Part shown: one piece after another, positions 1 through 35,452 of the stretch
Layout: every line of letters starts with the position of its first letter
Numbering within the stretch: the stretch's first letter is position 1
Virus record (IMG/VR): IMGVR_UViG_3300028920_000174
Coordinates: 1 to 35,452 of that record
Origin: a virus
Reading direction: 5' to 3' (one strand)
Length of the DNA: 35,452 nt
Notes under the pieces: generated by a model
Seen by the model: the letters and a program-made list of their open reading frames with translations, nothing else
What the model was told of the DNA's origin: nothing
Databases searched by the model: none
Translations under genes and position numbers: made by a program

Positions 1-97
1 CGGCATCGAGATCCTGACGATGATGGAGCCTATCGAGAAGGCGATCGAGTGGGCGTGGTGTTTGGCTCCCGTCTGGCCGAAGTGGGGGGTCTGGTGA
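1..97 (+). CDS. 3' end of the secreted protein gene that begins at 35077 (continues across the circle junction)
   Basis: This is the second copy of the last 32 codons and stop of the gene annotated at 35077-35418. The reading frame enters at base 2 and ends with TGA at 95-97. In the circular genome there is only one copy. It overlaps the start of the next gene (ATG at 97) in a TGATG arrangement. Confidence 0.8.
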   Translation, partial: GIEILTMMEPIEKAIEWAWCLAPVWPKWGVW

Positions 98-131
98 TGT
101 GGGGCGAGATGAGCAACCCCGAGTTCGAGTA
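1..131. repeat. Left copy of terminal direct repeat (circular contig overlap)
   Basis: Bases 1-131 match 35322-35452 base for base except at position 121 (G here, T at 35442). The repeat cuts through the end of one gene and the start of the next, and has no features of a phage terminal repeat of its own. The simplest reading is an assembler overlap showing that the molecule is circular or circularly permuted, with unit length about 35,321 bp. A genuine short terminal redundancy cannot be excluded. Confidence 0.9.
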
Positions 132-339
132 CTCCACGGCGTACCGTTACAGCTGCGGCGATGATGACGACATCATCGTGTTCGGGCGGTGCCCGATCTG
201 TGGCCGCTTCATCGCGGCAGGCGGGGGTGTCCGCGAGGTTTCAACGGGTGCTCCGCGGTTCGCGACGCGGATGGTCTTCGATAACTGGTCATGCTCCAGA
301 TGTGGTCCGATCGAGCCGCACTGGGACCGTGTCTATTGA
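97..339 (+). CDS. Small zinc-ribbon-like protein, function unknown
   Basis: The protein has 80 residues. The ATG at 97 was chosen because it overlaps the upstream TGA (TGATG) and follows a G-rich stretch that can act as ribosome binding site; an in-frame GTG/ATG further upstream lies inside the preceding gene. Two Cys pairs, CPIC (about residues 37-40) and CSRC (about 66-69), could coordinate one zinc ion. An acidic DDDD run lies before the first pair. It belongs to the rightward early operon that crosses the circle junction. It may be a nucleic-acid or protein-binding adaptor, but no specific role is visible. In the right terminal repeat copy, a G-to-T difference turns the eleventh codon into TAG. 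Confidence 0.7.
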   Translation: MWGEMSNPEFEYSTAYRYSCGDDDDIIVFGRCPICGRFIAAGGGVREVSTGAPRFATRMVFDNWSCSRCGPIEPHWDRVY

Positions 340-346
340 GATCACC

Positions 347-667
347 ATGGTCCGTCTAGCTGGAACGATACGTCTTCGGTCGGGGCCCCCGTGTTCTTCA
401 TGCCGGCATGCTTGCTGGGTGAGAGATGAGGAGTTGAGTAGCTGGTCTGAGCATGGCTGGTGTGTCCATCCGGATGACGGGATCGATTACGGCAGTGACG
501 ACAGGGAATCCGTGCTGCCATCGAGATACCTCAACCCGGGTGACGTCAACGCCCGTGAGCCGGGCGCGAACAGGAGGGGATGCCCGGTCTGGTGTCCGTG
601 TCTCGAAGAGAACGGTGGGAGGGTGATGGCGCAAGAGATGGACGAAGAGTGGGAGGAGCTGGAGTGA
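347..667 (+). CDS. Cys-rich hypothetical protein
   Basis: The protein has 106 residues from ATG 347; GTG 419 is an in-frame alternative and neither has a strong ribosome binding site. Cysteines cluster as CSSCRHAC near residues 18-25, a CVHPDD segment in the middle and CPVWCPC toward the end, followed by an acidic C-terminus (MDEEWEELE). The pattern suggests a small metal-binding protein. It lies 7 bp after the zinc-ribbon gene at 97 and 24 bp before another zinc-ribbon gene, in one rightward operon. I do not recognise the family. The long ORF on the opposite strand here is a high-GC shadow. Confidence 0.6.
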   Translation: MVRLAGTIRLRSGPPCSSCRHACWVRDEELSSWSEHGWCVHPDDGIDYGSDDRESVLPSRYLNPGDVNAREPGANRRGCPVWCPCLEENGGRVMAQEMDEEWEELE

Positions 668-691
668 CCAGCTGGGAAGAGGAGAAGCAGC

Positions 692-955
692 ATGGATGAG
701 ATCTCCGTGATGAAGACGATGAGCGATGAAGAGCGTGATGCCTACCGTTGGGCTCTCACGGCCCCCTATCAGTCCGTGGCCGCACGTCGCGCCAGAACTC
801 TCGCCAAGTTCATCTGCCGTCAGGCTGAGAGCAAGGACATCGACATTCGGATGAACGTGATCTGCCCGCACTGCAAGACGGAACAGCAGGTTCACGCTGA
901 GTACGTGGGGAAGAGGATCCCCTGTGAGCACTGCGCGAGAGACTTCCTCGTGTGA
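692..955 (+). CDS. Zinc-ribbon protein, function unknown
   Basis: The protein has 87 residues, with a good ribosome binding site (GAGGAG about 8 bases before ATG 692). The N-terminal half is helical and charged. The C-terminal 30 residues form a classic zinc ribbon, CPHC followed about 16 residues later by CEHC, like the small ribbons found in many phage and bacterial accessory proteins. Together with the genes at 97 and 347 it makes a run of three small Cys-rich proteins. A DNA- or RNA-binding role is possible but unproven. Confidence 0.75.
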   Translation: MDEISVMKTMSDEERDAYRWALTAPYQSVAARRARTLAKFICRQAESKDIDIRMNVICPHCKTEQQVHAEYVGKRIPCEHCARDFLV

Positions 956-1028
956 CAGAGGGTGTGACAGAGCGCGTCTGCTCGGCCGGCGATTCCGCCG
1001 GCGAGGGGCGCGCCGGAAAGGAGGGGGA

Positions 1029-1286
1029 ATGAGACCCCTGGCTGCAGTCATCATCGTCGTCTGCACAGCGCTGCTTCTTGCGGGGTGCGGCGCCGGCACG
1101 GGAAAGCGGGGGAGCGCGGTCAACCTCATCACGACCGGGCTCCTTGCCGTGGAGGACGCGGACTGCGTGGGGCGCGCCACGGACATCACGCACGTGTACG
1201 CGAAGGACGGCACGCTCATCGGGTTCTGCGTCGAGTGCCTCGCCGACTCCGTCGAGAGAGTCCCCGCGACGCCAGATCCGGAATAG
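1029..1286 (+). CDS. Small predicted lipoprotein
   Basis: The protein has 85 residues from ATG 1029, preceded by AGGAGGGG. It has a textbook lipoprotein signal: a short basic start, a hydrophobic stretch and the lipobox LLAGC, which places the lipid-modified Cys at about residue 19. The mature part is only about 65 residues and contains further cysteines (DCVG, FCVEC). Phage lipoproteins act as outer spanins, superinfection-exclusion factors or envelope modifiers. This one is not beside the lysis genes and is not Pro-rich like Rz1, so exclusion or lysogenic conversion seems more likely. It sits in the early operon. Confidence 0.75.
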   Translation: MRPLAAVIIVVCTALLLAGCGAGTGKRGSAVNLITTGLLAVEDADCVGRATDITHVYAKDGTLIGFCVECLADSVERVPATPDPE

Positions 1287-1333
1287 GGAGGCTGACCGTC
1301 TCCTGGGCCAGCACACTGAACAGGAGGATGCCT

Positions 1334-1408
1334 ATGGATGAATACGGCGGCGCCAGGCACGCCACGAGCCGGACTGTTGGAGCTCGAGCTGAGAACACGT
1401 CCCGCTAG
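1334..1408 (+). CDS. Possible 24-residue peptide with strong ribosome binding site
   Basis: A perfect AGGAGG (1322-1327) lies 6 bases before ATG 1334, which opens a 24-codon frame ending in TAG at 1406-1408; an ATG at 1328 is in frame but too close to the AGGAGG. The peptide is hydrophilic with no recognised motif. It may be a leader peptide, a decayed gene start or chance. The support is the ribosome binding site only. Confidence 0.3.
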   Translation: MDEYGGARHATSRTVGARAENTSR

Positions 1409-1573
1409 TAGCGCATGACCCGTACGGCGTGCTGCCCGCCCGATGTATCCAGAGGAGTGTGGAGAAGCTCCTGGTGCCGCTTCGGGCCTGAGACCGATTG
1501 ATGAAGGGGAGAGTGGTCGAGGGCCCGGAGCGCGCACCGGCCCAGGCGAAGGAAGCAGGACGAGGAGGTCGAG
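1409..1573. other. Intergenic stretch before the replication gene, nothing confidently coding
   Basis: These 165 bases contain short overlapping frames (for example from 1415 and 1501) without convincing ribosome binding sites or protein-like composition. They end in the AGGAGG that serves the replication gene at 1574. I see no clear promoter or terminator. Confidence 0.5.
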
Positions 1574-2467
1574 ATGGCGGGCGGGCATCGTGTCTATCGG
1601 GGGAGGGTGTACGACGATCCACACGGCTACAACTACGAACCACGCAGCTGGTGGGACACGGACCCGCTGCTCGAGATCAAGCCCTGGAAGGATCTCGCGC
1701 TCTTCTGGAAGTACCTGATCCACCTGGCGGTCTGGGAGTGGGAGGGCCGCGAGGTCTGGCGGAAGGGCGACGCGGCGCCCGTTCGGGTGAAGCGCGGGCA
1801 GCTCTACGTGAGTCTGCGCGAGCTCGGGAAGAAGCCCGGGTGGTCGCCGAGCAAGGTCGCGCGGGCGCTCGAGCTGTTCGAGAAGGACGGCCGGGCTGTT
1901 ACTGAATCACGGTCACGCGGGACACTGATAACTCTGGTGAACTACGAGACTTATCAGGATCCTGACTTCTACCGTGGAACGCACAGCCAAGTTGGTTCGG
2001 GCCAGAAGGGCCAAAAGTGCGACGGGAATCGGGACGGAGATTGGGACACCACGGAAGACCTGTTCTCGTCGCGAGTTAGGACCCGCTGCAAGAGGGGGCC
2101 TGGAACGCGAAGTGAGACGGGTTCTGGGACAGTAACAGAACAGACTCGGGACGGTAACATAGTAAAGACAGGGAAGACATTGAACCTACCCGCCGGCGAT
2201 CGCGATCGAGCGAAGTTGTCCACACCGTTGTCCACATTCCCCCAGGAGCCCGACCGGACCCCCTGTACCTGGCACACCATCGCCCATGCGATCTCGAACG
2301 AACTGTGGCCGCGGATCCCCGACAACGTCAAGCCCTGCCTCATCGCGGAGGCCTCCACGTTCGGGCCACCGCCGGCGGAGATTGACTCCCGACTCCGCGA
2401 TGCTCTGATCAGAGAAGCTGCCCGCCACGGGATCTCCCTGCCATCCTCGGAGGCAATGCCGGAGTGA
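1574..2467 (+). CDS. Phage replication initiator, lambda O-like winged-helix protein
   Basis: The protein has 297 residues, with AGGAGG before ATG 1574. Residues about 74-128 resemble the N-terminal winged-helix domain of phage replisome organisers: a RGQLYVSLREL start, a turn and recognition helix (GWSPSKVARALELFEKDG), then a strand pair ending in TLITLVNYETYQ. This domain binds origin iterons. Residues about 130-225 are a polar, low-complexity linker rich in Gly, Thr, Arg and Asp. The DNA encoding it carries repeated GGGAC motifs and is less GC-rich, as expected for an origin embedded in its initiator gene. A short C-terminal domain may recruit the host helicase. No helicase-loader gene is evident nearby. 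Confidence 0.75.
   Translation: MAGGHRVYRGRVYDDPHGYNYEPRSWWDTDPLLEIKPWKDLALFWKYLIHLAVWEWEGREVWRKGDAAPVRVKRGQLYVSLRELGKKPGWSPSKVARALELFEKDGRAVTESRSRGTLITLVNYETYQDPDFYRGTHSQVGSGQKGQKCDGNRDGDWDTTEDLFSSRVRTRCKRGPGTRSETGSGTVTEQTRDGNIVKTGKTLNLPAGDRDRAKLSTPLSTFPQEPDRTPCTWHTIAHAISNELWPRIPDNVKPCLIAEASTFGPPPAEIDSRLRDALIREAARHGISLPSSEAMPE
2021..2185 (+). other. Candidate replication origin (iteron-like repeats inside the initiator gene)
   Basis: Related motifs occur at 2031 (GGGACGGAGATT), 2043 (GGGACACCACGG), 2126 (GGGACAGTAACA) and 2148 (GGGACGGTAACA). The last two differ at one base over 12 and are spaced exactly 22 bases apart, about two helical turns. They are followed by a stretch (about 2155-2185) that is less GC-rich than its surroundings. 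Lambda-type phages carry the origin inside gene O in this way. Assignment is by analogy. Confidence 0.4.
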
Positions 2468-2495
2468 CATCCGCAACGATGGAGGCCACCAGCAC

Positions 2496-2768
2496 ATGCC
2501 ACGGCTGAACACCACACTCCGCCTGGAGATGAAGCGGCGCTCGTCGATCCTCTCCGTTGACATCAGCCGGGGAGGCGACGCTGCGCTCCGAGACTACGAA
2601 GAGAAGAGCGCTCTCGCCGCGCGCAGACGCGATCTACTCTCGATGATCACGGATTTGCAGCGGAGACTTGCGCTTCTGGGAAGGAACAGCCGGCTGGTGA
2701 AGAACTGCGTTGAGACGATGCGTCAGGAGTACGCCCGCTCGAGCCAGCCACGGAGGAAACGGACCTGA
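2496..2768 (+). CDS. Hypothetical basic coiled-coil protein
   Basis: The protein has 90 residues; ATG 2496 was chosen and ATG 2529 is possible. It is Arg/Lys-rich with a heptad-like segment (residues about 30-75, LLSMITDLQRRLALL) and a basic tail. It is the last gene of the rightward early operon and runs 46 bp into the 3' end of the convergent endolysin gene. Such small basic helical proteins often follow the initiator gene, but no function can be assigned. Confidence 0.5.
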   Translation: MPRLNTTLRLEMKRRSSILSVDISRGGDAALRDYEEKSALAARRRDLLSMITDLQRRLALLGRNSRLVKNCVETMRQEYARSSQPRRKRT

Positions 2769-3217
2769 GAGCCATCACGCGCAGTGATCAGGCGATACTC
2801 TCCCGCTGCTTCGGAGCGGAGGGCGGCGAGCACGATCTTGGAATCGATAGCCGAAGCGGCGCCACATGTCTGCGGTCCGAGAAGCCCATCCACTGTCACC
2901 CTGGTTCCGGCCGCTGCGAGCAGGGCGCGCTGGAGACACCGGACGGCCGGTCGCTCGCCCATGTTGATGGCCAGATCGAACGTCTTGAGAGCCAGGTCGT
3001 GAGGGAGCTCACCATACGGGCGGACGGACCAGTAGCGATGCCAGTAGAGCTCAATCGCTTCCTCCCGTGTGAGGGAGGCGATATCGACGTCGGGATGCGC
3101 GCGCTGGGAGATGCCGAACTTCGTCTTCCCCCCGCGGTCGAGCGGGTCGTTCACGAAGCCCCCCTCGTGCGCGAGGACGATCTCGATCGCTTCTTCGAAG
3201 AGCTCCCGATCGCTCAT
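2723..3217 (-). CDS. Endolysin, GH108 family (N-acetylmuramidase-type)
   Basis: The protein has 164 residues. It degrades peptidoglycan at lysis. The GH108 signature is clear: catalytic Glu18 in AHEGGF, followed by NDPLDRGGKTKFGI. The C-terminal half (GLLGPQTCGA..., then FLRGWLERAY) matches the peptidoglycan-binding domain that usually follows GH108. The ATG at 3217 has GGAGG at the right spacing. An ATG at 3235 overlaps the stop of the upstream gene (ATGA) and would add six residues (MMLEGR), so coupling to that start is possible. There is no signal peptide, so export needs a holin; the preceding gene is the candidate. It is the last gene of the leftward block. Confidence 0.9.
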   Translation of the reverse strand: MSDRELFEEAIEIVLAHEGGFVNDPLDRGGKTKFGISQRAHPDVDIASLTREEAIELYWHRYWSVRPYGELPHDLALKTFDLAINMGERPAVRCLQRALLAAAGTRVTVDGLLGPQTCGAASAIDSKIVLAALRSEAAGEYRLITARDGSQVRFLRGWLERAYS

Positions 3218-3231
3218 GCGGCCCTCCAGCA

Positions 3232-3537
3232 TCATCGCCCCATTAGCTGTGTGATCCCGAGAACGGTAAGCCCAACCGCCGTGGGGATGAGGTAGTTCAA
3301 CCAGGCGGACCTTCGCGCGTGCCCGCTGTCTTTTCTGATCTTCTCACATACGGGGATCGTCATCACAATCGTGCTGTCCTGCTCGACCTTCCTGAGCCGG
3401 CCATTCTGCATGTCCAGACGCTCGTTGATGCCTTTGAACCCTGACTTCGTGGTCTCGACGAGCGATCGGACCTCGCCCTCCAGAGCCCCGATGGCCCGGG
3501 CCGTCTCGATGTCGCGGTCGCGTTCACGGTCGTCCAT
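3232..3537 (-). CDS. Coiled-coil protein with C-terminal membrane anchor, holin/XhlA-like
   Basis: The protein has 101 residues, with AAGGAG before the start at 3537. Residues about 10-50 form a heptad-rich helix (EGEVRSLVETTKSGFKGINE and onward). The last 25 residues form one hydrophobic transmembrane helix (YLIPTAVGLTVLGITQLM). This architecture matches XhlA-type hemolysin/holin partners and other phage membrane-anchored lysis proteins. It lies directly upstream of the endolysin with an ATGA-type overlap, which supports a lysis role. Whether it forms the pore itself or assists another holin cannot be told from the sequence. Confidence 0.65.
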   Translation of the reverse strand: MDDRERDRDIETARAIGALEGEVRSLVETTKSGFKGINERLDMQNGRLRKVEQDSTIVMTIPVCEKIRKDSGHARRSAWLNYLIPTAVGLTVLGITQLMGR

Positions 3538-3570
3538 GGGGCTGCTCCTTCGGGTTGTGCTCTTCCAGGT

Positions 3571-3954
3571 TCAGGCTTCCGTCGCTTGCGTGACGTCCGC
3601 CGTCAGAGTCATCGTGCCGATCTCCGGCGTATAGATCACCCCGTCGGTCAGGCGGATCTGGATGTCGTAGATCGCGTCGCGTGTGCCGATGGCGCGCGTG
3701 TCGTCGGCGGAGAGATCGAACCGCAGACTCCCGTCCACACCGACGCCACCGGCAGCCTCGATCTGTCCCGTGCCAGGGACATCCTCTGTTGTGATCACCT
3801 TCCTGACGAGAGCGTCTGCATCGGCGGCGCGCGCGTGGCGCTTCGCCGTGAACCAGGCGGTCTCGATTGCCGCCGGCAAGTCAGTGATCGTGCGTGTGAT
3901 CTCCAGGTTGTCGCCGATGACGTATCCTGAGATCGTGCGGTCCAGGGTACTCAT
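3571..3954 (-). CDS. Predicted beta-rich virion protein (baseplate/fibre-associated)
   Basis: The protein has 127 residues; the start at 3954 has AAGGAG and overlaps the previous stop (ATGA). The sequence reads as one beta-sandwich domain: alternating strands, IETAWFTAKRHAR in the middle, and a C-terminal YDIQIRLTDGVIYTPEIGTMTLTADVT-type strand pair. This resembles the small immunoglobulin-like phage proteins related to baseplate upper proteins. A similar strand arrangement appears in the gene at 6851. It sits between the fibre-like gene and the lysis genes, which suggests a structural role. Confidence 0.55.
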   Translation of the reverse strand: MSTLDRTISGYVIGDNLEITRTITDLPAAIETAWFTAKRHARAADADALVRKVITTEDVPGTGQIEAAGGVGVDGSLRFDLSADDTRAIGTRDAIYDIQIRLTDGVIYTPEIGTMTLTADVTQATEA

Positions 3955-4781
3955 GAGCTTTGTCTCCTTCCGTCCCTGGTCGCGTCGTCCGAGTCAGCGA
4001 GTGTGATCGTGCCTGAGTGGACATGCGAGACGCCGGCGCTTCCGCTGTGGACCGCCAGGGGCCCCGGATCGATGCCACCGGCAGCCGCTGCTCTACCGAC
4101 ACCCGTTGCCGAGGTTCCAGCGTGATGAACCACAGTCGATCCCGACGTAGCATCTGCGGTGCCGCTGGCAGTCACCGCTGCGTCATGTATGACATGCGCG
4201 GCAGCTGAAGCGGATCCCTTCCCTGTGACCGTAGCCGACGGCACCGAGAACCCGATGAAGAGCTTGCAGAGGGTATCGGCGTCCTTGTTGAAGCTCGTGC
4301 CCCAGCTGTCATCTCCCGTTCCCTGTGTGCTTGCATCCCAGATCCGGACATCGGTCTCACCCGACTTGTTCACAAGCGGACAGGGATCCTGACCGTCGGC
4401 GGCGAGGTCAATAGTCTGCTTGTCCGATGGCTTCTCGTCCAGCGACACCATCAGGTCGCCGCCGTCCCACTCCTCGGCGGTGCCGTTCAGTGCGTCGCCG
4501 ATGAACGAGCCGAGGGAGAAGTGGATGAGGTAGGTCTCCGGCATCCCCATCGGATCATTGCCGATGAAGCGGCGGACCCTGAAGTAGACCCACTCGATCT
4601 GGGCGTGGTCGGGGATCTCCGACGTGTCGAAAGAGAAGAAGGCCCGCCAGTCGACGTACTGGGTCGCGATCTGTCCCGTCTCACAGAAGTTCCAGCCGAT
4701 GGAGGGGTAGTAGTTCGATCCTATGCGGAAGAGCCAGCCGCTCTTGGTGGGATCATATTCGGCGATGAGTTCATCGAGCAT
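3951..4781 (-). CDS. Tail fibre/receptor-binding-like protein with repetitive C-terminus
   Basis: The protein has 276 residues from ATG 4781; GTG 4793 would add four residues and lies against AAGGGA. The N-terminal 190 residues look like a beta-sandwich carbohydrate-binding or adhesion module (YPSIGW..., RAFFSFDTSEIPDHAQIEWVYF...), similar in style to DNRLRE domains. From about residue 190 the chain becomes imperfect repeats rich in Ala, Ser, Gly, Thr, Val and His (VTGKGSASAAAHV, then VTASGTADATSG), a pattern common in phage fibre and decoration proteins. Its place beside the portal and lysis genes on the minus strand is unusual. A host-binding role is inference. Confidence 0.55.
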   Translation of the reverse strand: MLDELIAEYDPTKSGWLFRIGSNYYPSIGWNFCETGQIATQYVDWRAFFSFDTSEIPDHAQIEWVYFRVRRFIGNDPMGMPETYLIHFSLGSFIGDALNGTAEEWDGGDLMVSLDEKPSDKQTIDLAADGQDPCPLVNKSGETDVRIWDASTQGTGDDSWGTSFNKDADTLCKLFIGFSVPSATVTGKGSASAAAHVIHDAAVTASGTADATSGSTVVHHAGTSATGVGRAAAAGGIDPGPLAVHSGSAGVSHVHSGTITLADSDDATRDGRRQSS

Positions 4782-4841
4782 CCTCGGCGTCACTCCCTTG
4801 AGAAGGCACCACGGAGCCCGGCCGACCCCGAGAGACGCGCT

Positions 4842-5261
4842 CTATTCGAGCCGGAGGACGAGGTTGCCGGCCGTGAGCTTGAAGACGTCGTCGACACCGA
4901 CCGTCTTCGAGTCATCGAATGCGCCGTGGAAGAGGGGGTTGCCGCCGGAGGCTGCGTCCCTCAGCGCGAAGTGCGTGACCGTGCCCCAGGCTTCCGTCGC
5001 GGTCGGGAAGGTGATGTCGTCAGCGTTGGCGACCTTGAAGCCTGGCGGATCCGAGGCCGCTGCCGCGAATGCAGGAGAATCACCACCGCTCGGATGAACC
5101 TGCACGCGCGCGTACCCGCCGCCGGAAACCTCCGTGCCCACGTCGGCATCGGTCGGATCTGAGGTGTAGAGCGCAAGATACACGTCGGGGGAGGAGAGGG
5201 CGCCGTCGTTCAGAAGGAAGTCGAGTAGCGCGGCTTCCAGATAGTCGGATAGTGCGGACAT
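4842..5261 (-). CDS. Conserved phage structural protein (tail/baseplate-type, unnamed family)
   Basis: The protein has 139 residues, with AAGGAG before ATG 5261. The layout is one seen in many phages: an N-terminal helix (DYLEAALLDFLLNDG), then YLALYTSDPTD, GTEVSGGGYARV, FPTATEAWGTVTHFALRD, ASGGNPLFHG and a final DVFKLTAGNLVLRLE strand. I know this arrangement from small virion-associated proteins near tail or head genes, but cannot name its Pfam family with certainty. It follows the portal gene by 15 bp in the same leftward operon. Confidence 0.6.
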   Translation of the reverse strand: MSALSDYLEAALLDFLLNDGALSSPDVYLALYTSDPTDADVGTEVSGGGYARVQVHPSGGDSPAFAAAASDPPGFKVANADDITFPTATEAWGTVTHFALRDAASGGNPLFHGAFDDSKTVGVDDVFKLTAGNLVLRLE

Positions 5262-5276
5262 CGGGAGCTCCTTCGG

Positions 5277-6854
5277 CTAGTTCGCCGGGGACTGCTGGCG
5301 GGGGGACGACGACGTGGGCCTCTGGGGCCTCTCCGCGAGCTCGCGGCCATCGCCGTTGCCCCCCGATGTCTCAGTCTCTTCAGCCTGCTGTTCTTCCCAC
5401 TCTTCCTTCGTGAGGCGATCGTCGTCGGCCGCGCCCCCGTCGATCGTGAGACCAAGCTCCGCTGCGAGCTCCAGTTCGCGCTTGAGCTCCCGGAAGACCT
5501 CCTCGACGTCCTCGCCCTTCTCCGCGAGGAACGACGTGCGGGTCCCGAGCCCGTTCTCGATGGCCATGACAGCAGCCTTCGTCTCTTTCTGGGGATCGAT
5601 CCAGGGCCATCCGCGCGGCCTGTGCCGGACAGCCATGTATCTGCCCGGGTTCTTGGATGCGAGCTTCAACCGGCCGGTGAGAAGCGCCATGCGAAGCCAC
5701 GCATCGTAGAGCGGCCTGCGCCACATGTCGATGAAGTCCTGCTGGAGCGACTGCCAGTCGTCGCGCTCGATGAGGGCGAAGCTCCGCATCGTCGAGTACG
5801 TTACTTGCTCCGCGTCGTTCGCGAGGACATTGTAGAAGACACTGAGCCCGGAGGAGACCTTGCGGAGCATCTGTTTCACGAAGGCCGGGAACTGGCCGGT
5901 TGGATGATCCGGGGACCAGCCGGTGAACCCCCAGCCCTCGTCGAGGCGGGTGATCGCGCCCGGGCTCGCTTCCATCTTCAGGTTCTTCTTGCCGGAAGCT
6001 CCACCGGCTCCGAATCCGTCACCCTTCTTCTCGATGAATCCCATCTTCGCCGCGGCCACACGGGAAGCGATCGCCTCACTTTCCTCGTAGGCGTTCAGCA
6101 TGTGCGCCGGGCCCATCGCCGCATGGATCCACGTCACGCCCCGGGTCTGGTTCACGCGGTCCTGGCTGTAGATGTGGATCATCTCGTCTGCGGGCACGAA
6201 GTAGCGCTCGCGGTAGACGTCGATGCCGGCGGACTGCGTCATGTTCCATACCCAGTAGCCGACCGGGCGGCCGATCTTGTCAACCTCGACACCCATCCTG
6301 ATCTCGTTCGAGCTCGGACTGGCGCCGCGGTTGTATGTCACATCAATGAGATCGGCATCGATCGGCTGGAGCGCGAGACCAAAGGGGTTGCCCTCGTACC
6401 CGCGCCAGAGACGGACGAAGATCTCCCCGTCGCATGCCCATGTCTTCAGGAGGAGCTTCTCGAACTCCCGCAGACCCGTGCGGCCATCGACGGTCACGGG
6501 ATGACTCGCCCACTCGCGCCACGCCTCTTCGATCGCGGTGTTCGTGGTCTCGTCGAGCTGGCGATCGGACTTCCTGACCTGCGCCTGGAGCTTGATGCCC
6601 ATCGGGCCGATCACGTTGTTTGTGAGCAGCCGGAAGTAGCGCTTGACGTAGCTGTTGTTCCTTGCGAGCTCGCGCGCCCGCGCGCGGAGCCGGCGGACGT
6701 TGCCGCGGATCTCCTGGTCCGGGGAGCGGCAGCTCGCGATCCAGTCCGCCAGAATCCGGTTCATGTCCGCGGCGTCGTAGGCGGATCGCGCGCCGAGCAT
6801 CTCGAGCGCTGCCAGCCTGAAGGCGCGCCGGAGCCGCACGTGGAACGGTCTCAT
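5277..6854 (-). CDS. Portal protein, lambda gpB type
   Basis: The protein has 525 residues. The portal forms the dodecameric ring at one capsid vertex through which DNA enters and leaves. The lambda-portal family is recognisable: an N-terminal RARARELARNNSYVKRYFRLLTNN region with VIGPMGIKLQ, the WACDGEIFVRLWRGYEGNPF block, LQPIDADLID, EMIHIYSQDRVNQTRGVTWI, and the clip/stem segment near LSVFYNVLANDAEQVTYSTMRSFALIERD. The C-terminus is acidic then Ser/Pro-rich. ATG 6854 was chosen because it overlaps the upstream stop as ATGA; an in-frame GTG at 6863 is possible. It is encoded on the strand opposite terminase and capsid. Confidence 0.93.
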   Translation of the reverse strand: MRPFHVRLRRAFRLAALEMLGARSAYDAADMNRILADWIASCRSPDQEIRGNVRRLRARARELARNNSYVKRYFRLLTNNVIGPMGIKLQAQVRKSDRQLDETTNTAIEEAWREWASHPVTVDGRTGLREFEKLLLKTWACDGEIFVRLWRGYEGNPFGLALQPIDADLIDVTYNRGASPSSNEIRMGVEVDKIGRPVGYWVWNMTQSAGIDVYRERYFVPADEMIHIYSQDRVNQTRGVTWIHAAMGPAHMLNAYEESEAIASRVAAAKMGFIEKKGDGFGAGGASGKKNLKMEASPGAITRLDEGWGFTGWSPDHPTGQFPAFVKQMLRKVSSGLSVFYNVLANDAEQVTYSTMRSFALIERDDWQSLQQDFIDMWRRPLYDAWLRMALLTGRLKLASKNPGRYMAVRHRPRGWPWIDPQKETKAAVMAIENGLGTRTSFLAEKGEDVEEVFRELKRELELAAELGLTIDGGAADDDRLTKEEWEEQQAEETETSGGNGDGRELAERPQRPTSSSPRQQSPAN

Positions 6855-7402
6855 GTCTCCCACCCGGGTTTCGTGAACTCCACGTAGATCGTGTCACCGA
6901 CCGCGCCGGGGTGCTTCAAGCGCTCGAGCTGCGCCTCGAGCGTTCTCAGCATCGATACCGCTTCCCGGAGCGGTAGCTTCGAGACTGCGCGGCCGGCGAT
7001 CGAGTAGCTCTCCATGCCGGAGGGAAGGCGTCCCTCGATGTGCGCGCGGAGGGCCTCGATCGCACGTTCCGTCCACTCCTGGGCGCTCTGGTCGGTCGCC
7101 TTCGTGAGATCGGGGAGGAGAGTGACGACTCCCGCGTCGACCTCGTAGACCGCGCCGTCCTTGCTCACGCGCTCGGCGTAGTGATAGAGCCCGGCCGCGA
7201 TGCCGTCCGTCGTCGATGCGTCGATCGTGATGATGAAGTCATCGTCCTCGGTCGTGGCTTCGACCTTGGCGACGTTCGCGCCGGCCAGATAGAGCGTGAA
7301 GGTCCAGCCGTCGCCGGCGGGGTAGTCGCTGAGCTGCTTGCGGTAGGTGACAGTCGTTCCGGCTGCGAACGATTCCGGAAGCGATGTGAGTTCCTGGCTC
7401 AT
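6851..7402 (-). CDS. Predicted head/virion protein upstream of portal
   Basis: The protein has 183 residues and is the first gene of the leftward operon. The N-terminal 110 residues form a beta-rich domain (SFAAGTTVTYRKQLSDYPAGDG..., WTFTLYLAG, YHYAERVSKDGAVYEVDAGVVTLL). The C-terminal 70 residues are helical (SAQEWTERAIEALRAHIEGR; REAVSMLRTLEAQLERLKH), as in small proteins encoded next to portal genes. Its stop overlaps the portal start by 4 bp, so translation is coupled. The start is uncertain: ATG 7402 has no clear ribosome binding site, and TTG codons at 7438/7444 lie in the palindrome region. Confidence 0.6.
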   Translation of the reverse strand: MSQELTSLPESFAAGTTVTYRKQLSDYPAGDGWTFTLYLAGANVAKVEATTEDDDFIITIDASTTDGIAAGLYHYAERVSKDGAVYEVDAGVVTLLPDLTKATDQSAQEWTERAIEALRAHIEGRLPSGMESYSIAGRAVSKLPLREAVSMLRTLEAQLERLKHPGAVGDTIYVEFTKPGWET

Positions 7403-7435
7403 GGCGTCAACGTGCCAGAGCGGACGCTCAGGGCT

Positions 7436-7458
7436 CAAGTCCAATATCTTTGGACTTG
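7436..7458. promoter_or_regulatory. Palindromic operator candidate between the two divergent late operons
   Basis: A perfect 9-bp inverted repeat, CAAGTCCAA at 7436-7444 and TTGGACTTG at 7450-7458, is separated by 5 bases. It lies in the 141-bp gap between the divergent genes at 7402 (leftward) and 7544 (rightward). This fits an operator for a dimeric HTH protein controlling both operons. The phage encodes several HTH-like proteins. No convincing -35/-10 pair is visible here, so the promoters may need an activator. Confidence 0.45.
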
Positions 7459-7543
7459 CCGCTCAGTCGCACTTCTGGCACGAGTGAACCAGTGCTGTGG
7501 ATCCGAGACCCGACGAAAGGAACACAACAGAGGAACGCGCCCT

Positions 7544-9559
7544 ATGGAGACCGGCACACAGATTCGCACGCTCAAGGTCCCGCGCATTCAGTACCGCGAG
7601 TTCACCGTCATCGGCCGCGGGGACGTGATCGTCGAAGAGTCTACGGACGATACACCGGAGGTGCGGAAGTACCCGCTCACACTCTCGAGCGAGCAGCCTG
7701 TACGGCGCTATGACTGGTGGAACGACGAGTACTACTACGAGGTCCTCTCGCACGAAAATGCCGACGTCGACCTCTCCGTCGCTGAGGCAGGGCTGCCGCT
7801 CCTGAAGTCTCATACTCGACTCCTCCACTCAGGATCCATCGAGGATGTGGAGATCGACGCGCAGCGGAAGGTGCTCCGGGGCAACGCGCGGTTCGCGTCA
7901 ACGCAACTCGGCACCGATGAGGAGACCATGGTCCGCGAGGGCCACACAAAGCGGGTCTCCGTGGGCTATGAGATCCTCGGATACGATCTGCTCTCGCGCG
8001 ATGAGGAGACCGGGATCGCAACCTATCTCACGAGATGGAGGCCGCTCGAGGGTTCGACCGAGCCGCTCCCTGCTGACCAGACCGTGGGCTTCGGGCGCGC
8101 GCGGCCCCAGGACGGTCCCGACGAGAAGAAGACCGCGCGCGCGGAGGAAGGCATCGAGTTCGTGGAAATCGCTGTCGAGGAGGGAGAAGAGCGGCAGGCA
8201 GAACCGCTCGCGAAGGGAGAGAGAAGCATGGGACAGGAACTGAAGCAGGCGGGAGCGCCGGGTACTCCGGAGACGCCGATCGCCGGTGGAGGGGAGGAGC
8301 GAGGTATGCCCGCCAGGGAGAGAAACGCCGAGGTCGCCGATATCCTCGAGATGTGCGAGGCGCACGGCGTAGGCGACCGCGCGGCGGGATGGATCCGCGA
8401 GGGACTGAGCGTCGAGCGGATCCAGCGTGAGATCCTCGGAATCGTGAAGACCCGGGGCGGCGTGGCGCAGCCGCCGGCGGAGTCGCTCGACCTCTCGGCA
8501 AGGGAGGCGAGGAGCTACTCCTACCAGCGCGCGATCAGGATCGCCGCCGGCATGGACCGCCGTGAGGGGTTCGAGGCGGAGATCCACGACGAGCTCGCAA
8601 AGCGCGGAAGCGGCCCGCAGCACAACGGTATCCTCGTGCCGCTCAGGCTGCGCGATGCCCAGGAGCCCACCGAGTACGGCCGGAGAACGCTGGGGATCAC
8701 CGAGCCCGGCACCGGGTCCGTCGTCGGGACACAGCGGCTCGAGTTCATCGACATCCTCCGGAAGAAGGCCCGCTGCCTCGAGTTCGGCGCGCGGTTCCTC
8801 CCCGGCCTCACGGGTGTCGTGATGATGCCCAAGAAGACCGGTGAGGCGACGGTCCAGTGGATGGAGGAGAACCCCGCGGCCGACGCTACCGCCACCGAGC
8901 CGGAGTACGGCTACGTGCTCATGGCGCCGAAGACCATGATCGGGACGGTGCCGATCCCGCGGCAGGTCCTCGCGGTCCAGTCGTTCGATGTCGAGGCCGA
9001 TATCACGAACGACCTCGCCCTCGGGACGAGCCACGCGCTCGATCTGGCTGCGATCCACGGCACAGGAACGAACAAGCAGCCGGCCGGGATCTACTCCGCC
9101 GCCGACGTCCAGTCGAAGGCGATGGGTGGTGTCCCGAGCTACCCGAAGCTCGCTGCCATGGTCGGACAGGTCGCCGACGAGGACGCCGACTTCGGCGCCC
9201 TGGCATGGATGACCACACCGCTCATGGCCGCCAAGCTGCTGGCGACGGTGATCGAGTCCGGCTATCCCAAGTTCATCTGGGACGGCAAGGTCGCCGACGG
9301 CACTATGGTCGGCTACCGCGCGGGGGCGACGAACCAGGTCTCGAAGACACTCGGATCCGGTGCGGACGAACACGGGCTCATCTTCGGGAACTGGAACGAG
9401 CTCGTGATCGGGATGTGGGGCAACGAGGTCGAGCTCGTTGTCGACGTTACGTCCAAGGCGAAGAAGGGCATCATCGATGTCACCTCGTTCGCGATGGGCG
9501 ACGTCGCCATCCGGCACCCCGAGGCGTTCGTCAAGGCGACAGGCGCGAAGACGGCCTAG
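7544..9559 (+). CDS. Prohead protease-major capsid protein fusion (HK97 fold)
   Basis: The protein has 671 residues; ATG 7544 is preceded by AGAGGA. Residues about 1-190 are a serine protease of the HK97 prohead type, with candidate catalytic His90 (LLKSH) and Ser139 (RVSVGYE). Residues about 220-320 form a charged delta-domain/linker region. Residues about 320-671 form the HK97-fold capsid subunit (TVQWMEENPAADATATEPEYGYVLMAPKT, ITNDLALGTSHALDLAAIHGTG, TSFAMGDVAIRHPEAF). An in-frame ATG at 8228 with AAGGGAG upstream could allow separate synthesis of the capsid part. Self-cleavage of the fusion would also yield mature capsid protein. The portal gene lies upstream on the other strand instead of in line. 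Confidence 0.92.
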   Translation: METGTQIRTLKVPRIQYREFTVIGRGDVIVEESTDDTPEVRKYPLTLSSEQPVRRYDWWNDEYYYEVLSHENADVDLSVAEAGLPLLKSHTRLLHSGSIEDVEIDAQRKVLRGNARFASTQLGTDEETMVREGHTKRVSVGYEILGYDLLSRDEETGIATYLTRWRPLEGSTEPLPADQTVGFGRARPQDGPDEKKTARAEEGIEFVEIAVEEGEERQAEPLAKGERSMGQELKQAGAPGTPETPIAGGGEERGMPARERNAEVADILEMCEAHGVGDRAAGWIREGLSVERIQREILGIVKTRGGVAQPPAESLDLSAREARSYSYQRAIRIAAGMDRREGFEAEIHDELAKRGSGPQHNGILVPLRLRDAQEPTEYGRRTLGITEPGTGSVVGTQRLEFIDILRKKARCLEFGARFLPGLTGVVMMPKKTGEATVQWMEENPAADATATEPEYGYVLMAPKTMIGTVPIPRQVLAVQSFDVEADITNDLALGTSHALDLAAIHGTGTNKQPAGIYSAADVQSKAMGGVPSYPKLAAMVGQVADEDADFGALAWMTTPLMAAKLLATVIESGYPKFIWDGKVADGTMVGYRAGATNQVSKTLGSGADEHGLIFGNWNELVIGMWGNEVELVVDVTSKAKKGIIDVTSFAMGDVAIRHPEAFVKATGAKTA

Positions 9560-9592
9560 ACGCAGCAGAGCCGCTGGCAGAGGGAGGAGACG

Positions 9593-9925
9593 ATGCCCGG
9601 CACGGGCACGATGAGAGTGAAGGTGACAACGGGGCACTGTCTCGGCGGCGCCGGGAACGACGTCTATCCCGACCAGGTCCTGGAGGCCCCGGGCGACATC
9701 AGTCTGGAAAAGGCCAGGCACATGGTTCGCATCGGGTACGCCGTGCGGCTGCCGGACGAGGCGCCGGCGCAGCCCTCCGGGGCAGCCGTGGAGGTGCGGG
9801 ATCCGGTTCCCGAGCATGGGGACCCCGAGATCCAAACGCCTGAGAGGACACAGAAGCCCCGGGGCAAGACGAAGAACCCGGCGGCGGCAAAGAGCCGGAA
9901 GAAGAAGGGAAGGAGCACGGGATGA
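9593..9925 (+). CDS. Small head-module protein with basic tail
   Basis: The protein has 110 residues, with GGGAGGAG just before ATG 9593. The first 60 residues look like a small beta domain often encoded after capsid genes (MRVKVTTGHCLGG..., ISLEKARHMVRIGYAVRL). The last 35 residues are very rich in Lys, Arg, Pro and Gln and end in SRKKKGR, which may contact DNA inside the head. It overlaps the next gene by 4 bp (ATGA). The role is inferred from position. Confidence 0.6.
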   Translation: MPGTGTMRVKVTTGHCLGGAGNDVYPDQVLEAPGDISLEKARHMVRIGYAVRLPDEAPAQPSGAAVEVRDPVPEHGDPEIQTPERTQKPRGKTKNPAAAKSRKKKGRSTG

Positions 9926-10302
9926 ACCCATACATCGTGCTGAGCCAGGGGCATGCCCTCGTTCTCGCGCCCGCCGGCACCTACGATGAGACGGACGCCG
10001 AGCAGACCGGCATCGACGTGCAGGACTACGACGGCGTCGCGCTCTTCATCCTGAACGCGAGCGCCGGCACAGGCACGACTCCGACGCTCGATGTGACGAT
10101 CGAGGAATCGGCGGACGACTCGACGTACACGGCAGTCACGGGCGGAGCCTTCACGCAGGTGACGGACACGGCGGCCGTGGAAGCGATCGCCCTGAACGTG
10201 GGGAACCTGAAGCGCTACGTCCGCGTCACCATCGACATCGGCGGGACGACACCGGACTTCTTCCTCGCCGCCGAGTTCGTGGGGATGAAGAAGGCGAGCT
10301 GA
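9922..10302 (+). CDS. Predicted head decoration-type protein
   Basis: The protein has 126 residues and is translationally coupled to the previous gene (ATGA). It reads as a single beta-sandwich: DYDGVALFILNASAGTGTTPTLDVTIEESADDSTYTAV, then LKRYVRVTIDI and FFLAAEFVG. This TLDVTIEESADDSTY-type strand arrangement is common in phage head proteins found just downstream of the major capsid gene. A capsid-stabilising role is the likeliest reading. Confidence 0.6.
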   Translation: MNPYIVLSQGHALVLAPAGTYDETDAEQTGIDVQDYDGVALFILNASAGTGTTPTLDVTIEESADDSTYTAVTGGAFTQVTDTAAVEAIALNVGNLKRYVRVTIDIGGTTPDFFLAAEFVGMKKAS

Positions 10303-10303
10303 C

Positions 10304-10615
10304 GTGACGGGAACGCTGGGCGAGACTGACATCGAGGCGATGCTCGCGGATCTCGCCGACGCCGAAGGCGCGGTCGAAGTGCGGTTCGGATCGACCTCCG
10401 TCCTGGGCCTCTTCGATCGCGCCTCGGCGGAACTGTTCGCCGGAGAGATGCCAACACTCGTCGCCGATTCCGAGGGCGTCCACGTGAAGGCTGGGAGCCT
10501 GCCGGGACTCGCAGCGGGAGCAGCGATCATTGTCGGAGGGGCCGACTACAAGGTGCTGAAGATCCTCGCACACGGAGACGGCGCGATGGAATGGATCGCG
10601 CTGACGAGCCCATGA
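10304..10615 (+). CDS. Head-tail joining protein
   Basis: The protein has 103 residues from GTG 10304, which follows the previous TGA by one base. The pattern matches small head-tail connectors of the lambda FII/Gifsy type: an N-terminal helix, a strand block around EVRFGSTSVLGLFD, a central VHVKAGSLPGLAAGAAIIVGGADYKV turn and a C-terminal GAMEWIALT strand. It would cap the portal complex so tails can attach. It overlaps the following gene by 4 bp. Confidence 0.65.
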   Translation: MTGTLGETDIEAMLADLADAEGAVEVRFGSTSVLGLFDRASAELFAGEMPTLVADSEGVHVKAGSLPGLAAGAAIIVGGADYKVLKILAHGDGAMEWIALTSP

Positions 10616-11103
10616 GCACTATCCGGGAGCAGATCGTCGCCGCAGTCCACACGGCGCTGAATACAGAGCGACCCGCGGGCATCCCGGAGACGGTCCGGAC
10701 GCGCGTGGAATCGCCCGGCCCGGATGCGCTTCCGGTATTGACCGTCTACCAGGGGCGCGAAGTCGTGTCGCCGAAACACGCGGAGAAGGCAGATCCCGGG
10801 CGCGGCGAGAGGATGGCGATCCGCGGCGATATCGTCAACCGGAAGGTCGATGTGAACTTCGAGGTCCTGGTCAAGGCCGGGAAGGACGATCCGCCGGCCG
10901 ATCAGGCCGCGGATCCATACCTCGCGTGGGCGGTGAGGTCGATCATCGGAGCGGGGAGATTCGGTGGGCTTGCGAGACGTCCCGCAGAAGAGCAGGGGAC
11001 GCAGTTCAGCTATGAGCAGGCCGACTTCTCCTACTGCAGAGCGACGACGACATTCAGGATCGAGTATCAATCGAAAACGGACGACGCCGAGCAGCTGAAG
11101 TAG
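10612..11103 (+). CDS. Tail completion/minor tail protein (gpU-like)
   Basis: The protein has 163 residues and is coupled to the upstream gene by ATGA. The N-terminal helix (IREQIVAAVHTAL) followed by LPVLTVYQG, DVNFEVLVKAGKDD, DPYLAWAVRSIIGAG and a C-terminal ATTTFRIEYQSKTDD is the layout of tail terminator/minor tail U proteins. It lies between the head-tail joiner and the tail tube gene, which is where that gene normally lies. Confidence 0.65.
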   Translation: MSTIREQIVAAVHTALNTERPAGIPETVRTRVESPGPDALPVLTVYQGREVVSPKHAEKADPGRGERMAIRGDIVNRKVDVNFEVLVKAGKDDPPADQAADPYLAWAVRSIIGAGRFGGLARRPAEEQGTQFSYEQADFSYCRATTTFRIEYQSKTDDAEQLK

Positions 11104-11149
11104 GCGTGCGATCCGCAAGCAGTCGGGCCATGCGCCACGGAGGATGACG

Positions 11150-11917
11150 ATGCCCTACACGAACAACCCCGATGAGTACTACATCGGCAAAGGAAGGGTC
11201 TGGATCGACGTCCTGGATGCGGACGGCGCCCGGACAGGCGAGCGCTACCTCGGGAATACGCCGTCATTCGAGCTCACGCCGACCTCCGAGAAGCTGGACC
11301 ACTTCTCCGCGGCCACGGCGGAAGCCGAGCTCGACAGCTCCATCGTCACGAGATCGCAGACGAGCATCCGGATCGTCGCTGACGAGTTCTCGAAAGAGAA
11401 CCTCGCGATCGCCTTCATGGGCGACAACTCGTCACTGACGCAGACCGCCGACTCCGTGGAAGCCGAAGCGATCAGTGGCGTGGTACAGGATCGCTGGTAT
11501 GAGCTCGCCTACAGACAGGTCAGCAACGTCGTCGTGACGGGGCCGTCGGGAACGCCGACCTACGATCTGACGGACGACTACCTCGTCGATGCGGAGACCG
11601 GACGGATCTACATCGTTGCCGGAGGCGGCATCACCGACGACTCGGATCTCGAGGTCGACTACGACTACGATGATCTCGCTCTGCAGACGACGCGGGCCAT
11701 CACGAACACGACGCTGCGGGCCTTCATCCGGTTCATCAGCGATCCCGCGGAGGGCCGCAAGCGGGAGTTCCAGATCTGGAAGGCGACCCTCCGGGCGGAC
11801 GGCGCCATCGGTCTCATCACCGAGGAATGGGGCCAGATCAGCCTTCTCGGTGAGGTCGAGTCCGACGCGGCGAACCACCCGAACGAGCCGCACATGCGGA
11901 TCATCGATCTGGAGTAG
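11150..11917 (+). CDS. Major tail tube protein
   Basis: The protein has 255 residues; ATG 11150 is 7 bases after GGAGG (an ATG at 11144 is too close). It forms the stacked rings of the long tail tube. The N-terminus (YIGKGRVWIDVLDADG..., RYLGNTPSFELTPTSEKLDHFS) is typical of siphophage tail tube proteins. It is followed by an inserted domain (about residues 100-190, with PTYDLTDDYLVDAETGRIYIVAGG) and a return to the tube fold (AFIRFISDPAEGRKREFQIWKATLRADGAIGLI). The tail chaperone genes follow at once. Confidence 0.85.
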   Translation: MPYTNNPDEYYIGKGRVWIDVLDADGARTGERYLGNTPSFELTPTSEKLDHFSAATAEAELDSSIVTRSQTSIRIVADEFSKENLAIAFMGDNSSLTQTADSVEAEAISGVVQDRWYELAYRQVSNVVVTGPSGTPTYDLTDDYLVDAETGRIYIVAGGGITDDSDLEVDYDYDDLALQTTRAITNTTLRAFIRFISDPAEGRKREFQIWKATLRADGAIGLITEEWGQISLLGEVESDAANHPNEPHMRIIDLE

Positions 11918-11919
11918 CC

Positions 11920-12399
11920 ATGGCGGAGAGGCACGACATCGCGGGCCGGACGTTTCTTGAGATCGAGGACTCCACGATCGAGCAGGACCTGGCTTTCCAG
12001 GCGCTGGTGAAGGAGGCGGGGCTCGACTCGCTCGAGCTCCGCCCCGGGCAGTCGCCGGAGTCCTTCGCCTCCGAGCTTCTCGACGGGCTGGTGCGGAGCC
12101 GGACGAGTCTGAAGATGCTCGGCTGTCTTCTGATTCCCGCGGACAAGGTGCCGCTCCAGCGCAGGCGCATCAATCCCGGAGAAGCCTGGACGCCGGAGGT
12201 CGCCGAGGAGACGACACGCTTCCTCGGCGCATGCATGGACCCGCGCGACAAGGCTCGGATCAGAAACCTAATCCTGAGCCTGCTCCTGGGTTTTTTCGGG
12301 TCCGGCGCCGACTCCTCGCCGACTTCAATGACATCCTCCAGGAGAGCGGCGCCCGTGACGAGCCCGAGTCTGACAGGTATGGCGCCTGGACCGAGCTAG
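11920..12399 (+). CDS. Tail assembly chaperone, G-like (zero-frame product)
   Basis: The protein has 159 residues and starts 2 bp after the tail tube stop. By position it equals lambda gpG: a helical protein binding the tape measure during tail assembly (ESFASELLDGLVRSRTSLKMLG...). The last 35 residues after the slippery site are low-complexity Ser/Pro/Thr sequence, as expected where most ribosomes simply read on to a nearby stop. A -1 shift at 12288-12297 gives the longer G-T product. Confidence 0.8.
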   Translation: MAERHDIAGRTFLEIEDSTIEQDLAFQALVKEAGLDSLELRPGQSPESFASELLDGLVRSRTSLKMLGCLLIPADKVPLQRRRINPGEAWTPEVAEETTRFLGACMDPRDKARIRNLILSLLLGFFGSGADSSPTSMTSSRRAAPVTSPSLTGMAPGPS

Positions 12400-12635
12400 T
12401 CATCGAGCTCGCCGATGGTGATCTCGACCGCGCTGAGCGCGTCGTGCGATGGCCGTTGCGCGACGCGCTTGTCTGCTATCGGCGCAGGGTCAAGAGAGCG
12501 GTCCTCGATCAGTACTACCATGAGGATCTCGTCTGGGCGGTCCTCGCGCCCTATGCCAAGAGGAGATCCATGGCACGCCGGCCCGAGCTGCCGGCGCTTC
12601 TGAGAGGACGCCCACGGCATGGCAGGCAAACCTGA
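11920..12635 (+). CDS. Tail assembly chaperone G-T fusion made by -1 frameshift
   Basis: The zero frame is read to the GGGTTTTTTC site at 12288-12297, then the -1 frame continues to TGA at 12635, giving about 238 residues. The T part begins RVRRRLLADFNDILQES and is helical with many charged residues (DQYYHEDLVWAVLAPYAKRR). Neither part of the -1 frame upstream of the site looks coding, which supports frameshifting over an independent gene. This arrangement is conserved in long-tailed phages; both products escort the tape measure. Confidence 0.85.
12288..12297 (+). promoter_or_regulatory. -1 ribosomal slippery site
   Basis: GGGTTTTTTC holds two overlapping X XXY YYZ heptamers in the correct zero frame: G GGT TTT and T TTT TTC. 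After slippage the -1 frame reads GGG TTT TTT CGG and stays open for 339 more bases. The position, between the tail tube and tape measure genes, is where this site occurs in other siphophages. Confidence 0.88.
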
Positions 12636-15204
12636 CGTCAGGGTCAAGCTCTCAGCTGAAGGCGTCGCTGAGGTCGTCGCGGCGCTGAAGAAGATCCAGT
12701 CCGAGGGACAGCGGGCGACTGTCAAACCCCGTCAGAGCTTCCTCGGCTTCAACAACGTCCTCGGTGCCACGAAGAACCTCCTCGGTGGGCTTGGGATCGC
12801 GCTCGGGATCAACCAGTTCCGGAGCTTCATCCAGCGGTCCGTCGATGCGGCCGATTCCATCAATAAGACCGGCGCCAAGATCGGTGCCACGACCGAAAAC
12901 CTCTCCGCCCTCCAGCTCGTTGCGCGCACCGCCGACTCAACACTCGAATCCGTGGCCGCGGCCATCGTGCGCATGAACAAGAACCTCGGTGACGCCGCAG
13001 CAGGGGTGCCTACAGCGATCGGCTACATGAAGGACCTCGGAGTCGAGCTCGATGATATCCGGGGGCTGGATGCCGTCGAGGTGTTCGCTCTCATCTCGAA
13101 GAAGCTCATGGAAATCGAGGACCCGCTGGTCCGCGATCGCGTCGCCCTGGGCCTCTTCGGCCGTGCCGGCGCACAGGTGAAGCCGACGATGCAGGCCCTC
13201 GCAGATGAAGGACTTGGAAGCGTGATCGAGCGCGCCCGCGAGCTCGGGATCCTTCTGGATCATGATGTCGCGGCTGCGTCTGAGCGCATCAAGGATGACC
13301 TCGAGATCCTCGCGATGCAGTCCGAGGCACTCGGCGCACGGTTCATGGCAGGGTTCGGACCGGAGGCGTCCCAGGCACTCCAGGTCCTGTCCGGCGATCT
13401 ATCGAAGACGACAGACGACTGGCGCGAGGCGGGCGAGGCGATCGGGAAGGTCGTCAAGTGGGTCGTGGCCGTCGTTGCGACGGGGTTTGATCTCGTCGGC
13501 TCCTGGATCGGGTTCATGATGACCTCGCTTGTATCTCTGAGCTCGATCGTCAGCAAGGCGATGCAGTTCGACTTCAGGGGCGCCAAGCAGGAGCTCCAGA
13601 CGTTCGAGCGTTGGTTCGGACGCGAATGGAAGGATCTGAAGGAGCGCGTCGGCAATCGCTTCGAGCTCGCGATCTCCACGTCACCGGAGGCAGAGGGCGG
13701 AGAGCCGAGGACGGCCAGGACCGGCGAAGGAGGCCAGGATCCGGCGGAGCTCGCCGCGAAGCGAGCTCAGGCGCTCCAGACGGCGCTCGACCGGGAGCTT
13801 TCCATAACGAAGAGCGCGACGAGTCTCAAGACCGCCGCGGAGAAGCGGGCGTTCGAGGAAGGACTCAAGGATGTCGAGTCGCATTACGCCGACCGCCGGG
13901 CGATCGTTGACGCCGCCTACGACGACGAGGTGCGCGTTCTCGCAGAGAAGCGGGCGCTGCTCGATGACATCACGGACCCCGGCCGGCGTTTGCAGGAAGA
14001 GAAGAAGATCGACCTGGAGCTCGCGAGGGCGAGGCTCGAGCATGAGAACGCGATTGGTGAGATCCTCTTCGAGGAGCGTCAGACGGTCCGCGATCTTGCG
14101 AAGGAACGGCTCGGCATCGAGCAGAAGATCCTGGAAGCGCAGGGGAAGCGGACGGAGGCGCAGAGGCTCGGGTTCGAGGAGGAGTTGCGCCAGGCCGATC
14201 TGATCCTGCGGAAGCGCGGAGCATCGGATGCTGAGCGCGAGGCTACGCTCCGACGCCTCCGGCAGGTGCTGGAGGCGGGCGCGGACTTCGAGGACGCCAA
14301 GGCAGATGCCGAAGCGGCACTGCACGAATACGACGCGGCGCGGGCTGAGATCGAGGCGCGAGCCGCTGCCGGCCTCATCACGCAGTACGAAGCAGAGACC
14401 GAGATACTGGCGATCGAGCAGGGGCGCCTGGGCACACTCGCGCAGCTCGCCGAAGCACTCGAGGCGGCGGCCCTGGCCACCGGTGATCCGGAGAAGATCG
14501 CTCAGGCCCGGGAGTTCGCGGCATCGGTGCGAGAGATCGGCATGTCGGTCGAAGCCTCGACGTCGGCCTTCGGCGAGTTCCGGAAGACGGCCCTGGAATC
14601 CGCGACTGGCGCCATCACAGACTTTCTCGATTCAGGCATCAGCAAGGCGACCACGCTGAGGGGGGTCTTCAAGAATCTCGCGAGCTCGATCATCGGGGAC
14701 CTGAGAAGGATCGCAGCCCAGATGCTGGCGCAGAAGTTCATGGGGCTCTTCGGTGGGCTCTTCTCCGGGGGAGGCGAGATCGGAGCAGATTTCATCGGGC
14801 CGCCCGTCGCCGGGAAGGCCGGGGGAGGGCTTTTGCATGGGCCCGGTACTGATACCTCAGACTCCATTCTGATCCGGGCGTCACGCATGGAGTACCTCGT
14901 GAAGGCGGCCTCGGTGCGCCAGCCGGGCGTCTTGCCCGTGCTCGAGGCGATCAACGCGCATGGAGCGCGGGCACTCACGACGTCACCGGTCATCGCCGAT
15001 ATCGATGAGGTGGCTCATTTCGCGCAGGGCGGACTCGTCGGAAGCGCAGGGGCGGAGGGCGGCGGCACACTGAACGGCCGGCTGCTCCTGGGCCTCGAGG
15101 ATGGTCTCGTTCTCAGAGACATGGAGAGTCCGCAGGGCCAGCGCATCATGGTCCAGGCGCTCGCGAAACACCGACGGGCGGCTCGAGCCGCATTGGGGAT
15201 CTGA
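12619..15204 (+). CDS. Tail tape measure protein
   Basis: The protein has 861 residues. It sets tail length and is later ejected with the DNA. ATG 12619 lies 17 bp inside the T frame. The N-terminal domain resembles lambda-like tape measures (GIALGINQFRSFIQRSVDAADSINKTGAKIG). There is a hydrophobic stretch at about residues 275-310 (KVVKWVVAVVATGFDLVGSW), then a long charged coiled-coil region at about 380-640. The C-terminal domain is lambda H-like (TTLRGVFKNLASSIIGDLRRIAAQM, MGLFGGLFSGGGEIG). At this length the family rule of about 1.5 angstrom per residue would predict a tail near 130 nm. Confidence 0.92.
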   Translation: MAGKPDVRVKLSAEGVAEVVAALKKIQSEGQRATVKPRQSFLGFNNVLGATKNLLGGLGIALGINQFRSFIQRSVDAADSINKTGAKIGATTENLSALQLVARTADSTLESVAAAIVRMNKNLGDAAAGVPTAIGYMKDLGVELDDIRGLDAVEVFALISKKLMEIEDPLVRDRVALGLFGRAGAQVKPTMQALADEGLGSVIERARELGILLDHDVAAASERIKDDLEILAMQSEALGARFMAGFGPEASQALQVLSGDLSKTTDDWREAGEAIGKVVKWVVAVVATGFDLVGSWIGFMMTSLVSLSSIVSKAMQFDFRGAKQELQTFERWFGREWKDLKERVGNRFELAISTSPEAEGGEPRTARTGEGGQDPAELAAKRAQALQTALDRELSITKSATSLKTAAEKRAFEEGLKDVESHYADRRAIVDAAYDDEVRVLAEKRALLDDITDPGRRLQEEKKIDLELARARLEHENAIGEILFEERQTVRDLAKERLGIEQKILEAQGKRTEAQRLGFEEELRQADLILRKRGASDAEREATLRRLRQVLEAGADFEDAKADAEAALHEYDAARAEIEARAAAGLITQYEAETEILAIEQGRLGTLAQLAEALEAAALATGDPEKIAQAREFAASVREIGMSVEASTSAFGEFRKTALESATGAITDFLDSGISKATTLRGVFKNLASSIIGDLRRIAAQMLAQKFMGLFGGLFSGGGEIGADFIGPPVAGKAGGGLLHGPGTDTSDSILIRASRMEYLVKAASVRQPGVLPVLEAINAHGARALTTSPVIADIDEVAHFAQGGLVGSAGAEGGGTLNGRLLLGLEDGLVLRDMESPQGQRIMVQALAKHRRAARAALGI

Positions 15205-15206
15205 CG

Positions 15207-16805
15207 ATGTTCACAACGGACACGGCGAGCGACTACGCCGACCTTCTGGATCGACTCCACACGTTCCTGACGGCCAAGGGCTCCGCCTTCGGTCTCACCT
15301 ATGCGGGCACGGGAGACGGAACGCTCACCGCGTACTCCGGAGGGGCGTCGTCGGTGGCGGAGACCTTCACCATCACGGCTACGTCATCGACTTCTTTCAA
15401 TGTCGTGGGCTCCGTCTCGGGTTCCATCGGGCCGGCGACTGTGGGGACCCCCTTTGCCCATGCGAAGATCGAGTTCCTGATCTCGGCCGGCGGTACCGCT
15501 TTCGTCGCCGGCGACGAGTTCGAGCTCGCCACGGCGCCCCCATGGACATCGAAGAGGAAGGCGCTCGGATGCCGAGTCACGGCGACCCAGGGAAACGCCG
15601 GTCCGTTCGGCGTGCAGAACATCGTTGATGGAAAGAAGGTCGTATCGACACAGTGCTGGCAAGTGACATCACCTGTCACCGTTCCCCAGGATGTCGAAGT
15701 CGAGTTCTTCGAGGCCGAGACGATCGAGACCTACCAGATGGGCGCGCTGATGTCCTCCTACTACTCGAGCCTCCCATACGCCTGGACGCTGCAGTACTGG
15801 GACGGTGACTCCTGGGAGGATCTCGACACTCAGTCGGGTCACAACGACTGGACAGAGGAGGTAGTCAAGACATTCGAGATCAGCTCTCCCGTCTCCGCGA
15901 CAAAGTACCGCCTGCACATCACGGAGACCAACAGCTCCAGCCGCCTGCGCCTTGGGCTCTTGCGTCTGCTCCGAACCGACGGCGTCGATGCGGCCTTCTC
16001 CCAGACGATCTGGGAGGCGCCCGGCAACGACGGCGACTCGGAGATCCTCGTGGGCGTCCATCTCTTCGAGAGGCAGGACGCGGACTACTTCAACTGGGAG
16101 ATTGGAGCGTTTGATGCCTTTGCGGCAGGCACCCAGTGGAGGGATCAGGCCGGACACCACAGCAGGCTCTATCTGCCGCTGTGGGACGAGTCGATTCCGT
16201 ACTGGTTCATCGCAGACGGGCGGCATGTGATCGTTGTCGCGAAACTCAACACGCAGTACGAGGTCGCCTATCTTGGCCTGATCGACAGCTACTTCAGCCC
16301 GAGTCAGTGGCCGTATCCGATCGCGCTGGGCGGATCCTTGGCGTTCGAGGCTGAGATCCCCGACTGGGATGATGACGCCTGGCGCTGGTCGAACGCCTCC
16401 CTGCAACACCGTGCCTTTACTCACTCGGATCCAGGCGACGGCGACAATGACGATGTCGGCTCCTACCAGATGCGGGCACGGGATCTCTCGGGCGGGTGGT
16501 ATGGGTTCGCCGGACTCTGGAACGACAACGGCTGCAGTGGGTCCAGCGGTATGAACCTGATCTGGCCCTACTGCTGCGGGCTGGAGCTCCTCGATGCGAA
16601 CCGCGACGGGGGCTATCTGCTTCTGCCGGTCATGCTCATGGCGCAAACACCGAACACGCTCGGCGAGCTTGCCGGCGTCGCTTGTGTGACGGGTCAGGGG
16701 CTGACAGACGAGACCCTGATCCAGGACGGAGCACTGGACTGGATCGTCTTCCATGACACGTTCCGGACCGATCGCGATGACTTCTTCGCCGTGAAGCTGG
16801 ACTGA
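15207..16805 (+). CDS. Large tail-tip structural protein with possible sugar-binding domain
   Basis: The protein has 532 residues and starts 2 bp after the tape measure stop. The N-terminus (DYADLLDRLHTFLTAKG) opens a beta-rich domain. Residues about 165-270 (ALMSSYYSSLPYAWTLQYWDGDSWEDLD..., KTFEISSPVSATKYRLHITETNSSSRLRL) resemble an F5/8-type galactose-binding sandwich. The C-terminal half is rich in Trp, Tyr and Asp. Together with the genes at 16815 and 17865 it forms a tail-tip cluster. Host glycan recognition is plausible but inferred. Confidence 0.65.
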   Translation: MFTTDTASDYADLLDRLHTFLTAKGSAFGLTYAGTGDGTLTAYSGGASSVAETFTITATSSTSFNVVGSVSGSIGPATVGTPFAHAKIEFLISAGGTAFVAGDEFELATAPPWTSKRKALGCRVTATQGNAGPFGVQNIVDGKKVVSTQCWQVTSPVTVPQDVEVEFFEAETIETYQMGALMSSYYSSLPYAWTLQYWDGDSWEDLDTQSGHNDWTEEVVKTFEISSPVSATKYRLHITETNSSSRLRLGLLRLLRTDGVDAAFSQTIWEAPGNDGDSEILVGVHLFERQDADYFNWEIGAFDAFAAGTQWRDQAGHHSRLYLPLWDESIPYWFIADGRHVIVVAKLNTQYEVAYLGLIDSYFSPSQWPYPIALGGSLAFEAEIPDWDDDAWRWSNASLQHRAFTHSDPGDGDNDDVGSYQMRARDLSGGWYGFAGLWNDNGCSGSSGMNLIWPYCCGLELLDANRDGGYLLLPVMLMAQTPNTLGELAGVACVTGQGLTDETLIQDGALDWIVFHDTFRTDRDDFFAVKLD

Positions 16806-16814
16806 GGAATCACC

Positions 16815-17858
16815 ATGGCTGCCTACCAGACCGGAGTAAGTAGCTCACCAGTGAACCTGCTGCAGACCCTCGTATCATGGCTCTCAAGCCAATCGTGGGT
16901 CGTCGATCTGTCTATGTCCATCGGCACAGGCTGGCGCGCACATCTCCACAAGGGAGCGACGTTCGTACATCTCCGCGCGGCCATGGACGAGAAGCTGTGG
17001 GCCTACGATGGCGAGTACCACGACAAGGGCGATGGAGGATATGGGATCGGCTTCTATCTGGGCACCAGCTACAACGGCATGAGCAACTGGGACGAGCAGC
17101 CGGGCCGGCCGGTGCGGGTCGAAGATGGATCCACATGCGGCTGCGGCGTGAATCTCCCCGCTGGATCTGTGGCAGCGTACCACCTGTTCGATGACGGGGC
17201 CGACAACATCATCGTTGTGGTAGAGCGGACACCCGGGATCTACTGCCACTTCGGTTGGGGGCCGGCGATGGGAGCCGCGGGGCAGCCGGAGAACTTCCCG
17301 TACTTCTTCGGAAGCGCCTCCGCCTATCTGAACACGATCACGGGAGCGCCAGGCGGAGAGAGGGGAGGCATCAACATAACAACCTACCCGCCATTCTCCC
17401 ACGGCGACGAGGACGTGTCCAGCTACAACGGTCTCTACACACGCGTTCATGCCACGGCGTATGTGCGTGTCGATGCGGGAACCTACACTGCTCGATGGAT
17501 CGCTAACGGCCGGGACGCTGGCAGCGGAGACGGCGGATATGGCGGCACCGGCCGACAGATGCGCTGCGCACTGAACCTCGGCCCCTGTAGCGACACAAGC
17601 CTGGACTCCGACGACTATCCCAGCTACCAGGATCTCGCAGACAGGGTCCATCAGACGGCATTCGCTGGAGCACTGTTCCTGCCCCTTCACACTTTCGTGC
17701 TGACAGATCCGGATGCTCGCTGGTCGCCGGTGGGCCACGTTCCTTCGGTCTTCTGGTGCGAGGCCGTCGGGCACGGCCATAGTCCTGGAGACGTCTATCA
17801 GGTGGGTGGGGAGGACTACATGCTCTTTCCCCATTTCGCCGTCCGCAAGGGAGCGTGA
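16815..17858 (+). CDS. Tail-tip structural protein
   Basis: The protein has 347 residues from ATG 16815, with AGGA upstream. The N-terminus (SSPVNLLQTLVSWLSSQSWVVDLS) parallels that of the preceding gene, as if both share a docking helix. The body is rich in Gly, Tyr and aromatic residues with several Cys, typical of a beta-rich virion protein. It lies 9 bp after its neighbour in the tail operon. Its precise place in the virion is unknown. Confidence 0.6.
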   Translation: MAAYQTGVSSSPVNLLQTLVSWLSSQSWVVDLSMSIGTGWRAHLHKGATFVHLRAAMDEKLWAYDGEYHDKGDGGYGIGFYLGTSYNGMSNWDEQPGRPVRVEDGSTCGCGVNLPAGSVAAYHLFDDGADNIIVVVERTPGIYCHFGWGPAMGAAGQPENFPYFFGSASAYLNTITGAPGGERGGINITTYPPFSHGDEDVSSYNGLYTRVHATAYVRVDAGTYTARWIANGRDAGSGDGGYGGTGRQMRCALNLGPCSDTSLDSDDYPSYQDLADRVHQTAFAGALFLPLHTFVLTDPDARWSPVGHVPSVFWCEAVGHGHSPGDVYQVGGEDYMLFPHFAVRKGA

Positions 17859-17864
17859 TGTCTT

Positions 17865-18938
17865 GTGCCGACCGGTCTCCTTGCGCCCAGCCCCCTTGCT
17901 CTCGACTCGGTCGGAGTCGTAGCGCTCCGAGAAGCCTCACTGCCCCATCCATCGGAGCCAGCCTTCAGTCAGGTCTCAGCCCCAACAGAGGCAGTCTTCT
18001 CCGATCTGGCCGATCCAAGGCCGGACTCCTATGAGAAGGGCGGCCTCGTCGCAGCCGGCTACGCCTCGGTCTGGTTCGAGCGGATTCATGTCATACCACG
18101 CGAGCGCAACCTGGGCGCCGTGGTATCTGAGCAGAAGATCGAGGTCGAGGTCTGGAGTGCCTGCCGATGCCGCTCGCGCAATCTGGAAGAGATCGATCTC
18201 GAGGGACCGGCGGGCATTGAGGTGATTGATCACCTCGGACAGCCCGCACACTTCCCGGCAACGGACTCACAGGTCTATACAGTCGAGGTCTCGGCGGAGG
18301 GCGATCCGCAGATCGACAACCTCGTCACCTGGGTCTTCACTGATGTCGATGAGTCGGGGACAGGGATCCTAATCCTCGGCTACAGGATCATTCCATTCCC
18401 CTTCGCGCCCAATATGATCCAGCCGATCACCGAGTCATTCGGCTACCTGACGGACATCCTGACGGCGTTCGATGGTAGCGAGCAGAGGGTCCAGCTGCGC
18501 GGCCGACCAGTCGGCGCGATCGCCTATGCCGTTCTCCTCTGCGATCCCCGGGACGCGCAGATGGCGGCTGCGATTCTCCATGGCAACCAGATGCGGGCAT
18601 TCGCCGTGGGGCGCTGGCAGTTCCAGACGCCGCTTGTGCAGGCAGCGTCGGCTGATGACCTCACGATCTACTGCGACACGCAGCACCTGCCCTTCGAGGT
18701 CGACGGGCTCGTCATGCTCTGGACGAATGCCTACCACTGGGAGGTCCAGCGGATCTCGGCCGTCGAATCAGATCATCTTGTGCTCTCGAGCGGCCTCGAC
18801 AACGCCTGGAGCGCTGGACTGACGAAGGTGCTGCCCGTCGTTGTGGGCCGCCTGTCCCTGAGTGAACCACTCATATGGGAGTCACTGAGTGTAGCGTCGA
18901 AGCGAATCTCCTTCAGCGTTGACGGGTTCCGACCATGA
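17865..18938 (+). CDS. Tail structural protein (distal tail/baseplate region)
   Basis: The protein has 357 residues from GTG 17865, about 10 bases after GGGAG at the end of the previous gene. After a Pro/Ala-rich start it becomes a regular beta/loop protein (AGYASVWFERIHVIPRERNLGAVVSEQKIEVEVWSAC..., YRIIPFPFAPNMIQPITESFGYLTDILTAFDGSEQR). It overlaps the next gene by 4 bp (ATGA), so the two are probably made in step. I recognise the type from siphophage tail clusters but not a named family. Confidence 0.65.
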   Translation: MPTGLLAPSPLALDSVGVVALREASLPHPSEPAFSQVSAPTEAVFSDLADPRPDSYEKGGLVAAGYASVWFERIHVIPRERNLGAVVSEQKIEVEVWSACRCRSRNLEEIDLEGPAGIEVIDHLGQPAHFPATDSQVYTVEVSAEGDPQIDNLVTWVFTDVDESGTGILILGYRIIPFPFAPNMIQPITESFGYLTDILTAFDGSEQRVQLRGRPVGAIAYAVLLCDPRDAQMAAAILHGNQMRAFAVGRWQFQTPLVQAASADDLTIYCDTQHLPFEVDGLVMLWTNAYHWEVQRISAVESDHLVLSSGLDNAWSAGLTKVLPVVVGRLSLSEPLIWESLSVASKRISFSVDGFRP

Positions 18939-19558
18939 CGTATCTCGGCTACGACGTGCTGGTGATCGACTACAACCGGATGGGCTCCTTCGAGGATCGC
19001 CTGGATCGGAAGGGCGTGCTCCTGGACGGTGGGACGGGCAAGCGGACACCAGATGAGCAGTCTCCGGCTCCAGCCTCCGAAAGACCGTTCATCTGGACGG
19101 CGTTCGGGCGGTCCGCCATCGCCGAGCTCCGGGACTTCCTCGACGCGCGCGTTGGATGCGCCGTCCCATTCTGGATTCCCACTCTCCAGAGGGATCTGTC
19201 TCTTGCAGAGGATGTCGACAAGGACGACTCGATTGTCAGCGTCAACTGGGTCCGCTACGTCGAGCAGATGTACGGGACGACGGGAGCCCGGCGGCATCTG
19301 GCGCTCTGGCGGCTGGGAGACATCTCCGCGCTGGACTGCTATATGGTCACCGATGCGAACGATCCCGGCGACAAGGTGACGGAATCACTGACGATCGACC
19401 CCGTAGCAGTACGGGACTACCCCATGACGGAGACGGTGATCTCGTTCCTGCGGCTCTGTCGGCTGGAGGAGGACCGGGTGGAGATCTCCTATCCGAGCGG
19501 GAACGTGGCAGAGGCGGTGATCCCGGTGAGAGATCTGCCCATGGAGGCGCCAGCATAG
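18935..19558 (+). CDS. Tail protein preceding the DUF2163-type protein
   Basis: The protein has 207 residues and is ATGA-coupled to the gene before. Features are an aromatic-basic start, WTAFGRSAIAELRDFLDARVGCAVPFWIPTLQRDLSLAED, and a C-terminal beta segment (VISFLRLCRLEEDRVEISYPSGNVAEA). In gene transfer agents and related phages the gene before the DUF2163 protein is a DUF2460-type distal tail protein. This gene holds that position and may be its counterpart, but the match is by context, not clear motifs. Confidence 0.55.
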   Translation: MTYLGYDVLVIDYNRMGSFEDRLDRKGVLLDGGTGKRTPDEQSPAPASERPFIWTAFGRSAIAELRDFLDARVGCAVPFWIPTLQRDLSLAEDVDKDDSIVSVNWVRYVEQMYGTTGARRHLALWRLGDISALDCYMVTDANDPGDKVTESLTIDPVAVRDYPMTETVISFLRLCRLEEDRVEISYPSGNVAEAVIPVRDLPMEAPA

Positions 19559-19681
19559 CCATCTGGGAGCAATCCGGCTCCGAGCCTATACCGATGTAGG
19601 GGGCGGGCGAGATCGTGCGGCACAGGCGAAATCTCGCGGTCGATCTGGCCGAATCTGGCTTCGGAAGACCGAAGGACAGCC
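19559..19681. other. Intergenic gap in the tail operon
   Basis: These 123 bases separate two otherwise tightly packed tail genes. There are only short frames without ribosome binding sites (for example a 27-codon frame from GTG 19616). There is no clear promoter or terminator. It may mark a module boundary. Confidence 0.4.
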
Positions 19682-20485
19682 ATGAGCACCTATGACGAGA
19701 GGGAGAAGCAGCGCTACGGCGGGATGCCGGTAGAGTGCTACCGCTTCGCCCAGTCGGAGAATCTCTGGCTGCTTACATCCGCTGACCGGGAGATCACACT
19801 TCCGATCGGGCGATTCACTCCGGAGACGATCACTCGGTCCGCCTGCGATTTCTCGAAGGAAGACAGCGCTCAGTCGATGGACGTCATCCTTCCAAGGACG
19901 AGCCCGGTGGCGGCACTCTTCATCGGGAATGTCCCGTCGTCGCCCCTCTGGCTCACGATCTATCGGGCGCACAGGGGCGATGAGTCGGAGTACGTCGCGG
20001 CGTTCACCGGCCGCGTCGTCTCGGCGCGATTCACGGAGTCGGAGGTCCACCTGGCGGCGACGAGCATCACATCGTTCTTCTCTCGCAACGTCCCCGTCGT
20101 TCAAATGCAGACCCCATGCAACCATGTGCTCTACTCCGCCGAGTGCGGCGCGAACCCTACGAGCTGCCGGGACTCAATCACGGTGACGACCGTCGATGGT
20201 GTCACGATCGTCTCGAACGATTTTGGCCTGCGAGCCGATCACTGGTTCCGTGGGGGACGACTTGAGACGGCAGACGGCGAGTCCCGTCTGATCGCCGAGC
20301 ATGTCGGAGACACAGTGACGCTCATCTCCCCGGTTCCCGGTCTCGCGTCTCTTGATGTCGTCTGGGCGTATTGGGGCTGCGACCACCTCGAGAGCACATG
20401 CCAAAGCAAGTTCGGCCGGCTCGAGAACCACCTCGGCTGGTCGCGAATCCCCGGGCGAAATCCATTCGGGGGGAGCATCGACTGA
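19682..20485 (+). CDS. DUF2163/BR0599-type phage tail protein
   Basis: The protein has 267 residues. The C-terminal signature of the phage BR0599 family is plain: CNHVLYSAECGANPTSC, then GCDHLESTCQSKFGRLENHLGW ending in PGRNPF. This family includes the g13-type protein of gene transfer agents and lies at the tail tip beside the hub. The paired cysteines may bind a metal or form disulfides. The N-terminal half is the beta-rich DUF2163-like domain. The stop overlaps the start of the hub-like gene by one base (TGATG). Confidence 0.85.
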   Translation: MSTYDEREKQRYGGMPVECYRFAQSENLWLLTSADREITLPIGRFTPETITRSACDFSKEDSAQSMDVILPRTSPVAALFIGNVPSSPLWLTIYRAHRGDESEYVAAFTGRVVSARFTESEVHLAATSITSFFSRNVPVVQMQTPCNHVLYSAECGANPTSCRDSITVTTVDGVTIVSNDFGLRADHWFRGGRLETADGESRLIAEHVGDTVTLISPVPGLASLDVVWAYWGCDHLESTCQSKFGRLENHLGWSRIPGRNPFGGSID

Positions 20486-22980
20486 TGGGCTTCTGGCTCA
20501 CACTTCTGATCTATGTCGGCCTCCAGATCGCATACGATCTCCTGAAGCCGAAGCCGCACTTCGACTCACCCGAACCGTCCTCGCTTGGTGACTTCCGTTT
20601 CCCGACCATCGGAGAGGGGCGAGCAATCCCAATCGTGTGGGGCACCTGCAAACTGTCGGGGCCGATGGTTACGTGGTACGGAGACCTCGAGGCCGAGGCG
20701 ATGAAAGAGGAGTATCAAACGGGTCTCTTCACCAGCGAGGAAGTCATCACGCACTATCGCTACTATCTCGGCATGCAGCTTGTGCTCTGTAGCGGAGAGA
20801 TCGACGAGGTCCTTCAGATCCGGTTCGACAACAAGCAGCCGGTCCACCGCTCTGACGAGTTCGGATGGGATCTCTTCGAGCAGTCGATCGAGTACACGCC
20901 CGGGGAGCATTCCACAACCGCCAGCATCGACGCGTGTCAGCTCTTCGGCGGGGAGGATCAGGAAGGCGGAGTCAAGGGGCAGGTGGAGATCTACCATGGG
21001 ACGGCGGGCCAGACAGCTGATTCGTATCTTGTGGATCAAATCGGGAGCGCACTCCCGGCGTACAGGCACATCTGCTACGCGGTCTTCAAACACGTCTACC
21101 TGGGCACGAGTCCATATATCAAGGACATCTCCTTCGTCGTGCGGCGCTGCCCCAATAGCCTGGCTCTCCAAGATGGAGATCACGACATTGATGGCGACGC
21201 GAATCCGGCGGCCATGATCTACGAGCTCCTGACGCGCCCGCCAGGGCAGAACGGTTTGGGCATCCCGGTGGGGATGATCGATCTCGATGGGTTCAGGGAA
21301 GTAGGCGCGACTCTCGCGGCAGAGGAGCTCGGGCTTTCCATGCAAGTGGACCAGACGAGCTCGGCCAAGGACCTGATTCTCGAGATTTGCCGGCACATCG
21401 ATGCCGTGGTCTATCAGGAACCGTCGACGGGATTTCTCACGATCAAGCTCATCCGGTTCGACTACGAAGAGGAGGGCCTGCCCGTTCTCGATGAGAGCAA
21501 CTGCACAGTGACGAGCTTCTCGCGGTCGAGCTGGGACGAGACGAAGAACCAGGTGCGCGTGTCCTTCCTGGACCGGGGCACACTCCTACTCCCCGACGAG
21601 GTCGGCGTCTCGAGGGCCGGATTCGAGGAGCGGTCCATTCAGGTTCAGGACCTCGCGGCGATCGAGGCGCGGGGCGGGCAGGTCTCTACGCTCAATCTGA
21701 ACCTCCGTGGCTTCTCCAACCCGACGAACGCACAGAGGGCCGGTGCTCGGGCTCTCAAGACAGTCTGCTATCCAGTCGCATCGATGGAGATCTCCAGCAA
21801 CCGCTCATGCTGGGCCTTCCGCCCGGGCACAGTGTTCAAGCTCAACTGGCCGCCCCTGGGCATCGAGGGCCTCGTCTGTCGTGTGACCAAGGTCGCACTG
21901 GGTGAGCTGCGCGATGGCGAGATCGTTCTGGAGGCCATGGAGGACGTATTCGCAGTTGACTGGGTGGCCTATACACCACCAGGAGATTCGGACTGGGACG
22001 ATCCAGCAGTGGTTCTGCCGGCGCTGACCGATCAGGCTGCGATGCTCGCGCCCTATGAGGCGACGAAGAACCTGCCGACGCCAGAGGGAGGAGCGCAGCA
22101 GGCCGTCGTGGCAGCGGCACGCGGCACGGCAGGACTGTCCAAGGGCTTCAACGCAGTAATCGAGGAGACCGCCACGCGGTTCGCGTGGTTCACGCCGAGT
22201 GGCACGCTCGAGTCAGAGATCACCGAGAGCTCCACGTCGATCGTCGTCGACGCGGAATCCGACGCCCTTCGCATCGCATCGGTCAATGATCCGGACCACG
22301 ACGCGGGCGCGAACATCGCATGGCTCGTGGACGACTCCGGACTCGAGGAGTTCATCGCGTTCAAGACCGTGGCGATCGTGGGGAACGAGATCACACTTTC
22401 GGTCCTGGCTCGCGGCTGCCTCGACACGGCGCCGACGGCTTTCAGCGCCGACACGCGGATCTGGTTCTTGTCCTATGGCAATGGCGTCGTCAACATCAAC
22501 GGCTCTGGGATGACAGAGATCACCTTCCAACCCTTCAACAACCTCGGTGGCTACGATATCGACGAGTGTCCATCGGAGCAGGTCACGGCGATCTCCCCGC
22601 CTCGGCGCGATCGCGTCTACTGCCCCACCGATGTCAAGTTCAACGGCATGAGCTACCCGTCCTCGATCTCCGGCGAGCTCACAGTGTCATGGGAGCACCG
22701 CAACCGGCTGGGCGCGTGGGGCTATGCAGACTCGGGCAAGACGGACACGCCAGAGACAGACACGGAGTACGACGTCCTCGTCTATGGCGAATCCGACACG
22801 CTCGTCCACACGGAAGAGGGCGTGACGGGAAAGAGCTGGACTTACCTCGAGGCCGATGAGATCGCCGAGTCAGGGCTCGGCAGACTGAACAACCATCTCC
22901 GCGTGATCCTCCGGACGTATGGCGACGGCCGGAACCACCAGGCCATCCGGGAGATCGAGTGGGAGATGGACAGGGTCTAA
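20485..22980 (+). CDS. Tail hub/central tip protein (gpJ/GTA g15-like)
   Basis: The protein has 831 residues; the ATG at 20485 shares a base with the previous stop. A membrane-like N-terminus (GFWLTLLIYVGLQIAYDLL) is followed by the usual hub opening (RAIPIVWGTCKLSGPMVTWYGD). Next come the central hub-like domain with EICRHIDAVVYQEPSTGFLTIKLIR and the NQVRVSFLDRG region, then beta-rich distal domains ending near LSWEH-type fibronectin-like strands (GELTVSWEHRNRLGAWGYAD). The length and place suit a Phage-tail_3-type protein that closes the tube and carries receptor-binding modules. Confidence 0.8.
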   Translation: MGFWLTLLIYVGLQIAYDLLKPKPHFDSPEPSSLGDFRFPTIGEGRAIPIVWGTCKLSGPMVTWYGDLEAEAMKEEYQTGLFTSEEVITHYRYYLGMQLVLCSGEIDEVLQIRFDNKQPVHRSDEFGWDLFEQSIEYTPGEHSTTASIDACQLFGGEDQEGGVKGQVEIYHGTAGQTADSYLVDQIGSALPAYRHICYAVFKHVYLGTSPYIKDISFVVRRCPNSLALQDGDHDIDGDANPAAMIYELLTRPPGQNGLGIPVGMIDLDGFREVGATLAAEELGLSMQVDQTSSAKDLILEICRHIDAVVYQEPSTGFLTIKLIRFDYEEEGLPVLDESNCTVTSFSRSSWDETKNQVRVSFLDRGTLLLPDEVGVSRAGFEERSIQVQDLAAIEARGGQVSTLNLNLRGFSNPTNAQRAGARALKTVCYPVASMEISSNRSCWAFRPGTVFKLNWPPLGIEGLVCRVTKVALGELRDGEIVLEAMEDVFAVDWVAYTPPGDSDWDDPAVVLPALTDQAAMLAPYEATKNLPTPEGGAQQAVVAAARGTAGLSKGFNAVIEETATRFAWFTPSGTLESEITESSTSIVVDAESDALRIASVNDPDHDAGANIAWLVDDSGLEEFIAFKTVAIVGNEITLSVLARGCLDTAPTAFSADTRIWFLSYGNGVVNINGSGMTEITFQPFNNLGGYDIDECPSEQVTAISPPRRDRVYCPTDVKFNGMSYPSSISGELTVSWEHRNRLGAWGYADSGKTDTPETDTEYDVLVYGESDTLVHTEEGVTGKSWTYLEADEIAESGLGRLNNHLRVILRTYGDGRNHQAIREIEWEMDRV

Positions 22981-22993
22981 GGAGGTGGGCGAG

Positions 22994-23296
22994 GTGTCCA
23001 GACTAGTTGATCTAGCACTTGGGCGCTGTACGTCTGATGGACGATGGGAGACCGACTTCGGGCGCTGGGTCGCGGACTACGGCCCCTCGGAGATCGTCGA
23101 GAGATTCCGTGAGGATCCGGAGCTCCGGATAACGCAGCATGCGGTCTACGAGTGGCTGCGCGGCCACGTGCCGCGCGTGGAGCGCGCCATGGCTCTTGTC
23201 GAGCTCTCGGCCGGGCACCTCACGCTGGAGCAGATCTACGCCCACGGGAACCAGGTGAAAGTCATGTCGGATGGCCCGGATCACTCGGAGCGGTAG
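22994..23296 (+). CDS. Small putative DNA-binding regulator (paralogue of the gene at 31296)
   Basis: The protein has 100 residues from GTG 22994, 8 bases after AAGGAGG. The core (residues about 16-86) is a helix-turn-helix-like domain with HAVYEWLRGH, followed by RAMALVELSAGHLTLEQIYAH. This is the shape of small Cro/YdaS-like phage regulators that end in a LT-EEIYAH-type helix. By hand alignment 46 of 69 residues match the early-region protein at 31296. A regulator in the middle of the late operon, between tail genes, is odd. It may feed back on late expression or pair with its paralogue. Confidence 0.7.
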   Translation: MSRLVDLALGRCTSDGRWETDFGRWVADYGPSEIVERFREDPELRITQHAVYEWLRGHVPRVERAMALVELSAGHLTLEQIYAHGNQVKVMSDGPDHSER

Positions 23297-23297
23297 T

Positions 23298-23969
23298 GTG
23301 AAGATCGACTGCAACATCGACTCTACAGCACTGATCCTCCGGCTGCGCAAGGGCGAGCGGCGCCTGGCCTATGCCGCCGTGAACGCGATCAACAAGACGG
23401 CGAAGCGTATCCAGGCAGAGGAGCGCCGTCAGCTCGCGGAGCGATTCACGCTGCGGAAGACGGAGTTCATGCAGAGGATGGCGGCTGTCATCAAGCCCTT
23501 CGCGAGTGTCAAGCAGGGGAGGGCGTTCGCCGAGATCAGCGTGGGGCAGAAGCCGAAGCTACTACTGTCTGCATTCGAGAGGGGAGGAGAGCGTGAGCCT
23601 CTGACACCGGGAGCGCAGAAGGTGGCTGTTCCCGTGGTCGGTGGCCCAGCCCGTCCACAGTTCGCCCAGCCGGTCGTTCCCGAGTTCCGCATCAGCAGGC
23701 TGCGATTCGATCGGACGAAGACAGGACGCCGACGCGCCGGCGTCGTGAGGACCCGGACGTACCTCGTACCGAGCACGGGGATCTTTCAGCGCACAGGACC
23801 CGAGCCGGAAGATACGACGCCGGTCTACTTGTTCGCCGAGGATCAGAAGCTCGATGCGCGCCTGGGCTTCATTGAGACGGCGAGGCGTATCGCGCGGCGA
23901 TGGTTCAAGGAGGAGATGGAGCGCGAGACCGTCAATGCGATCGCGCGATCCAAGGGGCAGGGGATCTGA
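23298..23969 (+). CDS. Minor tail protein Z-like protein
   Basis: The protein has 223 residues from GTG 23298, with GGAG 8 bases upstream; ATG 23271 would add nine residues and overlap the previous gene. The N-terminal region (ALILRLRKGERRLAYAAVNAINKTAKRIQAEERRQLAERFTLRKTEF) matches the start of prophage minor tail protein Z: a helix pair with the NAINKTA motif. The rest is basic and beta-rich. In other phages gpZ acts at head-tail joining. Here it is the last tail gene before the packaging module. Confidence 0.65.
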   Translation: MKIDCNIDSTALILRLRKGERRLAYAAVNAINKTAKRIQAEERRQLAERFTLRKTEFMQRMAAVIKPFASVKQGRAFAEISVGQKPKLLLSAFERGGEREPLTPGAQKVAVPVVGGPARPQFAQPVVPEFRISRLRFDRTKTGRRRAGVVRTRTYLVPSTGIFQRTGPEPEDTTPVYLFAEDQKLDARLGFIETARRIARRWFKEEMERETVNAIARSKGQGI

Positions 23970-24103
23970 GCTTTCTAGGTACTGTCTGGCGCTTAGCAAA
24001 GGGTGCCGGCGAAGCGTTCTTTTCGTGAGGTGGGAGATTCGCAAAACAACTTATCGCCACGTCGGCCAAGCACGGGACTAAGCCGGCCTCGCGAGGAGCT
24101 GCA
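23970..24103. other. Gap between tail and packaging modules, with weak hairpin signals
   Basis: There is a 5-bp stem (CGCTT at 23990 with AAGCG at 24012) followed by TTCTTTT, which could be a weak terminator. The 10-bp palindrome CCTCGCGAGG (24087-24096) covers part of the ribosome binding site of the next gene. An AT-richer stretch near 24040-24055 could hold a promoter, but no clear -35/-10 pair is seen. No gene is visible. Confidence 0.35.
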
Positions 24104-24907
24104 ATGGGGAACACAAGAGCCGAGAAGCGGACACCGCGGAAGCCCCGGAGCAGATCAGCAGCGGCTTCATCTGCCCGCGAATGCGGCATCAGATACCCCG
24201 GCGAACTCGAGCTCTGGCCCATCGATCGGCTGAAGCCGTGCGACCGGAACCCGAGGACGCATACTCCCGGTCAGATCAAGAAACTGGTGAGGAGTCTGCA
24301 GGAGTTCGGCTGGACGAACCCGATCCTGGTTGATCGCGCTGGGCACATCGTCGCGGGCCACGGCCGGCTCATCGCCGCCCGCGAAATCGGACTGAAGCGC
24401 GTGCCCGTCATCCAGCTAGGGCACCTCACATCGGCGCAGCGGCGAGCGTATCTGATCGCTGATAACCGGCTTGCGCTCGATGCGGGCTGGGATGAGGACC
24501 TCCTCGCCGACGAACTGCGCGAGCTCGCGGCAATCGACTTCGACCTCACGCTCACAGGTTTCGATCTCGACGAGCTCGAAGAGCAACTCGGGGGAGGCGG
24601 CACGGGCCAAGGGGCCGGCGATCCGCCCGTCAGTCCGGCCACACCTGTCTCGAGAGAGGGCGATCTCTGGCTTCTCGGGGAGCATCGTCTCCTCTGTTCT
24701 CGCGAGCCTGATGCCGCGACCTTTGAGCGCCTACTCTCCTCGCGAGATCAATCCCATGGCTCGTCAGGCTGCGTGGCGATCGCCGGCGACGCATCGCTAT
24801 GTGACGTCGTCGTTCGCCAGTGGCAAGAAGCGACCAGGCAACCAGCGCTGCTAGATGGAACGGGGAGTACGTTCGATGCTGTTGGCGGGGACCGTGGCGC
24901 TGCATGA
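24104..24907 (+). CDS. ParB-domain protein, internally deleted ParB-DNA methyltransferase
   Basis: The protein has 267 residues; GAGGAG precedes ATG 24104. Residues about 36-130 are a ParB/Srx nuclease-like domain (LKPCDRNPRTHT; GHIVAGHGRLIAA at 80-92; DNRLALDAGWDEDLL). Residues 185-198 (REGDLWLLGEHRLLC) are the usual link into a phage N6/N4 DNA methylase. The catalytic DPPY and FxGxG motifs are absent. From about residue 224 the chain resumes as the methylase C-terminus (CDVVVRQWQEATRQPALLDG). So an internal block of roughly 150-200 residues seems lost in frame, leaving ParB plus a tail. Lying next to terminase suggests a packaging or DNA-processing role. Confidence 0.7.
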   Translation: MGNTRAEKRTPRKPRSRSAAASSARECGIRYPGELELWPIDRLKPCDRNPRTHTPGQIKKLVRSLQEFGWTNPILVDRAGHIVAGHGRLIAAREIGLKRVPVIQLGHLTSAQRRAYLIADNRLALDAGWDEDLLADELRELAAIDFDLTLTGFDLDELEEQLGGGGTGQGAGDPPVSPATPVSREGDLWLLGEHRLLCSREPDAATFERLLSSRDQSHGSSGCVAIAGDASLCDVVVRQWQEATRQPALLDGTGSTFDAVGGDRGAA

Positions 24908-24919
24908 AGCAGGTGAGCG

Positions 24920-25531
24920 TTGGCGCGTTCGAAGAAGACGAAGAAGACGAAGCCGAAGAAGCCCCGCAAGACCACCCGGGCCAAGAGGAAGCTGGTCTCA
25001 CAGCGCGCGTTCGCCAGTCAGATCGGCGTCTCGCAGAGCGCTGTGTGCCAGGCAATCAAGGCCGGCCGTATCTCCACCGTCAATGGGAAGATCGATCCGG
25101 TCGCGGCGAAGCGGGAGTGGAAGAGCAACACCGACCAGAGCAAACCGCGCAATCGCGTCACGGGCAAGCCGAAGCAACGGCGGAATCCGAAGAAGCCAGA
25201 AGAGCCGATGGACCTCGACGGGGCATCGGCGAAGGAGGGAGCGGGAGGGAATAGCAGCTCCTACGCGAAGGCGCGTGCGGCGCGGGAGGTCTACACCGCG
25301 CAGCTGAAGAAGCTCCAGCTCGAGCGCGAGCGGGCGGCACTTGTCTCCGCAGACGAGGTGCGCGCGGCAATGTTCAGCTTGGCGCGTCGGACTCGCGACG
25401 AGCTCATGGCCCTGCCCGAACGCATGTCAGCAATCCTCGCTGCAATCGATGATGCCGCAGAGATCGATCGGGTGCTCGAGGATGAGATCGACCGGATCTG
25501 CCAGGAGTTCTCGAATGCAGACGGGTTTTGA
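24920..25531 (+). CDS. Terminase small subunit (Nu1-like)
   Basis: The protein has 203 residues from TTG 24920, with AGGTGA upstream. The Lys/Arg-rich start is followed by a helix-turn-helix (SQRAFASQIGVSQSAVCQAIKAGRI, residues about 27-51) that would bind the packaging site. A polar linker and a C-terminal helical part (YTAQLKKLQLERERAALVSADEV..., LMALPERMSAILAA) mediate oligomer and large-subunit contacts. This is the Nu1 layout. It overlaps the large subunit gene by 17 bp, as is usual for this pair. Confidence 0.85.
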   Translation: MARSKKTKKTKPKKPRKTTRAKRKLVSQRAFASQIGVSQSAVCQAIKAGRISTVNGKIDPVAAKREWKSNTDQSKPRNRVTGKPKQRRNPKKPEEPMDLDGASAKEGAGGNSSSYAKARAAREVYTAQLKKLQLERERAALVSADEVRAAMFSLARRTRDELMALPERMSAILAAIDDAAEIDRVLEDEIDRICQEFSNADGF

Positions 25532-27371
25532 TGTCTGCAGCTCTGCCTACCGTGAGGGATGGCGGCCCGAGCCTCGGCTCAAGGTCAGCGAATGGGCCGA
25601 CCTCCATCGAAGGCTTGGCAACCGCGCGGGCCGAAGCGCAACGCGGTGGCGCACAGACACGGTGCCCTATACACGCGACATCATGGACGCGCTCAGTCCA
25701 CGTTCGCCGTGGCGTCGTGTTGTGCTCATGAAGGGGTCGCAGCTCGCGGGAACTACGCTCGGGAACAACTGGTTGGGCTTCATCATGGACCAGTCGCCCG
25801 GGGCCATCCTTGTGCTACGGCCGACCGTTGATGAGGCGCGCCGATTCAGCCGCCAGCGGCTCGACCCGATGATTGCGACGACACCGGCGCTGAGCCGTCT
25901 GGTGAAGGAACCTCGATCGCGTGATGGCAGCAACAGTCTTCTCATCAAGGAGTTCCCCGGTGGTGTGCTCTTCCTGACCGGGTCGAACTCGGCCACGGGT
26001 GTGAAGTCGATGCCGATCCGCTACCTCTTCTGTGATGAGATCGACGAGTACCCGGGTGACATCGATGGTCAGGGAGACCCGATTGTCCTCGCCGAGAAGC
26101 GAATGAGCGGCCCGGTCCACGCCCGTCGGAAGGAGTATCTGGTCTCGACGCCGACGATCAAGGGGCTCTCCAGGATCGAACGCGAGTTCCTCGCGTCGGA
26201 TCAGCGGCGCTATTTCGTGCCGTGTCCCCACTGCGGTCACTTCGACTGGATCAGATGGGAGAACATCCGATACGAGGAGAACCGTCCGGAGACTGCCGTG
26301 CTCGTCTGCGTTGAGTGCGGAGGAGTGATCGAGGAGCGGTTCAAGCCGCAAATGCTGGCGCAGGGCCAGTGGCGCCCGACCGCCGATGGGGAGGTCGATC
26401 CCGAGACGATCGGATTCCACATCTCGAGCCTCTACTCGCCCCTCGGCTGGCTGCCCTGGTCGTCCATCGTGCGAGAGTTCCTCCTCGCAAAGAAGGATCC
26501 ACTGCGCCTGAAGACCTGGGTCAACACCGTGCTCGGTGAGACCTGGGAGGAGCGCGGGGAGACGGTCGATCCGGAGAGCATCCTGGCGCGTGCCGAAGCC
26601 TACGCGGGCGAGGTCCCTGACGGCATCGGCGTGTTGGTGGCGGCCGTCGATGTACAGGACGACCGGCTTGAATGTGCTGTGAAGGGCTACGGCGCATCCG
26701 AGGAATCCTGGCTCGTTGCGTATCAGGTCTTCCATGGGGATCCTGGTGGAGATGCCCTCTGGCTCGAGCTTGATACGTTTCTGCGGCATGAGTTCCGGCA
26801 CGAGTCTGGCGCCCCCGTTGAGATCAGGTGTACTACGGTCGACAGTGGAGGCCACCATACCGAACAGGTCTACAAGTTCTGCAAGGCGCGAGCGGACCGG
26901 AGCGTACTGGCTGTCCGCGGGACGGGAGATCGCGGGAAGCCGCTCGTCGGACGGCCGAGCGATCACAATCGCTACCGGGCTAAGCTCTTCAATCTCTGCG
27001 TGGACGTCGGGAAGGAGATCGTCTACTCCCGGCTCCGGATCGACGCGCCGGGGCCGGGCTACTGCCACTTGCCGCAGTGGGTTGATGAAGAGTACGTCGC
27101 ACAGCTGACAGCGGAGAAGGCCGTCTATCGCTACAGGAAGCACAGGGGCTCCGTGCGGGAGTGGATCAAGATGCGCGAGCGGAACGAGGCGCTCGACCTG
27201 GAGGTCTACTGCCTCGCCGCGCTCTACATCCTGGGACCTGACTTCATCAGGTCACTTCCCGAGCGAGCGGCTGCCCTGGGCAAACGCGTTGAGCAAGGCG
27301 CGAAGACCGATGACGAAGAGGTGGCTGTCCAGACCAGACCCGGCTGGGTGGACGGTTGGCGTGGAAGCTGA
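25515..27371 (+). CDS. Terminase large subunit, GpA family
   Basis: The protein has 618 residues; ATG 25515 lies inside the small-subunit gene. It packages DNA into the prohead and cuts it. An ATPase part has a GpA-type P-loop variant (KGSQLAGTT) and Walker B CDEIDEYP near residue 173. A zinc finger CPHC...CVEC lies at about 236-275. The nuclease part has Asp candidates in VAAVDVQDD (near 378) and TVDSGGHH (near 441). GpA-type enzymes usually make cos ends, so the physical genome may be linear with cohesive ends even though it assembles as a circle. The portal gene does not follow, unlike in most relatives. Confidence 0.95.
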   Translation: MQTGFDVCSSAYREGWRPEPRLKVSEWADLHRRLGNRAGRSATRWRTDTVPYTRDIMDALSPRSPWRRVVLMKGSQLAGTTLGNNWLGFIMDQSPGAILVLRPTVDEARRFSRQRLDPMIATTPALSRLVKEPRSRDGSNSLLIKEFPGGVLFLTGSNSATGVKSMPIRYLFCDEIDEYPGDIDGQGDPIVLAEKRMSGPVHARRKEYLVSTPTIKGLSRIEREFLASDQRRYFVPCPHCGHFDWIRWENIRYEENRPETAVLVCVECGGVIEERFKPQMLAQGQWRPTADGEVDPETIGFHISSLYSPLGWLPWSSIVREFLLAKKDPLRLKTWVNTVLGETWEERGETVDPESILARAEAYAGEVPDGIGVLVAAVDVQDDRLECAVKGYGASEESWLVAYQVFHGDPGGDALWLELDTFLRHEFRHESGAPVEIRCTTVDSGGHHTEQVYKFCKARADRSVLAVRGTGDRGKPLVGRPSDHNRYRAKLFNLCVDVGKEIVYSRLRIDAPGPGYCHLPQWVDEEYVAQLTAEKAVYRYRKHRGSVREWIKMRERNEALDLEVYCLAALYILGPDFIRSLPERAAALGKRVEQGAKTDDEEVAVQTRPGWVDGWRGS

Positions 27372-27394
27372 TCGAGGACCGGGAGGACGTGATC

Positions 27395-28111
27395 ATGATC
27401 CGCTGGGCACGAACTGTAGGCCACCCATCGAGTGTTCTCATCCGCGACACCAAGTCCCGCATCTCACAGCAGATCCGCCTGTGGAGCTGGTACCGCGGCG
27501 AGCAGCAGGGGAGCTGGGTGAATCACTACGCCTACCTCGGCTCCGATCGCAGTTGGATCGTCGAGGCCCTTTTCGGGGGTGTGGAACAGGGCACACTCGC
27601 GAAGTACGATGACTCGAATGTCTGCTGGGGCATCATCATTGAGCATCTCGGGTTCTCACTCAGAGAGCACACGATCGCCGATGGCGCCGCGCTCGCGTTC
27701 GTCGGGAAGCCCTACAACGTCGTGTCGATCGCCAAGCAGTTCCTCGACGGACTCTTCTCGAAGCTCCTGGGCAGGGACGTCTATCTGCTGCGCCGGCTGA
27801 GCCTGCCAGGTGTGGCCGCGATGATCTGTTCGCAGCTTGGCGTCAAGGTTCATCGCGTCGCCGGCTGGAAGTTCATGGGGCTCAAGACGGTCTACCGGAA
27901 GGAGCAGAAGGGCATCTCTCTGCGGCTTCGGGCCGTGCAGATCCTCGCCGAGCTGCCGGATAGAAGGGCGGCTCCGGACTGCATCTGGGACGATGCCCTC
28001 GAGCACAGGCCCTCTCTCTACCGTATCGTGGGGGAGATCAACCCAGACCTGCGTCCACCGGATCTCATTCCGGTGATCGCCGCGAAGATCGACAAGGATC
28101 TGGCCTGGTAG
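27395..28111 (+). CDS. Permuted papain-like (YiiX/NlpC-type) hydrolase
   Basis: The protein has 238 residues; ATG 27395 has GGGAGG 8 bases upstream, and TTG 27356 is a weaker alternative inside terminase. The order of candidate catalytic residues is His44 (VNHYAYLG) first and Cys145 (MICSQLG) second, which is the circularly permuted papain-like order of YiiX-type enzymes. VEALFGGV and GKPYNVVSIAKQFLDGL fit the intervening strands. These enzymes cleave peptide or amide bonds in peptidoglycan or lipids. It ends the rightward late operon. It may act in entry or virion maturation, but its placement after terminase gives no firm clue. Confidence 0.55.
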   Translation: MIRWARTVGHPSSVLIRDTKSRISQQIRLWSWYRGEQQGSWVNHYAYLGSDRSWIVEALFGGVEQGTLAKYDDSNVCWGIIIEHLGFSLREHTIADGAALAFVGKPYNVVSIAKQFLDGLFSKLLGRDVYLLRRLSLPGVAAMICSQLGVKVHRVAGWKFMGLKTVYRKEQKGISLRLRAVQILAELPDRRAAPDCIWDDALEHRPSLYRIVGEINPDLRPPDLIPVIAAKIDKDLAW

Positions 28112-28120
28112 ACACCGCAC

Positions 28121-28199
28121 CCTGTCTCGCGTCTTCGCTTGACTCTCCATCACGAATGTGGCATGATGGTGTCGCCGGGTTCGTGAAGGGCGAGACAGG
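28121..28199 (+). promoter_or_regulatory. Inverted repeat enclosing a promoter and covering the ribosome binding site
   Basis: The perfect 10-bp arms are CCTGTCTCGC (28121-28130) and GCGAGACAGG (28190-28199). Pairing extends through CTTC (28133-28136) with GAAG (28185-28188) past a small bulge. The right arm runs into the AGGAGG (28197-28202) that serves ATG 28211. The promoter lies between the arms. Transcripts from upstream contain both arms and could hide the ribosome binding site; transcripts from the internal promoter contain only the right arm. Confidence 0.55.
28139..28167 (+). promoter_or_regulatory. Sigma70-type promoter for the first cargo gene
   Basis: TTGACT at 28139-28144, a 17-base spacer and CATGAT at 28162-28167, with TGG just before the -10 (extended -10). 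Transcription would start near 28174, 37 bases before ATG 28211. It gives the membrane-protein genes their own promoter, as expected for cargo genes expressed from a prophage. Confidence 0.55.
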
Positions 28200-28210
28200 A
28201 GGATGAGTAT

Positions 28211-28792
28211 ATGCGCACGGTATGCTGGGTCGGCATCGCGCTGCTGCTCTTCGCGGAGTCTGCGGCCGCCGACACGATCATCCTCAAGAACGGGCTCGCT
28301 ATCTCTGGTATGCTCGTCGACCGAGAGCAGATCCGATCACATGAGTTACTACCTCCGCAGATCGCGGTCGTGGATTCGGCCGGGGAGCGTCAGGAGATCG
28401 CGCTCGCGGATATCGATCGTGTCATCATCGAGGATCCCGACGGGGTCCGGATCGTGGGAGCCAGAGCACAGCCCAAGAGCAGTATCGGTAGGACGGGCAT
28501 CTCGAGAGGCACTGTCCTCATCGGATCCGGTTTCGTTGTTGGGCTCGTCGGAGCTGCAGTCCCGATGGGAGGGGCACGTCCCGTCAGGATTTCGGGAGGG
28601 AGGACCAGGTACGTCACGTCCTATGGCGAGGGCAACTACATCGTCGTCGCTGTAGGTCTTGCCATGGTCGTTACGGGTAGCATCATGAACATGTCGAACG
28701 CTACGGATTTCGCTTCGGCCCCACTCACTGTACAACCTGGCTCCGCACCACTTTCCGGGACCCCCGGCATCGTCTGCTGTCTCCGGTTCTGA
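28211..28792 (+). CDS. Envelope cargo protein with signal peptide and two membrane helices
   Basis: The protein has 193 residues, with AGGAGG 8 bases before ATG 28211. A cleavable signal peptide (about residues 1-20, ending AAA) precedes a small beta domain (DTIILKNGLAISGMLV..., IALADIDRVIIEDPDG). This is a domain type frequent in secreted proteins of GC-rich environmental bacteria. Two hydrophobic helices follow (about 95-118 and 138-158). It has its own promoter and lies between the late and integration regions, the usual place of a lysogenic-conversion gene. Its effect, such as exclusion of other phages or envelope change, is unknown. Confidence 0.65.
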   Translation: MRTVCWVGIALLLFAESAAADTIILKNGLAISGMLVDREQIRSHELLPPQIAVVDSAGERQEIALADIDRVIIEDPDGVRIVGARAQPKSSIGRTGISRGTVLIGSGFVVGLVGAAVPMGGARPVRISGGRTRYVTSYGEGNYIVVAVGLAMVVTGSIMNMSNATDFASAPLTVQPGSAPLSGTPGIVCCLRF

Positions 28793-28812
28793 TCTGCCAG
28801 GGGAGGTCGAGA

Positions 28813-29079
28813 ATGGCTGGCCGCATGGTGTACCAAATGGTCTGTAGACAGTGCGGAACCGTGGGGTTCCCGCGGACCTATACCAAGGGGTCCATCTGGG
28901 TGGAGCTGATCCTCTGGGTCTGCCTTCTTGTTCCCGGGCTCATCTACTCTCTCTGGAGGGTCACCTCGCGTTACAAGGGCTGTCCTGCCTGCGGCGCCGC
29001 TGGGATGATCCCGCTCAATGCGCCCATGGCCAAGGAGATCCTGGGCCGCACGGCAGCCACCCCGCGAGATTCCGCTTGA
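28813..29079 (+). CDS. Small zinc-ribbon membrane protein
   Basis: The protein has 88 residues, with GGGAGG before ATG 28813. A Cys pair (CRQC, residues 12-15), one membrane helix (VELILWVCLLVPGLIYSLW), then a second Cys pair (CPAC) make a split zinc ribbon straddling the helix. I know similar short proteins from bacterial chromosomes; their function is not established. It follows the envelope cargo gene by 20 bp and probably shares its promoter. A role in superinfection exclusion is possible. Confidence 0.65.
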   Translation: MAGRMVYQMVCRQCGTVGFPRTYTKGSIWVELILWVCLLVPGLIYSLWRVTSRYKGCPACGAAGMIPLNAPMAKEILGRTAATPRDSA

Positions 29080-29102
29080 CACGAATCAGGGCCGGCTATA
29101 GT
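29076..29102 (+). promoter_or_regulatory. Promoter candidate ahead of a structured RNA
   Basis: TTGACA (29076-29081) is a perfect -35 and TATAGT (29097-29102) a good -10, but the spacer is only 15 bases. The -35 overlaps the stop of the preceding gene. CGCTTGAC is shared with the promoter at 28139. Transcription would start near 29109 and run through the stem-rich segment. Confidence 0.45.
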
Positions 29103-29107
29103 CTCGG

Positions 29108-29265
29108 TCCTGGAGGTCGAACCGACATGAGAACGCCGCCAAACTGTCCCGGCAGAATAGCAAGATCCGGAACCCATCCGAGGTTCGGCGTTGCGGCCCT
29201 TGAGGCCGTGCCCGGGACAGGCCACGGGTGGGTTTCTCTTAGTGGGGCCCGGTAGGGCCCCGGCG
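29108..29265 (+). ncRNA. Candidate structured small RNA (three-helix fold plus GC hairpin)
   Basis: A 9-bp perfect stem (CTGTCCCGG 29144-29152 with CCGGGACAG 29212-29220) encloses two hairpins. One has GAACC (29170-29174) paired with GGTTC (29182-29186) around a 7-base loop; the other has CGGCC (29194-29198) paired with GGCCG (29204-29208) around a 5-base loop. Downstream is a 7-bp hairpin, GGGGCCC (29244-29250) with GGGCCCC (29255-29261), which could end the transcript. A 42-codon frame from ATG 29127 runs through the same bases but looks unlike a protein. No known RNA class is recognised. Confidence 0.4.
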
Positions 29266-29355
29266 CCCCACGCCGCTCTTTGACAGTCGATTGCTGCGGA
29301 ACGAAGTGCCCGAGAGGACCAGCGCAGGAAGGGCTCTTCTTCTTTTTGCTGGTGC

Positions 29356-29398
29356 GTGTCGCATAAGACATATTATCTGGCAAGTAACACGGCCAGAT
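29356..29398 (+). other. dif-like site, candidate phage attachment site (attP)
   Basis: GTGTCGCATAA (29356-29366), a 6-base centre (29367-29372) and TTATCTGGCAA (29373-29383) follow the 11+6+11 plan of Xer recombination sites with the conserved CATAA/TTAT inner ends. The left arm matches 8 of 11 bases of the E. coli XerC arm, the right 6 of 11 of the XerD arm. Overlapping it is a second inverted repeat, ATCTGGC (29375-29381) and GCCAGAT (29392-29398). Either could be the core site of the XerC/D-like integrase encoded 630 bp downstream. Confidence 0.45.
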
Positions 29399-29447
29399 CA
29401 TCAATCCTCCGACGCGCCCGCGTGACACCTCATCGCCTGAGCATATC

Positions 29448-29475
29448 TTGATACCCCCACCTTTCCTGTGATACT
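29448..29475 (+). promoter_or_regulatory. Promoter for the integrase/early operon
   Basis: TTGATA (29448-29453), a 16-base spacer and GATACT (29470-29475) with TGT directly before the -10 (extended -10). The segment is AT-rich for this genome. Transcription would start near 29482 and meet a terminator-like hairpin 32 bases later, before the gene at 29573. Confidence 0.5.
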
Positions 29476-29513
29476 CTCAACTATCTAGCGAGTCGGGAAA
29501 TACTACTCTCGAG

Positions 29514-29552
29514 AGCCCGTTCCGCAGCCGCGCGCTGCTGGAGCGGGCTTTT
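29514..29552 (+). terminator. Terminator-like hairpin in the leader of the integrase operon (attenuator candidate)
   Basis: AGCCCGTTCC (29514-29523) pairs with GGAGCGGGCT (29540-29549) through one G-T pair. Inside, GCAGC (29524-29528) pairs with GCTGC (29534-29538) around a 5-base loop. The stem is followed by TTTT (29549-29552). The 10-bp palindrome CTCTCGAGAG (29506-29515) overlaps the foot and could compete. It lies between promoter and first gene, so it may stop most transcripts unless antiterminated. Confidence 0.55.
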
Positions 29553-29572
29553 CTACAGGAAGGGGTCACACC

Positions 29573-30019
29573 ATGAATCCGCAACACGAGACCCTCGAAC
29601 CCGTTGAGTTCGTCCTCCGCCGCATCCCCGAGGTCCGGGTCATCTTCGCCGATTACGAATCGGCCCTCATCCAGATCCTGACCGGGGAGCGGCCCTGCCA
29701 GTTCCGGAGCTCCGAGCACCGGCTCTGGCTCTTCGCCCGTGCCTTCACGGCGGCCACCTCGGACGCCTTCGCAGACCAGGCCACCGAACGCAGCCGCGCC
29801 CAGACCTCGCGGCTCTGCATGCTGCAGGACCGTCTCGACCGTCTCGAGCGCGATCTTGAGCAGTCGCGAGAGCGGGGCCTGGTTGACCGGGCCGTCCGCG
29901 CGGCCCTCGAGAAGGAACTGCGATCGCGCGACGGTTTCAACCGCGCTGAGCTCAGGCTCGCGGCCATCGTGCGCGACGCCTCCATGATCGCCGGCCAGCG
30001 CGGGGAGGTAAGCCGATGA
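29573..30019 (+). CDS. Hypothetical coiled-coil protein upstream of integrase
   Basis: The protein has 148 residues, with AGGAAGGGG before ATG 29573. The first 65 residues look globular (VEFVLRRIPEVRVIFADYESALIQILTG). Residues about 75-130 form a long charged helix with heptads (LCMLQDRLDRLERDLEQS). It overlaps the integrase start by 4 bp (ATGA), so the two are made together. It might be a recombination accessory factor, but no excisionase-type HTH is visible. Confidence 0.6.
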   Translation: MNPQHETLEPVEFVLRRIPEVRVIFADYESALIQILTGERPCQFRSSEHRLWLFARAFTAATSDAFADQATERSRAQTSRLCMLQDRLDRLERDLEQSRERGLVDRAVRAALEKELRSRDGFNRAELRLAAIVRDASMIAGQRGEVSR

Positions 30020-30963
30020 AGACGACCATCACAGATCTCATATGCGAGTACCTCGAGCACCTGAAGGACAGGCGCTATTCGCCCCACACACTGGACTCCT
30101 ACGGGCGAGACCTGCGGCTGTTCACCGAGATCACGGGCGCAAACTACCTCGAGGACATCACCCCCGCCGCCGGGGAGGCGTTCCTTGCCGAACTCCGCAG
30201 GCGCCGGCTGGCCTCCGCCACGATCCAGCGGCGCATTGCCGCTCTTCGGTCCTTCGGAGCCTGGCTCGTCAATGAGCGGTGGCTCCTGAAGAACCCGGTT
30301 GACTCGATCCGTCCGCCGAACGTCCGGCGGACGCTGCAGCGCGTGCTCTCAGAAGAGGAGCTCCGACGGGAACTCGATGCGCTCCCCGCGGAGACACTCG
30401 CGGAGCAGCGCGATGCCGCGATTCTCGAGGTGCTCTACGGATCTGGGATCAGGGTCGCGGAGCTCGTCGGTCTCAACCTCGGCGATATGCAGATCTCCTG
30501 GATGAGAGGAGACGATGCGGCGCCGAACCTCCGGGAGATGACCCTGATGATCAAGGTGCTCGGGAAGGGAGCCAAGGAGCGCGTGATCCCGGCAGGCGCG
30601 CACGCCGCCACCGCGGTCCTTCGCTACCTGGTGAGCCGGCGCATTCCTCCGCGATCGATGTTCTCGGCTGAGACGGCGCTCTTTGTCAACGCCTCGGGCG
30701 GGCGACTGACGGCGAGGTCGATCCAGCGCATCGTTGGCGCCCGGTTGAAGAGAGGCGGGCGCGTGACGCCGCACATGCTCCGTCACAGCTTCGCCACGCA
30801 CATGCTGAATCGTGGAGCCGATCTCCGGGCGATCCAGGATCTCCTCGGCCATGAGTCGCTGAGCACGACGCAGCTCTACACGCATTCCACAGCGAGGCGG
30901 CTGATCGAGGTACACGCCAAGGCGCATCCGAGGGCGCGCAGGAGGCCGAATGAAGCGCTCTGA
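30016..30963 (+). CDS. Tyrosine recombinase (integrase), XerC/XerD-like
   Basis: The protein has 315 residues. It catalyses site-specific strand exchange to integrate or excise the prophage or resolve dimers. It has an N-terminal core-binding SAM-like domain (residues about 3-90, with YSPHTLDSYGRDLRLF) and a catalytic domain with a full active set: Arg146 (GSGIRVAEL), Lys184/187 (GKGAKERVIP), His253, Arg256 (HMLRHSFATH), His279 (LGHES) and nucleophile Tyr288 (QLYTH). The length and motifs are Xer-like; there is no arm-binding domain, so it should need no distant arm sites. A dif-like sequence lies in the regulatory region just upstream. Confidence 0.93.
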   Translation: MKTTITDLICEYLEHLKDRRYSPHTLDSYGRDLRLFTEITGANYLEDITPAAGEAFLAELRRRRLASATIQRRIAALRSFGAWLVNERWLLKNPVDSIRPPNVRRTLQRVLSEEELRRELDALPAETLAEQRDAAILEVLYGSGIRVAELVGLNLGDMQISWMRGDDAAPNLREMTLMIKVLGKGAKERVIPAGAHAATAVLRYLVSRRIPPRSMFSAETALFVNASGGRLTARSIQRIVGARLKRGGRVTPHMLRHSFATHMLNRGADLRAIQDLLGHESLSTTQLYTHSTARRLIEVHAKAHPRARRRPNEAL

Positions 30964-31291
30964 GCGATCTTCTCCTGTGGGGGCAGCCCTGGCCCGAAGA
31001 GGGGAGGTAACGGCAAGTAACGCCCCTCTTGGAGCCGGAGCGGGCGATCTTGTGGGAGTTGACGGAGAGCTTCTCAGGTGGCTCATGGAACTCGCGGAGA
31101 TGAGCAGTGGCGAGATGGCGAAGGCGACGGGAATGTCCGGCGGGTACGTCCGGCAGGTGCGGCTGGGCAAGCGGTGCCGCGTCAGGAGGGAGTTCCTGCT
31201 CAGGGCAGGGAACGAGCTCGGCCGGCGATTCGGCGAGCCCGGGCGACTGGCGACAGCATTGACCGCGCGGATCGAGACAACCGGACGGTAG
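30950..31291 (+). CDS. HTH regulator (Cro/CI, XRE-like)
   Basis: The protein has 113 residues from ATG 30950, 14 bp inside the integrase gene; a GTG at 31052 could give a shorter form. After a low-complexity start, residues about 38-95 form a five-helix XRE-type DNA-binding domain (LLRWLMELAEMSSGEMAKATGMSGGYVRQVRLGKR). The recognition helix would be GGYVRQVRLG. There is no obvious cleavage or dimer domain, so it resembles Cro more than CI. It could control the switch and bind the palindromes noted at 7436 or 29375. Confidence 0.7.
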   Translation: MKRSERSSPVGAALARRGEVTASNAPLGAGAGDLVGVDGELLRWLMELAEMSSGEMAKATGMSGGYVRQVRLGKRCRVRREFLLRAGNELGRRFGEPGRLATALTARIETTGR

Positions 31292-31295
31292 TGAC

Positions 31296-31589
31296 ATGGC
31301 TGCGACCACAAACAGGGGGCCGCGATGGGAATCAGAGTTCGGCAGATGGGTGGCGGAATACGGGGTGAGCGCGATCGTCGAGGCGCTGGCGAACGACCCA
31401 CAACTGCGCGTGACGAAGCATGCAGTCTACGAATGGCTGCGCGGCCACGCTCCTCACCCGGACCGTGCCCGCGCACTGGTACGTCTGTCCCGGGGGCGCC
31501 TCACGCTGGAGGCGATTTACCAGCATGTCAGAGAAGAACGCGAACGACTGAGACGCGAATCAGAGAAGCGCGAGGCTGCGCATCGCTGA
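31296..31589 (+). CDS. Small putative DNA-binding regulator (paralogue of the gene at 22994)
   Basis: The protein has 97 residues from ATG 31296, 4 bases after the previous stop. The core is WESEFGRWVAEYG..., HAVYEWLRGH, RARALVRLSRGRLTLEAIYQH, then a highly charged helix (REERERLRRESEKREA). About two thirds of residues match the late-region copy at 22994, and the DNA is also alike around HAVYEWLRGH, so the pair arose by duplication or exchange. The early position, after the XRE regulator, fits a repressor or antirepressor. The charged tail is unique to this copy. Confidence 0.7.
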   Translation: MAATTNRGPRWESEFGRWVAEYGVSAIVEALANDPQLRVTKHAVYEWLRGHAPHPDRARALVRLSRGRLTLEAIYQHVREERERLRRESEKREAAHR

Positions 31590-31614
31590 TCGCAGAGGCG
31601 AAGGAGGCACGACG

Positions 31615-32100
31615 ATGACCCCGACAAGACTCAGAGAACTGCTTGAGCGGTTCTGGCCCCGGATCACCGCTGGCGATCCAGAGTCCATCGCCAGGCGCGA
31701 TGCTCTCCGAGAGGCATGGAGGTATCTCGGAGAGTCAGGTGTTCTCGATGCGCGCGTCGTCGGAATGGCAGATGCCGAGAGCGACGCGACTCCCGTGCTC
31801 GTGATGGACCAGGCGTGGGAGGCGGCGGTCTGCCGCATCGCCGGGCTGTCGCCCGAGTTCACGACGAAGGCGCATGCGCTTGCCTACTACGGCAACATCG
31901 CCCGGCCCCATACGCGGGACTTCGACCGTTGGTGGAGCGGGCTCGAGACGAAGCTCCTGCCGATCGCCTCAGCGCTGCTTTCCCGGCAGGTCTACGTCGT
32001 GCGGTCCGAGCAGGCCGACGATGAGGAGGCTGAACAGACGGCGGACGCCGTTGCCGTGACGGCCTCGCGCCTGGACGAGGAGGAGATCGGGGATGTGTGA
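31615..32100 (+). CDS. Hypothetical early protein
   Basis: The protein has 161 residues, with AAGGAGG before ATG 31615. The N-terminus is helical and basic (TRLRELLERFWPRI). The middle has YYGNIARPHTRDFDRWWSGLE; the C-terminal 30 residues are acidic (QADDEEAEQTADAVAV). No catalytic motif is recognised. It is soluble by composition and sits in the early operon, overlapping the small membrane protein that follows by 8 bp. Confidence 0.6.
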   Translation: MTPTRLRELLERFWPRITAGDPESIARRDALREAWRYLGESGVLDARVVGMADAESDATPVLVMDQAWEAAVCRIAGLSPEFTTKAHALAYYGNIARPHTRDFDRWWSGLETKLLPIASALLSRQVYVVRSEQADDEEAEQTADAVAVTASRLDEEEIGDV

Positions 32101-32218
32101 GAGTGCCCGAGAGTCAACGGCCCGGTACCTGATCCGCATGGGGATCCTGCTCTTCAAGACGATCACGATCTGCGTCCTGATTGTCGCTGCCCTGATGTGC
32201 TTGGGACCAGCGGAATAG
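32093..32218 (+). CDS. 41-residue single-span membrane protein
   Basis: ATG 32093 lies 9 bases after AGGAGG (32078-32083), inside the end of the preceding gene, and the frame ends with TAG at 32216-32218. Residues about 12-38 form one hydrophobic helix (YLIRMGILLFKTITICVLIV) with two Cys near its end. The strong ribosome binding site and the clear membrane helix make it more than chance. Such mini-proteins in phage early operons may be exclusion or holin-like peptides. The next gene starts 6 bases later. Confidence 0.5.
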   Translation: MCESARESTARYLIRMGILLFKTITICVLIVAALMCLGPAE

Positions 32219-32223
32219 CGGCG

Positions 32224-32568
32224 ATGACACGACCCTGCGATCGGGACTGCCCTACGAAGCGTGAGCGCTCGAGGAGCGCGAGCGAGAATCGAACGACAGT
32301 GCGGGCGTTCCGGCTGACTCGCCCGACAATGGAGGAGCTTCGAAAGGAGGCGGGTCGGCCCAAGCAGCGCCAGGCTGAACGCGACCATGCGAAGCTCCTC
32401 CGTCTCCACGGTGAGATGGTTGGCAAACGCTGCAGGACCTGCAAGCACCTAGTCTGTCACTGCCACGCACATCGGTACTACAAGTGCGAGCTCGCGCACA
32501 TCAGCGGCGGCGCAGCGACGGACTGGCGTGTTCGCTGGCAGGCATGTGGACGCTACGAGGAGGTGTGA
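32224..32568 (+). CDS. Cys/His-rich phage protein, predicted zinc-binding
   Basis: The protein has 114 residues from ATG 32224. The N-terminal half is basic and helical (TMEELRKEAGRPKQRQAERDHA). Residues about 75-112 hold a metal-binding pattern, CRTCKHLVCHCHAHRYYKC, then ATDWRVRWQACGRYEE. Very similar CKxC...YYKC...TDWRV...ACGRYE segments occur in small proteins of many phages, with unknown function. It overlaps no neighbour at its start and runs up to the next gene's ribosome binding site. Confidence 0.7.
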   Translation: MTRPCDRDCPTKRERSRSASENRTTVRAFRLTRPTMEELRKEAGRPKQRQAERDHAKLLRLHGEMVGKRCRTCKHLVCHCHAHRYYKCELAHISGGAATDWRVRWQACGRYEEV

Positions 32569-32573
32569 TCGCG

Positions 32574-33482
32574 ATGCTGGACGGGGCGCGGAAGGCGAAG
32601 GAGAGCTTGGAGTTCGCTCGGGAATGTCACCGGCGTGCTAACGGCGGTGTGTCGCGGCGACACGGGATCGTCCGCGCGCTCGCGAGGGCGATTGCTCCGC
32701 TTCTGATACCGGTGATCGATGCATGCCTCAGGAGTCTGGGGTTCGACCCCGCGGGCGGCGGCATTCTGAAGGGTCCGGAACCCGAAGGTTTCCGGCCGGA
32801 CTTGCCGGGCGAGGTCCGCCTGCCGAAGAGCTCGCCAGCCTCCAGCCCCGAGGCTCCAGATTCCGAAGGCTTGCAGCGTCGGAGGGCGCTATTCGACTGG
32901 AGGAACTCGACACTGCGCGAGGTGCTCAGGGCACACGATCAGAAAATAGAGCAGCTCGCGCTGGAGTATGGGGACAGAACTCCCGGGGTGTTGATAGCTC
33001 AGGCGGGCACGCAGCTGCTCAAGGCGTGGGCCGAAGATCAGTTCGGCGAGGACATCCTCGACTCGCGGCTCGTGCGGGCCGGCAGCGATGCGTGTCTCCT
33101 GGCCGTTCCCTCGAGAGCGTGGGAGGCGTTTGTCTGTGCCGTCAGCGAACTCAACGGCAGCACGAAGAAGGAGGTGAAGGAGTGCTTCCGAAAGCGGATC
33201 GCACATGTGACCCATGAACCTCTCGGATTCGAGCTGTACTGGGCAGGCGCTGAAGAGCGAGCGCAGAAGGTCGCCGGTCTGCTCGGCGTTGAAGTCCCCG
33301 AGCTGATCGCGACGGGCCGCTACACGCCGAACAGCTCGCCGTCACCTGGGCAGACTCATGACGAGAAGTTCTGGTGCTCTGACGGGAGGTGGCAGTACGT
33401 CGGCCAAGCACTCGGGTTGGAGGAGGGCCCGGTCCGGATCGCACGTCTGCATCCCATCCGAGGCGATGTCAATGACTCGTGA
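32574..33482 (+). CDS. Hypothetical early protein, two-part
   Basis: The protein has 302 residues from ATG 32574, 10 bases after GGAGG; GTG 32565 is too close. The N-terminal 60 residues are basic with a hydrophobic helix (IVRALARAIAPLLIPVIDACLRSLGF). A Pro/Ser-rich linker (about 65-100) follows. The rest is globular (FDWRNSTLREVLRAHDQKIEQLALEYGDRTPGVL, DILDSRLVRAGSDACLLAVPSRAWEAFVCAVSEL). No known domain is recognised. It overlaps the RusA-like gene by 11 bp. Confidence 0.55.
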   Translation: MLDGARKAKESLEFARECHRRANGGVSRRHGIVRALARAIAPLLIPVIDACLRSLGFDPAGGGILKGPEPEGFRPDLPGEVRLPKSSPASSPEAPDSEGLQRRRALFDWRNSTLREVLRAHDQKIEQLALEYGDRTPGVLIAQAGTQLLKAWAEDQFGEDILDSRLVRAGSDACLLAVPSRAWEAFVCAVSELNGSTKKEVKECFRKRIAHVTHEPLGFELYWAGAEERAQKVAGLLGVEVPELIATGRYTPNSSPSPGQTHDEKFWCSDGRWQYVGQALGLEEGPVRIARLHPIRGDVNDS

Positions 33483-34119
33483 GCGGCCTATCCAGTTCGT
33501 GGTTGTGGGAGGACCGCACGGCGGACCTACCGAGAACCCCACTTGCTACGTGAGGACGACGCAGCGCGGGAAGTACCAGCGGTGGACGAGGCCCCGAAGA
33601 AGCAAGCGCACGGGCGAGCTCCTCCCGCCGCGACTGACGCAGTGGGCCCGGTATCAGGACTATATCGACCACGTCAGGCGCGAGATGCCAGCGGAGGACT
33701 ACCGCCTACTCGTCGATCACTACTGGCCTCTCGTGGCGGGAAGGGAGGCGAAGCTGGTCCTGGACGTCGTTGTCCAGTTCCGCGGCCGGGCGCATTCGGA
33801 TGCCGATCACGTCGCGAGCACGATCGCGGATGCGCTCTTCCCGGCCCCCCTGCGGAAACGGAAGAAACCGACGCATTCGCGTCGGTTCCGCAGCCGAGAG
33901 ACATATGTGCCGGTCTGGCCGCGTGCCGTGCTCGAGCGCGCTCCTGGGGATCGCGGCGTTCTCGCGCGGACAATCGACTTCCGGGACGGACAGGAGACGG
34001 CGTTCGTCGCCATCCGTATCAAGGGTCCCTACCCGCGCACGGAATGGCTGGACCCGGGGGCGCACGGTTTTCCGCGGGTTGAGCTCCACAGGAGCATCGT
34101 GAAGGAGGACGAGGAATGA
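33472..34119 (+). CDS. RusA-like Holliday junction resolvase
   Basis: The protein has 215 residues; ATG 33472 has GAGG 8-9 bases upstream, and ATG 33466 is an alternative. RusA-type nucleases cut four-way junctions during phage recombination or before packaging. The core is a strand (KLVLDVVVQFRG) followed by HSDADHVASTIADALF, with candidate metal-binding acids Asp110, Asp112 and Asp120, like the DxDN...DAL pattern of RusA, although His replaces the usual Asn. Basic patches flank it (KRKKPTHSRRFRSR). The N-terminus is longer than in E. coli RusA (120 residues). Confidence 0.6.
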   Translation: MTRERPIQFVVVGGPHGGPTENPTCYVRTTQRGKYQRWTRPRRSKRTGELLPPRLTQWARYQDYIDHVRREMPAEDYRLLVDHYWPLVAGREAKLVLDVVVQFRGRAHSDADHVASTIADALFPAPLRKRKKPTHSRRFRSRETYVPVWPRAVLERAPGDRGVLARTIDFRDGQETAFVAIRIKGPYPRTEWLDPGAHGFPRVELHRSIVKEDEE

Positions 34120-34385
34120 AGGTGAGCGCGCCACGTCCGCCGACGCCGGGAACACAGGAGGCGCGGATCCTGGCGATCCTGGAGGACGGTCGACCGCACA
34201 CGCTCTACGACTGGCCGGCCGATGACACCTACACGGGAAGGAACGCCGTGAGCCGCCTGGTGAAGAGGGGATACCGCATCAAGGCGTGGTACGACAGGCG
34301 GCACAAGACGAGACGCGGGAAGATCGTGAAGACGTATCAGCTGCAACTCGAGCAGGCGGAGCTTCCGCTCGAGGCTGCGCGCTGA
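34116..34385 (+). CDS. Winged-helix protein
   Basis: The protein has 89 residues and is coupled by ATGA to the resolvase gene. Residues about 13-75 form a winged helix: QEARILAILEDGRPHTLYDW, TYTGRNAVSRLVKRGYRIKAW, then a wing with basic residues (RRHKTRRGKIVKTYQL). Small phage proteins of this kind bind DNA; a regulatory or recombination-accessory role is possible. It has no other domain. Confidence 0.65.
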   Translation: MKVSAPRPPTPGTQEARILAILEDGRPHTLYDWPADDTYTGRNAVSRLVKRGYRIKAWYDRRHKTRRGKIVKTYQLQLEQAELPLEAAR

Positions 34386-34405
34386 TCTCAGGAGAGGAGG
34401 CAAGC

Positions 34406-34660
34406 GTGGATCACGACGAGTCTCAGGGGCGCCACAGGGAAGCGGGGCTTCACAGACCCCGGCCGACGTCCAAGTTCCGGTCACCCACCGCCTTCCTTTT
34501 CTTGCCGGGCGACACGGTCAAGGACGAGGAAGGCAACCTGGGCAGGGTGAACATGTCGTGCGTGGACGGAGGCGGCCGGCAGTGGTTCTACGTGTTCTGG
34601 CCGCACCTTGGAATCACGGACTGCCGTGGGGAGCAGGATCTCACGCAGATCGAGGACTGA
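34406..34660 (+). CDS. Small hypothetical protein with SH3-like barrel character
   Basis: The protein has 84 residues from GTG 34406, with GGAGAGGAGG upstream. The N-terminal third is polar. The rest alternates strands and turns (FLFLPGDTVKDEEGNLGRVNMSCVDGGGRQWFYVFWPHLGIT), the layout of small SH3-like or KOW-like barrels. No specific family is assigned. It lies between two other small early genes. Confidence 0.5.
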   Translation: MDHDESQGRHREAGLHRPRPTSKFRSPTAFLFLPGDTVKDEEGNLGRVNMSCVDGGGRQWFYVFWPHLGITDCRGEQDLTQIED

Positions 34661-34687
34661 AGCCGTCGCCACGAAAGGGGGCGTGTC

Positions 34688-35080
34688 GTGAGGACACCCA
34701 GTACCAGGCGCTCGGGGAAAGGCGCGATGCGCCCTCAGTCGACGAGCGGCGCGCGCGTTCATGTACGACGGATGTGGCACTACGTCTTCATCATGCTGCC
34801 CCGAGGTGAAGGCGATCTCCTCCTGCGGTGCTGGACGAACGGCGAATCGAAGCGGGTCGCTCGGGCGCTGCGCAGATGGATCAGGTCTGGCGGCGACGCG
34901 GATCTTCCTACGCTCCGCTCGCTGGCGCGGTTCGCCGCCCAGCGGGTCGGAGTGCGCTGCAAGAAGACGATTACAGACTTCGGCGCCATGGGACGCGAGG
35001 AACGCGCCAGTCTTTGTGTCACGGGGGATTCATTCGTGCGTCTCGATGCCCTCCCCCCACGTCCTCGGGGGCAACAGTGA
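34688..35080 (+). CDS. Hypothetical basic protein
   Basis: The protein has 130 residues from GTG 34688, with AAAGGGGG upstream. After a basic low-complexity start, the central part is WHYVFIMLPRGEGDLLLRCWTNGESKRVARALRRWI followed by a helical LRSLARFAAQRVGV. The net charge is strongly positive. The stop TGA overlaps the GTG of the next gene (GTGA at 35077-35080). No family is recognised. Confidence 0.5.
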   Translation: MRTPSTRRSGKGAMRPQSTSGARVHVRRMWHYVFIMLPRGEGDLLLRCWTNGESKRVARALRRWIRSGGDADLPTLRSLARFAAQRVGVRCKKTITDFGAMGREERASLCVTGDSFVRLDALPPRPRGQQ

Positions 35081-35418
35081 GACCTGTCTGGCTCGCATTC
35101 ACGGCCGTGCTTGTCTTCACAGCACAGTTCTCCCGCGCTGGGATTCGATCGCATGTGCTGATCGGCGTGGTGCCGGACGAGATGTGGCAGGTGACGGCGA
35201 ACGCCTGGGAGATCCCGGCATCGCCTGCGGTATCGGACTCCAATGGCATCCTGGTCTTCGAGTTCGACGATGCCGGCCTCGCGCCGGGTCCGATCACGAT
35301 GAGGGTATGCCGCACTACTACCGGCATCGAGATCCTGACGATGATGGAGCCTATCGAGAAGGCGATCGAGTGGGCGTGGTGTTTGGCTCCCGTCTGGCCG
35401 AAGTGGGGGGTCTGGTGA
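35077..35418 (+). CDS. Secreted hypothetical protein crossing the contig end
   Basis: The protein has 113 residues from GTG 35077, which overlaps the previous stop (GTGA). A signal peptide covers about residues 1-20 (RPVWLAFTAVLVFTAQFSRA). The mature part begins with a short beta domain (VLIGVVPDEMWQVTANAWEI..., NGILVFEFDDAGLAPGPITMRVC), similar in feel to fibronectin-like modules of secreted proteins, and ends with a Trp-rich tail. The last 97 bases are duplicated at the window start because of the terminal repeat. It is a possible third envelope-directed cargo gene with the lipoprotein at 1029. Confidence 0.6.
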   Translation: MRPVWLAFTAVLVFTAQFSRAGIRSHVLIGVVPDEMWQVTANAWEIPASPAVSDSNGILVFEFDDAGLAPGPITMRVCRTTTGIEILTMMEPIEKAIEWAWCLAPVWPKWGVW

Positions 35419-35452
35419 TGTGGGGCGAGATGAGCAACCCCTAGTTCGAGTA
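35322..35452. repeat. Right copy of terminal direct repeat
   Basis: It is identical to bases 1-131 except T at 35442 in place of G at 121. The difference lies 11 bases from the contig end, where assembly errors are common, and would turn a Glu codon (GAG) into TAG in the gene that starts at 97. See the left copy. Confidence 0.9.

Follow-up and report, generated by a model that had tools for sequence, protein, structure and literature searches.

The start of a small gene in a lambda-like phage appears to be built so that efficient translation is reserved for RNA that begins at the promoter of the gene itself, a proposal for which we find the considerations on either side evenly balanced. The phage is a 35.4-kb virus record (35,452 nucleotides), the whole of which was analyzed and is referred to below as the window. 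The gene is preceded by an inverted repeat whose arms surround a promoter-like site and run into the Shine-Dalgarno (SD) sequence. The elements concerned are as follows.

28121–28130, plus strand: outer left arm CCTGTCTCGC, the perfect complement of 28190–28199
28139–28144, plus strand: −35 element TTGACT, lying within GCTTGACT, which is common to the related contig L002
28147–28156, plus strand: inner left arm CCATCACGAA, inside the −35/−10 spacer and complementary to 28180–28189 at 9 of 10 positions
28162–28167, plus strand: −10 element CATGAT with an upstream TG (extended −10), at a 17-nt spacer from the −35 element
28174, plus strand: inferred transcription start (approximate), about 7 nt after the −10 element
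28180–28189, plus strand: inner right arm TTCGTGAAGG, directly adjoining the outer right arm
28180–28199, plus strand: continuous 3′ hairpin strand (inner and outer right arms), complementary to both left arms at 19 of 20 positions
28190–28199, plus strand: outer right arm GCGAGACAGG, the perfect complement of 28121–28130
28197–28202, plus strand: Shine-Dalgarno sequence AGGAGG, 8 nt before the ATG at 28211
28211–28792, plus strand: the gated gene, an open reading frame of 193 aa
28278–28285, plus strand: TCATCCTC in the coding sequence, an alternative partner of the SD region 28199–28206

A previous reading of the same DNA, made from the sequence only, had described the two ten-base perfect arms and the merging of the right arm with AGGAGG. 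Both observations are confirmed at the same coordinates, with the first three bases of AGGAGG (28197–28199) being the last three of the outer right arm. That reading had also extended the outer arms by four pairs after a bulge. The four pairs (CTTC/GAAG) do exist, but the inner arm pairs better, and the extension was rejected because the minimum-energy fold uses the inner arms (28147–28156 with 28180–28189). The inner pair is absent from the sequence-only reading, and the complementarity is thus stronger than first described: the 20-nt strand 28180–28199 has its partners in two upstream stretches, one on either side of the −35 box. An interpretation of the hairpin as an intrinsic terminator was also rejected, since no U tract follows it. 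A search of the window against Rfam returned no match.

By themselves, the outer arms count for little, because perfect 10-bp inverted repeats are not rare in this GC-rich window; with spacers of up to 80 nt, eight are present vs 4.6 ± 2.2 in shuffles. Chance does not account for the joint match, in which 19/20 positions of the segment that runs into the SD are complementary. It did not turn up once when the upstream 85 nt were dinucleotide-shuffled 20,000 times, nor among 20,000 random 85-mers from the phage; the outer match alone arose in 20 and the inner match alone in 46 of the 20,000 shuffles. The folding z-score of 28117–28203 is −4.0 (0 of 1000 shuffles), a somewhat flattering value in that the interval was picked after the hairpin had been seen. 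Across the phage, a fold this extreme was seen in 4 of 1415 windows. The strongest local RNA fold of the window lies elsewhere, at 1440–1550, where GGUGCCGCUUCGGGCC and GGCCCGGAGCGCGCACC form a long, near-perfect stem (z of −7.9 for 1451–1540 with 40 shuffles, and −3.7 over 111 nt).

The hairpin may instead be a by-product without a regulatory role, left by chance, by composition, or by a past inverted duplication or template switch. The promoter and the ribosome site would then be real, and the gene's own promoter would simply drive its expression, whether or not upstream transcription reads in. We regard this explanation as a serious one, though somewhat short of probable. The excess of perfect 10-bp repeats in the window (8 vs 4.6 expected) is in its favor, whereas the absence of the joint match from 20,000 shuffles argues against it, as does the placement of the strands: the 3′ strand runs exactly into the SD, and the 5′ strands lie wholly upstream of the inferred start.

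Folding predictions distinguish the two kinds of transcript. Read-through RNA was modeled with a 200-nt leader and the internal RNA from position 28174, a comparison along the lines suggested with the sequence-only reading, and the SD was predicted to be far less accessible in the long RNA. With the 200-nt leader, opening the SD of the read-through RNA costs 8.4–9.9 kcal/mol, compared with 1.5–2.5 kcal/mol in RNA from 28174 carrying up to 70 nt of coding sequence. For the 31-nt ribosome footprint, the opening costs are 17–23 and 9–12 kcal/mol, respectively, a difference of 6–12. Among 27 gene starts, the gating of 7.3 kcal/mol at this gene ranks top; the next is 4.7 (at 29573), and all others are 1.1 or less. 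When 28112–28136 is deleted, the SD opening cost falls to 0.9. The earlier idea that read-through RNA can fold over the ribosome site is therefore supported by prediction, with the SD buried at an opening cost of 8–10 kcal/mol and the effect lost without the left segment. With random phage 25-mers in place of 28112–28136, the observed value was reached 2 times in 300. Shuffles of this pyrimidine-rich segment also closed the SD in 46 of 300 cases; base composition thus does part of the gating, a result that favors the by-product explanation.

The internal RNA, from approximately 28174, lacks the left arms as had been claimed. The accompanying statement that it "stays translatable" was too strong, because at equilibrium the SD can pair with 28278–28285. 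Owing to this pairing, the opening cost rises past approximately 75 coding nt, and it amounts to 4.5–7.3 kcal/mol in internal RNA with 75 or more coding nt. Ribosomes loading during transcription would be expected to meet the open internal RNA first.

The candidate promoter, TTGACT-17-TGG-CATGAT, has a score of 9/12 and is the only match to TTGAC...TGnNANNNT in the window on either strand. The promoter-like site that the previous reading had placed between the arms is therefore present (28139–28167), unique in pattern, and recurs in its layout in L002. In that contig, GCTTGACT is followed at 17-nt spacing by TGA-GAGAAT, and the distance from the −10 element to the ATG is 44 nt vs 43 nt here. 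GCTTGACT, the spacing, the TGn, and the ATG distance all recur in intergenic DNA of L002 that is otherwise mostly poorly alignable, and this shared layout is the best evidence in the sequences that the candidate promoter is real. SD accessibility is nearly constant for RNA starts between 28172 and 28178. No T4-type late promoter TATAAATA is present in 28100–28211, where TTGACT-17-CATGAT is found instead.

The same dyad could be read at the level of DNA, as an operator in which TTCGTGA half-sites at 28150–28156 and 28180–28186 (about +7) bind a phage repressor controlling the promoter, for example one of the Cro-like proteins encoded at 22919 or 31296. The inner half-sites flank the −10 element, as operators often do, and TTCGTGA occurs at 8 other places, two of which (6870 and 7101) are near the portal/capsid divergence. 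However, those other copies are single and unpaired, L002 retains the promoter but not the half-sites, and the outer arms, which are the most perfect part of the repeat, would be left unexplained. We consider an operator quite improbable.

L002, the one syntenic relative, is a 6.4-kb contig with 58–60% identity in the gene starting at 27371 and 40% identity in the gated gene. Its intergenic DNA is mostly poorly alignable except at the promoter and at the ribosome site, where the Shine-Dalgarno sequence is conserved as CAGGAGGATGAG. The left arms are missing from L002, a 22-column alignment gap lying at their position, and the stop codon of its 27371-gene counterpart overlaps the −35 box. SD opening in L002 costs 1.2–4.7 kcal/mol in the read-through RNA and 1.3–5.1 kcal/mol in the promoter RNA, that is, there is no gating, and the folding z-score of the region (−0.6) is no better than that of shuffles. 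The sequence-only reading had held that relatives keeping the gene but not the complementarity would refute it. L002 keeps the gene, the promoter, and the SD without the hairpin, and by that measure the idea is refuted in the one relative available. This result lowers, without removing, the case for gating in this phage. The persistence of the promoter and the SD where the hairpin is missing likewise favors the by-product explanation. The case survives L002 because the T4 review lists five phages (Aeh1, 44RR, 25, 31, and FelixO1) in which gene e is retained and the structure is missing (PMC3014915).

Judged by the available sequences, the hairpin is specific to the lineage of this phage, and the two sequences compared are compatible with either its gain here or its loss in L002. 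Single-protein and profile scans of viral contigs found L002 as the only further relative of the gated gene, and none was found in the phages collection. A motif scan for GCTTGACT-N44-60-AGGAGGATGAG returned L002 plus seven unrelated matches. In an unrelated phage contig (L147, 9861–9930), a TTGACT-17-TATAAT promoter has the spacer TTCTCCTA, which is complementary to the SD of the next gene, TAGGAGGA, and pairs with it in the fold. Here, too, a promoter spacer may hide an SD in read-through RNA, in what would be a separate instance of the arrangement.

The presence of a long stem in the intergenic region of a read-through RNA also allows the hairpin to be viewed as an RNA-processing or stability element, such as an RNase III-type stem cutting the late from the cargo message, or as an attenuator. 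The stem is absent from L002, it has no U tract and hence is no intrinsic terminator, and nothing specific points to a nuclease. We regard this explanation as very improbable.

The operon upstream of the gated gene is structural, and the following genes serve as landmarks.

About 7544–9559: protease/capsid fusion
25341–27371: gpA-type terminase (Pfam E 1e-85 and 1e-90)
27371–28111, plus strand: upstream gene of 246 aa, counted from the in-frame codon that comes first beyond the terminase (the ORF as listed spans 27356–28111)
30016–30963: tyrosine integrase

Behind the terminase gene, the plus strand carries the 246-aa gene, then the gated gene, then a small zinc-ribbon-like gene. From position 7040 onward the genes share one direction, and no terminator-like site is present in 26500–30500. 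Co-directional upstream genes and the lack of a terminator-like site before the gated gene are consistent with read-through. The portal gene (5277–6863, phrog_21, E 8e-104) is on the minus strand, whereas the capsid, tail, and terminase genes are on the other. Two paralogous small Cro-like proteins, both with a WLRGH motif, are encoded at 22919–23296 and 31296–31589; relatives match at these loci, beside the 23271 gene, in most of the terminase relatives. The stop codon of the 27371 gene is 9 nt 5′ of the outer left arm. The product of this gene weakly resembles permuted papain-like amidases (C92), with a Pfam Peptidase_C92 hit at E 0.013 that is below the cut-off, and its AlphaFold model (mean pLDDT 32) is too poor for use.

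The 27371 gene had no match in genome contigs, and the terminase replaced it as the query for the contig scan. Relatives of the terminase with 72–77% identity were found in MAG contigs labeled as Krumholzibacteriia, Eisenbacteria, Verrucomicrobia, and unnamed bacteria. These labels suggest a host of such a kind, and the phage probably infects bacteria like those carrying the terminase relatives. No relatives of the 27371 gene were found in genomes of the phyla of the Krumholzibacteriia and Eisenbacteria matches.

The product of the gated gene is predicted to be a 193-aa exported or membrane-type protein with a signal-peptide-like start. Its sequence and a low-confidence model indicate a small region rich in beta structure, a pair of hydrophobic helices, and CCLRF as the last residues; the AlphaFold model has a mean pLDDT of 48, too poor for use, and comparison with PHROG and Pfam gave no family above the cut-off. 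A profile search of 80 genomes from the phylum of the Krumholzibacteriia match yielded two distant chromosomal relatives (E 3.5e-5 and 1.3e-4), and 47 genomes from the phylum of the Eisenbacteria match yielded none. The chromosomal relatives (L143 1093–1842 and L144 5–667), from two genomes, are laid out like the phage product, with a signal peptide, an LKNG motif, an NYILV hydrophobic helix, and an RF end. They fit a host-derived passenger gene, as the word "cargo" in the previous reading had implied.

Two further non-coding blocks downstream of the gated gene are conserved in L002. The first, 29078–29240 (L002 5246–5405), follows a TTGACACGAATC promoter-like start and shares the segments AACGCCGCCAAACTSTCCCGG...CCGAGGTTCGGCGTTNCGGCCC...GCCCGGGASAGGCC...TGGGTTTCT. 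Its consensus fold has 42 pairs, four of which are changed on both sides with pairing kept, and a T-rich end. An ORF crosses the block in both phages, and by eye most differences alter the amino acid, which suggests that an RNA structure rather than a peptide is kept. The block was found in this phage and L002 only, and it is a possible phage RNA with no Rfam match. The second block, 29270–29400 (L002 5440–5530), is intergenic and has GCTCTTTGACAG, TGCTGCGGAACG, and TGTCGCATAA in common with L002.

We propose that the 28211 gene is most likely controlled by a lineage-specific read-through silencer that would act in the manner of T4 gene e or I-TevI. Transcripts entering from the terminase and 27371 genes would carry the left arms (28121–28130 and 28147–28156), which would pair with 28180–28199 and keep the Shine-Dalgarno sequence closed. 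The nested sigma-70-type promoter would yield RNA from approximately 28174 that contains the 3′ strand only, leaving the ribosome site open during ribosome loading. The 28211 gene would then follow its own promoter and not the upstream operon. The previous reading's further proposal, that a prophage-expressed membrane protein would thereby be kept off during lytic growth, is a conjecture about timing and purpose. The sequence match, its improbability, the predicted energies, and the return of the promoter layout in a relative are demonstrated, whereas we infer the use of the promoter, the read-through from upstream, and the change in translation. The mechanism is plausible, resting on one genome and on folding, and our confidence in it stands at the midpoint. 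More tentatively, and on balance doubtfully, the arrangement may be a compact read-through insulator on a cargo gene in a lambda-like phage of Krumholzibacteriota-type bacteria, in which the promoter supplies half of the lock, one left arm lying between the −35 and −10 elements and the other immediately 5′ of the −35 element. Such a module could move together with its gene and, outside T4-like phages, make the gene's expression depend on its own sigma-70 promoter.

If the proposed silencer is real, SD silencing of passenger genes in read-through RNA is not confined to T4-type phages, where it is best known, and can arise as well in phages that are unrelated to them and infect uncultured bacteria. 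The arrangement could then be gained or lost between relatives while the promoter and the gene stay. It would also provide a searchable signature for phage cargo genes, namely an SD complement upstream of or inside the promoter spacer.

The precedent cited in the sequence-only reading, read-through silencing of T4 gene e, is as stated there: long upstream transcripts fold with the SD paired, short RNAs from promoters located within the 5′ strand do not contain that strand, and the silencing effect was measured as 100-fold (PMC3014915). The 28211 gene resembles gene e in the predicted pairing of the SD in the long RNA, in a candidate nested promoter whose RNA would lack the 5′ strand, and in having a relative (L002) that keeps the gene without the structure. 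Unlike gene e, which uses the late promoters TATAAATA, lies downstream of an early operon, and has a measured effect, the gene described here has a sigma-70-like promoter and a structural upstream operon, and its gating is predicted from sequence and folding. Since TATAAATA is absent, the arrangement falls outside the T4 late-promoter group. The homing-endonuclease genes I-TevI, I-TevII, I-TevIII, and segB of T4 and mobE of Aeh1 each have their own promoter inside a hairpin by which the SD of the read-through RNA is masked (PMC2988022). As passenger genes in phage operons they are closer in spirit to the 28211 gene than gene e is, but they encode nucleases and use T4 middle or late promoters, whereas the product here is an exported membrane-type protein and the products are unrelated. 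In IS10 and IS50, RNA that reads in from outside folds so as to cover the start of the transposase gene, unlike RNA from the transposase promoter. A passenger is likewise insulated from surrounding transcription in those elements, at insertion-sequence ends there and in a phage operon here. The mechanism is of a known kind; new are the place and host group in which it occurs, the type of promoter, and the division of the 5′ strand into two pieces.
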